DNA of 64,000 nt from Chloroflexota bacterium (GTDB taxonomy: Bacteria; Chloroflexota; Dehalococcoidia; UBA2247; RBG-13-53-26). The DNA lies in the NCBI GenBank assembly GCA_016875915.1, contig VGOM01000008.1:1-64000 (forward strand), written 5' to 3'. The notes beneath the pieces are model-generated. The model was given only the letters and a program-made list of their open reading frames with translations. It ran no database searches and was not told the origin of the DNA. Shown one piece after another: positions 1 through 64,000 of the stretch. Positions within the stretch are counted from its first letter, which is position 1. Every line of letters begins with the position of its first letter. Position numbers and translations under genes: made by a program.

Positions 1-945
1 GGTGTCTGGGGGAATTCCTCTTACACCTATGTAGTCGGCTCGTCGGGCACCATTCGACGCTGCGCTGTGGGCAGCACCACCTGGAATGGCATGACCAGCG
101 GCACTTCGAACACCCTCTACGGTGTCTGGGGCGATTCCTCCTACATCTATGTTGTGGGCGCAAATGGCACCATCCGCCGCTGTGCCGTGGGCAGCACCAC
201 CTGGAATGGCATGACCAGCGACACCACAACGCAGCTCAACAGCGTCTGGGGCACTGCCTGGAACGATGTCTTTGCAGTGGGCAACTCGGGCAGCATCCGT
301 CACTACGATGGCAGTGCCTGGAGTTCCATGGTGGGCAACTACCCGCTCTACCAGTGGCTGGACAGCCACAGCGGTGAGACGGTGGTCAGCACCACGGACT
401 ATCCTCTGGCGAATACCACCACGTATGGATCAAGCTCTCTCGACGAGTGGGCCTACGGGGCCTGGTCCATGGTGACCATCTACACCAGCCCGGAGACCAA
501 GGGCCACCAACTCTACATCTACGACACCTTCCGCTACATCAACCACTATCAGACCATACAGTTCGACATCAGCGACTTCCTGGCTCCTCAGGATGTGCTC
601 ACCGATCCCAATGCCGCCCGGATGACGGTCTTCGTGGCCGAGGGGGACGAGGTCTATACCGGGGACCGGCTGTCAGTCAACGGGACCTACCTCTCCGGTG
701 GAATACCCTATGCCTGCAATCCGGTGAGCAACGTCTTCAACTCCAAGTCCAGCGTGGTGGGCATGAGCAACATCGGCATAGACATCGACACCTATGCCGT
801 GGCCCATCCCATCATCCAGCCGGGAGACACCAGCGCCGTGGTCAAGCTGGAGACGGGCATCGATATCTGGAACGTGATCTATGTCGTCCTCTCCTTCCGC
901 AGCGAGATCACCAGCGGCGGCATAAGCAGCATCAGGATAAGGTGA
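1..945 (+). CDS. Secreted/surface protein with WNGMTSGT..VWG beta-propeller-like repeats, 5' truncated by window edge
   Basis: Reading frame of ORF 67..945 is open back to base 1; repeated units 'GVWGxSSYxYVVGxxGTIRRCAVGSTTWNGMTS' at N-terminal end, then a non-repetitive C-terminal domain. Confidence 0.7.
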   Translation, partial: GVWGNSSYTYVVGSSGTIRRCAVGSTTWNGMTSGTSNTLYGVWGDSSYIYVVGANGTIRRCAVGSTTWNGMTSDTTTQLNSVWGTAWNDVFAVGNSGSIRHYDGSAWSSMVGNYPLYQWLDSHSGETVVSTTDYPLANTTTYGSSSLDEWAYGAWSMVTIYTSPETKGHQLYIYDTFRYINHYQTIQFDISDFLAPQDVLTDPNAARMTVFVAEGDEVYTGDRLSVNGTYLSGGIPYACNPVSNVFNSKSSVVGMSNIGIDIDTYAVAHPIIQPGDTSAVVKLETGIDIWNVIYVVLSFRSEITSGGISSIRIR

Positions 946-1125
946 GAGCGGCCAGTTCATGATCTGATTGGGTCGGAATTGTGAGCCATTCGGAACTTCC
1001 CAAGATTCCACCTGCATGGCAGAATTGGCCCTGGTTATCCTGGAGAAGAGCGGATTCGTCAATCAGGGGTCGGTCGATTCCCTGGGCTTGACAGCAAAAT
1101 AATACGGTGTGGTGAGATTGCAGAC

Positions 1126-1647
1126 ATGTCTATCACAACTAAGTGGATCCTGACCCTGGTCATACTGGTCATCCTCCTGGTGGGCATTGCCGTGTACTAC
1201 ACGCGCCAGCAGGACCGGCATGACAAGCTGAGCGAAGATCTGGACAAGGCGCAACAGACGTTGATCGCGAACAGCCAGCAGAAAGGCCTGCTCCAGTATC
1301 AACTGGATCTGGCCAACCTGGCTTATGCCGAGGGACTGGCCGTCTTCCCCGATGCCAGCCAGTCCATGGATATGGAGCAGGCCCTGTATGGTGCGGCGGC
1401 CGAGAGTGGCGTCGAGATCACCACGCTGAGCTGCTCTTCCCCGACTGCCGCCCAGGCCGGTGGCTATCAGGTCTTCGCGGTCAGCCTGGGCGTTGACGGA
1501 CAGGTTGAAGCCCTGCTCCGCTTCACCGCCGTGCTGGGATACTGGCTGCCGTCGGCCGACATCGCCTCCGTCTCCATGAATACCCTGGATGGCGGCAGCG
1601 GCACACTGAGCATGAGCCTGAAGGTCTACGCGCTGGAGGCAGGGTAA
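1126..1647 (+). CDS. Type IV pilus assembly protein PilO-like (single N-terminal TM + coiled coil + small domain)
   Basis: N-terminal TM 'WILTLVILVILLVGIAVYY' followed by coiled coil; position directly before PilM/PilN-like gene and pilT; stop overlaps next start (ATG at 1647). Confidence 0.65.
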   Translation: MSITTKWILTLVILVILLVGIAVYYTRQQDRHDKLSEDLDKAQQTLIANSQQKGLLQYQLDLANLAYAEGLAVFPDASQSMDMEQALYGAAAESGVEITTLSCSSPTAAQAGGYQVFAVSLGVDGQVEALLRFTAVLGYWLPSADIASVSMNTLDGGSGTLSMSLKVYALEAG

Positions 1648-3104
1648 TGGCTAAACAGCAGACTACCTTATATATTGATGATGCCGCCATCCATGTGATG
1701 GTCTCCAAAGGCAGACAGCCCTCGAAATGGGCCACCGTGCCCCTGGAGAAGGATCTGGTCAAGGACGGGGTGGTCCAGGATCAGAATGCCGTGGCTGGCA
1801 AGCTGACCGACGTGTGGCAGTCGCTCAAGCTGGGCCGGAGCAAGGATGTGGTGGTCGGCCTGAGCGGCGTGAACCGCCTGTACCAGCTCTTCGTCCTGCC
1901 CGAGCTGCCGGACAACCTGCTCCCCGAGGCCATGGCCCGGGAAGCCAGCCACAACCTGGGCATCGACGTGGCCCAGGTGTACCTCTCATGGCAGGTGCTC
2001 GGCGTTGAGCATGGGCAGATGAGGGTCTATCTCACCGTCATCTCCCGGGAGATGATTGACAGCCTGCTGGACACCCTCAAGGTGGCCGGGCTGAAGCCGT
2101 ATGTCATGGACGTCAAGCCGCTTTGCCTGGCCCGGTGTTCCAGCGAGCCGCGCGCCATCATGGTGGATACCCAGCCGGGCAGCTTCGATGTGGTTGTCCT
2201 GGCCGACGGCATACCCGAGGTGATCCGCAGCCTGTCCTTCCCCGAGGAGGCTTCCCCGGGCGAGAAGACGGCCCTGATCAGGAGTGAGCTGGAGCGGGCC
2301 GTGGTCTTCTTCAACTCGGCCCACATGGACAAGCCCATCGACCTGACCGTGCCCATCCTGGTTTCGGGTGGGATGGCCCGCCAGGAAGGCGAGTGGGAGG
2401 TGCTCCGCGGTCCCCGGGAGCGCGAGGTGCGCGTCCTGCCCTCGCCCATGCCCGAGCCCCAGGACTTCGACAGCGCCATGCTCATCACCAACATCAGCCT
2501 GGCCCTGAAGGAAGTCCTCACCGAGGAAGAGGGGGCCCTGGCCTACTCCGTAGTCAATTTCAACGCTCTGCCCGGCGCCTACGTGGTCCGGAAGCGCACC
2601 CTGGCCGAGTCGGCCTGGCTGCCGGTGGTCGTCGGCGGCGTGATCGTCGTAGCGGCCGGCGTCGGCCTCTGCGCCTATATGCAGGGGCAGAACAACGCGC
2701 TGGCTGATGATGTCAAGGGAGTCGAGGACAGGATCACGGCGCAGAAGCTCACCAAGCAGGACATCGATGCGTTGGACCAACAGGTCAAAGCCGTGCAGGC
2801 GTCTGCCGCCAATCTGGAAACGGGTCTGAAGGGCTGGGCAGCCGACAGGGCGGTCATCACCACGGACCTGATCCAGGTCTATGCCAGCCTGCCGCAGGGC
2901 GTTGATCTTCTGTCGGTGGCCCGGTCTGAGACCGCCGTCAATGTGAACGGCATCGCCGATGACGAGGTCAGTCTCTTCGACTACGCCTGGAGTCTGGAGG
3001 AGAGCGGCCGCTTCACCTCGGTGGTGGTCACCAGCATCACGCTGGCTGATGGCAGCGTCTCGTTCAACATCGTGCTGACAGGAATGACGGTAGCACCGGA
3101 ATAG
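1647..3104 (+). CDS. PilM-PilN-like fusion: actin-like ATPase domain plus C-terminal TM/PilN domain
   Basis: N-terminal ~290 aa with PilM/FtsA-like features, C-terminal TM 'WLPVVVGGVIVVAAGVGLCAYM' plus coiled coil and PilN-like domain; gene context. Confidence 0.75.
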   Translation: MAKQQTTLYIDDAAIHVMVSKGRQPSKWATVPLEKDLVKDGVVQDQNAVAGKLTDVWQSLKLGRSKDVVVGLSGVNRLYQLFVLPELPDNLLPEAMAREASHNLGIDVAQVYLSWQVLGVEHGQMRVYLTVISREMIDSLLDTLKVAGLKPYVMDVKPLCLARCSSEPRAIMVDTQPGSFDVVVLADGIPEVIRSLSFPEEASPGEKTALIRSELERAVVFFNSAHMDKPIDLTVPILVSGGMARQEGEWEVLRGPREREVRVLPSPMPEPQDFDSAMLITNISLALKEVLTEEEGALAYSVVNFNALPGAYVVRKRTLAESAWLPVVVGGVIVVAAGVGLCAYMQGQNNALADDVKGVEDRITAQKLTKQDIDALDQQVKAVQASAANLETGLKGWAADRAVITTDLIQVYASLPQGVDLLSVARSETAVNVNGIADDEVSLFDYAWSLEESGRFTSVVVTSITLADGSVSFNIVLTGMTVAPE

Positions 3105-3119
3105 TGAGGGATATGAAAG

Positions 3120-4304
3120 ATGAAACAGGGGATTGCGGATCTGATACGTCTGGCGGATAAGAGGAAGGCCTCTGACCTCCATCTGGTGGTCGGCTTCCCT
3201 CCGTTCCTCCGGACCATGGGTTCCATCGAGCCGGTGGTGGAGCTGGACATCGTCCAGCCCGAGGATGCCCGGGCCGCCCTGGTGGAGTTGACCACCCCGG
3301 AGGAGAGGGAGCAGTTCTACCGCACGCTGGAGCTGGACTTCGGCTACACCGTGACCGGCATCGGCCGCATCCGCTGCAACGCGGCCCAGCAGAGGGGCAG
3401 CATCAGCCTGGCCATACGGCTGCTGCCGCCCAAGATCCCCACCATAGATGAGATGGAGCTGCCGCAGATATGCAAGGACCTGGCGCTGCGGCCCCGCGGC
3501 CTCGTCGTCGTCTCGGGTCCCACCGGCAGCGGCAAGAGCACCACCCTGGCCGCCATGCTGCATCATATCAACACCAACAGGCTGTGCCATATCCTCACCA
3601 TCGAGGACCCCATTGAGTACGCCCATACAGCGCTGCGTTCGGCCATCACCCAGAGGGAGATCGGCAACGATACCCTGAGTTTCGCCCAGTCGCTGAAGCA
3701 TGCCCTGCGCCAGGACCCAGATGTCATCCTGGTCGGCGAGATGCGCGACCTGGAGACGGCGGCGGCCGTGCTCACCATCGCCGAGACCGGGCACATGGTG
3801 TTCAGCACCGGCCATGCCCCCAGCGCCTATCAGTGCATGGAGAGGGTCATCGACATGTTCCCCCCGGAGCACCGCTATCTGGCCCAGACCAGGCTGGCCT
3901 CGCTGCTGGTCGGTGTCTTGTGCCAGTGCCTGGTGCCCCGGGCCGACGCCTCGGGCAGGGTGGCTGCCGTGGAGGTCATGCTGGGCACGCCGGCGGTGAC
4001 CAACCTCATCCGTGAGGGCAAGGTCTTCCAGTTGCCCAACGTCATCCGGACCAGCGCCCAGGACGGAATGATAACACTGGACCAGTCGCTGGTCGATCTC
4101 TATTTGAAGGGTCTTATCACCGGCGAGGTGCTGACCCGGTACTGTCAGGACCGCGATGAGGTGGAGAAGCTCATCGGCCGGATGCCGCGGGTCTCCGTGC
4201 CCGCCGGAGGCGGGGCCGCGGCCGGCAAGCTGGCGGCAGGCGGCAAGCCCTGTGCGGCTGATGCCAGGACGCCGGTGGCCACTTCCAGGAACGAGAAACG
4301 GTAG
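3120..4304 (+). CDS. pilT: Type IV pilus retraction ATPase PilT-like
   Basis: 'KASDLHLVVGFPPFLR', Walker A 'GPTGSGKST', 'ILTIEDPIEY', 'RQDPDVILVGEMRDLETAAAVLTIAETGH'. Confidence 0.93.
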   Translation: MKQGIADLIRLADKRKASDLHLVVGFPPFLRTMGSIEPVVELDIVQPEDARAALVELTTPEEREQFYRTLELDFGYTVTGIGRIRCNAAQQRGSISLAIRLLPPKIPTIDEMELPQICKDLALRPRGLVVVSGPTGSGKSTTLAAMLHHINTNRLCHILTIEDPIEYAHTALRSAITQREIGNDTLSFAQSLKHALRQDPDVILVGEMRDLETAAAVLTIAETGHMVFSTGHAPSAYQCMERVIDMFPPEHRYLAQTRLASLLVGVLCQCLVPRADASGRVAAVEVMLGTPAVTNLIREGKVFQLPNVIRTSAQDGMITLDQSLVDLYLKGLITGEVLTRYCQDRDEVEKLIGRMPRVSVPAGGGAAAGKLAAGGKPCAADARTPVATSRNEKR

Positions 4305-4319
4305 CGGGGGGAGACTGCC

Positions 4320-5678
4320 GTGTCAGAGGAGAGAGGAACGATGCATCTGGAGAAGCCCTTGTGGCGTGACGAAAAGACAGCCAGGCTGCTGGAGGCCATG
4401 CTCTCCGGCGAGGTTGGGGAGATCAAGCCCGTCATCGATCCGGAGAGGGATATGGGCTACTACTATCCGGAGCTGAATCGCGTTCTGGATATGCCCGAGA
4501 GGGAGGCGCAGCAAATGCTCGACTCCCTGGCCAAGCAGGGAATTCTGGACAAGGCCTTTGTGGAGAAGTACATCCACTGTCCCCAGTGCCAGTCGCTCAA
4601 CCTGGCCCCGGGCTACTACTGCGTCAAGTGCAGCTCGGGCAGGCTCTCCCGGGGCAGGGTGCTGGTGCACTCCATCTGCGAGTATGCCGGCGCTGAGGAA
4701 GAGTTCAACCAGTCGGGCAGGCTGGTCTGCCCCAAGTGCTATCAGGAGGTCCGGGTCATCGGCCAGGACTACACCAGCCTGGGCGTGATGCGCAAGTGCC
4801 GCGACTGCGGCGAGATATTCGCCCACCCTTCCATCAAGTGGCGCTGCCTCAAGTGCGCCTCGGTGACCCCGGAGGACAAGGTGGTTGAGGTTGATGCCTA
4901 CAGCTACAGTCTGCCGGAGAAGGAGGAGATCCGCCTGTGGCTGAGGTTCGAGCTGGGCCACAAACCGAAGCTGATCAAGTTCCTTCAGGAGCGCGGCTTC
5001 GATGTCACCGAGAACGCCAAAGTGACCGGCCGGTCCGGCGCCGAGCACGAGTTCGATATGCTGGCCGTCAGGGACGACGGAGTGGCCAAGCACCGCATCG
5101 CCGTGGGCATCGAGAACTCCGTCAAGGAGATGGGCATCGACAGGGTGTTCAGCTTCGACGACAAGGCCTACGACTGCGGCATCCATGACAAGATTCTGGT
5201 GGTCCTGCCCCAGATGAAGAAGGAGGCCGAGGCCCTGGCCGAGCAGCAGAGGATCAAGGTGATCCAGAGCTGGGACCTGGAGGCCGTCCTGGGCATCAAG
5301 CTGCCCAGCGTGGAATCGCCGGCGGTGGAGGAAGCCTTCAAGTTCCACTCCAAGTCGGGTCTGGTGGACTACCTCCAGAAGCGGGGCTATGAGGTGGAGC
5401 ACAATGCCATGGTCCGGGGCAAGTCCGGTGCCGATCACACCTTCGACCTGCTGGCCAGCCGGGATGACGGTATCACCCTGCACCGCGTGGCCATCGGCAT
5501 GGAGGTCTCGGATGCTCCCATTTCGCTGGAGAAGGTCTTCGGGTTTGATGACAAGGCCTACGACTGCACCATAATGAACAAGGTATTCATCGCCGTGCCC
5601 GGCCTGGCCAGGGAGGCCCGGCGCTTCGCCGACAGGCAGAGGATCGCCGTCTTTGAAGCGCCGTCGCTGGAAGGATAA
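4320..5678 (+). CDS. Multi-zinc-ribbon protein with two tandem restriction-endonuclease-fold-like domains (N-terminal part resembles TackOD1-type metal-binding region)
   Basis: CxxC pairs 'CPQC..CVKC','CPKC','CRDC..CLKC'; repeated units 'FLQERGFDVTENAKVTGRSGAEHEFDMLAVRDDG' and 'YLQKRGYEVEHNAMVRGKSGADHTFDLLASRDDG'. Confidence 0.7.
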   Translation: MSEERGTMHLEKPLWRDEKTARLLEAMLSGEVGEIKPVIDPERDMGYYYPELNRVLDMPEREAQQMLDSLAKQGILDKAFVEKYIHCPQCQSLNLAPGYYCVKCSSGRLSRGRVLVHSICEYAGAEEEFNQSGRLVCPKCYQEVRVIGQDYTSLGVMRKCRDCGEIFAHPSIKWRCLKCASVTPEDKVVEVDAYSYSLPEKEEIRLWLRFELGHKPKLIKFLQERGFDVTENAKVTGRSGAEHEFDMLAVRDDGVAKHRIAVGIENSVKEMGIDRVFSFDDKAYDCGIHDKILVVLPQMKKEAEALAEQQRIKVIQSWDLEAVLGIKLPSVESPAVEEAFKFHSKSGLVDYLQKRGYEVEHNAMVRGKSGADHTFDLLASRDDGITLHRVAIGMEVSDAPISLEKVFGFDDKAYDCTIMNKVFIAVPGLAREARRFADRQRIAVFEAPSLEG

Positions 5679-5788
5679 CTCTGGACACGGCGGGCAGTGC
5701 CCGTTGAACGGAAAGGAGGCCGTCTGAAAGCAGAGTGTGTCAATAGTAACGGTAGAGATAGAAATCCTGACGGAAAGGAGGTGATAGA

Positions 5789-6214
5789 GTGAAGAGTTTG
5801 AGAAAAGCGTACAGAGGCGAGAAGGGTTTTACCCTGGTTGAGTTGCTGGTGGTGGTGGTCATCCTCGGTGTGCTGGCGGCGGTTGCCGTGCTGGCCGTGA
5901 CCCGGTTCATGGGCCAAGGCCGGCTGGAGGCAGCCCAGACAGAGCTGCACCAGGCACAGACCGCCATCGCCGCGGCCATGTCTGACACGGGCGTGGCGAC
6001 CATCGCTGGAACCCCTCCCTTCACCTTCGGACCGGGGGCTGACCTTGATGTCAACGGTGGTACGGCCGGCGGCAGTTGTCAGGCGTTCCTGCATGGTCCG
6101 CTGAAGGGCACCTACACGGTCAACGCCAACGGGGACATCACATCCGGCACCCAAACGGCTTGGGGCGCAGGCATCGTGTGGGACACTGTTGCGCTGCAGT
6201 GGAAGAAGGCCTAG
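5789..6214 (+). CDS. Type IV pilin / prepilin-like protein
   Basis: Class III prepilin signal 'GEKGFTLVELLVVVVILGVLAAVAVLAVTRF'; strong SD aaaggaggtga upstream of GTG start. Confidence 0.93.
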   Translation: MKSLRKAYRGEKGFTLVELLVVVVILGVLAAVAVLAVTRFMGQGRLEAAQTELHQAQTAIAAAMSDTGVATIAGTPPFTFGPGADLDVNGGTAGGSCQAFLHGPLKGTYTVNANGDITSGTQTAWGAGIVWDTVALQWKKA

Positions 6215-6243
6215 GCCGCCTGGAGATCCGTGGAAGTTGGGTA

Positions 6244-6406
6244 GCGCAATCCAGTTGCGCGGCGCAAAGGGATGAACAGAATCGGCGGCTGGGGTCAAAC
6301 CCGGCCGCCGACCCAGCCCGAAGCGAGAGGTGTGAGACAGTGACGAGAGGCAGGGGACATCGCCAGGGGCACAGCCGAAGCGGCGAGTAGGGTGCGCCCC
6401 GCTGGC
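6244..6406 (+). ncRNA. Candidate structured leader / intergenic RNA between pilin and PKD surface protein
   Basis: Three stem-loops readable by eye: 6244-6260 (GCGCAA/TTGCGC), 6282-6311 (TCGGCGGC/GCCGCCGA plus inner GGG/CCC), 6362-6406 (GCCAG.GGGC/GCCC..CTGGC enclosing GCCG-aag-CGGC). Confidence 0.4.
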
Positions 6407-6452
6407 AATGACCCTCGGAAGAGGAAGTGCATAGTATCAGGAGGAATGGAAA

Positions 6453-8195
6453 ATGGCCAAAGCTAAAGCGATAGCGATGATGGTGGTCCTGGCGGTGCTG
6501 CTCTGCGCCCTGGCGCCCACCTACGTCATGGCGGCGGCTCCGGCTACGCCCACCAATGTGTCGCCGGCCAACGCCACCGTTGACATCAGTCTGACCGCAG
6601 CCTTCGAGTCATCCGCTTTCGTGGACGGCGACGGAGACGGCCATGCAGCCTCGCAGTGGCAGATCAGTTCCGTCTCCGGGGACTTCACCAGCCCCGTCTT
6701 CGACAGCGGCGTTGACGAGACCGACCTGGTCGGCATCGTCCTGGATGAGGGGTATCTGACCTACGCCGCCACCTACTACTGGAGGGTGAGGCACCAGGAT
6801 GACACCGGCACCTGGTCGGCCTGGTCCGCACAGACATCCTTTACCACCATCGGGGCGGGCACCGCCCCGCATCAGCCCGTGAACACCTCTCCGGCTGCCG
6901 GCACCACTGAGATCTCCCTGACGCCGACGCTGGTCTGCTCCGAGTTCTCCAGCCTCAATGACATCGGCACCCATGCCTTCTCCCAGTGGCAGATCGCCCG
7001 CAGCGCCACGGGCTTCGCCGGGCCGCTGTTCGACAGCGGGGCAACTGAGGATCTGACCCAGATGGACGTGGCCGCCGGGCTCTTCAACTATGCCACCACC
7101 TACTACTGGAGGGTGAGACACCAGGACAGCTACGGGCAGTGGTCCCTGTGGTCGTCACCGACCGCCTTCACCACCGTGGCCAACCGCCCGCCCTACGCGC
7201 CGGCCAATGTCTCCCCGGCTGCCGGGGCCACCGGTGTTTCCTCGATGGCCACCCTTATGGGCTCTGAGTTCGTCGATCCCGAGGGGAGCGACAGCCACGC
7301 TGCTTCGTCCTGGCAGATATCGGACGCAAGCGCGGTGGGCGCCGATGGAGGGTTTGCCAGCACCATCTGGAGTGACAACCTCACCGCCAGCTACCTGAGG
7401 CAGATCATCGTCCCCGGCGGCGTGCTGGGGTCCGGCACAACCTACTACTGGCAGGTGCGCTACTATGACAATCACAACAACGCATCGGGCTGGTCCACGC
7501 CGACCTCGTTCACCACCGTGGTACTTGCTGCCCCCGAGGCGGCTTTCAGTGCTCTGGATGACACCGCCGAGATCGTGGCCCTGAGGACCGAGCTGCGTCT
7601 TCAGGAGAGCTCCACCGGCGCGGACATCTTTTCCTGGGAGTGGGACTTCGGCGATGGCGCCACCCAGGCCTGGAGTATCTATACCTATCCCAGGGACCTG
7701 GTTGCCAGACATACCTATGCGGAGGGCGGCGATTACACCATCACCCTGACCGTGACCAATGCCGCGGGCAGCGACAATGCCAGCCTGGCCATCCATGTCC
7801 TGGCTGCTCCGAAGGCCCAGATGATCGCCCTGCCCCAGGTGAAAGCGGGCCAGACGGCCACCTTCACCGACGTTTCCACCGGCGAGATCACCTCCTGGAG
7901 CTGGAACTTCGGTGACGGCACCGTGGTGGTCTGGGATGCTGACAGCCGGCCGGCGGATGGCAAGGTGACCCACAAGTTCAGCGATGGCGGCAAGCAGGTA
8001 GTCACCCTGTCGGTCAGCGGACCGCTGGGCGACAGCACCGTCAACAAGTCCATCCAAGTCACCGGCGGCAAGGGATGGTTCGAGTTGTGGATGGCCATCG
8101 TGGCTGGTGTCCTGGTTGTGGCTGTCGTCGCGCTCTTCATCGTCCGCCGGCGCATGGGCAAGAAGCCGGCCGCTGCGGGTGAGGAGAAGAAGTAG
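6453..8195 (+). CDS. Cell-surface protein with three FN3-like repeats, two PKD domains and C-terminal TM anchor
   Basis: Signal peptide; three repeats 'P.NVSPA.....TYYWRVRHQD...W..PT.FTT'; PKD motifs 'FSWEWDFGDGATQ' and 'TSWSWNFGDGTV'; C-terminal 'WMAIVAGVLVVAVVALFIVRRRMGKK'. Confidence 0.85.
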   Translation: MAKAKAIAMMVVLAVLLCALAPTYVMAAAPATPTNVSPANATVDISLTAAFESSAFVDGDGDGHAASQWQISSVSGDFTSPVFDSGVDETDLVGIVLDEGYLTYAATYYWRVRHQDDTGTWSAWSAQTSFTTIGAGTAPHQPVNTSPAAGTTEISLTPTLVCSEFSSLNDIGTHAFSQWQIARSATGFAGPLFDSGATEDLTQMDVAAGLFNYATTYYWRVRHQDSYGQWSLWSSPTAFTTVANRPPYAPANVSPAAGATGVSSMATLMGSEFVDPEGSDSHAASSWQISDASAVGADGGFASTIWSDNLTASYLRQIIVPGGVLGSGTTYYWQVRYYDNHNNASGWSTPTSFTTVVLAAPEAAFSALDDTAEIVALRTELRLQESSTGADIFSWEWDFGDGATQAWSIYTYPRDLVARHTYAEGGDYTITLTVTNAAGSDNASLAIHVLAAPKAQMIALPQVKAGQTATFTDVSTGEITSWSWNFGDGTVVVWDADSRPADGKVTHKFSDGGKQVVTLSVSGPLGDSTVNKSIQVTGGKGWFELWMAIVAGVLVVAVVALFIVRRRMGKKPAAAGEEKK

Positions 8196-8280
8196 CCCCT
8201 GGGGGTTCTCTTGACTGCGGACTCATTTGCTGGCAACGTGTGGTGATGCGAAGCCTGATGAGTGATCCCGGGGCCGCATG

Positions 8281-8381
8281 CCGCCAGGTCCTTCCGTGGA
8301 AGGATCATGCCGCCCGCCTCCGGCGGGATGCGGGAGCTAGACCTCAACCATGTCATGCCGCACTTGATGCGGCATCCAGGG
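8281..8381. repeat. Composite hairpin repeat (module A 'CAGGTCCTTCCGTGGAAGGATCATGCC' + module B 'GTCATGCCGCACTTGATGCGGCATCCAGGG')
   Basis: TCCTTCC-GT-GGAAGGA at 8289-8304; module B at 8352-8381. Confidence 0.85.
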
Positions 8382-8388
8382 CAGGGGC

Positions 8389-8982
8389 GTGGGGGAGGGT
8401 GAAAGCGAGATGACGTCCGAAGCATCTGAAGGCCGGTCAACCGGAGACTGGAAGAGCGATCCCAGGATGAGGCAGGTGCCGGTGGTGGTCTGCACCGCCA
8501 CCTGCACGTTTGCCGGGCATGCCTACCGTCTGCAGCAGCAGCGCCTCCTTGACGCCCTCAACAAGAAGCCGTTGCGGGTTGGCAGGGATTTCGTGCCTCT
8601 CACTGAAGTGGAGCTGCTGTTTCCGGATGGACGGCGGGCACACCGGGCCTCCACCTACGTCAGGAAAGCCAACATCCTCTTTGTCGCCGAGGGGGGCCAG
8701 TTACAGCGGGAAGCGGCGGACGCCGCTGAGAGACGAAGCGCGGCGGTTGTCAGGAAGAAGAAGCCCATAGCGGCAGAGGTCCACATGCCGCTGTACGTGA
8801 TCGCAGGCGAGATGCACGGGGAAATGTGGCAGGAGTTGATGGATACCCTCGATGGGGATGAGACCTTCATCCCGCTGACCAATGTTGAGATATCACCCGC
8901 CCTGGCCACCGGCGAATCCCGGTTCAGCTTCGTGGCCGTCAACAAGAACCAGATAACCTACGTCGGCGAAACCTCCGACTAA
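8389..8982 (+). CDS. Hypothetical protein with internally duplicated domain
   Basis: Two related halves: 'VVCTATCTFAGHAYRLQQQRLLDALN..FVPLTEVEL' and 'PLYVIAGEMHGEMWQELMDTLDGDETFIPLTNVEI'. Confidence 0.65.
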   Translation: MGEGESEMTSEASEGRSTGDWKSDPRMRQVPVVVCTATCTFAGHAYRLQQQRLLDALNKKPLRVGRDFVPLTEVELLFPDGRRAHRASTYVRKANILFVAEGGQLQREAADAAERRSAAVVRKKKPIAAEVHMPLYVIAGEMHGEMWQELMDTLDGDETFIPLTNVEISPALATGESRFSFVAVNKNQITYVGETSD

Positions 8983-9004
8983 CTCCCGTGGCGGGGGTAG
9001 TGTG

Positions 9005-9056
9005 CCGTCAGGTCCGCCTCGGGCGGAGCATCCCGCGCTTGATGAGGCATCCAGGG
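9005..9056. repeat. Composite hairpin repeat, module A + degenerate module B
   Basis: TCCGCC-TCG-GGCGGA at 9013-9027 followed by gcatcccgcgcttgatgaggcatccaggg. Confidence 0.75.
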
Positions 9057-9138
9057 CTGTGGGGTGTCAGGACCGAAAGAACCATGAACGGTTGACATGC
9101 CCGCCAGGTTCATGGAAGATGACAACGACTGAAGGCAG

Positions 9139-10455
9139 ATGAGCAGATCGCCCATTGGGACAAGGCTGAGTGAGAGCGTCACTCCACCGTCGCTACGTTG
9201 TGACGCTCCCTGTGCGCCGCACACTATGCAGGCGAGGCTGCATCCGCGGGGTCTTCTCTCCCCCCTCAAAGAGCATTGGCAACTCCTCTGCCTAGTCCTA
9301 GTCCTGCTGGCTTTGCATCTCATCGTTGTGAACTACACCAGGTCATACGTCTACGATGAACAGTCCTATGTGCCGCAGGCCCTCTCGATTGTCCACGAAC
9401 GCGGACCGCAGGTTATTCACTCCGACCCTGGCTTTCTTGACCATCCCGCACTCGCCAAACTCCTCATTGCAGGCGGAGTAGCGGCGTTTGGGAACAACCC
9501 ATGGGGATGGCGAATCCCGTCCGTCATGTTCGGGATTGCCTCCGTCGTCGTCTTCTATTTCATCTGCAGGAAGCTTGGAGGCAAAGGCACCGCGCTTCTG
9601 AGCGCTTTTCTTCTTGTCTTCGAGAACTTCTACTTCATCTATTCCGGCCTGGCGATGCTGGATGTGTTCTCCATAGCATTCATGCTGTGTTCCTTTCTGT
9701 TCTTCCTAGACGAGCGATACATCCTCTCGGGAGCCACGCTGGCGGCGGCTGGGCTCTGCAAGCTGCCTGGTCTCTTTGGAATCCTGGTCATCCTGGGTTA
9801 TTGGGCCTGGGATAGGAAGAGGGCGGACTTCCGCAAGGTTGGACTTCTTGTGTTTTCTTCGGTCCTGGTGTTCCTGTTGCTGATGCCGATAATGGACTTC
9901 GTAGCCACGGACCAGTGGTTCAGCCCTGTCAGCCGGGTCCACGACATGCTGGTGCGTGCAGGATCGCTGAAGTACAGCCAGTTTCCTCCCGAGGTGCGGG
10001 CCGCCATGGGCATGTCCTATCCGTGGGACTGGATTCTGCACACCGGTGGCGAGTGGCTGGGTTCTGGGTGGGCGAGTGACGCCAGAGTGGTTTGTCTCAA
10101 GTACACACCGATGTTCTTCGTCCTGATTGTGCCATCCGTTCTCTATATGGCTTACGAAGCGATTGCGAAGAGGAAACGGTGGGCAGTCTTTGGACTTCTG
10201 TGGTTCGGAGCTACGTACGTTCTGTGGATACCAATAGAACTCGTCACTGACAGAGCCATGTACGCATTCTACTTCCTTCCTGCAGTGGGTGCGGTATGCA
10301 TGGCCATGGCATGCGGCATACAGAGAATCTGGCAGATGTCCAACAGGACAAAGGAGGGAGCCATGCGACGACTTCTCAGAGGGTTGGTGCTGTCGTGCCT
10401 GGTTCTCTATGCGGGGTCGTTCCTGCTTTACTCAACGCTGTTCATATTCGTCTGA
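9139..10455 (+). CDS. PMT/GT39-type dolichyl-phosphate-mannose glycosyltransferase-like membrane protein (ATG at 9226 is an alternative start)
   Basis: Multi-TM; 'YVYDEQSYVPQALSIVHERGPQVIHSDPGFLDHPALAKLLIAGG' typical of family first periplasmic loop. Confidence 0.8.
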   Translation: MSRSPIGTRLSESVTPPSLRCDAPCAPHTMQARLHPRGLLSPLKEHWQLLCLVLVLLALHLIVVNYTRSYVYDEQSYVPQALSIVHERGPQVIHSDPGFLDHPALAKLLIAGGVAAFGNNPWGWRIPSVMFGIASVVVFYFICRKLGGKGTALLSAFLLVFENFYFIYSGLAMLDVFSIAFMLCSFLFFLDERYILSGATLAAAGLCKLPGLFGILVILGYWAWDRKRADFRKVGLLVFSSVLVFLLLMPIMDFVATDQWFSPVSRVHDMLVRAGSLKYSQFPPEVRAAMGMSYPWDWILHTGGEWLGSGWASDARVVCLKYTPMFFVLIVPSVLYMAYEAIAKRKRWAVFGLLWFGATYVLWIPIELVTDRAMYAFYFLPAVGAVCMAMACGIQRIWQMSNRTKEGAMRRLLRGLVLSCLVLYAGSFLLYSTLFIFV

Positions 10456-10470
10456 CGGGGCTGCCGCTGC

Positions 10471-11766
10471 GTGCCAAAAGACACTGCAGGAGAAGAAGTG
10501 CTTGGGGCCTCCCCAGGAAGGCGCAGTCTCCGCAGCCTGACCATGCGAAGCAGGCTGATTCTCGGTGTCGCCATTCTGCTCTGTCTCTGGGTTTGGACAG
10601 TGTCGGTGAGCGATCTGGTCAGTCACTTTGGGGCCGGCCTTTGGGATTTCAAGACCGCCTACTACGCTGCCAAGGCGAGCTCTGCCGGACTGAATCCCTA
10701 TGACAACCAGGCCCTGTCTCAGATAGCGGGACACGCGGTCAGGCTGCCTTTCGTCTACCTGCCTATTACGCTCTGGTTCTACCGCGTCTTCTCGCTGATG
10801 GACCTCAGCGCTGCCTCGTACCTGCTTCTTGCCCTAAAAAGCCTGTCTCTGATCTTCCTGCTGTATTTGTGGCGCAAGGAGTTTCTGCGTGGCAAGGTCG
10901 ACTTGCTCTTCTATCCTTTCTGCCTGGTGGCCTTCTCCGCGGCATTCGTTCGCGATGTCTTGAGTGGCAACGTCTCGATGTTTGAGGAAGTCCTGGTCTG
11001 GATCGCACTGTGGTTCTATGTGAAGAGTAGATATGGCCCATTCTGTCTTTTCATAGTCCTGGCATCATGCTTCAAACTAACACCAATCATTCTTCTCGCG
11101 CTCCTGCTGTTTGGCGAGAACGGGAAGAACAGATATGCGTACCTGTTCGGCGCGTGCATCTCCTTCATGCTTATCATCCTGGGGTGCTACGTAGCCTCTC
11201 CAGTTGTGTTCCGAGCCTACCTGCACAATGCGTTTGGATCTGGGTCGCTCACGTTCAGCGAAATTGGCGCAGTGAACCCAGCGACTTTGCCCCTGGTGGG
11301 CGACATCATTTCATTGTTTGTGTGGCCGGTTCCCGAAGCTGCTGCATTTGTACTGTATTTCGCCGTTGTAGCTGTTGTCATCTTGCTCACGTGGCGAACG
11401 ATCATCAGGCTGAATTCCTCGGAAGCAGAAGACAGGAGCATCCTGCTGGTGTTCTTGGCTTGCGTAGCGTATGCTCTCATACTCCCACGGTTCAAAGACT
11501 ATGCCTATATTCTCCTCCTTGCGCCAACCTACCTGGTAGTCAAGAGAGTCGGCCAGATAGCGGGATTCGCCATCATCTTCGGGGCAGAGCTGATCCTTAC
11601 GGCCACCAAGGTTCCCGATACACAAGCGAGCGGATGGAGTTTCCCCTTCGGATACTATCCGCTTTTCCTGGCGTACTGCGTGTGGATTCTCTACATCTAC
11701 ACAATAGCGGGACTGGCCAGGAGGTCGGTTGGTGCACGCCCCGCCCCTCTGGAGGGATCAGGCTGA
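10471..11766 (+). CDS. GT87/DUF2029-type glycosyltransferase membrane protein
   Basis: Multi-TM; 'DFKTAYYAAKASSAGLNPYD' loop motif; follows GT39-like gene. Confidence 0.75.
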   Translation: MPKDTAGEEVLGASPGRRSLRSLTMRSRLILGVAILLCLWVWTVSVSDLVSHFGAGLWDFKTAYYAAKASSAGLNPYDNQALSQIAGHAVRLPFVYLPITLWFYRVFSLMDLSAASYLLLALKSLSLIFLLYLWRKEFLRGKVDLLFYPFCLVAFSAAFVRDVLSGNVSMFEEVLVWIALWFYVKSRYGPFCLFIVLASCFKLTPIILLALLLFGENGKNRYAYLFGACISFMLIILGCYVASPVVFRAYLHNAFGSGSLTFSEIGAVNPATLPLVGDIISLFVWPVPEAAAFVLYFAVVAVVILLTWRTIIRLNSSEAEDRSILLVFLACVAYALILPRFKDYAYILLLAPTYLVVKRVGQIAGFAIIFGAELILTATKVPDTQASGWSFPFGYYPLFLAYCVWILYIYTIAGLARRSVGARPAPLEGSG

Positions 11767-12200
11767 GGCGCTACGCGTGCAGTCTGAAGAACGCGATGCG
11801 AACAATCCGCTGAAGAAGACTCCCTGAGATGGTTCTTCGTCTCAAGCCACACCCCTGAGCGGAGAGATGTCTTCTCTTTCTTCTTGATGCGCGACCAGAC
11901 AGCAGCCACTTCCTGCGGACACGTCGATGCCTGACGTCGCCGCAACCTCGTCCAACGAGGACCACCTCAAACCGCAGCCGGAGGCAGCAATCGTCTGCGC
12001 GGCTCCAATCCGTCTTCCACTAGTCTTCAGGCAGATGGTCACAGGGCGCCTGACGTGAGGCGCTGCTCGGGCCATACGGCTTCACCCGAGGCCGCCAAAT
12101 GCCCGTCCCATGCCCGGTCAATGCCAATGCCCGCTTCTACACAGGACGACGCTGAAGGGAGCGCGAATGCAAAGGACGAGAGGGAACGACCAGGCAGACA

Positions 12201-12383
12201 CTAGCGAAGAATGCGTCTGCAAACAAGGTAGGCGAATAGAAACGGGACAGCCAAGAGGGCGTTCAGAGCGAGGCCTTGCGTAATCGTGACCGGGGTCTTC
12301 TCAATGACGAGCGCGACGTTGAATACGGCGTAGATGGCAATGATGAATGCAGGGATGAGGACGGCAACGGCGATGGCTTTCAT
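12201..12383 (-). CDS. Small two-TM membrane protein (60 aa)
   Basis: ATG at 12383; MKAIAVAVLIPAFIIAIYAVFNVALVIEKTPVTITQGLALNALLAVPFLFAYLVCRRILR. Confidence 0.5.
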   Translation of the reverse strand: MKAIAVAVLIPAFIIAIYAVFNVALVIEKTPVTITQGLALNALLAVPFLFAYLVCRRILR

Positions 12384-12456
12384 ATGCGGGCAGAATATAC
12401 CACGCCTGATCATCTCCCGCAAGCAGGGCAAGTCATGTGGCTCTTGCACTGACCCA

Positions 12457-12729
12457 CTAGGTGTCCTCCCCGGAGGTTCGCTGTGTCACCAGCGGGGACT
12501 CCATAGCCGTGTCTGGGACGTCTGCATATGCCTTGGCCTCAAGTAGTGCTGGCTTGTTACGAGCCGGCGATCCCAGTGCACGCTTCGCCGTGGCCATGTG
12601 GGGGGGCTGGGTGGGGGAAGGGGAGTAGGTGCCGCCAATCCTGTGGTGCAGCCTGGCATTCTTTTCAAACGCGGCTATGACGTCCGGCGCAATTGAGTTC
12701 AGCATCGGCTTGCTCAGTGTTGCCGGCAC
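12457..12729 (-). CDS. Hypothetical 90-aa protein, GTG start, possible downstream member of the micro-ORF cluster
   Basis: GTG start preceded at about 7 nt by AAAGGG; no recognised motif. Confidence 0.3.
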   Translation of the reverse strand: MPATLSKPMLNSIAPDVIAAFEKNARLHHRIGGTYSPSPTQPPHMATAKRALGSPARNKPALLEAKAYADVPDTAMESPLVTQRTSGEDT

Positions 12730-12751
12730 CCATGAACCCTTTCTTGGAGAG

Positions 12752-12856
12752 CTAGCGCGACCAGATGAAGGTGTACACCAGGACCGTGGCCATGGCCATC
12801 AGCCTCAGCATACGGATGGAGAGATCAGCCCTGTGCGCCTTCACCAGGGTCTTCAT
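12752..12856 (-). CDS. Micro-ORF C, 34 aa: MKTLVKAHRADLSIRMLRLMAMATVLVYTFIWSR (basic N-terminus, hydrophobic C-terminus)
   Basis: ATG directly follows TAG of micro-ORF B in the same frame. Confidence 0.5.
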   Translation of the reverse strand: MKTLVKAHRADLSIRMLRLMAMATVLVYTFIWSR

Positions 12857-12970
12857 CTAGCGTGCGCTCTTCCGTGAGATTTTGCTCACCTTGGGCTGAA
12901 CCTTCCTGGTGACCTTGCGGCCAGCGGGGGCCACAGCCTTGGCTCTCTTCGTCTTAAGCGCCGTCTTCAT
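12857..12970 (-). CDS. Micro-ORF B, 37 aa: MKTALKTKRAKAVAPAGRKVTRKVQPKVSKISRKSAR (highly basic)
   Basis: ATG directly follows TAG of micro-ORF A in the same frame; 14 K/R and no D/E. Confidence 0.55.
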   Translation of the reverse strand: MKTALKTKRAKAVAPAGRKVTRKVQPKVSKISRKSAR

Positions 12971-13111
12971 CTACTTCTTGCCTCCCTTCTTCGCGGTCTT
13001 GCCTGCCATCTTCTTCGGCTGCACCTTGGCTACCGCCTTGCCCTTGGGGGCTGCTGCCTTGGCCTTGGGAGCGGCTGTGCGAGCCTTGGCCGTCTTCGCA
13101 ATAGTCTTCAT
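12971..13111 (-). CDS. Micro-ORF A, 46 aa: MKTIAKTAKARTAAPKAKAAAPKGKAVAKVQPKKMAGKTAKKGGKK (histone-H1-tail/KAP-like)
   Basis: Strong SD aaggaggtga upstream of ATG at 13111; Lys/Ala/Pro-rich, 16 K/R and no D/E. Confidence 0.65.
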   Translation of the reverse strand: MKTIAKTAKARTAAPKAKAAAPKGKAVAKVQPKKMAGKTAKKGGKK

Positions 13112-13269
13112 TCGTTGTCACCTCCTTTCTTCGAACGTTGATCATGAGTGTATACACGGTATCTCACGTCTGTGTCTCGCCCTGCGCCGCTTCACTCACC
13201 GTTTTCCCTCGCTGTTCCCGATGAGTGTCACCGATGGGTCACAGGCGATGCATGGACCTGTCGCACGTC

Positions 13270-13299
13270 TTGACAAGGCTCGTGGGGGTCGGTCACAAT
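13270..13299 (+). promoter_or_regulatory. Candidate sigma70-type promoter for prepilin peptidase
   Basis: TTGACA 13270-13275, 18-nt spacer, CACAAT 13294-13299. Confidence 0.35.
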
Positions 13300-13306
13300 T
13301 GGGCCC

Positions 13307-14089
13307 GTGCAGTCATTCGAGATAGCGCTTTTCGGGGTGCTCGGTCTGGCCCTGGGCAGCTTCCTCAATGTCTGCATCGACCGGCTGCCTGGGGGCCGGT
13401 CAATCGTCAAGCCGCCCTCCGAGTGCGACTCCTGCCACCGCCGCCTCTCGGCGGGCGATCTGATACCCCTGCTGAGCTACCTCTGGCTGCGCGGCCGCTG
13501 CCGCTACTGCCAGGCCGCCATTCCAAGGCGCGTCTTCGTGGTGGAACTGGTCACCGGGGCCGCCCTGGCCCTGCTCTGCTGGCGCTACGGCCTGACCGCC
13601 GAGTTCGGGGTCATCGGACTGTGGGCCGTGGTCTTCATCGTCGTCTTCTTCATTGACCTGGAGCAGGGCCTGATACTGAACGTGCTGGTCTATCCCGCCA
13701 TTGGGGTGGCCCTGCTTCTGGCCTGGCTGGTGGAGCCGCCGTGGCTGGAGGGCTGGGTGCTTGCCCCTGTGGTCAGCTCTGCGGTGGGCGGGGCAGTGGG
13801 ACTGGCCATGTTCTGGCTCATCGTGGTCTTCTCGCGCGGGGGCATGGGCTGGGGCGACGTGAAGCTGGCCGCCCTCATCGGGCTGATCTGCGGGTTCCCC
13901 CTGGTGCTGCTGGCCTTGATCCTGGGGGCGGTGCTGGGGGGACTGGCGGCGCTGGGTCTGCTCCTGGTCAGGCGGCGGCGCTGGGCCTCCGGTCAGACCA
14001 TACCCTTCGGACCGTCACTGGCCGTGGCCACCATGGCCACCATTCTTTGGGGCAGCGCCGTTGGCGACTGGTACCTGGATCTCCTCTAG
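13307..14089 (+). CDS. pilD: Prepilin peptidase (A24 family)
   Basis: 'GLALGSFLNVCIDRLP', CxxC pairs 'CDSCHRRLSAGDLIPLLSYLWLRGRCRYC', 'GMGWGDVKLAALIGL'. Confidence 0.93.
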   Translation: MQSFEIALFGVLGLALGSFLNVCIDRLPGGRSIVKPPSECDSCHRRLSAGDLIPLLSYLWLRGRCRYCQAAIPRRVFVVELVTGAALALLCWRYGLTAEFGVIGLWAVVFIVVFFIDLEQGLILNVLVYPAIGVALLLAWLVEPPWLEGWVLAPVVSSAVGGAVGLAMFWLIVVFSRGGMGWGDVKLAALIGLICGFPLVLLALILGAVLGGLAALGLLLVRRRRWASGQTIPFGPSLAVATMATILWGSAVGDWYLDLL

Positions 14090-17000
14090 CTTCTCCGACT
14101 CCAGCGTCTTGGCGATGGCCCCTGAGCGGACCGCTTCGACGAAGGCTCGGGCCAGCCTGGGATCGAACTGGCTGCCGGCGCAGCGGGTGATCTCCTCCAG
14201 GGCCTCATCCCACGACAGGGCGTCGTGGTGAGGCCGGTAGGACGTCATGTCGGCGAAGGCATTGGCCAGGCACAGGATGCGCGCCTCCAGGGGTATGGCC
14301 TCCCCTTTGAGCCCGTCGGGGTAGCCGCTGCCGTCGTAGTTCTCATGGTGATGCAGGATGGCCGGCACGCAGGCCGACAGGCCGGGCATGTTGGAGATGA
14401 TGGTCACTCCCAGCCTGGGGTGGGTCCTCAGCTCGGCCAGCTCGTCCTCGGTCAGGGGGTCCTTGGTGGTCAGTATCCGGTCGCTCACGCCGATCTTGCC
14501 GATGTCGTGCAGCAGGGAGGCGGCGCTCAGCCGGGATATCAGGTCCGGCGGCGAGCCGATGGCCTCCGCCAGGGCCAGGGCATAGCCCCTGACCTGGTGG
14601 GAGTGGGTGTAGGTATAGTGGTCCTTTGCATCAACAGCCGTGGTCAGCGCGTATATGGCTGCCAGGCTGGGACTGCGCGTCTCCCTGGTGGCCTCCACGG
14701 GCAGTGTCGACCTGACCTTGGCAGGGAGGTAGGTCCGGTTGCCGCCGTTGTACTTGGCGTAGTACAGGGCCGTGTCGGCCACGGTGACCATGTCGGCGGC
14801 GGTGGTCCCATCCTCGGGGCAGTTGGCCACGCCGATGCTGGCCGCCACGCCTGTCGAGGCCAGCTGCATCTGGTGGGCGATGGTCTGCCGCACGCGCTCC
14901 GCTACATGGTAGGCGGCGTCGGTGTCGATGTGGGGCAGGATGACGGCGAACTCGTCACCGCCGTAGCGGAAGGCCTGGTCGCTGGTGCGGATGCAGGCCT
15001 TGATCAGGCCGCTGACCTCCCGGAGCAGTTGGTCGCCGGCCGGGTGTCCGAAGATGTCGTTGTAGACCTTGAAGGCGTCGAGGTCCAGCATGAGCAGCGA
15101 GAAGGTCCCTCCGTACCTGGCCTGCCGGGTGAGCTCTTCCTTCAGCCTTTCGTCGAAGTGGCGGCGGTTGAACAGGGTGGTCAGCTCGTCCACGCGGGCC
15201 TTCTCCCTGGCCTGGTGGTAGAGCTGGGAGTTCTCGATGGGCGTGGTGATATGCGTGGCCAGTTGCTCCAGCAGCTTCACCTGCCTCATGTTGTAGGCCC
15301 CCGGTTGATTGCTGGCCACCGTCAGTGAGCCTATGCTTCGGCCGCCGGAGACCAGGGGCAGGTAGACGATGGACCGGATCCCCTGCCTGGTGTGCTTGTC
15401 AGCAGTGACGAATCGGCTCTGTTTGACCAGATCGGGTTCATAGAGGCTCTTGTGGTGGGTCATTACCCATTCCGCACCGGTGCCGGCCAGGGGGATCCTC
15501 TGGTCCACCTGCCACGGTGAGGACGAGGTGCTGGACAGGGCCAGGAAGACCAGCTCGTTCCCCTCGGCCAGGGCGATGGTGGCCCAGTCCACCGGGGCCA
15601 CCTTCTCCAGTTCCTCCGAGAAGCGGTCGAAAGCCTCCTGGATGTCCATGCTCGAGCTGAGGATGGACATCAGCCGGTTGAAGATGACCAGCTCCTCCTC
15701 CTTGGCCTGGAGCTCCTCACGCATGGACTCCTTCTCGATGGCTGCGGCGAAGCGGTTCAGAGCCGAGAAGATCAGGTCGATCTCCTCCAGGGACAGTATC
15801 GCCCTCCTCCGCTTCCGGCTCAGCGCCAGAATGCCCGCCAGCCTGTCATCGTTCCTGATGGGGAAGAGCATATCGATGCCGGCGGTTTCGATCTCCTTGC
15901 GCTCCTCATCCCACAGTGAGGCGAACTCGGGCAGTATCTGCAGGTCCAGCTTCGACAGCGGTTCGGTCTGGTTCATCAGCCGGGTGTGTATGGGGCTGTC
16001 CTCTCTGATCCTGATCTGAGCCGGCGCGTCGTTCTCGTCCAGCGAGTAGCTGGCCCGGGTGTCCAGTCCGCCCCGTTCCAGCGAGGGCACTATCAGCCAT
16101 GCCTGACGGGAGTCCGTCGAGCGACAGATCAGGGTTAGCAGCTCCTGGCCGAAGGCGTCGAGATCGGTGATGCCGTAGGTGGTGGAGATGAATTCATGCA
16201 ACTGCTGCCGGTAGCTGTGTTTCCGGCCCACGAAGAGCCCCTCCACGGCCTCGCGGAGGAAGCTGTGGGCCAGATAGACCAGAATGACGCAGAGGAAGGC
16301 CACCCCGATGCTGGCGGCAATGGGCTTGACCTGCCACTGGAAGTCGAAGGCGATGGAGGCCAGCCAGTAGAGCACGGCGTAGGCCACCCCGATGATCACT
16401 GTGAGCCAGAAGAAGACCAGTACCCGGCGGAGGGCTGCCCCCACATCCATCAGCCGGTGGGCGGCAATGGCGTAGACGATGATCAGCGCCACGCCCAGGA
16501 CGCCGATGTGGGCGGTGGCGTATTTCGTACCCACATCGGTGAGCGAGGTGATCATACCCGCGGCTCCCACCAGTGTTGCCAGGAGAAGGTAGGTCAGCTG
16601 ATTGCGCTCCATCACCTGCGCCGACGCCTTGAACCTCCGCCGCAGGAGCAGCAGATCGTGGCCCACTAGGGCCAGTGCGCCTACCACGATGGGGATGATC
16701 CCCACTCCGTACTTGATGGTGGAGGTCTCGCCGGTGGTGTCCACCAGCCGGGGCATGAAGTCTGTCGCTACTAGGATGATGGTGGCCGCCAGGATGAGGT
16801 AGGCCAGGAAGGCCATGCGGTCTAGCCTGCTGGTGGCATACGAGCGCAGGACGAAATGGAACTGGATGATCATCAGGATAGCCAGGCAGATGATGACCTT
16901 GACCGCGATCCTCTCGTGGTTGGCGAAGACCTCGGCCCGGAAGAGGAAGTCTGCCAGGCTGTAGAGCATGGCTGGGATGAGATAGACCAGGAAGAGGAGT

Positions 17001-17095
17001 CCCTGCTTCGGCCACGGCCGGGTGATCAGCAGCACCGCCAGCGGGACCATGTAGACGGCGGTGGCCAGCAGCGGAATGATCATTTGGCTTTCCAT
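14015..17095 (-). CDS. Membrane signalling protein: N-terminal multi-TM + GAF + GGDEF + HD-GYP
   Basis: 'RYGGDEFAVILPH', 'LLHDIGKIGVSDRIL', 'HHENYDGSGYPDGLKGEAIPLEARIL'. Confidence 0.92.
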   Translation of the reverse strand: MESQMIIPLLATAVYMVPLAVLLITRPWPKQGLLFLVYLIPAMLYSLADFLFRAEVFANHERIAVKVIICLAILMIIQFHFVLRSYATSRLDRMAFLAYLILAATIILVATDFMPRLVDTTGETSTIKYGVGIIPIVVGALALVGHDLLLLRRRFKASAQVMERNQLTYLLLATLVGAAGMITSLTDVGTKYATAHIGVLGVALIIVYAIAAHRLMDVGAALRRVLVFFWLTVIIGVAYAVLYWLASIAFDFQWQVKPIAASIGVAFLCVILVYLAHSFLREAVEGLFVGRKHSYRQQLHEFISTTYGITDLDAFGQELLTLICRSTDSRQAWLIVPSLERGGLDTRASYSLDENDAPAQIRIREDSPIHTRLMNQTEPLSKLDLQILPEFASLWDEERKEIETAGIDMLFPIRNDDRLAGILALSRKRRRAILSLEEIDLIFSALNRFAAAIEKESMREELQAKEEELVIFNRLMSILSSSMDIQEAFDRFSEELEKVAPVDWATIALAEGNELVFLALSSTSSSPWQVDQRIPLAGTGAEWVMTHHKSLYEPDLVKQSRFVTADKHTRQGIRSIVYLPLVSGGRSIGSLTVASNQPGAYNMRQVKLLEQLATHITTPIENSQLYHQAREKARVDELTTLFNRRHFDERLKEELTRQARYGGTFSLLMLDLDAFKVYNDIFGHPAGDQLLREVSGLIKACIRTSDQAFRYGGDEFAVILPHIDTDAAYHVAERVRQTIAHQMQLASTGVAASIGVANCPEDGTTAADMVTVADTALYYAKYNGGNRTYLPAKVRSTLPVEATRETRSPSLAAIYALTTAVDAKDHYTYTHSHQVRGYALALAEAIGSPPDLISRLSAASLLHDIGKIGVSDRILTTKDPLTEDELAELRTHPRLGVTIISNMPGLSACVPAILHHHENYDGSGYPDGLKGEAIPLEARILCLANAFADMTSYRPHHDALSWDEALEEITRCAGSQFDPRLARAFVEAVRSGAIAKTLESEKLEEIQVPVANGAAPKNGGHGGHGQ

Positions 17096-17276
17096 GGCAG
17101 CAACAGCCCTACTCCCGGAGCGACGCCTGACTATCGAAGAGAATGCTCGCGGCGATCACGTCCTGGCCTTCGGGTAGATTCTGTCACCCTGTGATAGCTT
17201 TGAGAAGACCCAAATGGATAGGATTAGTGAGCTATCTGGATCGTACGTGCCGCACACCCAGGGGTGGTGGGGCATG

Positions 17277-17328
17277 CCGTCAGGTCCTTCCGCGGAAGGA
17301 TCATGCCGCACTTGATGCGGCATCCAAG
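17277..17328. repeat. Composite hairpin repeat, module A + B
   Basis: TCCTTCCGCGGAAGGA (17285-17300) then tcatgccgcacttgatgcggcatcca. Confidence 0.88.
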
Positions 17329-17360
17329 GGTGGGGTGGGGTGGAAGTGGCCCAGCCGCAG

Positions 17361-17397
17361 AAAAGCAAGAGGGCGGCTGGTCTTGCACGGCCGCCCT
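17361..17397 (-). terminator. Rho-independent terminator downstream of GH3-like gene
   Basis: AGGGCGGC (17370-17377)/GCCGCCCT (17390-17397) stem followed on minus strand by cttgctttt. Confidence 0.65.
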
Positions 17398-17435
17398 TCC
17401 CTCTTGCCCGGTCAGAACAGAATGGCTTTGTACAG

Positions 17436-19103
17436 CTATCTCGATGCGGCGGCGGTGACCGGCACCTTGGCCGGCTCCTCCACTGTCATCAGCGCCGAAA
17501 GCGCCCTGTCTGTGGGGTTGACGTGCGGTGGTTTGAGGTGGCCCAGGTCCGCGCCCTCCGCCTGCCGCCTGGCGATGTAGCCGGCGAAAGCCCCCTGGGG
17601 GAGCAGGGTGGTCTCTATCAGCCCGGCGTTGAGGGTGGGCACGGCGTCCACGGCGCTGTCGTATATGTTGTACGGGTTGTGATGATACAGGGCCTCCAGT
17701 TTGGCCAACTCGCGGCCTATGGCCAGGCCGATCTCCGGCTCGGCAGGGACGTCCTTCTGGCGGGGCTCCACGTAGACGTGAAGCACGGCTTTGCCGTCCC
17801 TGACCTCCTTCCGGGCCGTCCACTCAACGTAGGGGATGCCGGTGTTCTCCAGTGCCTCCCAGATGATCCGCTCGGTGAGCCTGCCCAGGCCGGCGATGTC
17901 CACGATGTAGTCCGCCCGCCCGTAGAAGACCATCTGGGGCAGATTGATGTTCAGGCGGTCGTTGCGCAGCGAGGTTATCCGGATCATGTCGCCCAGCCTG
18001 AAGCGGACCAGGGCGCCGCCGTGGAGGTTGGTGATGACGATCTCGTAGTTCTGGTCGGGTTTCAGCTCGTCCAGCAGCACCGTCTTGGGCTGATAGGCCG
18101 GGTTGATCTGCCACTTGAGGTGCTCCCGCTCCGGGATGAACTCGAAGAAGTTGAGGCCGGGAGCGAAGGTCAGTCCTTCGTAGTCCCAGGTCTGCGTGGC
18201 GTAGAGCCCGCCCTCGGTGCCGGCGTAGAGCTCCAGGGGACGCCGGCCCCACATCTCCTCCACCCTGGACTTGAACACGGCGGAGTCCGTTCCTCCGCCC
18301 AGGATGACCTTGATGTCCCAGAGGTCCTTGGGCAGTATGCCCCGGCCGGCCATCTTGGCCCTGGCCAGTCCCCTGATCAGCCGCAGCGCCGCCCTGGGGT
18401 GGGCCAGCAGGAAGGCCGGATCGGGTTTGCTGGGCTGCTGTTTCATCTGCTCGCCCACGGCCACCAGAACCGATGGCAGTCCCCCGAAGGCGTCCAGTCC
18501 CTGGTACAGGGCCTCGGCGAAGCCCGCCTTCACCTTCTCGGTGAAGGCCAGACCGTCGGGGTTGGTGGGCAGGAAGTCGAAGTTGAAGGCCTGCTGGAGG
18601 AGGCCGCCGAAGGTGCCGCTGGCGTACTCCGGTCCGCCCACGGTGTAGAGCACCTTCCAGTGCTCGGTGAGCTGGGAGATGTCTCCGCGGGAGCGGGACA
18701 TGGCGAACAGGGCGCAGGCGGAGGAGACCCTCTCGCATTCCGCGCTGAAGGCTTCGGACCAGGGGACCCACTTCGTATCGTAGGTGCCGCTGTATCCCGA
18801 GGTCCTGATCCACCGCGCCGGCCTGGCGGGCAGGGCGTCCTCCCGGCGTTCCTGCAGTTCGGGACAGTAGTCGGCGTAGGTGGTCAGGGGGACCAGCCGG
18901 CGGAACTCATCGATGCTCTGGGGCAGCGCCCCCCGCATCACCCTCCGGCCCAGCGGGCTGCTGTTGAGCAGGTCGATCTGCTCCAGGAGCAGCCTCTTCT
19001 GTATGGCCATGAACTGGTCCATGGAGAGGTCGATGAAGCCGCAGCAGAGCTGCCACAGCTCATCCTTCCTGTCCTGACGCAGAAGCTCGATGGGTCTGAC
19101 CAC
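17436..19103 (-). CDS. GH3 auxin-responsive-promoter family protein (acyl-acid amido synthetase-like)
   Basis: 'TSGYSGTYDTKWVPWSEAF', 'ELYAGTEGGLYATQTWDYEGLTFAPGLNFFEFIPERE', 'YEIVITNLHGGALVRFRLGDMIRI'. Confidence 0.85.
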   Translation of the reverse strand: MVRPIELLRQDRKDELWQLCCGFIDLSMDQFMAIQKRLLLEQIDLLNSSPLGRRVMRGALPQSIDEFRRLVPLTTYADYCPELQERREDALPARPARWIRTSGYSGTYDTKWVPWSEAFSAECERVSSACALFAMSRSRGDISQLTEHWKVLYTVGGPEYASGTFGGLLQQAFNFDFLPTNPDGLAFTEKVKAGFAEALYQGLDAFGGLPSVLVAVGEQMKQQPSKPDPAFLLAHPRAALRLIRGLARAKMAGRGILPKDLWDIKVILGGGTDSAVFKSRVEEMWGRRPLELYAGTEGGLYATQTWDYEGLTFAPGLNFFEFIPEREHLKWQINPAYQPKTVLLDELKPDQNYEIVITNLHGGALVRFRLGDMIRITSLRNDRLNINLPQMVFYGRADYIVDIAGLGRLTERIIWEALENTGIPYVEWTARKEVRDGKAVLHVYVEPRQKDVPAEPEIGLAIGRELAKLEALYHHNPYNIYDSAVDAVPTLNAGLIETTLLPQGAFAGYIARRQAEGADLGHLKPPHVNPTDRALSALMTVEEPAKVPVTAAASR

Positions 19104-19253
19104 AATTCACCTCCGTCCTGTGCTCCCTTGCGGGGAGTCACAGTCCTTCTCCCTTCAAGGCTTGAACAGCCTTGGTCGCATGGGCCCATTATGGGGTCCG
19201 TTCGGGGGAATGGGAAGTGATTGGGTTCTAGAAGATTGTTCTACCCCGCTGGT

Positions 19254-19280
19254 GTCATCCCGCACTTGATGCGGGATCCA
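19254..19280. repeat. Module B variant with compensated stem
   Basis: GTCATCCCGCACTTGATGCGGGATCCA. Confidence 0.85.
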
Positions 19281-19302
19281 TGGTCGGGGCAGTGTGGGGG
19301 AT

Positions 19303-19384
19303 GCCGTCAGGTCCTTCCCGTCAGGGAAGGGTCATGCCGCACGCCCTACCCAATGTCATGCCGCACTTGATGCGGCATCCAGGG
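19303..19384. repeat. Composite hairpin repeat, module A + B
   Basis: CCTTCCC-GTCA-GGGAAGG (19313-19330); module B at 19355-19384. Confidence 0.88.
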
Positions 19385-19443
19385 CTGGTGGGTGGGGTGC
19401 GGACACGTCAGGAATGGGCTGCTCCGGAGTTGGCGGTCCAGCC

Positions 19444-19920
19444 CTACTTCCGTTTCATGGAGCGGTCCAGCGCCTGCAGCTTCTGGCTGAGCTGCTGGAA
19501 CTCGCTGTCCTGGGGCTGCCGGCCTATCTCCAGGCCGTAGGTCACGAAGAAGTCCAGGAAGCTGCGGAGCAGGTCTCTGATCCCGTCGTGGACCTGCTGC
19601 AGTTCCTCTCTGGTCACATAGTCATCCAGCTTCACTTCCTTGCGGTGGCTGTCGGCGACCAGGGCCTTGAGCAGGTCCTTGATTTCTTCGCGGGCCGGGT
19701 GGGCATCGCCATGGTGGACAACATCGTCGGCTCGGGCTTCCCTTCTCAGGTAGCTGTCCATCAGGAAGCTGAGGAACTCCGTGCGGCTCATGTCGTTGCG
19801 GTTGGCATCGATCTTGTCGATGAGTTCGGCATCCACTATCAGTATTCTTCGTTCGGACACTTGGCGATCTCCTTTCACCTTCGATGTTGTCAGAGTTCCC
19901 GCATCATCCTTGGACAGCAT
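19444..19920 (-). CDS. Hypothetical protein with ribbon-helix-helix-like N-terminus
   Basis: 'RRILIVDAELIDKIDANRNDMSRTEFLSFLMDSYLRREA' resembles CopG/RHH DNA-binding segment. Confidence 0.55.
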   Translation of the reverse strand: MLSKDDAGTLTTSKVKGDRQVSERRILIVDAELIDKIDANRNDMSRTEFLSFLMDSYLRREARADDVVHHGDAHPAREEIKDLLKALVADSHRKEVKLDDYVTREELQQVHDGIRDLLRSFLDFFVTYGLEIGRQPQDSEFQQLSQKLQALDRSMKRK

Positions 19921-19922
19921 GG

Positions 19923-20258
19923 TCAGGCACTGTATTCATCCTGGAAACCGAGCAGTTCGGTGATCATACCGATGTTCTCCAGCAGCTTGGCCCCCTTCTG
20001 GGTCACCTGATAGTGCACGTGGGGGTTGCCCACTGAGACGCGGTCGATGAAGCCGTGGTTCACCAGGAAGCCGAGGTACTTCTGGATCTGGGTGTAGCTC
20101 ATGTTGGCGCTGTACATGATCTCCGTCTTCCCGGCACCCCTTTCACCCGCTTTGAGCATGTCGGCTATTATCTGTATATTGGACCGCCGGCCGCCAAGTC
20201 GCGGTTGACCGCTGACGTTCCTTGTTAGTTCCGGACTCTCCTTGTCCACTTCGATCAC
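19923..20258 (-). CDS. Winged-helix transcriptional regulator (HTH_45-like, archaeal-type)
   Basis: 'IIADMLKAGERGAGKTEIMYSANMSYTQIQKYLGFLVNHGFIDRV....YQVTQKGAKLLE'. Confidence 0.75.
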   Translation of the reverse strand: MIEVDKESPELTRNVSGQPRLGGRRSNIQIIADMLKAGERGAGKTEIMYSANMSYTQIQKYLGFLVNHGFIDRVSVGNPHVHYQVTQKGAKLLENIGMITELLGFQDEYSA

Positions 20259-20442
20259 CTCTCTCTCCGAAACCCACGGCGCGATATTCTAGGGCCGGTC
20301 CGGGGTTTTGTCAATAGCAGTGGATTAGATATGGTAAGAGTAGAGCTGATAGGATATAGCGTGGCTGATTGCGGAGCGTGTTGCCGCGTGGGCGGAGTGC
20401 GCCGTGGGGGAACGACCTGAGCCGGCTGGCGGGCCGGGGCGG

Positions 20443-21204
<762 letters not shown>

Positions 21205-21638
21205 TGTGCACCCTTTCCTGCAATCATTGTGCTCTGGCTTCCCAGTGTCAGGCCGGATACGGTGGCCAGGCCTGTTCCGCGGCCCCCGCCTCCATCCGGC
21301 TCCGGTCTGCCCCGGCCATCCGGGGATGTCCTTTTCTGAATTGTGCTCATTGTACTCGGGGTGGGTTACGCCCGTGTCTCAGGCGCCGTAGCTGCCCTCA
21401 CAAAAGGCATTCCGCCTCTCGGGGAAAGGTCACCGAAGTGTCTCAGACGGGGAGCCCGCCCCGCAGCGCGGTCTTGCGGCGGAAGCTGTCTTGGCCGAAG
21501 CAGGGAACGGGAATCGAATGGTGTTGTGCCGTCAGGTTCGGTTCCGCGTGGGTGTCAGGTCCCCGACATGACCTGCGACGCGGGGCAAGGGACGCCGTCA
21601 GGTCCGCTGCTGGCGAGTCATCCGCACGCCTTCTCGAT

Positions 21639-21667
21639 GTCATGCCGCACTTGATGCGGCATCCATG
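21639..21667. repeat. Module B hairpin repeat
   Basis: gtcatgccgcacttgatgcggcatccatg. Confidence 0.85.
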
Positions 21668-21700
21668 GGTGGCGGGGTGGTGTGGAGGCCCGTGCCGCCT

Positions 21701-22396
21701 TCAGGGCTTCTTGAAGGTGTAGCCTATTCCCGGCCTGGTGACGATGTACTTCGGACTGCCCGGGTCGTCGGCTATCTTCTTCCGCAGTCGGGCAACGGCC
21801 ACCTGCAGGATGTGGGTATCCCCGCAGTATTCCTGGCCCCAGATCTCGGTGAGAAGCTGGTCCTGGGTGATAGTCCGGCCGGCGTTGCGGGCCAGTAGGC
21901 ACAGGATGCGGTACTCGGTGGGGGTGAGGAGGACCTCATCCCCGTTGATGGTCACCTGGTGATGGCCGAAATCGATGAGCAGGTCGCCCGAGGCGAAGGG
22001 GGGCTGGGGCATGTCCTCGGGGAACTTGGCCCGGCGGAGCACGGCCCGGACGCGGGCCAGGAGCTCCTCGGTGCTGAAGGGCTTGACCACGTAGTCGTCA
22101 GCTCCGGCGGCCAGACCCTGGATCACGTCCTCGGTCCGGCCCTTGGCGGTCAACATGATCACGGGCACCTCGGAGAACTCGCGGATCCCCTGGCAGGTCT
22201 GGAAGCCGTCGATGCCGGGCATCATGATGTCGAGGATGACCAGCGTCGGCTGCTGGTTCTCCACAAGCTGGATGGCCGACTTGCCGTCGCGGGCGGTGAT
22301 CACCTGGTATGCCTCCAGCTCCAGGTTGAGGGTGACCAGCTTGAGGATCCCGGGATCGTCATCCACGACCAGAATCAGCGGCTTCCTATGGGGCAT
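21701..22396 (-). CDS. OmpR-family response regulator (paralogue of 20443..21204)
   Basis: 'ILVVDDDPGILKLV', 'ILDIMMPGIDGFQTC', winged helix 'YCGDTHILQVAVARLRKKIA'. Confidence 0.93.
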   Translation of the reverse strand: MPHRKPLILVVDDDPGILKLVTLNLELEAYQVITARDGKSAIQLVENQQPTLVILDIMMPGIDGFQTCQGIREFSEVPVIMLTAKGRTEDVIQGLAAGADDYVVKPFSTEELLARVRAVLRRAKFPEDMPQPPFASGDLLIDFGHHQVTINGDEVLLTPTEYRILCLLARNAGRTITQDQLLTEIWGQEYCGDTHILQVAVARLRKKIADDPGSPKYIVTRPGIGYTFKKP

Positions 22397-22467
22397 CGTC
22401 TACCTCCCGAGCGATCATTCAGTCATTCCGGCGGCCGTCGGCGGGAAGGCCTGTGGGCGGCCACATT

Positions 22468-24984
22468 TCAGGCGTCACGGCTGTCGTCCGCCTGACCCGC
22501 AGCAGTGCTCTCCTGCAGTGGGATTGTAAAGGTGAAGGTGCTGCCTTTGCGCAGCGTGCTCTCGGCCCAGATGCGACCTCCATGGGCCTCTATTATACCC
22601 TTGCAGATAGCCAGACCCAAGCCCACGCCGCCGCCCCTCTGGGACACGCCGGACGAAGCCTGGTAGAAGCGGTCAAAGACCTTGTCCAGCTCTTCGGGAC
22701 TGATGCCCACGCCCTGGTCCGTGACCCGGACCACCAGTTCGCCGTCGCTGGAGGTGCATCCCACCGCGATGTCCGTGTTCTCCGGGGAGTACTTCACGGC
22801 GTTGCTCAGCAGGTTGTCCAGCACCTGCCGGATCCGCCGCGGGTCGGCTTCGACCAGAGGCAGGGGCTCGTCGTACCGGGTGACGAAGCGGCGGCCCTTG
22901 GTCTTCTGCTCCGCATCCTCGACGGCGTTGCTCAGCAGAGAGACCATCACCACCGGCTCCTTCTGCATGTGGAAGCCGCCGGCCTCGAGCTTGGAGAGCT
23001 GGAGCAGGTTTTCGATGAGCTCCGTCAGCCGGTCGCTGGCGATCTCGATCTCATGGAGGAAGTCCCGCTTCTCTGCGTCGGCCAGCCTGTCGAAGTGACG
23101 CAGTATGGTGGTGGTGTACCCCTTGATGGAGGTCAGGGGAGTACGCAGGTCGTGAGAGACATTGGCCAGCAGTTCCGTCTTCAGTCGGTCCGCCTCTCGC
23201 AGGGCGCCCACGGTGCTGGCCTCCTGGTACAGCCGGGCGTTCTCGATGGCTATGGCCGCCTCGTCGGCGAAGGCCACCAGCAGCTTCACCTTGCCGCTGA
23301 AGGCATGGCGCTTGGTGCTGTGGACGAACAGCACCCCGATGATGGTCTTCTTGGCTGCGATGGGCACGCCGGCGTAGGACTTGATCCCCGCCGCCAGGAG
23401 GATGGGGTTGGTCCCCTCCACCGTGTCCACGTCGTCAATGACCACGGGCTCTCCGCTCTTGATGATCTTCCTGGTTACTCCGTGCGGTCTGGCGCCGATG
23501 GGCGATGGCGTGATGTCCACTATTCTTCTGGGGGAACCCTTGGGCTTGGGCCGGGCGGACAGGGGGGCGATGCCCACGAACTCCTCGCTGCCGATGCCCA
23601 GACTGCCGTCCTCGTTGACCATCACAATGCTGGTGTAGTTGGACTCCAGCGCCGCGCCGACGTGGGACACGATCTCCGTCAGCACCTCATCGAGGTCCAG
23701 GGTCTGGGTGATCGAAGTAAGCACCTGGTGCAGGGCGGACAGCTCGCGGGTCCGCTGCAGGATCTCCTCCTCGGCCCGCTTGCGCTCGCTGATGTCCTTG
23801 GTCACGGCGATGAACCCCGTGGGCCGGCCCGACTTGTCGCGGAGCAGGGCCGTACTCAGCTCGGCGTGGACCTGCCTGTCGGCCCTTGTCAGGAGCAGGT
23901 ACTCGATGCTGCCGCTCCGGCCTTGCTCGTAGGCCCGCTCCATGGTCTGCATGACGCTGGCCCGGTCCCCGTCGGTGGCGTAGTCCAGGATCCTCTGGCC
24001 GATCAACTCCTCCTTCTGACGGCAGCCGTAGAGGGCGGCGGCCGCATCGTTGAGGCGGACGATGCTGCCACCCAGATCGGTGACTATTATCCCGTCGGCG
24101 ATGGACTCGAACATGGCCTGGAGCTTGCCTTCCGATTCCAGCAGTTCGTCTTCCATCTGCTTGCGCTCGGTCACATCCCGGAAGAAGCTGATGGTGCATT
24201 GTCGCTTGTTGATGATGGCCGTGGTGGCGCTGATGTCCACGTAAATGGTGGTCCTGTCCTTGGTCAGGCAGGGGATGTTGGCCGCCAGGGTCTTCCGGCC
24301 GGCGGCCTGGGCCTCCAGCTCTGACGATACGTGGGGCCATTCGTCCCGGGGATGAATGGCTGACCTGTCCATGCCCCGCAGCTCTTCCTGGCTGTAGCCC
24401 AGCAGCCTGCAGATGGCTGGATTGGCGTAGGTGAATCCGCCCGTCTCGTTGTCCAGGACCAGGATCCCTTCCTCTGCGGATTCGAACAGGGTGCGGTATC
24501 TCTCGTCTGAGTCCCGCGAGGCCCGCTCCAGGCGCTTCCGGTCGGTGACGTCGGCCACGCTGCCCAGCATGGCCTGTTTCTCCAGGAACTGGATGGCGGT
24601 GACTGCCTCCGTCACCCATCTGGTTTCCCCGCTCTTGGTGACCATGCGGTATTCGTAGGGAGCCAGGGATTCACCGTTGAGCATCATCAGGGCGTTCTCC
24701 TTGAACACCTCCCTGTCCTCCGGCATGACCAGCCTGAGGTAGTCCGTGCCCAGAAGCTCGTCCCGGCTGTGGCCCGTGAATGACTGAAACTGGCGGTTGA
24801 CGTACTGGAGGCAGCCGTCCTGGATGATGTAGATCCCGGTGGGGGTGATGCTGAAGACGCTGTCGAAGAGTTGCTGGGCCAGGTTGTAGCGGAGCTGCGG
24901 AGATGCCTTGAAGTCGGCGATACGCCGGCGGAGTAGCGCTATCCCTTCGCCGGGCGGCGCTGAAGCCTTGCGTTTCTCGCTCAT
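22468..24984 (-). CDS. Multi-PAS/GAF sensor histidine kinase
   Basis: Three PAS segments, GAF, 'LANVSHDLRTPLTSIKGY', 'DNLLSNAVKYSPENT', 'GGGVGLGLAICKGIIEAHGG'. Confidence 0.95.
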   Translation of the reverse strand: MSEKRKASAPPGEGIALLRRRIADFKASPQLRYNLAQQLFDSVFSITPTGIYIIQDGCLQYVNRQFQSFTGHSRDELLGTDYLRLVMPEDREVFKENALMMLNGESLAPYEYRMVTKSGETRWVTEAVTAIQFLEKQAMLGSVADVTDRKRLERASRDSDERYRTLFESAEEGILVLDNETGGFTYANPAICRLLGYSQEELRGMDRSAIHPRDEWPHVSSELEAQAAGRKTLAANIPCLTKDRTTIYVDISATTAIINKRQCTISFFRDVTERKQMEDELLESEGKLQAMFESIADGIIVTDLGGSIVRLNDAAAALYGCRQKEELIGQRILDYATDGDRASVMQTMERAYEQGRSGSIEYLLLTRADRQVHAELSTALLRDKSGRPTGFIAVTKDISERKRAEEEILQRTRELSALHQVLTSITQTLDLDEVLTEIVSHVGAALESNYTSIVMVNEDGSLGIGSEEFVGIAPLSARPKPKGSPRRIVDITPSPIGARPHGVTRKIIKSGEPVVIDDVDTVEGTNPILLAAGIKSYAGVPIAAKKTIIGVLFVHSTKRHAFSGKVKLLVAFADEAAIAIENARLYQEASTVGALREADRLKTELLANVSHDLRTPLTSIKGYTTTILRHFDRLADAEKRDFLHEIEIASDRLTELIENLLQLSKLEAGGFHMQKEPVVMVSLLSNAVEDAEQKTKGRRFVTRYDEPLPLVEADPRRIRQVLDNLLSNAVKYSPENTDIAVGCTSSDGELVVRVTDQGVGISPEELDKVFDRFYQASSGVSQRGGGVGLGLAICKGIIEAHGGRIWAESTLRKGSTFTFTIPLQESTAAGQADDSRDA

Positions 24985-25073
24985 TCCCGCGTTTCCGACC
25001 CCTATTTAATCACTTTGCGGCGACTTTGAACAGACCCCTCCCGTGCCGTATGTCATTCCGCACTTCGCCTCAT

Positions 25074-25103
25074 GTCATGCCGGACTTGATCCGGCATCCA
25101 GGG
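25074..25103. repeat. Module B variant with compensated stem
   Basis: GTCATGCCGGACTTGATCCGGCATCCAGGG. Confidence 0.88.
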
Positions 25104-25241
25104 CCGGGGTGGCGTGGCGGCGCACCTCAGGCATTCGGTCTTTGCAGTTGTTTAGGGTTTCGAGCTTAGAGCCTAGGATTTGAGTTGAGGGCCTGACTGC
25201 CATCAGCCATGAGCTATCAGCCATGAGCCATCCCGCCCCGA

Positions 25242-27296
25242 CTAGCGACTCTTCCTCCGCTTCGTCTGCGGGGCCTGTGGCCCTCTGGCTCTGGCCTGCC
25301 CGGCGGCTTCCACAGGGTCGAACGCGGCCAGTTCCCGCTTCAGATCGACGATCCTGTCCCTGACCAGCGCCGCCTTCTCGAACTCCAGGTTCTTGGCGGC
25401 CCGCTTCATCTGCACCTCCAGTTCCTTGATGATCGTGGCCAGCTGGTCCCTGGAGAGGGCCGCTGTGTCATAGGCGGGACGGGCTTCGGCTACGGCCACT
25501 GCCTTGACCCTGTCGGTGATGTCTTTGACGGCCTTGGTGATGCTCTGGGGAGTGATGTCGTGGTCGCGGTTGTGCCTCTCCTGAATGGTGCGGCGGCGGC
25601 GGGTTTCCTCGATGGCGGCCCTCATTGACTCGGTCACTGTATCGGCGTACATGATCACGTGGCCCTCAACGTGGCGGGCTGCCCGGCCCATGGTCTGTAT
25701 CAGGGCCCCCGTGGACCTGAGGTAGCCTTCCTTGTCGGCATCGAGGATGGCCACCAGGCTCACCTCCGGCAGGTCCAGCCCCTCTCTGAGCAGGTTGATG
25801 CCCACCACCACGTCGTACACCCCCAGGCGGAGGTCGCGGAGGATCTCCACCCGCTCCAGGGTGTCGATCTCGGAATGGAGGTAGTGGGTCTTCACCCCGG
25901 TCTCTCTGAGGTACTCGGACAGCTCCTCGGCCATGCGTTTGGTCAGCGTGGTCACCAGACAGCGCTCCCGGCGGCTGACCCGGGTGCCGATCTGCTCCAG
26001 CAGGTCGTCGATCTGGCCCCTGGTGGGCTTGACCTCCACGGTGGGCTCCAGCAGGCCGGTGGGGCGGACCAGTTGCTCGGCGATCTGCTGGCTGTGCTGG
26101 TACTCGTAGGGCCCCGGGGTGGCCGAGACGTAGATCACCTGATTGACGTGCTGCTCGAACTCCTCGTAGGTCAGGGGACGGTTGTCCAGGGCCGAGGGCA
26201 GGCGGAAGCCGTAGTCCACCAGTGTCTCCTTCCGGCTCCGGTCGCCGTGGTACATGCCCCTGATCTGGGGCAGGGTCATGTGCGACTCGTCGATGAAGAG
26301 CAGGAAGTCGTCGGGGAAGTAGTCCAGGAGCGTCGAGGGAGGGCTGCCCGGTGCACGGCGGGCCAGGTGCCGGGAGTAGTTCTCCACTCCGGTGCAGTAG
26401 CCCACCTCCTGGAGCATCTCCATGTCATAGTTGGTCCGCGACTCCAGCCGGGCGGCTTCCAGGACCTTGCCCTGACGGCGGAGCTCGTCCAGCCTCGCCT
26501 CGAGCTCGGCGCGGATGTCCTCCAGGGCGGCGGTGAGCTTCTCCTGGGAGGTGACGAAGTGCTTGGCCGGGTAGATGTCGATGCTATCCCTTTCGGCCAG
26601 CATCTCCCCGGTGAGAGGGTCCACCTCCACGATGCGCTCCACCACGTCCCCCCAGAACTCGATCCGGGCCGCCCGGTCCTCGTAGGAGGGCTGGATCTCC
26701 AGGACATCGCCCCGGATTCGGAAGCGGCCCCGGGTGAAGTCGGTGTCGTTTCTCTGGTACTGCATGTCGACCAGTTGCCGGGCGATCTTGCCCCTGTTGC
26801 GCTGCTCGCCCTTGCGGAGTTGGACCACGAAGGCCTGGTATTCCTCGGGCGAACCCAGGCCGTAGATGCAGGACACCGAGGCCACGATGACCACGTCCCG
26901 TCTTTCGAAGAGGGCCCGGGTGGCGGCATGGCGCAGCTTGTCGATCTCCTCGTTGATGTCCGTCTCTTTCTCGATGTAGGTGTCCGTGTGAGGGACGTAG
27001 GCCTCTGGCTGGTAGTAGTCGTAGTAGCTGACGAAGTACTCGATGGCGTTGTGGGGCAGGAACTCCTTGAACTCGGTGTAGAGTTGGGCCGCCAGGGTCT
27101 TGTTGTGGCACATGACCAGGGTGGGCCTCTGGACGCGGCGGATGATGTTGGCCATGGTGAAGGTCTTGCCGCTGCCGGTGACCCCCAGCAGGGTCTGCTT
27201 CCGGTGTCTCCTGATCAGCCCGTCGACCAGCTTGTCGATGGCCTGGGGCTGGTCGCCGGTGGGCCGGAATTCGGAGACGATCTCAAAGGCTGGCAT
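25242..27296 (-). CDS. uvrB: Excinuclease ABC subunit B
   Basis: '[16 protein letters not shown]', '[17 protein letters not shown]', '[16 protein letters not shown]', '[25 protein letters not shown]', C-terminal UVR motif. Confidence 0.98.
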
Positions 27297-27445
27297 GTGT
27301 CGGTCGATCTCTTCGCCCGCTCAAGCCGGCGGGGCTTCGGCTACAGCATACCATAGTACCTCGCCCCGAACCCGCAAGGCTTCCACCATCACCTCCCATC
27401 CACACCCTCTCTCCTTGCACACCTCTTCTCGCGTTTGCCCCGCTG

Positions 27446-27531
27446 CCGGCAGGTCCGCCTCAGGCGGATCAGGCCCCACTTGATGCGCCACCCACCATTT
27501 CACGGTGTCATCCCGCACTTGACGCGGCACC
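27446..27531. repeat. Composite repeat: module A (TCCGCC-TCA-GGCGGA at 27454-27468) plus degenerate module B copies
   Basis: Followed by ccccacttgatgcgccaccca and gtcatcccgcacttgacgcggcacc. Confidence 0.7.
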
Positions 27532-27636
27532 AAATCAGGGGTTCATCCGAACGGGTTCGTCGGGATGTCGTCCCATCTATGTGTCATTGCAGGAAGGCCT
27601 TCTCCGTGAGAAGGGCGACCTGGCAATCTCAGGTGC

Positions 27637-27683
27637 CGCCAGGTCCTTTTCCGTATGTCATGCCGCACTTGATGCGGCATCCA
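27637..27683. repeat. Truncated module A + module B
   Basis: ccgccaggtcc...gtcatgccgcacttgatgcggcatcca. Confidence 0.82.
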
Positions 27684-27740
27684 CGGTGGGGTTCGGGTCG
27701 GGGGCCGCTGTCAGCCGTCGGCCACGAGCCGTCGGCCGCC

Positions 27741-28463
27741 CTAGGATATCGGCCGCTTCTGGGGGACCCCGGCCCGGCGGGGAAAGCGGGACGGAGTATC
27801 GGCCACCTTCTCCAGAATCACCAGGCAATGCTTCTCCAGACCCTCCAGGTCTATCTGCCTGACCTCCCTGGTCCGGCCCCCCAGGGTCTCGATGGCCCTG
27901 CCGGCTTGGGACAGCTCCTGCTGGATGCCCCCCTTCTTGTAGATCACGGCCAGTCCGCCGGTGCGCAGGAAGGGGAGGGTCAGCTCGGCGTCGGTGGCCA
28001 GGCGGCTCACTGCCCGGCAGAGCGCCAGTTCGAAGCCCTGACGGTGCGGTGGCTGATGGGCCAGCGCCTCGGCCCGCCCCGTGGCCACTTCGGTGTGCTC
28101 CAATCCCAGGGCGACGATGGCATGCTGGACGAAGGCCGTCTTCTTGGCCACGGAGTCCACCAGGAGCGCTCTGGCCTGCTTCAGGGCGATCTTCAGGGGG
28201 ATGCCGGGCAGCCCTCCTCCAGTGCCCACGTCGATGAGGCTGAAGTCACCCGCCGCCCAGGGCGCCTCCCTGATGACGGCGATGGCGGTGAGCGAGTCCA
28301 GGAAGTGCCTGGTCTGGACCTCTTCGTAGGCGGTGATGGCGGTCAGGTTCACCCGCCGGTTCCAGGCCACCAGTTCCTGGTAGTAGAGCTGGAACTGGCG
28401 GAGCTGTTCAGTGGTGAGGGAGATGCCCAGGTGACTGGCGCCGCGGAGAAGGCTCTCCAGCAT
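27741..28463 (-). CDS. rsmG: 16S rRNA (guanine-N7) methyltransferase RsmG/GidB
   Basis: 'NRRVNLTAITAYEEVQTRHFLDSL', 'LIDVGTGGGLPGIPLKIA'. Confidence 0.92.
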   Translation of the reverse strand: MLESLLRGASHLGISLTTEQLRQFQLYYQELVAWNRRVNLTAITAYEEVQTRHFLDSLTAIAVIREAPWAAGDFSLIDVGTGGGLPGIPLKIALKQARALLVDSVAKKTAFVQHAIVALGLEHTEVATGRAEALAHQPPHRQGFELALCRAVSRLATDAELTLPFLRTGGLAVIYKKGGIQQELSQAGRAIETLGGRTREVRQIDLEGLEKHCLVILEKVADTPSRFPRRAGVPQKRPIS

Positions 28464-28471
28464 GGCCGGCT

Positions 28472-29674
28472 CTAGTAGATGACCTTCTCTGCTTCCAGCC
28501 GGGCGATTTCTTCGTCAGTCATGTGCAACAGGTCTTTGAAGACGTAGCTGTTGTGCTCCCCCAGGAGGGGGGAGCGGTGGTGGATCACGGTGGGATTGTC
28601 CGACAGCCGCCAGGCGGAGTTGGCCACCCAGTCCACTCCGGTGGCCGGGTGCTCCACTTCCATGTAGGTCTGCCGGGCCTGGAGGTGGGGATCGAAGAAC
28701 CGCCCCTCGGTGTCCAGGCACGGGGCTGCGGCGACGCCCGCCTCCTGGAGGATCTCGGTCGCCTCATAGTAGTCCAGGTTGATGGTCCACTCCGTGACCA
28801 GCCTGTCCAGTTCCTCCTGGTTCCTGATCCGGCCGAACATGTCGGCGAACCGGGCCTCCTTCGTCCACGGTGGACTGCCTATGGCCTGGCAGAAGCCCTG
28901 CCACTCCTCCTCGGTGTGGACGGCGATGGAGACCCACTTGTCTTCTCCCTTGCAGCGGTAGTTGTTGTGGGGGCACATGGTGGGATGGCGGTTGCCCAGG
29001 GTGCCCAGGACCGTGCCGTTCATGACGTACTCCATGACCGCCTCGCCGGCTATGCTGATCACCGCCTCCATCTGGGCCATGTCGATGTGCTGCCCCTTGC
29101 CGGTGCGCCTCCGGTAGTACAGGGCGGCCAGGACGGCGAAGGCCCCGTGGAGGGAGCTGTTGATGTCGGCGTAGGCCTGCTGCAGGCCCAGGACCCTCTC
29201 GCCGTAGTAGCCCACCATGTTGTCTACGCCGGCCAGCCCGGTGAGCGACGGGCCGTAGGTCTGGGCATCGCGCAGCGGACCGTACTGCCCGGCGGCAGGG
29301 AGAGAAATCATAATTATGTCCGGCTTGATCTCAGCCAGGTTGACATAATCAAGGCCGTGCGCGCTCATCACGCGTGGAGAAAAATTCTCCACCACCACGT
29401 CACTCTTCCTTATCAGGTCCTTGATTATGGGCACGGCCTCCGGCCTAGCCATATCCAGGGTGACGCTTAGCTGGTTGCGGACCCCGCTGTGGAACCAGGG
29501 GTCTCTGTTGGGGTCCCGGTCCAAGTTGTCGGGACTGAGCCTCATGGAGTCGATGCGGCTCCTGGTCTCCACCTTGATCACCTCGGCCCCGAGATCGCCG
29601 AGCATGCTGGCCAGATAGGGACCGGCGAATACCCAGCCGAAGTTGATGACGCGATAGCCCTGAAGGGGAAGCAC
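28472..29674 (-). CDS. CaiB/BaiF family class III CoA-transferase
   Basis: 'GYRVINFGWVFAGPYLASMLGDLGAEVIKVE', 'DVVVENFSPRVMSAHGLDY', 'GKGQHIDMAQMEA'. Confidence 0.92.
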   Translation of the reverse strand: MLPLQGYRVINFGWVFAGPYLASMLGDLGAEVIKVETRSRIDSMRLSPDNLDRDPNRDPWFHSGVRNQLSVTLDMARPEAVPIIKDLIRKSDVVVENFSPRVMSAHGLDYVNLAEIKPDIIMISLPAAGQYGPLRDAQTYGPSLTGLAGVDNMVGYYGERVLGLQQAYADINSSLHGAFAVLAALYYRRRTGKGQHIDMAQMEAVISIAGEAVMEYVMNGTVLGTLGNRHPTMCPHNNYRCKGEDKWVSIAVHTEEEWQGFCQAIGSPPWTKEARFADMFGRIRNQEELDRLVTEWTINLDYYEATEILQEAGVAAAPCLDTEGRFFDPHLQARQTYMEVEHPATGVDWVANSAWRLSDNPTVIHHRSPLLGEHNSYVFKDLLHMTDEEIARLEAEKVIY

Positions 29675-29685
29675 CCTGTTCTGGT

Positions 29686-30912
29686 TCAGATGATCCCTCC
29701 TGTGCGCAATTGTGCCAGCTCCTCGGTGGAGTACCCCAGGCGGTGACAGTAGATCTCCCGGTTGTGCTGGCCCAGGAGGGGGGCAGGCTGCTCCATCTGC
29801 CAGGGGGTCTCGGAGAACTTGCCGGGAGCGCCGGGGTACTTCAGTTCGCCGGCCACCGGGTGTTCCATCTGCACGAAGTAGTCGCGGGCCTTCAGGTGCT
29901 CGTCGTTGACCACGTCCCTCATGTTCTTGACGGGGCAGAAGGGTATCCGCTTCTCCAGACAGAGGCGGTGGATTTCATCCTTGGTGTGCGTCGTCAGCCA
30001 GGGCGCCAACAGCCCATCCATCTCGTCGGCGTACTTCAGGCTGATCTCGCGGCGGTCCTGGAATCGGGGCTCTGCGGAGTACCATTCGGGGACCTCGCCA
30101 TCGCCGATGAGCTCCAGGAACCTTTTCCACTGATAACCCTGGATGGCAATCATGCTCATGTAGCCATCCTGGCAGGGCAGAATGGTGTAGGGATAGACGC
30201 CGGGCGTGCGGTGTCCCCATCGCATGCGTTTCATCCCGTGCATGACGAAGGCAGACTCCTGGTTGCCGGTGTGGAGGGTGGCCCAGACCTGGGCCTCCGA
30301 GATATCGATATGCTGCCCCTGACCGCTGACCTCTCTGCCCAGCACAGCCGCCATGGCAGCGGCGGCGCCGGCAGCGCCGCTCTGATAGTGGCCCAGGCTC
30401 AACGGAGGGGTCAGGGGTTCCCTGCCCTGTTCGCCGGCGCAGACGCTCTGTCCGCCGAGGGCGCTGCAGTTGATGGCGTATCCATTGTAGTCCTTGTAGG
30501 GGCCGCTCTGACCGAAGGGCGTCAGCGAAACAGCGATGGTGCGGGGGCTGATTTCACGGACGTGGGGGTAGGAGAAGCCGAGCCTCTCCATGGTGGCCGG
30601 CGGCTTGTCTTCGATGAAGATGTCGGCGTGGGTCAGCAGTTCCCGCAGTATCGAGGCACCGGTGGCTGACTCCACGTCCAGGGTTATGCCCAGCTTGTTG
30701 GCGTTGAGGTAGAGGAAGAGCCCGCTCTTCTCGGGATGGGGGATGTTCTGCGGGAAGGGACCGTGTCTCCTGGATTCATCCCCGACGCCGGGCTTCTCGA
30801 TCTTGAGCACGGCGGCGCCCATGTCAGCGAGGAGCTTGCCGCAATACGGTCCTGATATGAAGTCGGCGTACTCGAGTACTCTGAGTCCGGCCAGGGCCCT
30901 TCCGTGTGCCAT
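29686..30912 (-). CDS. CaiB/BaiF family class III CoA-transferase
   Basis: 'LAGLRVLEYADFISGPYCGKLLADMGAAVLKIEKPG', 'GQGQHIDISEAQVW'. Start placed at ATG 30912; the longer ORF track call overlaps the divergent gene. Confidence 0.9.
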   Translation of the reverse strand: MAHGRALAGLRVLEYADFISGPYCGKLLADMGAAVLKIEKPGVGDESRRHGPFPQNIPHPEKSGLFLYLNANKLGITLDVESATGASILRELLTHADIFIEDKPPATMERLGFSYPHVREISPRTIAVSLTPFGQSGPYKDYNGYAINCSALGGQSVCAGEQGREPLTPPLSLGHYQSGAAGAAAAMAAVLGREVSGQGQHIDISEAQVWATLHTGNQESAFVMHGMKRMRWGHRTPGVYPYTILPCQDGYMSMIAIQGYQWKRFLELIGDGEVPEWYSAEPRFQDRREISLKYADEMDGLLAPWLTTHTKDEIHRLCLEKRIPFCPVKNMRDVVNDEHLKARDYFVQMEHPVAGELKYPGAPGKFSETPWQMEQPAPLLGQHNREIYCHRLGYSTEELAQLRTGGII

Positions 30913-31008
30913 GGATGAAAGAAGATTATACTTTCCGTAGCTGAATTCCGCAACGAAGACGGGGGTCGCTTTGTCGATGGGCAGACGGCCACCATATAAT
31001 GGAGAGCC

Positions 31009-31701
31009 ATGAAAGCGATGGTGATGCTGCCGACCTACAATGAGAGAGACAACCTCAGGAATATCGTCGGCGAGATACTCAGACACCGGGATGTGAGCAT
31101 CGTTGTGGTGGATGACAGTTCCCCAGACGGAACGGGCCAAATTGCGGACAGACTGGCCTCTGAGAATCCCGGCAGGATCCATGTCATCCACCGCAAGGAG
31201 CGGGGTAGGGGCACGGCGGGCATCGCCGGCCTGCGGTATGCCCGGGAGCAGGACGTTGACTGCGTATTCGAGATGGACGCCGATCTGTCCCATGACCCCG
31301 GGCAGATCCCGGAGTTCCTGGAGAGGATCAGGGATTGCGATGTGGTCATCGGTTCCCGGTTCGTGAAAGGGAGCAAAGCGGAGAGGAAGCCATTGCGGAA
31401 GCTGATCACCGATGTGGCCAGGGTCTACACCCAGGTGCTGCTGGGCCGGGGCATCAAGGACTGGTCGGGTGGATACAAGTGCTACCGGCGCGAGGCGCTG
31501 AGGGCGCTGGACTTCGACAGCTTCCGTTCACGGGGTTACTCCATCGGCATGGAGACGCTCTACAGGCTGACCAGTAAGGGCTTCAGGTGCATCGAGATCC
31601 CCATCGAGTTCACAGATCAGCGGAGGGGGAAGTCCAAATTCTCAGCCCGGGAGGTCACCGGCTATATGGTGAACGTGCTGCGCCTCAGGCTGGGCTGCTA
31701 G
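31009..31701 (+). CDS. Polyprenol monophosphomannose synthase-like GT2 glycosyltransferase
   Basis: 'VMLPTYNERDNLRNIV', 'IVVVDDSSPDGTGQIAD', 'EMDADLSHDPGQIPEFL', 'DVVIGSRFVKGS'. Confidence 0.92.
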   Translation: MKAMVMLPTYNERDNLRNIVGEILRHRDVSIVVVDDSSPDGTGQIADRLASENPGRIHVIHRKERGRGTAGIAGLRYAREQDVDCVFEMDADLSHDPGQIPEFLERIRDCDVVIGSRFVKGSKAERKPLRKLITDVARVYTQVLLGRGIKDWSGGYKCYRREALRALDFDSFRSRGYSIGMETLYRLTSKGFRCIEIPIEFTDQRRGKSKFSAREVTGYMVNVLRLRLGC

Positions 31702-32300
31702 GCAACGCAGAGTTTCCGGAATATCCAGAAGCCCAGGTTGATCGGCTCCCGCAGCACCGGCATCACCACTTTGTAGATGAAGTAGGCGGTGAGAACCCCC
31801 AGGATGGCCCCGCCCAGGATGTCTGAAGGGTAGTACACCGCGGCATAGAGCTTGGCCAGCGGCATGAGGGTGGCGGGAATGAAGACGATGAGGCCCAGCC
31901 TGCGGCTTCTCTGCCATATGGCTGTGGCTGCGGCGAAGGTGATGGCAGAGGTGTTGCTGGGGAAGCCGGGGTCGTGTATGGGGTAGAAGATGTGCTGGAC
32001 TGCGCCCAGCAGTTGAGGCATGTCCTCAAAGGGATGGGGATGGCGGTAGAGGTGGTTGGTGGCCAGGGCCAGTCCACAGGCCGACCCGATGCTGATGGCG
32101 GCGCAGACCACGGCTCTCTGGTAGTTGTCGCGCTCGGCGGCGGTTCTTCCCAGGAACCAGATGGCCATGAGCATCAGGGAAATGGTGACCGGGACAAGGT
32201 AGTCGTTGGCCAGGACCATCATCACCCTGTCCAGCAAGGCGGACTTGCCCTCCAGTGCGTTGATCCAGAGGATGATGTCTTTGTCAATCTGGAGCGTCAT
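31698..32300 (-). CDS. PAP2-family phosphatase
   Basis: 'YRHPHPFED', 'PGFPSNTSAITFAAATAIW', 'YAAVYYPSDILGGAILG'. Confidence 0.85.
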   Translation of the reverse strand: MTLQIDKDIILWINALEGKSALLDRVMMVLANDYLVPVTISLMLMAIWFLGRTAAERDNYQRAVVCAAISIGSACGLALATNHLYRHPHPFEDMPQLLGAVQHIFYPIHDPGFPSNTSAITFAAATAIWQRSRRLGLIVFIPATLMPLAKLYAAVYYPSDILGGAILGVLTAYFIYKVVMPVLREPINLGFWIFRKLCVA

Positions 32301-32721
32301 CTGATCCCCTTCGTGGGCTGAAGCTGCGCCTGAGGGCTTCGAAGTAGCTGATCTCGCTCAACGCGCCGAAGCCCGTCGGGGGTGTCTTGGGAGGGGATTG
32401 TATCCTTCTGCGCAAGGTGAAGAGCACTGAAGAGACAATCAGGGTGAACACCAGAGCCAGGAAGGCCGCTGTGTTGAAGTAGACGAACTGCTGGGCACCC
32501 TCCAGGGCGGCGCGGCGCATGGACGTATCCATGCGGTCCTCCCAACCGAAGAACCACACGAACGAGCCGCAGACAGTCAGGATGGAGAAGAGGTAGGACA
32601 GGGTCCTGTTGCGGAAGAACTCGAGACCGGCCCAGCGCCTGTAGGCTGCCACGAACTGGAGGACACCTACGGCAGCGACGAACACGAAGAGGTAGTACTG
32701 CCAATGGTGCAGTGTGGGCAC
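32284..32721 (-). CDS. Hypothetical membrane protein
   Basis: Predicted TMs; GTG start at 32721 overlaps TAG of upstream ilvE. Confidence 0.6.
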   Translation of the reverse strand: MPTLHHWQYYLFVFVAAVGVLQFVAAYRRWAGLEFFRNRTLSYLFSILTVCGSFVWFFGWEDRMDTSMRRAALEGAQQFVYFNTAAFLALVFTLIVSSVLFTLRRRIQSPPKTPPTGFGALSEISYFEALRRSFSPRRGSDDAPD

Positions 32722-33668
32722 TAGCCCTTCTTGTTCCGAGCCTTCGTCTTGGTGGGGTAGGCAGGCGTGCACCAGCGGGAATACTTGGCGTCCTTGCCGC
32801 GGATTATGTCATGGTAGACTCGCTGGATCTGCCTGGTGATCTTGCCCACCTTGCCACTGCCGACGCTGCGACGGTCGATCTCCACGACCGGGGTGACATT
32901 GGCGGCTGTCCCGGTCATGAAGCACTCATCGGCGATGTACAGCTCGCTGCGGTCAAGGGGCCGCTCAACGACGTCCAGGCTGAGCTCATTCCGGGCGATC
33001 TGGATGACGGCGTCCCTGGTGATCCCCTTGAGGATGTTGTCCGATGAGGGCGGAGTGACCAGGTTCCCATCAAGGACGACGAAGATGTTCTCGCCGCTGC
33101 CTTCGGAGACATGTCCGTCCTGGGAGAGGAGGATGGCCTCGTCGTAGCCATTCTCCCAGGCCTCGGTCTTGGCCAGGGCGCTGTTGACATACAGGCCGGT
33201 AACCTTGGCCCGGGGCGGGATCATGTTGTCGTCGATGCGACGCCAGCTGGAGATGCAGCACTTTGCCCCCTTGTCCGCATCAAGGTACGGACCGAAGGGA
33301 GTCACGAAGAGGAAGAAGTCGTCTTCAAGGTTGTGGAGCCTGACACCGACGGTCTCGGAGCTCTTGTAGGCTATGGGGCGGACATAGATGTCCTCTTCGT
33401 AGGCGTTCTTGGCCACCAGTTCGACCGTTATCTGGCTCAGCTGGTCGGCGGTGTAGGGCAGCCTAATCTTCAGGATGTGGCAGCTCTTGAGCAGTCTGCG
33501 GTAGTGGTCTTCCAGGCGGAAGAGGTACATCTGCCCCTGATCGCCGTTCCAGTTGCCCCGGATCCCCTCAAAGCAGGCCGTTCCGTAGTTCAGGGCATGG
33601 GTCATGATGCCCACCCTGGCTTCGGAGAGGGGGACAAACTGCTTCTTGAAGAAGGCGAACTGTGGCAT
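32721..33668 (-). CDS. ilvE: Branched-chain amino acid aminotransferase
   Basis: 'ALNYGTACFEGIRGNW', 'AKVTGLYVNSALAKTEAWENGYDEAILLSQDGHVSEGSGENIFVV'. Confidence 0.93.
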   Translation of the reverse strand: MPQFAFFKKQFVPLSEARVGIMTHALNYGTACFEGIRGNWNGDQGQMYLFRLEDHYRRLLKSCHILKIRLPYTADQLSQITVELVAKNAYEEDIYVRPIAYKSSETVGVRLHNLEDDFFLFVTPFGPYLDADKGAKCCISSWRRIDDNMIPPRAKVTGLYVNSALAKTEAWENGYDEAILLSQDGHVSEGSGENIFVVLDGNLVTPPSSDNILKGITRDAVIQIARNELSLDVVERPLDRSELYIADECFMTGTAANVTPVVEIDRRSVGSGKVGKITRQIQRVYHDIIRGKDAKYSRWCTPAYPTKTKARNKKG

Positions 33669-33879
33669 GTATCTCCTTTCCGGGCTGTCTCCGTGTTGCA
33701 GAGCGCTGCTATTATAAGTCACGAATTCCTGAGAGTACAAGTTCTTGACTATTTGGGGAAAGATGGCTAGAATGCGAAGAACAGCTTATCCCACAAGCTG
33801 CTTCTGATTCACCGTTTCGTTGGCTGAATCTCCTCTGTCGCAACCAGATGGCGATTTGGCACGAAGGAGAGCAAAGAAG

Positions 33880-34260
33880 ATGGCTGGCACTGTCGACGAG
33901 TTCGGGCGGCGTCTGAGAGAGGAGAAGGAGCGCCTTTCCAAGGCACTCGAACAGATGCGGGCCAGCGCTCCGCCGATAGGCGAAGCGAAGGAAGGCAGTC
34001 CCTATGGCAAGAAGGAAGAGGGGGCTACCGAGGCCTTCGAACTGGAGAAGAGGCTGGCTTTGGAGAAGCGCCTGATGGCGTTGCTGAGTGAGGTTGACCA
34101 TGCGCTGGACAAGCTGGCGAAAGGCACCTACGGCAAGTGCGACGTCTGTGGACAACCTGTAGAGACGGCACGGCTCGAAGTGCTGCCTCAGGCGACTCTT
34201 TGCCTTGGCTGCAAAGCGAAGCAGGAACGGATTGCAAAAGGCAAACCCTCTCCGAGGTAG
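33880..34260 (+). CDS. DksA/TraR C4 zinc-finger family protein
   Basis: 'ALDKLAKGTYGKCDVCGQPVETARLEVLPQATLCLGCKAKQE'; ATG at 33880 after aaggagagc. Confidence 0.88.
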   Translation: MAGTVDEFGRRLREEKERLSKALEQMRASAPPIGEAKEGSPYGKKEEGATEAFELEKRLALEKRLMALLSEVDHALDKLAKGTYGKCDVCGQPVETARLEVLPQATLCLGCKAKQERIAKGKPSPR

Positions 34261-34741
34261 GTGGTTCTCCTACGGTGTTCCCTTGATCCCTGCATCACTG
34301 GTGCTGCTGACGGATCAGGTGGCCAAGGTGGTGGTAAGGGCGAACCTCGCCGAGGGGGAGTCGGTTCCGCAAGAGGGGTTCTTCAGAATAACCCACCTGA
34401 GCAACAGCGGCATCATCTTCGGACTCGACGCACCGCTTGTCGTGTCGCTGGTGCTGCCACTGCTGGTGCTGGGCGCGGCCCTGTTCCTCTACTTCCGATT
34501 CGGGCCGTTCGACGGCTGGCTGGTGAATGCGGCGGCGGCCCTCTTTGTGGGTGGAAGCCTGGGGAATCTGGTTGACCGGCTGATGTTCGGGCAGGTGACG
34601 GACTTCTTCGACGTCCGTCTCTGGAGCGGCTACCACTGGCCGGCCTTCAATGTGGCTGATGCCGGCATCCTGCTGGGGGCGGTTCTCTTCATTGTCTTCA
34701 TCTTCAGACTGCGGTCGAGAGGGGCCGCCGGGCACGCCTGA
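34205..34741 (+). CDS. lspA: Signal peptidase II (start uncertain)
   Basis: 'LTDQVAKVVVRANL', 'NSGIIFGL', 'GGSLGNLVDRLMFGQVTDFFDVRLW', 'WPAFNVADAGILLGAV'. Confidence 0.88.
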   Translation: MAAKRSRNGLQKANPLRGRWFSYGVPLIPASLVLLTDQVAKVVVRANLAEGESVPQEGFFRITHLSNSGIIFGLDAPLVVSLVLPLLVLGAALFLYFRFGPFDGWLVNAAAALFVGGSLGNLVDRLMFGQVTDFFDVRLWSGYHWPAFNVADAGILLGAVLFIVFIFRLRSRGAAGHA

Positions 34742-35651
34742 CCGAGAGAACCGGACCATCCGCCTCACTGCGGACCGGGCCGGCATCCGGCTCGATCAGT
34801 TCATCTGTCAGTCCTGCACCGGGATTTCGCGCACGTCGGTTCAGAGACTGATCGCTGACGGTCTGGTCACCCTGAACGGCAGGGCGGCGAAGGCCAGTCA
34901 GAAGACCAAAGCCGGTGACGTCGTTGTCGCCAGCATCCCCCCACCGGAGCCGTCACCATACCTGATCCCGGAGGACATCCCCCTGGACATCCTCTATGAG
35001 GACGCGGACATCCTGGTGGTCAACAAGCCTGCCGGCGTGACCGTCTATCCGGCTCCGGGGCATCCCCGCCAGACGCTGATGAATGCCGTGCTGGCGCACT
35101 GTCCTGGTATCACCAGGATCGATGGGTCGGTTCGTCCAGGGATCGTGCACAGGCTGGACAAGGATACCTCGGGGGTTATGGTGGTAGCCAAGAGCAAGGC
35201 GGCCCAGCTCAATCTCTCCGCCCAGATGAAGAGCCGCCGGGTGCTGAAGCAGTACCTGGTGCTGGTCAGGGGGAATCCCGTGCCGGAGCGGGGAACTGTG
35301 GATGCCCCCATCGGACGCCATCCCCGAGACCGGAAGAAGATGGCAGTGGTTACAGGCGGGAGGGAGGCCCGGACCCTCTACCGCGTGGTGAAGCGTCTGG
35401 GGAGCTATGCGCTGGTGGAGGCGACGCTGGAGACAGGCCGGACGCACCAGATCCGGGTGCATTTCTCACGAATGGGCTGGCCGGTGGCCGGCGATGGGGT
35501 GTACGGAGTGAAGGTGGAGTGGCTGAAGAGACAGTTCGTGCATGCCCGCCGGCTGGGGCTGCGCCTGCCGGGCAATGACGAGTGGGTGGTATTCAGCGCG
35601 GAACTGCCGCGGGATCTTGGGGAGGCTCTGGAAAGGATACCGCCGGCATGA
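34650..35651 (+). CDS. rluD: Large-subunit pseudouridine synthase RluD-like (S4 + synthase; start uncertain, overlaps lspA)
   Basis: 'RLDQFICQSCTGISRTSVQRLIADGLV', 'ILVVNKPAGVTVYP', 'RPGIVHRLDKDTSGVMVVAKS', 'ETGRTHQIRVHF'. Confidence 0.9.
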   Translation: MWLMPASCWGRFSSLSSSSDCGREGPPGTPDRENRTIRLTADRAGIRLDQFICQSCTGISRTSVQRLIADGLVTLNGRAAKASQKTKAGDVVVASIPPPEPSPYLIPEDIPLDILYEDADILVVNKPAGVTVYPAPGHPRQTLMNAVLAHCPGITRIDGSVRPGIVHRLDKDTSGVMVVAKSKAAQLNLSAQMKSRRVLKQYLVLVRGNPVPERGTVDAPIGRHPRDRKKMAVVTGGREARTLYRVVKRLGSYALVEATLETGRTHQIRVHFSRMGWPVAGDGVYGVKVEWLKRQFVHARRLGLRLPGNDEWVVFSAELPRDLGEALERIPPA

Positions 35652-35701
35652 ATGGCCCCGGGACACCCCTAGCGGCTTCGTGACTGCGCCGGGTGCGGCC
35701 T

Positions 35702-37381
35702 CTAGGGGAGCTGTTTCTCTATCCTGGCCCATGAGTCGCGCAGGGCGACGGTGCGGTTGAAGACCGGTCGTTCGGGCGCCCAGTCCTTGGAGTCCACGCA
35801 GAAGTAGCCCAGGCGCTCGAACTGGACCCGGATCCCCGGGGCCGCTCCGGCCAAGCCGGGCTCGAGATAGCCGGTGACCACCCGGAGGGAACCGGGGTTC
35901 AAGGATTTCCTGAAGTCGTCAACTCCAGGGTCTTCCACAGTGAACAGACGGTCGAAGAGGCGGACCTCTGCGGGGACTGCGTGATCGGCAGAGACCCAGT
36001 GGATGGTCCCCTTGACCCGGCGGCCGTCGGGGGTGTTGCCCCCGCGGGTGGCCGGGTCGTAGGTGCAGTGCAGTTCGGTCACCTCACCCGTGTGGTTGTC
36101 CCTGGTCACTCCGACGCACTTGATGATGTATGCATAGCGGAGGCGCACTTCGCGGCCGGGGGCCAATCGGAAGAACTTCGGGGGAGGCTCTTCGCGGAAA
36201 TCGTCACGTTCGATGTAGAGCACCCGGGAGAAGGGCACCTCCCGCGTTCCCGCAGCGGGATCCTCGGGATTGTTGACGGCCTCCAGTTGTTCTGTCCTGT
36301 CGTGCGGGTAGTTGTCGATGACTACCCGGAGCGGATTGAGCACGGCCATGAAGCGTGGCGCGCGCTTGTTGAGATCCTCGCGGATACAGTGCTCCAGCAG
36401 AGCGATGTCGATGGTGCTGTCCGTCTTGGCCACACCGATCCGGTCGCAGAAATCGCGGATGGCCTCAGGGGTGTAGCCGCGCCGGCGGAGGCCGGAGATG
36501 GTGGGCAGGCGGGGATCATCCCAAGCGGTGACCTGGCCCTGCTCGACCAGTTCCAGCAGCTTCCTCTTGCTCATCACTGTGTAGCTGAGGTTGAGGCGGG
36601 CGAACTCGACCTGCTGCGGGTGGTAGACGCCCAGTTGATCCAGGAACCAGTCGTAGAGGGGACGGTGATCCTCGAACTCCAGTGTGCAGATGGAATGGGT
36701 GATTCCTTCGATGGAGTCCTCCAGTCCATGGGCCCAGTCGTACATGGGGTAGAGGCACCAGTTGTCGCCGCTGCGGTGATGCCGCGCATGCAGGATGCGG
36801 TACATCACCGGGTCGCGCATGTTGAGGTTGGGCGAAGCCATGTCAACCTTGGCCCGGAGGACCCGTGAGCCATCCTCGAACTCACCCTGCCGCATTCGGG
36901 TGAACAGGTCGAGATTCTCCTCAACGCTGCGGTTGCGGTGGGGGCTGTCCCTGCCCGGCCTGGTCAGGGTTCCCCGATACTCCCTGATGTCATCGGCGCT
37001 GAGGTCATCGACGTAGGCCTTGCCGGCCCTGATCAACTGCACCGCGCAGTCATACATCGGCTCGAAGTAGTCCGAGGCATAGAACAGCCTGTCCTGCCAG
37101 TCGAAGCCGAGCCAGCGGACGTCCTCGATGATGGACCTGACGTACTCGTCTTCTTCCTTCGCGGGATTGGTGTCGTCGAAGCGCAGGTTGCAGAGGCCGC
37201 GGCACTCGGCGGCAATGCCGAAGTTGAGGCAGATGGACTTGGCGTGGCCGATGTGTAGATAGCCGTTGGGCTCCGGCGGGAAGCGCGTGTGCACTCGACC
37301 GCCGTACTTGCCGGTGCGGATATCATCGTTGATAATATCGCGGATGAAATCCGAGGCGGTTTGGCGATCTGGAGCGGTCAT
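35702..37381 (-). CDS. glnS: Glutaminyl-tRNA synthetase
   Basis: '[26 protein letters not shown]', '[17 protein letters not shown]', '[21 protein letters not shown]'. Start set at ATG 37381. Confidence 0.95.
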
Positions 37382-37603
37382 GTCATCCGGCCTGGAGCAG
37401 CGCACCCCGGGCCGGCTGCCTACGCCGGTGACCTGGAACGGGGACTCGGCACTCCAGCTTCTTGCTTCCGACAAAGTACAGTGTCCGCAGTCGTTTGTCA
37501 ATGACGGCACGTGCGGCCACGAATAGACCTGCTGGAGCCATGATGCTAGAATGGAGGCCGTCCACGTGTGCACCGGTGACGGTGCTGGCGGTGAGGGACT
37601 AGC

Positions 37604-39091
37604 ATGGATAGAGTCAGGGTGAGATATGCCCCCAGTCCCACGGGTTATCCTCATATCGGCAACATCAGGACCGCCCTGTTCAACTGGCTCTTCGCCCGGC
37701 ATATGGGAGGCAGCTTCATCGTGCGCATCGAGGACACCGATCAGGCACGGAAGGTGGAGGGCGCCGTGGAGTCGATCCTGGACAGCCTGCGGTGGCTGGG
37801 CCTGGACTGGGACGAAGGGCCGGAGGTGGGCGGCCGCTACGGCCCCTATTTTCAGTCGGAGAGGCTTGACCTGTATCAGCGCTTCGCCCGGCAGTTGCTG
37901 GAGTCGGGACAAGCGTACAGGTGCTACTGCGCCTCGGAGCGGCTGAGCCAGATGCGGGCGGAGATGGCGGAAAGGAAGGAAGCGGCCCGCAGCTACGATC
38001 GGCGCTGCCGGAGTCTGAGCCCGGGCAAGGCAGGGGATCTGGAATCCCAGGGAGTGCCATCGGCGATACGGTTCAAGGCGCCACTGGAGGGACAGACGGC
38101 ATTCCAAGATCTCATCCGCGGGGAGATCACCTTCGACAACAGTGAGCTGGACGACCTGGTGCTGCTGAAGTCGGACGGGTATCCCACGTATCATCTGGCC
38201 AACGTGGTGGACGACCATTTCATGGAGGTCAGTCACGTGATGCGGGCCGACGAGTGGCTGTCATCCACCCCGAGACATGTCCTGCTGTATGCGGCGCTCG
38301 GGTGGAGGCCGCCCCTCTATGCCCATCTGCCCATGATTCTGGGCCCGGACAAGTCCAAACTGAGCAAGCGGCACGGCGCTACTTCAGTGGTCGAATACCG
38401 CGACAGAGGCTTTCTCACCGAGGCCATGGTGAACTTCCTGGCGCTGCTGGGGTGGGCGCTGGATGACAAGACCGAGGTCATGGGCCGAGATGAGCTGATC
38501 AGGCACTTCAGCATCGAGCGCATATCGAAGACGGCGGCCATATTCAACCAGGACAAGCTGCAGTGGATGAACGGCGTGTACATCCGCCAGCTTGTGGAGA
38601 AACAGGGACATGCAGAGTTCGCCAGGCGTGCCCTGCCCTTCCTGGAATCCGGACTGCCGGAGAGGGTGAAACGACCGATCGACGGCGAGTACGTTGTCCG
38701 GATCACGCCGCTGGCGTACGAGAGGGTCAATCTGCTCAGCGAACTGCCCGCCCGGATCGACTTCTTCTTCCTGGATGAGCTTGACTACGATGCCGGACTG
38801 CTGGTGGTGAAGGGGATGGACAGGGAAACGGCCATCGCTGCGCTGAGGGGGTGTCTGCAGCGTCTCGGCGGCGGTCCGTTCGACCATACTGCCATCGAGG
38901 GCGTGATGAGGTCGCTGGCAGAGGAGTTGGGTCTGAAGCCGGGGCCGTTGTTCGGCCTGGTTCGGGTAGCTGTCACCGGACGGACAGCTACCCCGCCGCT
39001 GTTCGAGACCATGGCTGTTCTGGGCAGGGACAGATGTCTGCGGAGGCTTGAGTCGGCCCTGGCCCGGCTGGAAAGCAGTCACGCCGCCTAG
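37604..39091 (+). CDS. gltX: Glutamyl-tRNA synthetase
   Basis: '[27 protein letters not shown]', '[16 protein letters not shown]', '[14 protein letters not shown]'. Confidence 0.96.
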
Positions 39092-39106
39092 CATCTCTGT
39101 GTCGGG

Positions 39107-40390
39107 ATGGACAGGGCGCGCATACCGGAGGGCGCCGGTTCGATGGGGTCCAGGCCGCTGCTAGGGGAGTCCACCATGTCATTTCCACGGAGCCAAGCGG
39201 CTTTGCACGGGGTGAGGGTCCTCGACCTGGGTGGTGAGAAAGGGGCATTCTGCGCCAAACTCCTGGCCGACATGGGTGCTGATGTCATCAAGGTCGAACC
39301 CCCTGGAGGTGACCGGGCCAGGCGGGTGGGCCCTTTCCTCAGCGACTTGCCTGACCCCGAGAAGAGCCTGTCATTCTGGTACAACAACACCAGCAAGAGG
39401 GGCATCACGCTCGACATCGGGAAACCCAGGGGACAGGGAATCGTGAAGAGCCTGGCCCGGACGGCAGACGTGCTGCTGGACGGCTGCGGGCCAGGATACC
39501 TGGAGGGGCTGAGCCTGGGCTACGAAGCGCTGACCCGGGTGAATCCCGGCCTGACGCTGACCTCCATCAGCAACTTCGGGCGGACGGGCCCCCGGCGGGG
39601 CTATCTATCCAGCGATATCGTGGCCGCAGCTATGGGAGGGCAGACCTACATCTGCGGCGACACCGACACAGGGCCAGTCACCCCGTACGGGGAGCAGGCC
39701 TGCCTGGTGGCGTCGGTGTTCGGGGCCATCGGCACGCTGATGGCGCTGCGCCACAGGCGCGTCAGCGGCCGGGGCCAACAGGTGGATATCTCCATACATG
39801 AATGCGCGGTCGGAGTGACCGAGCATGTCCTCATCCGGCATTTCTACGACGGCGTGGTGGCCAGGCGGCAGGGCAGCCTCCACTGGGACAACGCCTTCCG
39901 GGTGTTCCCGTGCCGGGATGGCTGGGTGCTGCTCTCGCTCTTCGGGGAGTGGGACACGGTGGTGGAATGGCTGGACAGTGAGGGAATGGCAGCGGATCTG
40001 AAGGAGGAGAGGTGGCGCGATCCTGAGGTGAGGCGGATGGAGGTGGAACACGTGATCGAAGTCCTGGAGGGCTGGACCCGGCGGCACCGGGCTGCGGAAC
40101 TGATGGAGCAGGGTCAGGCGATGCACCTGCCGTGGGCAGTGGTCCATACCCTGAGGGATGTGAAGGGCAGCACGCAACTGCTGGAGAGGGGGTTCTTCGT
40201 GGAGGTGGCTCATCCCGGGGAGGGCAGGTCGTTCAGCTATCCGGGCGCGCCGTATGTGCTCAGCCGAACTCCCTGGAGGATCTGGAAGCGGGCACCCCTG
40301 ATTGGCGAGCACAATGAGGGGATTCTGATGGGGGAACTGGGGCTGACAGCGAAGGAGATGGGCGATCTGGCTGAGGAGGGGATCATCTGA
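39107..40390 (+). CDS. CaiB/BaiF family class III CoA-transferase (ATG 39176 is likely the true start)
   Basis: 'GVRVLDLGGEKGAFCAKLLADMGADVIKVEPPGGD', 'GRGQQVDISIHECAV'. Confidence 0.88.
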   Translation: MDRARIPEGAGSMGSRPLLGESTMSFPRSQAALHGVRVLDLGGEKGAFCAKLLADMGADVIKVEPPGGDRARRVGPFLSDLPDPEKSLSFWYNNTSKRGITLDIGKPRGQGIVKSLARTADVLLDGCGPGYLEGLSLGYEALTRVNPGLTLTSISNFGRTGPRRGYLSSDIVAAAMGGQTYICGDTDTGPVTPYGEQACLVASVFGAIGTLMALRHRRVSGRGQQVDISIHECAVGVTEHVLIRHFYDGVVARRQGSLHWDNAFRVFPCRDGWVLLSLFGEWDTVVEWLDSEGMAADLKEERWRDPEVRRMEVEHVIEVLEGWTRRHRAAELMEQGQAMHLPWAVVHTLRDVKGSTQLLERGFFVEVAHPGEGRSFSYPGAPYVLSRTPWRIWKRAPLIGEHNEGILMGELGLTAKEMGDLAEEGII

Positions 40391-41574
40391 TGCCAGGGGC
40401 ACTGTCAGGCGTGAGGGTGCTTGACTTCACCGCGGTACTGGCCGGGCCCTTTGCCACCCGGATGCTGGCCGATCACGGCGCCGAGGTGATCAAGGTGCAG
40501 TCGCGTCTGACCGCGGGAGGGCCGGCGCACAACCTCACCGGCTACTTCGCCGCCTGGAACCGGAACAAGCTGGGCATCACGCTGAACCTGTCCAAGCCCG
40601 AAGGTGTTCAGCTGGCCAGAAGGCTGGTGCGGATCAGCGATATCCTGGTGGAGAACTTCAGTCCCCGGGTGATGGAGAACTGGGGTCTGGACTACGCAGC
40701 GTTAAGGAAGGAAAGACCTGAACTGATCATGCTGAGCATGTCGGGCATGGGGCGGACAGGGCCGTGGCGGGACTACTTTGCCTTCGGGCCGACGGTGCAG
40801 GCGTTGAGCGGGATGACGTACCTCACGGGTTCTCCGGGCCGGGCTCCCCTGGGGCTGGGCTACTCATATGCTGACCATGTGGCCGGCCTGATGGGCGTGC
40901 TGGCCGTACTGGCGGCCGTGGAGCACCGGCAGAGGACAGGGGAGGGGCAGCACATTGACCTGTCCGAGACTGAGGCGATGTGCAGTCTGCTGGGGACAGG
41001 GATGCTGGACAGCGCCTGCAACGGCAGAGACCCTGCGCCCGAAGGGAACTCCTCGCCGCAGCGACTGGGGGCACCGCACGGGGTCTACCGCTGCAGGGGA
41101 GAAGACAGATGGTGTGCCATCGCGGTGTTCAATGACCAAGAGTGGGATGCCTTCTGCCAGGCGCTGGGCCGTCCATCATGGACCGTGAGGGCAGAGTTCA
41201 GCAGCCAGGGGCAGAGATGGAAGCACTCGGCCCAACTGGATGCTGTGGTGGAGGAGTGGACCAGCCAGCGGGATGCCCGAGAGGTCATGGAATCCCTGCA
41301 GAGGGCGGGGGTTGCTGCGGGGGTGGTACAGAATGCGTCCGACCTGGCGGGCGATCCGCAGCTGAAAGCCAGGGACTTCTTCGTGGAGCTGGAGCATCCC
41401 GTCCTGGGCAGGACCGTCTCGGACGGGAGTCCGATAGGGCTGAGCGAGACCCCAGCGGTGTACCGGCGGGCTGGTCCAGAGCTGGGGCAAGACAACGACT
41501 ATGTCTATCGTTCCCTGCTGGGCCTGCCGGAGGCGGAGATAGAGCGTCTCACTGCCGCGGGGGTGATCTTCTGA
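40390..41574 (+). CDS. CaiB/BaiF family class III CoA-transferase
   Basis: 'GVRVLDFTAVLAGPFATRMLADHGAEVIKVQ', 'DILVENFSPRVMENWGLDYAALRKERPELIMLSMSGMG', 'GEGQHIDLSETEAM'. Confidence 0.93.
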   Translation: MPGALSGVRVLDFTAVLAGPFATRMLADHGAEVIKVQSRLTAGGPAHNLTGYFAAWNRNKLGITLNLSKPEGVQLARRLVRISDILVENFSPRVMENWGLDYAALRKERPELIMLSMSGMGRTGPWRDYFAFGPTVQALSGMTYLTGSPGRAPLGLGYSYADHVAGLMGVLAVLAAVEHRQRTGEGQHIDLSETEAMCSLLGTGMLDSACNGRDPAPEGNSSPQRLGAPHGVYRCRGEDRWCAIAVFNDQEWDAFCQALGRPSWTVRAEFSSQGQRWKHSAQLDAVVEEWTSQRDAREVMESLQRAGVAAGVVQNASDLAGDPQLKARDFFVELEHPVLGRTVSDGSPIGLSETPAVYRRAGPELGQDNDYVYRSLLGLPEAEIERLTAAGVIF

Positions 41575-41619
41575 ATCCAGACTCCCGAGATGCGGGGAGG
41601 GCCCCGGTTCTGAGGGGGG

Positions 41620-42513
41620 TTAGGGCTGCTTCCCGCGGAAGCTGGAGATGTAGCCGGAGAGGGTCATCTGATACTGGGCCGGTACTTCAGCTCCGGGGAA
41701 GCGATGTCTGATATGGCCCAGGAGACGCTGCCAGATCTGCTGATCCGACTCGCCCTGCTCCAGGCCTTCCCGGACGAGGTCGGCGAAGGCGGTGGTGTTC
41801 TCCCTGACCTGCTGGATCAGTCTGCCGGTGTTCCTGCCAATTCCGCAGTGGGAATAGAAGAGGAGCCGGGGCTGCAGCCGGGCCAGCCGGGCTATCGTCT
41901 GCAGATAGAGCTCCAGATCGAAAGGGGGCACGGCTGCGGGCAGAGGGAAATCGGGCATGTCAGCGGGGACGATGCCGAGGGCTTCGCCGCAGAACAGCCC
42001 CTGGGTCAGGCTGTCCAGGATGGCCAGGTGGTGGGAGGCGTGTCCAGGAGCGAAGAGAAGGGTCAGATCTCTCTTGCCGAGACGGACAACCTCGCCGTCG
42101 CGGGCGACATGGATCTGGCCGGTGGGGACGGGAAGGATGGGGCCGAAGGTCTGCTCGAAGTCCGGGCCGAAGACCAGACGGGTGCTCTCGACGAGCCTGG
42201 CCGGCTCAGCCAGGTGCGGCGCCCCGCGAGGATGGAGGACGACCCGGGCCTGAGGCAGCCGCTGGGCCAGCAAGCCCGATCCTCCGCCGTGGTCGACGTG
42301 GATATGGGTGGGAATGACGTAGATCGGGCCGTCAAGGTTGAGGCCGAGGTCTGCGGATCTGCTGAGCAGCCGTGAGGCGGTGGTCGTTGAGCCCGGCTCG
42401 ATCAGCACCGAGGGCGTGTCGACGATGAGATAGACGATCTCGCCGAGAGAGAAGTCCGAGTCCGACGCAGGGTTGATGAGGAAGGTGTTCGGGGCTACCT
42501 CGGTGACTTCCAT
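41620..42513 (-). CDS. Metallo-beta-lactamase-fold hydrolase
   Basis: 'IYVIPTHIHVDHGGGSGLLAQRLPQARVVLHP', 'LLFAPGHASHHLAILD'. Confidence 0.88.
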   Translation of the reverse strand: MEVTEVAPNTFLINPASDSDFSLGEIVYLIVDTPSVLIEPGSTTTASRLLSRSADLGLNLDGPIYVIPTHIHVDHGGGSGLLAQRLPQARVVLHPRGAPHLAEPARLVESTRLVFGPDFEQTFGPILPVPTGQIHVARDGEVVRLGKRDLTLLFAPGHASHHLAILDSLTQGLFCGEALGIVPADMPDFPLPAAVPPFDLELYLQTIARLARLQPRLLFYSHCGIGRNTGRLIQQVRENTTAFADLVREGLEQGESDQQIWQRLLGHIRHRFPGAEVPAQYQMTLSGYISSFRGKQP

Positions 42514-42728
42514 GGTCTTCTGAAGGCCTGTGCCGCCTGTCGCGGCATTGATGATACCACAGGCCGGGCCGGCCACGGAGGGATTCAGGGGCAACGGTGG
42601 TGAGAACCGTGGAAAGCAAGCCACAGGCCATCGGGTTGCGGGCAACGCAGCCGAGTTGCTAAGATGGCCCTGATTGACACCGCCATCGGCTTGCCATGGC
42701 CGATGGAGACTGACAGAGGAGGAAGGAA

Positions 42729-43481
42729 TTGCCCGGACTACTGAAGGACAAGGTGGCACTGGTTACCGGCGGAGCTGCGGGGATAGGGCGGGCAACGGCC
42801 CAGATCTTCGCTCGCGATGGGGCGAAGGTGATGGTGGCGGACATAGTGGTTGAGGGAGGCCAGGAGACCGCCCGTCTGATCCGGGAAGCGGGCGGAGAGG
42901 CCACGTTCGCCAGGTGCGATGTTTCCAGATCGGAGGAGGTCAGGGCCCTGGTTGACCAGACGGTGAAGGCCTATGGCAGGCTGGACTGTGCCTTCAACAA
43001 CGCAGGGATCGAAGGAACGGTCTCATCGACAGCGGACTGCACTGAGGAGAATTGGGACAGCATCGTGGCCACCAACCTTAAAGGGGAGTGGCTCTGCATG
43101 AAGTACGAGATTCCGCAGATGCTGAAGCAGGGTGGAGGGGCCATCGTGAACACCGCTTCGGTAGGGGGATTGGTGGGCTTGCCGGGCCTGTCCGCCTATT
43201 GCGCCTCCAAAGGTGGTGTGGTGCAACTGACCAAGGTGGCCGCCCTGGAGTACGCCAAGTCCAACATCCGGGTGAACGCCATATGCCCGGGAGGGATCCG
43301 CACCGGGATGTCAAAACGCCTGGGGAGGCAACCCCAGATGGGTGAGACGTTGCCGGCACCGATGAGGCGGTGGGCCAAGCCGGAGGAGATCGGTGAGGTG
43401 GTTGCCTGGCTGTGCTCCGATGCGGCGTCATTCGTCACCGGGCACACGATGACAGCCGACGGCGGCTTCGTGGCTCAGTAG
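42729..43481 (+). CDS. Short-chain dehydrogenase/reductase (SDR)
   Basis: 'KVALVTGGAAGIGRATAQIFARDGAKVMVADI', 'NNAGIEG', 'YCASKGGVVQLTK', C-terminal 'MTADGGFVAQ'. Confidence 0.95.
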   Translation: MPGLLKDKVALVTGGAAGIGRATAQIFARDGAKVMVADIVVEGGQETARLIREAGGEATFARCDVSRSEEVRALVDQTVKAYGRLDCAFNNAGIEGTVSSTADCTEENWDSIVATNLKGEWLCMKYEIPQMLKQGGGAIVNTASVGGLVGLPGLSAYCASKGGVVQLTKVAALEYAKSNIRVNAICPGGIRTGMSKRLGRQPQMGETLPAPMRRWAKPEEIGEVVAWLCSDAASFVTGHTMTADGGFVAQ

Positions 43482-43502
43482 GCAGATCTGCGACCGGCAG
43501 CC

Positions 43503-44090
43503 TCAGTCAATGAGGTTCTTGGTGCTGGGGATGCGGTGCCTCATCCGATCGTCAATGCGGCTGGCGGCGTCCAGTGCGCGGGCCAGCGCCTTGAAGATGG
43601 CCTCAGCCTTATGGTGATCGTTGTTGCCCCTGTAGACCGCGGTGTGCAGGTTCAGCCTGGCCTCAGAAGCGAAGGTCTCCAGGAAGTGGCGGACCAGGCC
43701 AGAGGGGAGGTCGGCGATCTGCTTGTCCTCGAATGGGATCTCCACCACGGCGTATCCACGTCCGCTGATGTCGATGGCGACCAGAGCCAGGGCATCATCC
43801 ATGGGGACCAGGGCGTGTGCCATGCGGACGATGCCCTGTCTGTCACCCAGAGCCTGGTTCAGTGCCCGGCCGATGCAGAGGGCGACGTCCTCCACGACGT
43901 GATGAGTGTCCAGGCCGGCAGCTGAAACCTTGAGGTTGAGGGCGCCGTGGTGGGAGAGTTGGGCCAGCAGGTGATCAAGCATACGAATACCGGTGGCGAT
44001 ATCTGAATCGCCTGTCCCATCAACATCCAGCTCAACGCTGATGCTGGTCTCTTTGGTCTCGCGCTTGACCTTGCCCTTCCTGGCATCCAT
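43503..44090 (-). CDS. hisB: Imidazoleglycerol-phosphate dehydratase
   Basis: 'TKETSISVELDVDGTG', 'GIRMLDHLLAQLSHHGALNL', 'DTHHVVEDVALCIG', 'NDHHKAEAIFKALARAL'. Confidence 0.95.
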   Translation of the reverse strand: MDARKGKVKRETKETSISVELDVDGTGDSDIATGIRMLDHLLAQLSHHGALNLKVSAAGLDTHHVVEDVALCIGRALNQALGDRQGIVRMAHALVPMDDALALVAIDISGRGYAVVEIPFEDKQIADLPSGLVRHFLETFASEARLNLHTAVYRGNNDHHKAEAIFKALARALDAASRIDDRMRHRIPSTKNLID

Positions 44091-44183
44091 GTGTCGCCTA
44101 TCGCTGGGACCGCGCAACTCCCGGCTCGGCTGCCTGCTGGGGGAGCACGGTGGATCGTTCTCGTGGGAATTGTAACATACCTC

Positions 44184-44211
44184 TTGACAAAAGGCGAACT
44201 AGTGCTAAACT
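44184..44211 (+). promoter_or_regulatory. Sigma70-type promoter upstream of surface protein gene
   Basis: TTGACA 44184-44189, 16-nt spacer, TAAACT 44206-44211, in hisB/surface-protein divergent intergenic region. Confidence 0.6.
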
Positions 44212-44354
44212 ACGAGGCGGAATTCGGGGGGAGAAGGAGGTGATAGCCCCGACACCAAACACGGCTATTGAGGAAGTGATCCTGGGGGTGGAGGATGTGG
44301 GGTGGGGAAGGGAAGTCATTAGGATTGACGGACTGTAAAGGAGGTCAGAACAAA

Positions 44355-45773
44355 GTGGCGAAACGACGTTTTGCCTTGGTGTTCGCTGTCGGCTTCACGT
44401 TGGCGGCACTCGTTGCCATGATTGTGCCGGGAACAGCACAGGCAGGCATCAGTTCGTACAACTGGGCAGAGACCGCCTATGTAGGGACCGACAGCTTCTA
44501 TGGCGGGCCGGTAGTGGCCTACAAGGCTGGGTCAACAGCCAAACTGACGGCGGCAGTGTTCAACGACACGGCTGGGACGGCAGACATCACCATAAAGGAA
44601 GCGAAGATCAAGTTCGACTGGGGCCAGGAGTACGCGGCCACCGCCTATCCGACGGAGATCAGGGACAACGAGAGCGGAGTCGTGTCATTCAGTTTCGCTG
44701 TGCCGGCTTCAGACGTGGCCAGCAACGCGATACTCCATAGCTACCAGATCATCGTCGGCTATCAACAGCAGGGCGTGAGCTACAAGAGGTACGCCAGTGC
44801 CGGCGACTTCCTTGGCAACGGCAATGGCATCAATGTGGACTTCTTCACGAGCTCTGCGCCTGTCGTGCCGGGGTCCATGGCGATTACGTTTGTGGATCTC
44901 GCGGCTCAGACAGTGACAGCGGTTGGCGCGGCTGCCTACACCGTGAACAACTACTCGGGCAAGGTGAGTTTTGTGTCAGCTCCAGCCTCGGGGATTCAGG
45001 TTTGGGCAACGTACTCGTATCCTGAACTCCTGGGCTTCGGCAACGGAGTCAACACGGTATTCGTGACTGGGGCGAGACCGGTGGTAGCGGGTTCACAGAG
45101 GGTGTTCCTGAGGAACACGGTAACCCAGACGGTGACTGAGGTTGCTGCCGCAGCGTATGCGTTTGTGGCGGAGACCGGCGAGGTCACCTTTGTAACGGCA
45201 CCGACTCAGTGGGAGCAGGTGTACGCGTTCTACGAGTACTACTCGCGCTTCACGGCGGCCACAGGAGCTGACTTTGCCGCATACTCGGCTGACCAGGCCG
45301 ATGCCCGGCAGCTGAAGCAGCAGTATGGCACGCTGTATCGGCCCACGAACTTCATCCCCAGCGCGGAGGGTTCGCAGTTGATAGTGGAAGCCGATGCGCA
45401 GGAGGCTCTGGGTGACACGGCGTATGCCAATGGCGACTTCAGCGGTGCGAAGACGTACTATCAGAATGCCATCGACAAGATGACCGCAGCCATAGCGGCT
45501 GACAGCGCTGTCAACGGTACTCTGGAGGATGCCCTGACAGGGCTGGGCACCGGAGCGGCGGCATGGCTCGATGGCCAGGCTGCCAAGTCCGATGCGGAGG
45601 CCAAGAGGATCGAGGCTCTGACCAAGGCCGAGGCGAACAAGCTGAACGCAGAGGCCGGCTTCAATGATCTGTACGGGGTGTTCCTCATACTGATCGGCGT
45701 GGCTGGCGTGCTGGGTGCGGCCGGCGCCATAGTCTGGGCGGTGTCACGCCTGGTGGCCGCCAGACGGATGTAG
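44355..45773 (+). CDS. Secreted, TM-anchored surface protein with two tandem ~70-aa beta-rich repeats
   Basis: GTG start with SD aggaggt; signal peptide 'FALVFAVGFTLAALVAMIVPGTAQA'; repeats 'FLGNGNGINVDFFTSSAPVVPGS..' and 'LLGFGNGVNTVFVTGARPVVAGS..'; C-terminal TM. Confidence 0.85.
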   Translation: MAKRRFALVFAVGFTLAALVAMIVPGTAQAGISSYNWAETAYVGTDSFYGGPVVAYKAGSTAKLTAAVFNDTAGTADITIKEAKIKFDWGQEYAATAYPTEIRDNESGVVSFSFAVPASDVASNAILHSYQIIVGYQQQGVSYKRYASAGDFLGNGNGINVDFFTSSAPVVPGSMAITFVDLAAQTVTAVGAAAYTVNNYSGKVSFVSAPASGIQVWATYSYPELLGFGNGVNTVFVTGARPVVAGSQRVFLRNTVTQTVTEVAAAAYAFVAETGEVTFVTAPTQWEQVYAFYEYYSRFTAATGADFAAYSADQADARQLKQQYGTLYRPTNFIPSAEGSQLIVEADAQEALGDTAYANGDFSGAKTYYQNAIDKMTAAIAADSAVNGTLEDALTGLGTGAAAWLDGQAAKSDAEAKRIEALTKAEANKLNAEAGFNDLYGVFLILIGVAGVLGAAGAIVWAVSRLVAARRM

Positions 45774-45805
45774 ACGGCGACAGAGAGCGCAACGGATTGA
45801 ATCCG

Positions 45806-45842
45806 AACAGGGGATGACTCGAGGTCATCCCCTGTTGCTTTT
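45806..45842 (+). terminator. Strong Rho-independent terminator
   Basis: Perfect 13-bp stem AACAGGGGATGAC/GTCATCCCCTGTT, 5-nt loop, then gctttt. Confidence 0.88.
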
Positions 45843-45880
45843 GCCGAGGCATTGAAGGGGAGCGCTGCCTTGGTCGGAGC

Positions 45881-46321
45881 TCAGGCTTGGTGCGGCGGAC
45901 GGAGGAGGTCGACGCCCGGCTGTGGCTGGACAATGGCGATCTGGACGCCATGCGTGGATCTGGGATGGGTGAACATGACCTGGCCCTGGGGGAAGCTCAG
46001 AGGGCCGGGGGTGAGGAAGACAATGCCGCTGGCCTTCATGGCCTCGGCCGCTTGCTCGATATCGGTGACTTCAAAGGAGATGTGGTTGATGCCTTCTCCC
46101 CTGGAGGCGATGAAGGTGGCGATGGGGTTGGAGTCGTCACGGGGGGCCACCAGGCTGATGCTGGCGGCTTCGATGTAGAAGCGGGCCCCGCTGATGCCGG
46201 AGTAGGCATACTGCTCCGGCCCGAGGAGAGCCGGGGCCGTGCTCAGGAGCCCGGAATAGGTGGCCACCGCTTCGTCGAGATCCGCCACCGCGATGCCCAC
46301 GTCCAGAAAGCGCTTCACCAT
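45881..46321 (-). CDS. VOC-superfamily protein (methylmalonyl-CoA epimerase/glyoxalase-like)
   Basis: 'FLDVGIAVADLDEAVATYSGLLS', 'GEGINHISFEVTDIEQAAEAMKASGI', C-terminal 'HGVQIAIVQP'. Confidence 0.85.
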   Translation of the reverse strand: MVKRFLDVGIAVADLDEAVATYSGLLSTAPALLGPEQYAYSGISGARFYIEAASISLVAPRDDSNPIATFIASRGEGINHISFEVTDIEQAAEAMKASGIVFLTPGPLSFPQGQVMFTHPRSTHGVQIAIVQPQPGVDLLRPPHQA

Positions 46322-46360
46322 GTCCTTGCTTCTGTGGCCCGGTGCGGGCCCCTCGGCTGA

Positions 46361-46400
46361 AGAAAGAGAGAGCGGCTAGACTGTCAAGCCTAGCCGCTCT
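46361..46400 (-). terminator. Hairpin between the two VOC genes, candidate terminator on minus strand
   Basis: AGAGCGGCTAG (46369-46379)/CTAGCCGCTCT (46390-46400), pyrimidine tract ctctttctt follows on minus strand. Confidence 0.6.
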
Positions 46401-46427
46401 GATGACCACGCGGTACGGTTGCCTCGA

Positions 46428-46835
46428 CTATTTGTCCGGCTGGATGAACTCAATCTGCACGCCGTGCAGCGACTTGGGGTGTCCGAAGTTGACCTTGCCG
46501 CCGGAGTATGTGAGAGCCTTGTCGCTGACGAACTTGACACCCTTTTCGGTGAAGTCCTTCATATCATGTTCGAGGTTGTCCACCCTGAGGGAGATGAGGA
46601 ATACGCCCTCGCCTCTGCTCTCGACAAACTTGTAGATGGATGTCTCCGGATTGCTGGAGGCGATGAGGTTGATGCTGACGCCGCCGACGTGGAAGGAAGC
46701 GCCGGTCAGGCCGGGGAAAGCGAAGTCCTCGGGCTTCGTGTAGACCGGAGGCACGCCGAGGAAGCCGCCATACTTCTTGACAGCTGCTTCCAGGTCTTTG
46801 ACCGCTATGTTGACCCCGTAGAACTGCTTCACCAT
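46428..46835 (-). CDS. VOC-superfamily protein
   Basis: 'MVKQFYGVNIAVKDLEAAVKKYGGFLG', 'GEGVFLISLRVDNLEHDMKDF', 'SLHGVQIEFIQPDK'. Start set at ATG 46835. Confidence 0.85.
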   Translation of the reverse strand: MVKQFYGVNIAVKDLEAAVKKYGGFLGVPPVYTKPEDFAFPGLTGASFHVGGVSINLIASSNPETSIYKFVESRGEGVFLISLRVDNLEHDMKDFTEKGVKFVSDKALTYSGGKVNFGHPKSLHGVQIEFIQPDK

Positions 46836-46881
46836 GTGCTTGTTTTCTCCTCCTATCTCATAATGGGCGACTTGAGCTATT

Positions 46882-47976
46882 CTAGCAAATCCCGCTGAGC
46901 GCCGCAACAAGAGCGTCCGTATGCTCCGGCTTGCCCACGCTGATGCGGAGGCAGTCCCTGAGGAGCGGCGTGTCGAAGTAGCGGACCAGGATGCCTCTCT
47001 GCCTCAGTTCGCGGTGGATGCGAGCGGCCTGCCCTTCGAGGACGGAACAGAGGACGAAGTTGGCCTGGGATGGCCAGGGCTGGAGGAGTCCGGTTTGAGC
47101 CAGTTCTGTGCCCAGGCGCTGACGTTCTGAGACTATGGCTCTGATGGTCTGGCGGAGGTAGTCCAGGTCCTTCAGCGATTCGATGGCAGCGATCTGGGCG
47201 GCGGCATTGACGTTGTAGGGCGGTTTGACCCGGAAGAGGCGCTCGGCGAACTTTCGGGGGAAGATGCCGTAGCCGACGCGGAGTCCAGCCAGCCCGGCCC
47301 ACTTGCTGAAGGTGCGCAGGACGATCAGGTTGGGGTGGCCGGCCACCAGGGGTATGACGGTCTGCCCGCAGAACTCGTAGTAGGCCTCGTCCACCACGAC
47401 GATGACCTGGCTTCCGAGGACCTCGAGGACGTCTTCGATGGACGTGGTGTTGCCGCTGGGGTTGTTGGGGGAAGCTATGAAGACCACTTTGGCCCCCGCC
47501 CGGGCCGCCTCCTTGACGGCGGAGACTTCGATGGCGAAGGCCCCGTCACGGGGCACGCTGACCACCTGGCCGCCGTAGGATTCAGTACTGAACTGATAGA
47601 CACCGAAGGTGGGCACGCAGTTGACCACCCTGTCGCCGGGGTTGACGAAGAGACGCATGACGAAATCGATCAGTTCGTCGCTGCCGCTGCCGACCACTAT
47701 CTGCTCAGCCGGGACCCCGGCGTACTCCTGGAGAGCCTTCCGCAGCTCCCGCTGCTCGGAATCGGGGTAGATGTGATAGTAGGGGTATTCGGAGAGGGCC
47801 TTCCTCACCCTGGGTGAGCAGCCGTAGGGGTTCTCGTTCCCGTCGAGCTTGATCAGCCTGCCGGCAGGAAAGCCGCCATCCTCAGAGACGACCTCAAGGG
47901 GCGCGATGTAGCCGTAGGGCTTCATGTTCAGGAGATGGGGTCTGATCAAGTTCTGGAATTCGGCATCCGGATTCAT
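46882..47976 (-). CDS. hisC: Histidinol-phosphate aminotransferase
   Basis: 'KLDGNENPYGCSPRV', 'FIASPNNPSGNTTSI', 'VDEAYYEFCG', 'LRTFSKWAGLAGLRVGYGI'. Confidence 0.94.
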   Translation of the reverse strand: MNPDAEFQNLIRPHLLNMKPYGYIAPLEVVSEDGGFPAGRLIKLDGNENPYGCSPRVRKALSEYPYYHIYPDSEQRELRKALQEYAGVPAEQIVVGSGSDELIDFVMRLFVNPGDRVVNCVPTFGVYQFSTESYGGQVVSVPRDGAFAIEVSAVKEAARAGAKVVFIASPNNPSGNTTSIEDVLEVLGSQVIVVVDEAYYEFCGQTVIPLVAGHPNLIVLRTFSKWAGLAGLRVGYGIFPRKFAERLFRVKPPYNVNAAAQIAAIESLKDLDYLRQTIRAIVSERQRLGTELAQTGLLQPWPSQANFVLCSVLEGQAARIHRELRQRGILVRYFDTPLLRDCLRISVGKPEHTDALVAALSGIC

Positions 47977-47995
47977 ATCTCAACCTATCCTCTCT

Positions 47996-48979
47996 TCAAG
48001 GCATGTCAAGGAGAAGCACCTCCAGGGCAAGGCGGGGGTTGACGTTCCCTTCGAGCTGGCGGGGAACGGCCCGCAGGTGGCGGATGAACTGCTGGATCTG
48101 TGGCACGGTCAGCCTGTCAGCCTGGCTGCGGAGGGCGGTCCGGTGGTCGATATTGGTGATGTACTGCTCGTCTCCGGCCTTGACGAGCAGCAGATCGCGC
48201 CACCAGAGCAGCCATGACGAAAGGGTCTCGGACACCCTGTCCCGCCCCTTGCCGAACTGGGCTGCCAGCTCGGCCGCGTAGGCCAGCCGTCGGCCCGGAC
48301 CGGCACTGCTCATGGCGATGAAGGCGGCTATGCGCTCCTCTCTCTCCTGGAGAACGCCATCGTCCCGGCTGGCTGTGATGGCCCAGCCGATGCAGCCGCC
48401 GGAGAGCCGTGACAGCAGATCGGCCTTCTCGGACGGCAGGCCGCAGTCCCTGACCAGGATATCCCTGGCTGTCCTCAGCGGCACCGGACGCAGGTTGACC
48501 TCCTGGCAACGGGAGAGCACGGTGGGCAGAAGCCGGCTTCGGCTGATCGTGAGGAGGATGAGATGGACCGTGGGCGGAGGCTCCTCCAGGGTCTTGAGCA
48601 GGCAGTTGGCCGCCTCGTGGGAGAGCAGGTCGGCGTTGTCTAGGATGAAGACCTTGCTTCGGCCCTCATACGGTGGCAGCGAGGCGACACTCTGGATATC
48701 TCTGATCTGATCGATGCCGATGCCCTTCACCTCCGAGGATAGCAGATCGAGTATCTGAACGTCGGCATGCTTGCCGGCGGCGATCCGGCGGCAGGGGGAG
48801 CATTCGCCGCAGGGAGGGTCTGGTGAGGCGCAGTTCAGGGCCTGGGCCAGGTTGACCGCCAGCGTGAGCTTCCCCACGTGAGGCGGGCCGATGAACACGT
48901 GGGCATGCGCCAGGCGGCCTGACTGGAGGCTGCGCTGCAGCAGTGTGATGACCTTCGGCTGCCCTAGCACCCGCCACAT
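47996..48979 (-). CDS. holB: DNA polymerase III delta' subunit
   Basis: 'LQSGRLAHAHVFIGPPHVGKLTLAVNLAQALNC', 'CGECSPCRRIAAGKHADVQIL', 'SCLLKTLEEPPPTVHLILLT'-type region. Start set at ATG 48979. Confidence 0.85.
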   Translation of the reverse strand: MWRVLGQPKVITLLQRSLQSGRLAHAHVFIGPPHVGKLTLAVNLAQALNCASPDPPCGECSPCRRIAAGKHADVQILDLLSSEVKGIGIDQIRDIQSVASLPPYEGRSKVFILDNADLLSHEAANCLLKTLEEPPPTVHLILLTISRSRLLPTVLSRCQEVNLRPVPLRTARDILVRDCGLPSEKADLLSRLSGGCIGWAITASRDDGVLQEREERIAAFIAMSSAGPGRRLAYAAELAAQFGKGRDRVSETLSSWLLWWRDLLLVKAGDEQYITNIDHRTALRSQADRLTVPQIQQFIRHLRAVPRQLEGNVNPRLALEVLLLDMP

Positions 48980-49022
48980 GTGGTCTGATCCCCCAATGGT
49001 GACACGGGGTTGCTCTCCGGAT

Positions 49023-50351
49023 TCAGGAGAGGTCGTATCTGGTGAGGTCTTCGTGGGTCTCACGCCTTCTGATGAGGCGAGCGCGGCCATCGGAGACCAT
49101 GACTATGGCCGGCCTCAACGAGGCGTTGTAGTTGCTGGCCATGGGAAGGGAGTAGGCCCCGGACACCGGCACGGCAATGATGTCGTCCCCTTCCAGAACA
49201 GGCAGGGGGATGTCCTTGATGAGGATATCACCTGATTCGCAGAACTTGCCGGCTATGGTCACCGGTTGGGCTGCCGGCTGATTCATCTTGCCGGCCGCCA
49301 CCGCTTCGTACCTGGAGCCGTAGAGGGCGGGACGGATATTGTCACCCATGCCTCCATCGACGAAGACGTAGCGGCGGATGCCCGGGACATCCTTGGCGGC
49401 GCCCACTCTGTAGAGCGCCACGCCGGCCTGAGCCACTATGGCCCGGCCCGGTTCCACGACCAGTCTCGGCGAGGCCAGACCCAGACTGGGGCACAGGCCG
49501 ATGACCGAGGAGGCGATCACCTGCGCGTACGCGGCTGTGGGAGGGGGAGACGAGTCCAGTTGATACTGGACACCGAAACCGCCACCGACGTTGAGTTCCC
49601 TCAGCCGGAAGCCATGCTTCTGCTTCATCTCCGCGGCGAAGCGGAGCACCAGGTCGATGGCCTCGGCGTAGGGCTGGACCTCGAAGATGGATGACCCGAG
49701 ATGGAAGTGCAGTCCGACGACGTTCAGCCCCGGAGTGGCCATGGCTTTGGCCAGGGCCTCCCCGGCCTGTCCGGTGGTCAGGGGGAAGCCGAACTTGCTG
49801 TCCAGAACGCCGGTGGCAATGTACTGGTGGGTATGGGGATCGATGCCCGGAGACACGCGGAGCAGCACATCCTGGACGGAGCCGTTCCGTTTGACCAGCG
49901 CTGCGAGCAGGTCGAGTTCACGGAAGTTGTCGATGACCATGCGTCCGATCTTCCAGTCGAGGGCGAAGGACAGCTCATCATGGCTCTTGTTGTTGCCGTG
50001 GAAGTAGACCCTATCCGGGGGGAAGGCGGCGGCCTTGGCTATCGAGATCTCGCCGGCTGAAACCACGTCGAGGCCCAGGCCTTCCTCCCGCAAGAGGAGA
50101 GCCAGGGCGGGGTTGATGAAGGCCTTGCAGGCGTAGATGACCAGGGAGTCCGGGTAGCGCTGACTGAACTCCCGGCGGTACTCACTGCATCTGGACCGCA
50201 GGGTGGCTTCATCCAGGACATACAGCGGTGTGCCGTACTGGGCTGCCAGAGAGACGGCATCACAGCCGCCGATGGTGAGATGACCTGTGGCATTCACGCC
50301 GGCTGCATGCGGGAAGAGCGAAAGCGAGGCTGTGGGCTCCTGTTGATCCAC
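49023..50351 (-). CDS. lysA: Diaminopimelate decarboxylase
   Basis: 'YGTPLYVLDEATLR', 'YACKAFINPALALLLREEGLGLDVVSAGEI', 'VGLHFHLGSSI', 'CESGDILIKD'. Confidence 0.95.
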   Translation of the reverse strand: MDQQEPTASLSLFPHAAGVNATGHLTIGGCDAVSLAAQYGTPLYVLDEATLRSRCSEYRREFSQRYPDSLVIYACKAFINPALALLLREEGLGLDVVSAGEISIAKAAAFPPDRVYFHGNNKSHDELSFALDWKIGRMVIDNFRELDLLAALVKRNGSVQDVLLRVSPGIDPHTHQYIATGVLDSKFGFPLTTGQAGEALAKAMATPGLNVVGLHFHLGSSIFEVQPYAEAIDLVLRFAAEMKQKHGFRLRELNVGGGFGVQYQLDSSPPPTAAYAQVIASSVIGLCPSLGLASPRLVVEPGRAIVAQAGVALYRVGAAKDVPGIRRYVFVDGGMGDNIRPALYGSRYEAVAAGKMNQPAAQPVTIAGKFCESGDILIKDIPLPVLEGDDIIAVPVSGAYSLPMASNYNASLRPAIVMVSDGRARLIRRRETHEDLTRYDLS

Positions 50352-50367
50352 CGGATGATGCAGGCCC

Positions 50368-50628
50368 CTATTCGTCCTCTATGCCGAAGTCCTTGATATA
50401 GTCAACGGCGTCGCCGACGGTGATGATCTTCCTGGCGTCTTCGTCGGGGATCTCAACCTTCTTGTTGGGATTGCTGAATTCCTCCTCCAACGCCATGATC
50501 AGCTCTACAAGATCCAGCGAGTCGGCGTTGAAGTCCTCGACAAACGACGCCTTCGGGACTACATCGTCTTCCTTGACGCCGAGTTGCTCCACAATGATGC
50601 GCTTCACTCTCTCGAAGACTGTGGCCAC
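50368..50628 (-). CDS. acpP: Acyl carrier protein
   Basis: '[23 protein letters not shown]' phosphopantetheine site. Confidence 0.96.
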
Positions 50629-50643
50629 TAGATAGTCACCCCC

Positions 50644-51117
50644 TTAGTTAGTTTTCTTCCTATTCTCGAGATCGGCGTAGATCGAACCCAGGACACCGTT
50701 GACGAACCTCGGTGAGCTGTCTGTTCCAAAGGCCTTGGCCAGTTCCACCGCTTCATTGATGGCCACCTTGGCCGGGGCCACCTCCGAGAGCAGTTCGTGT
50801 ACGGCCAGGCGCAGGATGTTCCTGTCCACGATGGAGAGCTGCTGCAGCGGCCAGGCAGGGGCAAAGCGCTGGATCAGGGCATCGATGGCCTTGCGGTCGC
50901 CCAGGACGCCGGTCACCAGATCCCTGGTGAATCCAACGCTGTCGTCGGGCATCGAGGACTCCTGAAGCAGTCTATCCAGGGAATCCTCCACGTTGTGGCT
51001 GGCGCAGTCAACCTCAAAGAGTGCCTGGAGGGCCACGGCCCTGGCTTCCCGCCTGACAGGCACCTGTGATTTCATCCTCTCGCTATCCAGAGAGTTGCCG
51101 CAGAGTACCACCGGCAT
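50644..51117 (-). CDS. nusB: Transcription antitermination protein NusB
   Basis: 'RREARAVALQALFEVDCASHN', 'VDRNILRLAVHELL', 'VAINEAVELAKAFGTDSSPRFVNGVLG'. Confidence 0.93.
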   Translation of the reverse strand: MPVVLCGNSLDSERMKSQVPVRREARAVALQALFEVDCASHNVEDSLDRLLQESSMPDDSVGFTRDLVTGVLGDRKAIDALIQRFAPAWPLQQLSIVDRNILRLAVHELLSEVAPAKVAINEAVELAKAFGTDSSPRFVNGVLGSIYADLENRKKTN

Positions 51118-51217
51118 ATGGCCCTAAGTATAACATCGGTATTCATGCAAGTGAAGATGCCTTCTTGCCTGGTGGGGAACCCGGCGTGACGGCAACGGCG
51201 GGAGAGAGGTTGCGGAG

Positions 51218-52147
51218 CTAGCGGGCGCTGCCCCTGGGGCTGTCCTTCTTCTCCACGCTGAGGGCAGTCACGTCCCTGCTGATCCTCTTCATGAGACCGG
51301 TGAGCACCTGACCCGGTCCGATCTCTACGAAGGTGCTTACTCCCTGACCGATCATGTACTCGACGGACTTCTGCCACTGCACACAGTGGAGGAGCTGTTC
51401 CAGGAGTTCGGATCGGACGGCGCTGCCAGCGGTGATGGGGAGGGCGGTGGTGTTGGCCACGACGGGGATGGCGGCATCGCGGAAGTCCAGCCCTGAAGTG
51501 GCCAGGGCCATTCCCTGGCTGGCCGGCTCCATGAGGCGGGAGTGGAAGGCCCCGCTGACCTGAAGGGGAACGACCCTCTGGGCGCCCCTGGACCTGGCCA
51601 GTTCGGCGGCCCGGGCCAGCGGCTCAGTGGCCCCGCTGACCGCGATCTGCCCGGGGCAGTTGATATTGGCGATCTGAATGCCGCAGGCGGCGCAGACGTC
51701 CCTCACGGCGTTCTCATCCATGCCTATGAGGGCGAGCATCCCCCCCGGATTCCTCTCGCCGGCTTCCTGCATCAGGCGTCCTCTCTCCCTGGCAAGGCGG
51801 AGGGCGTCCCTGAAGGTGAGCACCCCGGCGGCGATCAGGGCGGTATACTCGCCCAGGCTGTGTCCGGCAACGAAGGTGGGGGTGCCCGTGATGGCAGGGG
51901 ACGACTGGTTGCCCCGGAGATAGGCGATGCTGACGGTGAGTATGGCGGGTTGGGCATTGACCGTCTGACGCAGGGCGTCCTCGGGCCCTTCGAAGCACAG
52001 GCGGGAGAGGCCGAAGCCGAGGACCGAGTCGGCCTCCTCGAAGACTTCCCTGGCGGCCGATGAGGTGGCGTGGAGATCTCGGGCCATACCCACCCACTGC
52101 GAGCCTTGACCCGGGAAGACATAGGCCGTTCCTTCGCGTCTGTTCAT
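51218..52147 (-). CDS. fabD: Malonyl-CoA:ACP transacylase
   Basis: 'YVFPGQGSQWVGMARDL', 'AGHSLGEYTALIAAG', 'QVSGAFHSRLMEPA', 'FVEIGPGQVLTGLMKR'. Confidence 0.95.
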   Translation of the reverse strand: MNRREGTAYVFPGQGSQWVGMARDLHATSSAAREVFEEADSVLGFGLSRLCFEGPEDALRQTVNAQPAILTVSIAYLRGNQSSPAITGTPTFVAGHSLGEYTALIAAGVLTFRDALRLARERGRLMQEAGERNPGGMLALIGMDENAVRDVCAACGIQIANINCPGQIAVSGATEPLARAAELARSRGAQRVVPLQVSGAFHSRLMEPASQGMALATSGLDFRDAAIPVVANTTALPITAGSAVRSELLEQLLHCVQWQKSVEYMIGQGVSTFVEIGPGQVLTGLMKRISRDVTALSVEKKDSPRGSAR

Positions 52148-52255
52148 AGGCCCCGGCCGAGGAAATGCGGTGGAGAGACAGCCGCCATGCGGCTGTGCAT
52201 ACTGCGACTCCGTGGTTCTATGATGGGGTGGTCTGCGGGCACAGCGATCAGAGGG

Positions 52256-52450
52256 CTAGGCCTTCTTCTTGCTCTCGGGCTTGATGACCTCTTCGCCGCC
52301 ATAGGTGCCGCAGTTGGCGCAAACGGTGTGCGACAGCTTCAGGGCATGACACCTGGGGCAAGCCTCCGTGGACGGAGCTGTGAGAGCCAGGTGGCTGCGG
52401 CGCACGCGATGGCGTGCCTTGGAGGTCTTTCTCTTTGGGAGCGGTGGCAT
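52256..52450 (-). CDS. rpmF: 50S ribosomal protein L32
   Basis: 'MPPLPKRKTSKARHRVRRSHLAL....ACPRCHALKLSHTVCANCGTYGG'. Confidence 0.95.
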   Translation of the reverse strand: MPPLPKRKTSKARHRVRRSHLALTAPSTEACPRCHALKLSHTVCANCGTYGGEEVIKPESKKKA

Positions 52451-52455
52451 ACGAC

Positions 52456-52980
52456 TTACCTCGACTTTCTTGCAGACTTGAGTTTGTCAAACGCGGCCGC
52501 GAACGGGGTGACGGCATCATCTGAACAGCAACAGGGCTGTTGGTTGAGATTGGCTCCGCAACGCGGACAGAGCCCGGCGCAATCGGGCCGGCAGAGTGGC
52601 TTCATGGGGGCGGCCAGCAGGCTGTGCTGTCTGACAAGCTCGGTCAGGTCCAGCACGTGGTGGTCGTCGATCCTGAAGCCGGAGGCATCTTCGGGCGCAG
52701 GCAGATCCTCGCCGCTGGCTACGTCAATGGAGGGGCTGAACTCCTCTTCCGTGCGGAACTGGAGCGTCTGGGGGAAGGGTTTGAGACAGCGGCTGCAGAC
52801 GAGATGGCAAGCGGTGGTGAATTCCCCCCGGACCAGGATGCCCTTGGACACGCGGAGAAGTTCGGCTCTGCCCTGAACTGGGGACAGATCACCCTGGTCG
52901 AGGGCTAGTGCCCCGTCCACGTCGACGGTGCGGGAGGCCCCGGTAGGCTCCTTGAGCAACTGCGCGACGTTTATCTGCAT
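52456..52980 (-). CDS. DUF177/YceD family protein
   Basis: Upstream of rpmF; 'CHLVCSRCLKPF', 'DLTELVRQHSLLAAPMKPLCRPDCAGLCPRCGANLN'. Confidence 0.9.
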   Translation of the reverse strand: MQINVAQLLKEPTGASRTVDVDGALALDQGDLSPVQGRAELLRVSKGILVRGEFTTACHLVCSRCLKPFPQTLQFRTEEEFSPSIDVASGEDLPAPEDASGFRIDDHHVLDLTELVRQHSLLAAPMKPLCRPDCAGLCPRCGANLNQQPCCCSDDAVTPFAAAFDKLKSARKSR

Positions 52981-53001
52981 ATTGCCTTGTTGGGCGGGGT
53001 T

Positions 53002-53868
53002 CTAGACCCGGCCGCCACGCTCTTTCAGGCCCTCCAATTTTAGCATAACTTCGTCGATAACACCGTCCGGTATGGAGGTGCCGGTGGTGACGCCGATGGC
53101 ACTCTGACCTTCAAGCCAGGCTCCGTCGATGTCTCCAGCAGTCTCGACGAGGTGGGTTTCCGTGCCGGTCGAGGAGCACATGTCAGCGAGGCAGCGGGTG
53201 TTGGCGCTGTGCCGTCCCCCGACCACGATCATCAGACTGACTCTGCGGGCCAGCTCCAGTGCGGCTGCCTGCCGCCTCTTGGTGATGTTGCACAAGGTGT
53301 TGATGACGCGCAGTTCGTCCACCCGTGAGAGGACCTCGCCGGTGATGCTGCCCACGAATCCGGCATACTGGGCGGAGTTGCGGGTGGTCTGAGAGAGGAG
53401 ACCGAGATGCGAAGGCAGATCGGGGAGATCGGTGACCGTCCGGCTGTCCAGGGTGGCCACTCCCTTGTGCCCGGCCCAGCCGAGGATGCCCTTCACCTCG
53501 GGATGCCGGGGGTCTCCGTAGATGACCACCCAGACCCCAGCCTGGGACAGGTCTCTGGCGGCGCTCTGTGCTCTGCGCACGTTGGGACAGGTGGTGTCCA
53601 CCACCTTCAGGCCGCGAGAGGCAAGATCCTCCAGGACATCGGGCGATACACCGTGTGAAGGGATGACGGCCACGCCGCCGGCGATCTGGTCTGCCCTCTC
53701 CACCGCCCGGGCGCCGAGCTGGGCGAAGCGATCCACCACCTGCTGGTTGTGGACCACCGGGCCCAGCGTCTCCACCGTCCCGTGTTCGGCAATGGTCTCC
53801 TCCAGTATCCTCAGGGCCCTCTTGACACCGAAACAGAAGCCCGTTTCGGAGGCCTTCTCAATGTCCAT
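53002..53868 (-). CDS. ispH: 4-hydroxy-3-methylbut-2-enyl diphosphate reductase
   Basis: 'SETGFCFGVKRALRILEE', 'LGPVVHNQQVVDRF', 'VVDTTCPNVRRAQ', 'GVTTGTSIPDGVIDEV'. Confidence 0.96.
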   Translation of the reverse strand: MDIEKASETGFCFGVKRALRILEETIAEHGTVETLGPVVHNQQVVDRFAQLGARAVERADQIAGGVAVIPSHGVSPDVLEDLASRGLKVVDTTCPNVRRAQSAARDLSQAGVWVVIYGDPRHPEVKGILGWAGHKGVATLDSRTVTDLPDLPSHLGLLSQTTRNSAQYAGFVGSITGEVLSRVDELRVINTLCNITKRRQAAALELARRVSLMIVVGGRHSANTRCLADMCSSTGTETHLVETAGDIDGAWLEGQSAIGVTTGTSIPDGVIDEVMLKLEGLKERGGRV

Positions 53869-54520
53869 CGGAACGGTACAGCCCCCGGTAGTCCTCGGGC
53901 AGGAGCTCGGCGATGTGCTTCATGATGGTCTCCGTGGAGGTGGCAAGATCCGCCCGGCTGGGCTTGCCGCTCACCTGAGGCAGCCTGAAAGGCTGGCCGA
54001 TGTTGACGGTCACCCCGGGGCGGTAGAGCAGTCTGCGGTTGCTGCCTTGATACCTGTGCCTGATCTTCTCTGTGCCTGAGATGCCTATGGGGAGGATGAC
54101 GGCATTGCTGCGGAGGGCAATGAAGGCCACGCCTAGCTTGCCTTTCTGAAGCTGGAGGGTGCGACTTCTGGTACCCTCCGGGAATATGCCCAGTGCGCGG
54201 CCATCCCGGAGTGCCTTGTCCGCTAGGTCGAATGCCGAGCGGTCCACCGTGGTGCGGTCAACGGTGAAGCTGCCCAGGGCGCGTATGATGAAGGCGTGAA
54301 CAGGGGAGTGGAAGTACTCCTTCTTGGCCATGAAGGAGATCCTTCTGCGGCGGATGCCTACCCCGATGAGAGGGATGTCCAGCCAGCTAAGGTGATTGGA
54401 GGCCACAATCAGCGGTCCGTCCGGCAGGCTGACCTCTCGATTGACGAATCTGTAGCGACAGATGAGCTTCAGCGCCAGGGCCACCGGAGGCCGGCAAGCG
54501 TCGTAGAGGGTTATGGACAA
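53858..54520 (-). CDS. plsC: 1-acyl-sn-glycerol-3-phosphate acyltransferase
   Basis: 'VASNHLSWLDIPLIG', 'LGIFPEGTRSRTLQLQKGKLGVAFIALRSNAVILPIGISGTE'. Confidence 0.92.
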   Translation of the reverse strand: MSITLYDACRPPVALALKLICRYRFVNREVSLPDGPLIVASNHLSWLDIPLIGVGIRRRRISFMAKKEYFHSPVHAFIIRALGSFTVDRTTVDRSAFDLADKALRDGRALGIFPEGTRSRTLQLQKGKLGVAFIALRSNAVILPIGISGTEKIRHRYQGSNRRLLYRPGVTVNIGQPFRLPQVSGKPSRADLATSTETIMKHIAELLPEDYRGLYRSDGH

Positions 54521-55194
54521 TCGACCTCCTTTGCCAGTTTGACTATGGCCCCAGCCACCTGTTCCGGGGTCTGCCCTTCGGTGTCGATGACCCTGGCATC
54601 GGCGGCGGGCCGCAGCGGTGACACCGGGCGATGGGTGTCGATCTCGTCCCGCCTGGCCAGGTCGGCCAGGATGGCTTCGTAGGCGGCCTCCAGCCCCTTT
54701 CCCTGCTGCTCAATGTGCCGGCGACGGGCCCTCTCCTTGAGGGGTGCGGTGAGGAAGACCTTCAGCGCTGCCTGCGGCAGGACAACTGTGCCGATGTCGC
54801 GCCCGGCCATGACTACCTTCGCCCCGCGGGCCATGGAGCGCTGCCTGGCTGCCATAGCCTCCCTGACCGATGGGACCCCGGAGACCTGGGGGACACAGGC
54901 TTCCACCGCGGCCCCGTGGATGGCATCGGTGACGTCGAGTCCGTTGATGAGGATGGAACCCAGCGCGTCATCCGGCTGCGGCGGGAGGTCTATCTTCGCC
55001 CCGCCGGCCAGCTTGGCCAGGGAAGCCACGTCATCCATGGGGATGCCTTGGCGGAGAGCCAGCCATGTCAGGGCGCGATACATCTCTCCTGTGTCTATGA
55101 ACCGATAGCCCAGCCGGGTGGCCACGATCCGGCCCACAGTGCTCTTGCCCACTGCGGCGGAGCCGTCGATGGCGATGGATGCTGGCGAAGGCAA
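54511..55194 (-). CDS. cmk: Cytidylate kinase
   Basis: 'IAIDGSAAVGKSTVGRIVATRLGYRFIDTGEMYRALTWLALRQGI', 'KVVMAGRDIGTVVLPQAALKVFLTA'. Start placed at TTG 55194. Confidence 0.92.
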   Translation of the reverse strand: MPSPASIAIDGSAAVGKSTVGRIVATRLGYRFIDTGEMYRALTWLALRQGIPMDDVASLAKLAGGAKIDLPPQPDDALGSILINGLDVTDAIHGAAVEACVPQVSGVPSVREAMAARQRSMARGAKVVMAGRDIGTVVLPQAALKVFLTAPLKERARRRHIEQQGKGLEAAYEAILADLARRDEIDTHRPVSPLRPAADARVIDTEGQTPEQVAGAIVKLAKEVDCP

Positions 55195-55217
55195 GGCTGG
55201 CCAACCCCTGTGGCTAC

Positions 55218-56051
55218 CTACCTGTCCTTGAACTCCGGCAGTCTCCTGTCGGCGAAGGACCTCAGGGCCTCCTTGTGGTCCTCTGACCCAGTGGCGATGG
55301 TGACGCAAGCCATGGCGAAGGCCAGCGCCGTATCAAGGTCCATGCCCAGCCCCTTGTAGACCTGCAGCTTGGACAGCCTGTAGGCTATTGGAGACCCCTT
55401 GGCGATCTTGCGGGCCATCTTGATGGACTCCTCCTGCAGCTGCTCGGCGGGGATGAGCCTGTTCAGCAACCCGATGCGGTAGGCCTCTTCTGCGGTGCAG
55501 GGGTCTCCGGTGAAGATGTACTCCAGGGTCTTGCCCACACCCATCACCCGGGGCATGAGCCACGTCCCTCCACTGTCCGGCGCCACACCGGCGGATGTGT
55601 AGCCGATGACGAACGATGCCTTGGGCGAACCCAGCCTTATGTCACAGGCCAGGGCCAGATCGAAGCCGAACCCGGCGGCCACGCCGTTGATCACCGCAAT
55701 GGTCGGTTTGTCCAGGTTCTGCAGACCCAGGATGATGTGCCGCTGCGCCCGCGGGGGGATCTTGCCCCTTCTCACTTCCCGGGTGGTCTTGGGCCAGATG
55801 TCCAGATCCTCGGGAGTGAGGACCTGCTTGCCCTTGATCTTCTCGAACTTGAAGTCGCCACCCGCGCAGAATGCGCGGCCAGCCGCCGTGATGATCAGGA
55901 CCCTGGTCTGGTCATCATCCCCCACGTCATCGATGGCGGCTGCCAGATCCATGGCCATGTCCTCGCTGACGGCATTGAGGACGTCCGCGCGGTCGAGGGT
56001 GATGGTAGCGATACCGTCTTCCTTGTGCAGCTTGATAGTCTTGAATTCCAT
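55218..56051 (-). CDS. Enoyl-CoA hydratase/isomerase family protein
   Basis: 'ITLDRADVLNAVSEDMAMDLAAAI', 'GRAFCAGGDFKFEK', 'VINGVAAGFGFDLALACDIRLGS'. Confidence 0.93.
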   Translation of the reverse strand: MEFKTIKLHKEDGIATITLDRADVLNAVSEDMAMDLAAAIDDVGDDDQTRVLIITAAGRAFCAGGDFKFEKIKGKQVLTPEDLDIWPKTTREVRRGKIPPRAQRHIILGLQNLDKPTIAVINGVAAGFGFDLALACDIRLGSPKASFVIGYTSAGVAPDSGGTWLMPRVMGVGKTLEYIFTGDPCTAEEAYRIGLLNRLIPAEQLQEESIKMARKIAKGSPIAYRLSKLQVYKGLGMDLDTALAFAMACVTIATGSEDHKEALRSFADRRLPEFKDR

Positions 56052-56069
56052 GAACAGCCTCCTTCCAGA

Positions 56070-57488
56070 TTAGTTTTGATGCGCTGACCTACGGAGAAGA
56101 TCGATGACCTCATCGATTCTCTTTCTCTTCAGCTCACTGCCGTTGGTGGCGGACTCGCCAGTAACCAGGCAGGCAGAGGATTCGAAGAGGGTGTCAATGA
56201 TCTTCAGGTTGTGCTGGGCGATGGTCCGTCCTGTCTGGGTGTTCTCGATGAGTACATCCGCGTCCTCGGGTAGGAAGGCCTCGCTGGCTCCCCACGTGGG
56301 CAGCAGACGGTAGGGAGTGAGGTGGTTGTCCCGGGCGAACCTGTCGGCAATGTTGACATACTCAGAGGCTATGCGGAGTATGGCGAAGCCGTGTCTTCGC
56401 AGCGGCGACCGGAGGTCCTGGGTGTTCTCGAAGGGCAGTCGCTTGCTGACCACGGCGACGATCTTCACCTTCCCCAGCCCGAGACGGAGGACCTTTTTCA
56501 CCGGACTGGACGGGAACCGGCAGAGGTGCTCAGCAACCCAGTCCTCTCCGGTGATGGCCAGATCGAAATTGCCGTTGGCCACCTGGAGGGGCATGTCCTG
56601 AGGCCGGACTATCTTGGTGCGCACGCCGTCCAGATTGATGCTCGGCCGGCGGGCTTCCTGCGGACGAGGGGTGAGCCTGATGCCAGCCTGCTCCAGGAAC
56701 TCCGCTACGGGGGTCTGCTGGTGTCCGTCAGGCAGGGCCAGCCACACCGCTGCCGGGTCTCTTTGGGCGCGGCTCGAGGGGTCGGTGGCCCTGGCGGCCG
56801 GTGCGGCCCTGACCTGAGGGGCAGCGGGTTGCGTCCTACCGATGGTTGCATAGAGCCTCTCAAGGAGGGGGGCCATATCTCGGGATTCCCAACTGGCGCG
56901 GTGTGCCACAAGGAAGGCACTGGAGCGAAGGACAGTGGCCAGAGAACTCAGGGAAGGGTCGACAGGTGCGTCATCTTCCCGGGGGATGAGGGCCACATCG
57001 GCGCTCTCGGGGGGGTACGCTTCAGCGGCGCCCCAGACAGGGATGATGCTGAACCGCCGCATCCTCCGGTTGAGGCACAAGGACTCGGCCAGGTTGGGGT
57101 ACTCGGTGGCGATGCGGACCCTGCCCGGGCCGGTGGCCAGTTCCCCCAAGGTCGCCATCGGGGATGAGGCATCGGCCACCAGGCAGAGGTCTCTGCCGCC
57201 GTAGGGCAGGGGCTTGACCTTGACCAGAGCGCTGCGGGGGTAGCGGGAGAGCAGTTCCTCCGCCCAGTCCTGACCGCAGACGCCCAGATCGTAGTTGCCC
57301 ACGGCCACCTGGATGGGTATGTCCCTCTCATTGAAAACCTTCATGGTCAGATCGGGCCAGTTGGGGCATGCCGGCCTGTAGGAGCGCGACTGCTCGTCAT
57401 AGCCGTCGATCTCCAGGCCGGATTCTCGGAGCAGGGCGCCTGTCGGCTGCTGAAGACGACCCTTAGGAAGGGCTAGCTTTAGTTGCAT
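56070..57488 (-). CDS. hisG: Tandem-duplicated ATP phosphoribosyltransferase (HisG-HisG fusion, ~472 aa)
   Basis: Two HisG-like halves: 'LKLALPKGRLQQPTGALLRESGLEI..YDLGVCGQDWAEELL' and 'VWLALPDGHQQTPVAEFLEQAGIRL..FDLAITGEDWVAEHL..TGRTIAQHNLKIIDTLFESSACLV'. Start at ATG 57488. Confidence 0.85.
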   Translation of the reverse strand: MQLKLALPKGRLQQPTGALLRESGLEIDGYDEQSRSYRPACPNWPDLTMKVFNERDIPIQVAVGNYDLGVCGQDWAEELLSRYPRSALVKVKPLPYGGRDLCLVADASSPMATLGELATGPGRVRIATEYPNLAESLCLNRRMRRFSIIPVWGAAEAYPPESADVALIPREDDAPVDPSLSSLATVLRSSAFLVAHRASWESRDMAPLLERLYATIGRTQPAAPQVRAAPAARATDPSSRAQRDPAAVWLALPDGHQQTPVAEFLEQAGIRLTPRPQEARRPSINLDGVRTKIVRPQDMPLQVANGNFDLAITGEDWVAEHLCRFPSSPVKKVLRLGLGKVKIVAVVSKRLPFENTQDLRSPLRRHGFAILRIASEYVNIADRFARDNHLTPYRLLPTWGASEAFLPEDADVLIENTQTGRTIAQHNLKIIDTLFESSACLVTGESATNGSELKRKRIDEVIDLLRRSAHQN

Positions 57489-58761
57489 TTGCGATCTGCA
57501 GTATACCGAGGATCTCGGCGGCCGAATCCAACTCTGCCGTCTTGCCACTCGTCCGGTCGGAGAGAAGGAAGCGGGGCTTGCCGCCCTGGCTGCGGATGGT
57601 GAGGATCCAGCGGTGTGCGGGCCCTTCTGCATCGGCTGGACGGCAGTCGGCGATGTAGCCCCTTTGGCGAAGAAGGGCGGCGGTCTCGAAGGAGAGCTTC
57701 TGGCCCTGAACGGTCTGGTCCAGACTGTGGATCAGCACGCCGGGGGTGACCGTGGGGGAGCCGGCGGCCAGTCTGACAAGTTGGTCCATGTCCAGGGCAA
57801 ACCCCGAGGCGCAGGCGTCGCCGCCGCTCATCAGGGGGATGAGGTCGTCGTATCTGCCGCCGCCGCCGACCCTCTGCTCTCCGACCTGGAACTGGAAGAG
57901 GATCCCGGTATAGTACTCGAAGCCCTTGCCCGAGGACAGGTTGATCTGGTAGCCGCAGCCGAGGTCCGTCAGAAGCTGGGCGATGGTTATGAAGTTGTCC
58001 ATGCTAGGCTCGAGCCTGGGCGATATCTGGGCCAGGGCGAGCCGCTGGTTCCGCAGGAAGCCCGGGGTGGTGCCTCTGAGATCGAAGAGCGTGGCCAGGG
58101 ATTCCTTCATCAGGGGCTTGGCGGCCATCATCCCGGCCAGTGCGTCACCGGTCTGCCCGTCCATGATCAGGTCGAATAGCCGGCTCTGCTCGGCGGGGAC
58201 CAGCCCGGATTCGCGGAGCAGGGCCCTGATCAGACCGGCGTGAGATAGCTGCAGCCGGACGTCCGTGAGGCCCAGTCGGGCCATGACCTCCAGGGCGAGC
58301 AGTACCAGCTCCACGTCGGCTGATGGCTCGGCGCTGCCCAGAAGCTCGGCGCCGCATTGCCAGCGCTCCCGGGATTCCTGGCCCGTCTCCTCGAAACGGA
58401 ACATGTTCTCCACGTAGAAGAGCTTGGCCATGCCGGACTGGACCAGGTTCTCGACATACAGGCGCGCGGCAGGTATGGTGCCGTCCGGCCGGAGGACCAC
58501 CCTCTCGCCGCTCCAGCCGTTCCAGTCGAGGAACGAGTAGACCTTGCTGAGCATCCCCGGCGTCAGGGTGCCAGTGGATGTGAAGAGGTGGAGGTATTCC
58601 AGCGTGGAGGTTCTCAGCTCGTCATATCCCCAGCTCAGACAGGACGACCTGAACACCTGCTCGACATGACGAAAGCGTGCCATGTCGTCGGGCAGCAGAT
58701 CCCGACTCCCTTTGCACCTGAGGGCTTCCATGGGCAGTGGCTGGCTGGGCTGGTCGAACAC
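57463..58761 (-). CDS. hisZ: HisZ-like ATP phosphoribosyltransferase regulatory subunit (HisRS paralogue)
   Basis: 'GSRDLLPDDMARFRHVE', 'RFEETGQESRERWQCGAELLGS', 'GKGFEYYTGILFQF', 'GGGGRYDDLIPLMSG'; overlaps hisG start. Confidence 0.85.
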   Translation of the reverse strand: MFDQPSQPLPMEALRCKGSRDLLPDDMARFRHVEQVFRSSCLSWGYDELRTSTLEYLHLFTSTGTLTPGMLSKVYSFLDWNGWSGERVVLRPDGTIPAARLYVENLVQSGMAKLFYVENMFRFEETGQESRERWQCGAELLGSAEPSADVELVLLALEVMARLGLTDVRLQLSHAGLIRALLRESGLVPAEQSRLFDLIMDGQTGDALAGMMAAKPLMKESLATLFDLRGTTPGFLRNQRLALAQISPRLEPSMDNFITIAQLLTDLGCGYQINLSSGKGFEYYTGILFQFQVGEQRVGGGGRYDDLIPLMSGGDACASGFALDMDQLVRLAAGSPTVTPGVLIHSLDQTVQGQKLSFETAALLRQRGYIADCRPADAEGPAHRWILTIRSQGGKPRFLLSDRTSGKTAELDSAAEILGILQIANATKASPS

Positions 58762-58946
58762 GGTGGAGCATATTGTAGCACGATCCTCTCGTTCGGGGCA
58801 ACGCGTGGCTGGCTTCAGGATGGTTCTGCCAGATGAAGGCGGCGTTGCCGGTCAGGCCGAGGGAAACCATGCGGTGAGACGGGGGTCCGGTGGGGGAAGC
58901 GACTGTCAGCGCAACCACGGACATGGTGCCCGGCCTCAGATGTCTG

Positions 58947-59231
58947 TCACGGTGAGGAAGCCAGTGACCCGCTGCCGATGGGGGAGTTGGTCACCGCCTC
59001 GATCATCTGTATGGTGGTCTCCAGGCGGTTGAGACTGAGAGAGAAGCCCAGGCGCCTGAGATCGCTGTGGCGCAGTCCCTGGTAGAGACCGCGGCCGGCC
59101 ACGCGGCACATCTCGTCGTAGAGCTCGGGCCATTGCTTCTGCTGGCGGCTGCAGTAGAGGATGAAGCCGACGATATGAGGGTTGATGGAGTCGGGACTGT
59201 TCTGCTGACGGGGAATGCCAGGGGAGGGCAT
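58947..59231 (-). CDS. Small conserved-looking hypothetical protein
   Basis: 'HIVGFILYCSRQQKQWPELYDEMCRVAGRGLYQGLRHSDLRRLGFSLSLNRLETTIQMIEAV'. Confidence 0.55.
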   Translation of the reverse strand: MPSPGIPRQQNSPDSINPHIVGFILYCSRQQKQWPELYDEMCRVAGRGLYQGLRHSDLRRLGFSLSLNRLETTIQMIEAVTNSPIGSGSLASSP

Positions 59232-59453
59232 GACAGCAAGAGTCTATCCAGGGCGGGGACAAAAGGCAAAGCGACTGGCGGTGATTTGAGGTTCGATGTC
59301 CTGCGGGCCCGGGGAGAATAACCTCCTTTGTCAGGCGCCAAGGCTCACGTTTTCGCCCTTCCTGAGGGGCGGGGGTTGGGGCGCAAGCAGGGGATAGACG
59401 GTGCGTGGCGCACTACCGTGCCTGGGCAGACAGCGAGGCCCGCCACCGCGGGT

Positions 59454-60095
59454 CTAGCGGGCGCGCTCGTGGACCTCGTAGCCGTTCTTGCGCAGTTCCT
59501 CCATGAGGCCGTCAGGGTTTGACGTGGTCAGATGGGCCACGAAATCGTTCTGGCCCGATTCAGGATGGGTCATGGTGTACATGGTGACGATCTGAGACTG
59601 AAAGCGGTCGATGATGCCCAGTATCTTCTGCAGATCGGCGATGCTGCGCCAGTTGTGCACGGAGAACCTGGTTCCCGGCTTGTCGATGCCCAGGATGGGA
59701 TTGGCGATCTTGTAGAAGAAGTCGTTCGTGGTAGCTATGCCCACTAGACGGCCATCCTCTATGACGATGAGCATGCCCACTTTCTTGGACTGGGCCATGG
59801 CCACCGCTTCCTCCACGGTGGCATCGGGGGACACGCTGACCAGGTTCTTGCTCATGATCTCCCTGACGGTGATCTTGCCCAGCAGGTAGGTCACCTCATG
59901 GATGCTGAATGTGGTCAACTTGGAGGGCCCGGCCTTGTCCAGGGCATCCCGGGAGACCACACCGAGGACTTTGCCTTTGTCGACTACGGGCAGGCGCCGG
60001 ATGTGGTGGGCGTCCATGATCCTCCTGGCATCAGCCAGCGAGGTGGTGCTGGGGATGGTGACTACATTGGTGGTCATGACATCGCGAATGAACAT
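59454..60095 (-). CDS. Tandem CBS domain protein
   Basis: 'MFIRDVMTTNVVTIPSTTSLADARRIMDAHHIRRLPVVDKGKVLGVVSRDAL' and second CBS unit 'VREIMSKNLVSVSPDATVEEAVAMAQSKKVGMLIVIEDGRLVGIATTNDF'. Confidence 0.95.
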   Translation of the reverse strand: MFIRDVMTTNVVTIPSTTSLADARRIMDAHHIRRLPVVDKGKVLGVVSRDALDKAGPSKLTTFSIHEVTYLLGKITVREIMSKNLVSVSPDATVEEAVAMAQSKKVGMLIVIEDGRLVGIATTNDFFYKIANPILGIDKPGTRFSVHNWRSIADLQKILGIIDRFQSQIVTMYTMTHPESGQNDFVAHLTTSNPDGLMEELRKNGYEVHERAR

Positions 60096-60149
60096 CTTCG
60101 CCCCCTTCCCTGGACTGCCGGGAGGCCTGATGCCCGGCTCATTCTGGGA

Positions 60150-60356
60150 TCACAGTGCCAGGGCCTGCTTCTGGAAGTCGGAGACCAGCGGACAATCCGG
60201 CCATTTGCAGTCCCGCAGCCTGCGCTTGCTGTCCCGGGCCCTGCTGTGCCTGTTGACGTAGGAGCACTTGCTGGTGCCGTCGGGCTGAACCATGATGGTG
60301 GCGAAATCACCCACGTGCTGACACCGCACCGTGGTAGCCGTCACCTGCCATCCCAT
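60150..60356 (-). CDS. Small cysteine-containing hypothetical protein
   Basis: 68 aa, four Cys: 'RCQH..KCSY..DCKWPDC'. Confidence 0.5.
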   Translation of the reverse strand: MGWQVTATTVRCQHVGDFATIMVQPDGTSKCSYVNRHSRARDSKRRLRDCKWPDCPLVSDFQKQALAL

Positions 60357-60392
60357 ATGACTACTCCTCGGTGGCGGGCCACATGCCCGGCC

Positions 60393-61193
60393 CTAGCCCA
60401 GCCACCGCTTTCTTCGCTTGTAGTGCTTGACGTCCCGGTAGCTCTTGGTCTCGCCGACAGCACTCAGGCCCATGTAGAACTCCCGGATGTCGGCGTTCCC
60501 CCTGAGGTTCTCGCCGGTGTCGTCGAGGACGATCCGCCCGTTCTCGATGACATAGCCGTGATGGGCCAGGGCCAGAGCCGCTCTGGCGTTCTGTTCCACC
60601 ATGAGTATGGAGACCCGCTCTTCCTCGTTGATTCTCTTCAGGATCTGGAAGATCTCCTCCACCAGGATGGGGGCCAATCCCAGTGAGGCCTCGTCGACAA
60701 GCATGAGCTTGGGATGGGACATCAGTCCTCTGCCCACGACCAGCATCTGCTGCTCACCGCCCGAGAGGTATCCGGCGGTCTGATTGCGGAGTTCCTTGAG
60801 GACGGGGAAGTAGCCGTAGACCATGTCCAGGTCTCGCTTCAGGTTGGCGCCGTTGCCGGCGATATAGGCGCCGGCGCGCAGGTTCTCCTCAACCGTGAGG
60901 TGGACCAGGGTTCTCCGGCCTTCGAGTATCTGAATGATGCCCTGTCTGGCGATGGACTCCGGGTCGCCGTTCTCGATCCTCTTCCCCTCGAACTCGATGC
61001 TGCCGTCGGTGACCCGGCCGTCCTGGGTCTTGAGCAACCCGGAGATGGCCCGGAGCGTGGTGGTCTTCCCGGCGCCGTTGCTGCCCAGGAGGGCCACAAC
61101 GCTGCCCTTCTCCACCTCCAGGGACACCCCCCGGAGGACCAGGATGACGTCCATGTATCTCACTTCAACGTTGTTCAGCTGCAGCATGGGCAT
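60393..61193 (-). CDS. livF: Branched-chain amino-acid-type ABC transporter ATPase (LivF-like)
   Basis: Walker A 'LLGSNGAGKTTTLRAISGL', signature 'YLSGGEQQMLVVGRGLMSHPKLMLVDEASLGLAP'. Confidence 0.94.
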   Translation of the reverse strand: MPMLQLNNVEVRYMDVILVLRGVSLEVEKGSVVALLGSNGAGKTTTLRAISGLLKTQDGRVTDGSIEFEGKRIENGDPESIARQGIIQILEGRRTLVHLTVEENLRAGAYIAGNGANLKRDLDMVYGYFPVLKELRNQTAGYLSGGEQQMLVVGRGLMSHPKLMLVDEASLGLAPILVEEIFQILKRINEEERVSILMVEQNARAALALAHHGYVIENGRIVLDDTGENLRGNADIREFYMGLSAVGETKSYRDVKHYKRRKRWLG

Positions 61194-61207
61194 AGGCTGT
61201 CACCATC

Positions 61208-62005
61208 CTAGACGGGAGAGGCTGCCTGCTCCCCCAGGTATGCCTTGATGACCACGGGGTCCTTGTTGACCACGTCGGGCGGGCCTTCGGCGATCTTCCT
61301 GCCGAAGTCGAGAACCACGATCTTGTCGGTGATGTCCATGACCACGCCCATGTCATGCTCGATGAGGACTATGGTGATCCCCTTCTCCTCCTGGACGTCC
61401 AGGATGAAGCGGGCCATGTCCTCCTTCTCTTCGACGTTCATGCCCGCCATGGGCTCGTCGAGGAGGAGCAGTTTCGGCTCCTGGGCCAGCGCTCGACCCA
61501 AGTCTATGCGTTTGCGTATGCCGTAGGGCAGCGTGCCCACCACCGATTTCCGCCACCGTTCCAGTTCGAGGAAGTCGATGATGTGTTCCACCGCCCAGCG
61601 GTGTTCTACTTCCTCCCGGTGCGTCCGGCCGTAGTAGAGGGCCCCCTCGACCCAGGTGGACTTGAAGAGGAAGTGGCGGGCAGCCATGAGGTTGTCCACC
61701 ACGTTGAGGCCGGTGTAGAGTTGGATGTTCTGGAAGGTGCGGCTGATGCCCAGCTTGGCGATGCTGTCCGGCCTCAGCCGGGTGATCCTCTTGTCCTGGA
61801 AGTAGATCTCTCCATGCTGGGCGCGGTAGAACCCGTTGATGCAGTTCAGGGTGCTGGTCTTGCCGGCACCGTTGGGGCCGATGATGCCCATGATCTGGCC
61901 CCTGACCACCTCGAAGCTCAGGCTGTCCAGGGCCTTGACCCCGCCGAAGCTGAGGTCCAGGTTCTCTACCTTGAGTTCAACCGGTCTGGGTGTCTGCTCA
62001 GTCAT
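61208..62005 (-). CDS. livG: Branched-chain amino-acid-type ABC transporter ATPase (LivG-like)
   Basis: Walker A 'IIGPNGAGKTSTLNCING', 'KLGISRTFQNIQLYTGLNVVDNLM', 'LLLLDEPMAGMNVEEKEDM'. Confidence 0.94.
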   Translation of the reverse strand: MTEQTPRPVELKVENLDLSFGGVKALDSLSFEVVRGQIMGIIGPNGAGKTSTLNCINGFYRAQHGEIYFQDKRITRLRPDSIAKLGISRTFQNIQLYTGLNVVDNLMAARHFLFKSTWVEGALYYGRTHREEVEHRWAVEHIIDFLELERWRKSVVGTLPYGIRKRIDLGRALAQEPKLLLLDEPMAGMNVEEKEDMARFILDVQEEKGITIVLIEHDMGVVMDITDKIVVLDFGRKIAEGPPDVVNKDPVVIKAYLGEQAASPV

Positions 62006-62101
62006 TCTGTGCTACCCGCGGTTTCCCCTGGAGGGCTCGGGGCCCTCCAGGGATGCGCCCCGTCATTCAGTCCCGGTCACCGGGTCCGGCCAATGCTATC
62101 A

Positions 62102-63355
62102 TCAAGAGGCTGGTTTGCTCAACACGGGATCGTAGTAGGTGGGCAGCGGCACCCACTCCTCGGAGTCCAGCTTCCACTCGAACGCCCTTTGCTGCCACTG
62201 GAGGCAGTTGTTGGTCGCCGTCAGCTTCCAGACATCGCCGAAGCCGGCAACTGTCATGTTCACTGCTCTCATGCCGTTCTTGAGGGCCACCCTGTCGATG
62301 TTGTCCGCCCCCACCTCGTCAATGGCATTCCGTATGGCCGCCTCCACCACCATCCCCAGTCCCCAGCCGGAGATGACCGCAGAGCTGTTCAGGAGCTCGT
62401 CCTTGTCGGCGGCCTGGTAGGTGTCGATGTACTCCAGGCAGTCCTTGATGTAGGGTTTGTCCTCGTTCCACCAGGGCCACCAGGCCAGGTAGTAGCAATC
62501 GTACAGCTGCTCTGGAGATCCCTTCATGGCGCTCCGCACCAGGCCGAAGAAGCCGGGGAAGCCTTCCATGCCGGTGATGAAGACTCCGTTGTAGCCGCCG
62601 TTCCGCGCCTGGCTGACGAAGCTGGAGAGCATGGGCCCGGCAACGCTGACCAGGATGTAGTCACAGGTCTTCAGCCGGCCAACCTCGCTGGTCCATGTCA
62701 CGTTGCCCAGAGCACCCCGTTCGATCCCCTTCCAGGTGAACTTGCCGGGGTAGGCGTTCCGCACGGAGTCGATGCCCTTCTGGTAGTATTCGGTGCTGGT
62801 CAGGGTGTAGCCAAGATGGCCGACCACGGGGCTTCTCCCCTTGCCATCGTAGTCCCAGTGGTCCATGATGAAGCGCATCACCGCTTCACCCTGGCTTTGG
62901 ACGGTCGACACAGTGGACATGGACCATTCGCTGGCCAGCTGCGACTGCAGGCCCTGAGTCCCGATGACGGGCATCTGGTCCTGCCGCAGTCTATCTCCCA
63001 GGAGCTCCACGTCCTGGGCGTTGGGAATGATCATCATATCCACGCCGCGGCCCTTCAACTCCAGATACCCGTTGACGGTTCTGCTGTAGTCCAGGCGAGT
63101 GTCGAAGATGGTGAACTCCACCTTCACCCCGGGCAGTGGATTCTTCTCGGGCACTACCTTGGTCACGTAGTTGTCTGCCGTCTTCATCGTCGGCTGCATG
63201 GCGAACGCCGCAGTGCCGGTGAAGTCGGCCATGATGCCTATCTTGATTACCTTCTCTCCCCCGTCACCCCCGGCGCACCCGGCCAGTGAGGGCAGGGCTG
63301 CCAGCAGGGCCACCAGGACCGCCAGTATTGCCAGACCTGCGCGCTTCGTGTTCAT
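62102..63355 (-). CDS. ABC transporter substrate-binding lipoprotein (type 1 periplasmic binding fold)
   Basis: Lipobox-type leader 'LAILAVLVALLAALPSLAGCAGG'; 'IKIGIMADFTGTAAFAMQPT'; next to livG/livF/livM. Start at ATG 63355. Confidence 0.92.
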   Translation of the reverse strand: MNTKRAGLAILAVLVALLAALPSLAGCAGGDGGEKVIKIGIMADFTGTAAFAMQPTMKTADNYVTKVVPEKNPLPGVKVEFTIFDTRLDYSRTVNGYLELKGRGVDMMIIPNAQDVELLGDRLRQDQMPVIGTQGLQSQLASEWSMSTVSTVQSQGEAVMRFIMDHWDYDGKGRSPVVGHLGYTLTSTEYYQKGIDSVRNAYPGKFTWKGIERGALGNVTWTSEVGRLKTCDYILVSVAGPMLSSFVSQARNGGYNGVFITGMEGFPGFFGLVRSAMKGSPEQLYDCYYLAWWPWWNEDKPYIKDCLEYIDTYQAADKDELLNSSAVISGWGLGMVVEAAIRNAIDEVGADNIDRVALKNGMRAVNMTVAGFGDVWKLTATNNCLQWQQRAFEWKLDSEEWVPLPTYYDPVLSKPAS

Positions 63356-63469
63356 TGCCCCCTCCTTTCTCTTTATGCTGGTTCTATGGACAGCGCAGCC
63401 GCCGCCGGCGGCCGAGCCAACTCCCTTTCGCCCCCTGGGCCCAAACATATCATAGGCAACAGCTCCAGT

Positions 63470-64000
63470 CTAGTAAGAAAACGGATTGAGGCGGTAGTAC
63501 AGCTTGATTCTCTGCAGACGGTGGTACAGGCCCTTCGGTTCAATGAGGATGAACAGGATGACCACCAAAGCGAACAGGATGAGAGACAGAGCCGCCGGGA
63601 TCTGGTAGCCCAGCGACGGGAAGGCATCGGCCAGCACCGGGGAGAGACGGGGCACCAGCTTGTCCACCAGCATGATCACCCCGGCACCCATGACCACCCC
63701 GGCGGTGCTGCCCATGCCTCCGATGATGATCATGGCCAGGAACCACAGAGATAGGCTGAAGGTGAACAGATCGGGATTGATGCGCAGGAGGTGGTGGGCC
63801 CAGAGCCAGCCGGCTATGCCGGCGAAGAAGCAGCCGATGAAGAAGGCCAGCAGCTTGGTCCGGAAGAGGTTGATGCCCATGACCTCGGCGGCTAGGTCGT
63901 TGTCCCGCACCGCGACGAACTTCCGGCCGGTGGCCGTCCTCTGGATGTTCTTGGCCAGAAAGAGCATCACTGCGGCCACCCCCAGGGTGAGCCACCAGAA
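63470..64000 (-). CDS. livM: Branched-chain amino-acid-type ABC transporter permease (LivM-like), 5' truncated by window edge
   Basis: 'NIQRTATGRKFVAVRDNDLAAEVMGINLFRTKLLAFFIGCFFAGIAGWLWAHHL', 'IIIGGMGSTAGVVMGAGVI'. Confidence 0.92.
   Translation of the reverse strand, partial: FWWLTLGVAAVMLFLAKNIQRTATGRKFVAVRDNDLAAEVMGINLFRTKLLAFFIGCFFAGIAGWLWAHHLLRINPDLFTFSLSLWFLAMIIIGGMGSTAGVVMGAGVIMLVDKLVPRLSPVLADAFPSLGYQIPAALSLILFALVVILFILIEPKGLYHRLQRIKLYYRLNPFSY

Follow-up and report, generated by a model that had tools for sequence, protein, structure and literature searches.

A short minus-strand stretch of the window, by which we mean the whole 64,000-nucleotide piece of Chloroflexota DNA that was analyzed, carries a genuine, conserved tricistronic set of micro-genes, A, B and C, in which each stop codon is followed directly by the next start codon. 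Taken as a whole, the locus is best explained as a regulon-controlled A-B-C unit translated by reinitiation, with A and B as polycations resembling histone H1 tails and C as a membrane peptide, a reading to which we would give about even chances.

Three adjoining micro-genes are conserved within the genus

Micro-ORF A (12971..13111, minus strand) starts at the ATG at 13111, encodes 46 aa rich in Lys, Ala and Pro (pI 11.7, net charge +16) and ends in TAG. B (12857..12970, minus strand) encodes a Lys/Arg-rich peptide of 37 aa (pI 12.0), and its ATG abuts the TAG of A, while C (12752..12856, minus strand) encodes 34 aa, basic at the head and hydrophobic in the C-terminal half, and its ATG abuts the TAG of B. 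The TAG-ATG junctions are located at 12971/12970 (A to B) and 12857/12856 (B to C), with 0 nt between stop and start. Translation of 12752-13111 reproduced the peptides of the original prediction together with their exact junctions, and the strong Shine-Dalgarno (SD) sequence that it had placed before A, AAAGGAGGTGA, was found at 13118-13128 (minus strand), with a gap of 9 nt from GGAGG to the ATG.

We compared the locus of the window's genome (G000, a Chloroflexota MAG) with that of its congener Chloroflexi bacterium RBG_13_53_26 (G001), the sole named relative with the locus; these two species are the known carriers of the triplet. The congener retains the three ORFs in the same order, the two junctions and the AAAGGAGGT site ahead of A, and such a recurrence in the one other genome of the genus where the locus was found is more than chance. 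Assembly error is disfavored, since the locus is present in two independent assemblies. DNA identity between the two species was about 81% over A-B-C and 87% over the 124 bases that follow C, compared to 46% further on and 64% (with gaps) in the spacer between A and pilD, and the indels inside A-B-C were of 3 or 12 nt, all multiples of three. The dN/dS ratio was 0.09 for A (P<0.00025), 0.33 for B, 0.43 for C and 0.24 for the three jointly; taken singly, A alone was significant and B and C were not. When substitutions were placed at random in 5000 trials, the median dN/dS was 0.70, the low observed value was never reached and a new stop arose in 61%. The original prediction had been staked on the recurrence of the ORFs in close relatives and on a synonymous/nonsynonymous pattern of coding constraint, and it held on both counts. 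It had also dismissed an overlapping ORF call at 12954-13157 (minus strand) as spurious, and this frame indeed showed no coding constraint (dN/dS above 1). Its sequence motifs fared less evenly: the three peptides begin with MKT exactly as quoted, but this start is conserved for A only (MKT, MKI and MTA for A, B and C of the relative), and the KVQPK core common to A and B is present in the window's species, but that of B is absent from the relative.

Searches of viral, plasmid and phage collections found no relatives of the locus, A, B and C matched neither Pfam nor any other family model, and Rfam returned no family for the window or the locus. The literature on the RBG_13_53_26 genome yielded nothing useful. 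Micro-genes below 50 codons usually escape annotation; here, conservation, junctions, promoter and regulon support A-B-C from sequence alone.

A single A-like gene in the sister genus

In the sister genus (G003, G008 and G009) we found a single A-like peptide of 27-28 aa, for example MKAVKKAKAAAPRKAAKAPAKKTGKGRR. Its gene follows the same promoter block as A and an AAAGGAGGT site, which precedes A or the A-like gene in each of the five locus-bearing genomes. The A-like gene is divergent from pilD, from which it lies about 1.5 kb away in G009, and in G003 and G009 it is followed directly on its 3' side by a terminator, consisting of a stem-loop and a T run. The divergent neighbor in the window is likewise a pilD-like prepilin peptidase of the A24 family (13307..14089, plus strand), an arrangement shared by G001, G003 and G008. 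No A-type locus was found in other genera of the family, and the DNA pattern was empty outside the sister genus among 394 genomes of the class. This pattern outperformed an A-type profile in finding the locus: the profile search, insensitive as homology searches with low-complexity sequences are, recovered the two known copies only and missed the sister-genus peptides. As the sister genus has an A-like peptide only, behind the same promoter block, the A-type gene would be the older core unit, and B and C would be additions made in the window's genus.

The duplication of a unit, as originally proposed, is weakly supported for A and B, whose peptides are more similar than composition-matched shuffles (P about 0.001), but whose DNA is not at codon level (P 0.10). 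The likeness of C to A and B is confined to its first ten residues and to the window's species.

A promoter box shared with a candidate regulator

Upstream of A lies a promoter/operator array (13147..13210, minus strand) with GWGA-type half-sites at -32, -21, 0 (GAGACAC) and +11 (GTGA), followed by a -10-like TACACT. The block GAGACACNNNNGTGA-N11-TANACT precedes A or its counterpart in all five locus-bearing genomes, in G009 as the variant GAGACACG. In the form GAGACAC-N4-GTGA-N11-TANACT, with GWGA half-sites phased by 11/21 bp, the box was found at 9 sites in G000 compared to 1 for the reversed pattern, and it recurs elsewhere in the family. It is nearly confined to this one family, with two stray matches outside the order among 57 sampled genomes. 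Among 31 collected sites, the bases outside the searched pattern contained GWGA at -21 in 26, at -32 in 13 and at -53 in 12, compared to an average of 1.3 per offset; the -21 offset was absent from every search pattern used for the box. Direct repeats in helical phase that extend as far as the -35 region typify activators of the OmpR/PhoB family. The array is a candidate for a new response-regulator box, with a regulon in an uncultured Chloroflexota family; the literature gave no useful parallel for it.

Two copies of the box (21349-21380 and 21413-21444, minus strand) precede a response regulator, and the window holds three matches against 0.16 expected. This OmpR-family protein (20443..21204, minus strand; Response_reg and Trans_reg_C) is a candidate controller of the A-B-C promoter. 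The box is located 100-180 bp upstream of the orthologous regulator genes in G001, G007, G008 and G009, which makes five genomes with the window's. The regulator is one of two tandem OmpR-type paralogues (20443-22396, minus strand; 71% identical), the other of which (21701-22396) has no box upstream. A PAS/GAF histidine kinase (22468..24984, minus strand) adjoins both and is a candidate partner by position. In G000, G001, G003 and G009 a close regulator homologue and the micro-gene lie at most about 8 kb apart on one contig. About ten genes in G000 are preceded by the box, the OmpR-type regulator included; named from sequence by eye, their other products include an M20-like peptidase, sensors carrying PAS-like domains, a secreted beta-helix-like protein whose gene has the box in both G000 and G001, and a coiled-coil-like protein with the box in both G000 and G002. 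The marks of an OmpR/PhoB-type regulon were found, namely a receiver with Trans_reg_C and phased direct repeats upstream of the -10 in several promoters, the regulator's own among them.

The presence of the box before A and before the regulator and its orthologues suggests that A-B-C probably belong to an autoregulated regulon under the control of the two-component regulator about 7 kb away; the link from regulator to box draws on position and conservation. In the mechanism that we propose, one promoter would drive A-B-C along with the gene of the regulator itself and about ten further genes, and an OmpR-type regulator, most likely that at 20443-21204, would act through the GWGA direct repeats, which have an 11-bp phase and overlap the -35 region. 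The earlier reading of this DNA had included neither the promoter box nor the window's response regulator.

Two other features of the window were observed. A short palindromic stretch, CCGCATCAAGTGCGG, is located at about 21640-21662 (minus strand), with a similar one at about 2165-2190 of L002; it is intergenic in both species and has the look of a dispersed small repeat. The segment 4320-5678 (plus strand) encodes a TackOD1 domain fused to an Mrr-type nuclease domain.

A and B resemble histone H1 tails in composition

Lys and Arg make up 35-38% of A and B, and the composition of the two (Lys/Ala/Pro-rich and Lys/Arg-rich, respectively, with pI near 12) bears out the likeness to histone H1 or KAP tails that was first seen in them. 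PAKK and KAAK motifs mark the tails of HupB and H1 (PMC5676037); in the sister-genus peptides PAKK is present in 3 of 3 and KAAK in 2 of 3, and A contains neither in exact form. A and B are most likely inducible, nucleic-acid-binding microproteins of the H1-tail kind. As freestanding polycations like the H1 and HupB tails, they would bind DNA or RNA once the regulon is switched on and alter how it is packed or how accessible it is.

HU (PF00216) was undetected in all 15 genomes of the order, with control genomes positive. In the class, HU was missing in 94 of 118 genomes and found in 24, and most of the HU-less ones were without an A-like peptide. The absence of HU as a specific link to the peptides is weakened, since most of the class lacks it, and serves as context, not proof. 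A, B and C themselves gave no Pfam match that would place them in the HU/HupB family, and the literature on HU-less Chloroflexi provided nothing useful. That, in an HU-less order, a two-component system switches on freestanding H1-tail-like micropeptides with linked yields, as a form of inducible chromatin packing, is a tentative proposal that we consider unlikely on balance. A-B-C offer a concrete test of detached histone-like tails as regulated nucleoid proteins where HU is not found.

The main rival to action on DNA, and a distinctly unlikely one, is that the peptides act on the ribosome or on RNA as small basic ribosome-associated proteins. Their size, charge and very strong SD would suit small ribosomal proteins as readily as chromatin tails; however, a signaling-type regulon and a limit to two genera misfit a core ribosomal part, and no ribosomal family was matched.

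A conserved block follows C

The best conserved stretch of the locus, above the micro-ORFs themselves, is a block of about 124 bases after C (12627..12751, minus strand; 1924-2049 in L002), whose end coincides with the 3' arm of a hairpin stem of 8 bp, GGGTGCCG...CGGCACCT, that encloses about 90 nt of loop. For an ORF that opens at the ATG at 12705, the dN/dS across 27 codons was 0.26 (P 0.007), but this ORF lacks an SD and becomes divergent past the hairpin. Folding scores were weak (z -1.1 and -2.3), Rfam did not match the block and Pfam found nothing in its ORF. Short matches to the block in G008, G034 and G037 were rejected as chance-like, as they lie inside genes that read like ClpB. The block is possibly an RNA element, a terminator or a fourth micro-ORF.

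Its conservation and its end at a hairpin arm would suit micro-ORFs that serve mainly as a regulatory leader, their translation controlling the block as a terminator, RNA element or small ORF. We regard this as quite improbable: A is under strong constraint at the amino-acid level (dN/dS 0.09), the two sequences contain no compensatory changes in the post-C stem, and the block is missing from the sister genus, where the A-like gene runs directly into a terminator in two genomes.

C may be a membrane peptide

The original description of C as basic and then hydrophobic applies to both species, which keep the basic head and the hydrophobic C-terminal half. C is most likely a membrane micropeptide, and would form part of the same regulon response. 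A short, basic and hydrophobic peptide would also fit a membrane-active role for C, and perhaps for A and B, for example within a toxin-antitoxin pair or a bacteriocin-like set, but antitoxin, immunity and export genes are absent beside the locus, no phage or plasmid relatives were found and the chromosomal site beside pilD is stable; to this role we give a slim chance.

Coding strand and junctions

An antisense ORF (12909-13325, plus strand) would encode a hydrophobic protein, of which A and B would be the shadow. The mirror frame has a dN/dS of 0.25, equal to that of the sense frame, and antisense ORFs are present in both species. As this ratio is equal, we base the choice of strand on the conserved SD, promoter and sister-genus terminators, which point in the sense direction, and on codon scoring, which favors sense for A and B; moreover, the part of the antisense ORF beyond A extends into the spacer, where conservation is poor (64%, gaps included). 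These features make the antisense reading very improbable.

Published tests have shown reinitiation at stop-start pairs that adjoin or overlap slightly, with distance being critical (PMC10666635, PMC12548453). At both junctions of A-B-C, stop and ATG are kept in two species, adjacent and conserved as in translational coupling. The sequence GGGAGG (12981..12986, minus strand), a candidate internal SD within A, is located 10 nt 5' of the ATG of B and is identical in G001. TAG terminates 17 of the 43 long ORFs of the window and is an ordinary stop here; no tRNA genes were found in the window. Stop-start reinitiation is the best reading of the junctions: ribosomes would enter A through its strong SD, terminate at its TAG and re-initiate at the adjoining ATG of B, aided by the in-gene GGGAGG, with a second restart at C, and the coupled restarts would link the yields of the three peptides. 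To the alternative first raised, a single 119-aa protein made by TAG readthrough, we give next to no weight: the frame is open through both TAGs as predicted, but such continuity is automatic at 0-nt junctions and no independent evidence, readthrough has no need for the ATGs that are kept at both, GGAGG precedes the ATG of B, TAG is in common use as a stop, and the sister genus stops after its A-like peptide, with a terminator next in two genomes.

Comparison with known systems

The C-terminal tail of mycobacterial HupB/MDP1 and histones H1/H5 (PMC5676037) are likewise Lys/Ala/Pro-rich with pI near 12 and share PAKK/KAAK with the sister-genus peptides, whereas the peptides described here are freestanding, 27-47 aa long and without an HU domain; composition alone allows no claim of homology. 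Like translationally coupled pairs (PMC10666635, PMC12548453), A-B-C have adjacent stops and starts at a distance within the reinitiating range, and a common transcript is expected, but they join by 0-nt TAG-ATG junctions instead of the commonest ATGA/TGATG overlaps, with three micro-genes in a row. The candidate regulator shares with OmpR/PhoB systems a receiver with Trans_reg_C, direct repeats of 11-bp phase into the -35 region and a box at its own gene. In contrast to these systems, the box GWGA...GAGACAC-N4-GTGA is without a match to a known regulon and the array extends to -53; the regulator scored below every NCBIfam equivalog cut-off among those shown, the best being MtrA (231.9 of 300 bits). 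Chlamydia Hc1/Hc2 and Bordetella BpH1 are examples of freestanding basic, Lys/Ala-rich, H1-like bacterial proteins, a description that also fits the composition of A and B; compared to them, A-B-C match no family model, are much shorter and form three stop-start coupled cistrons.
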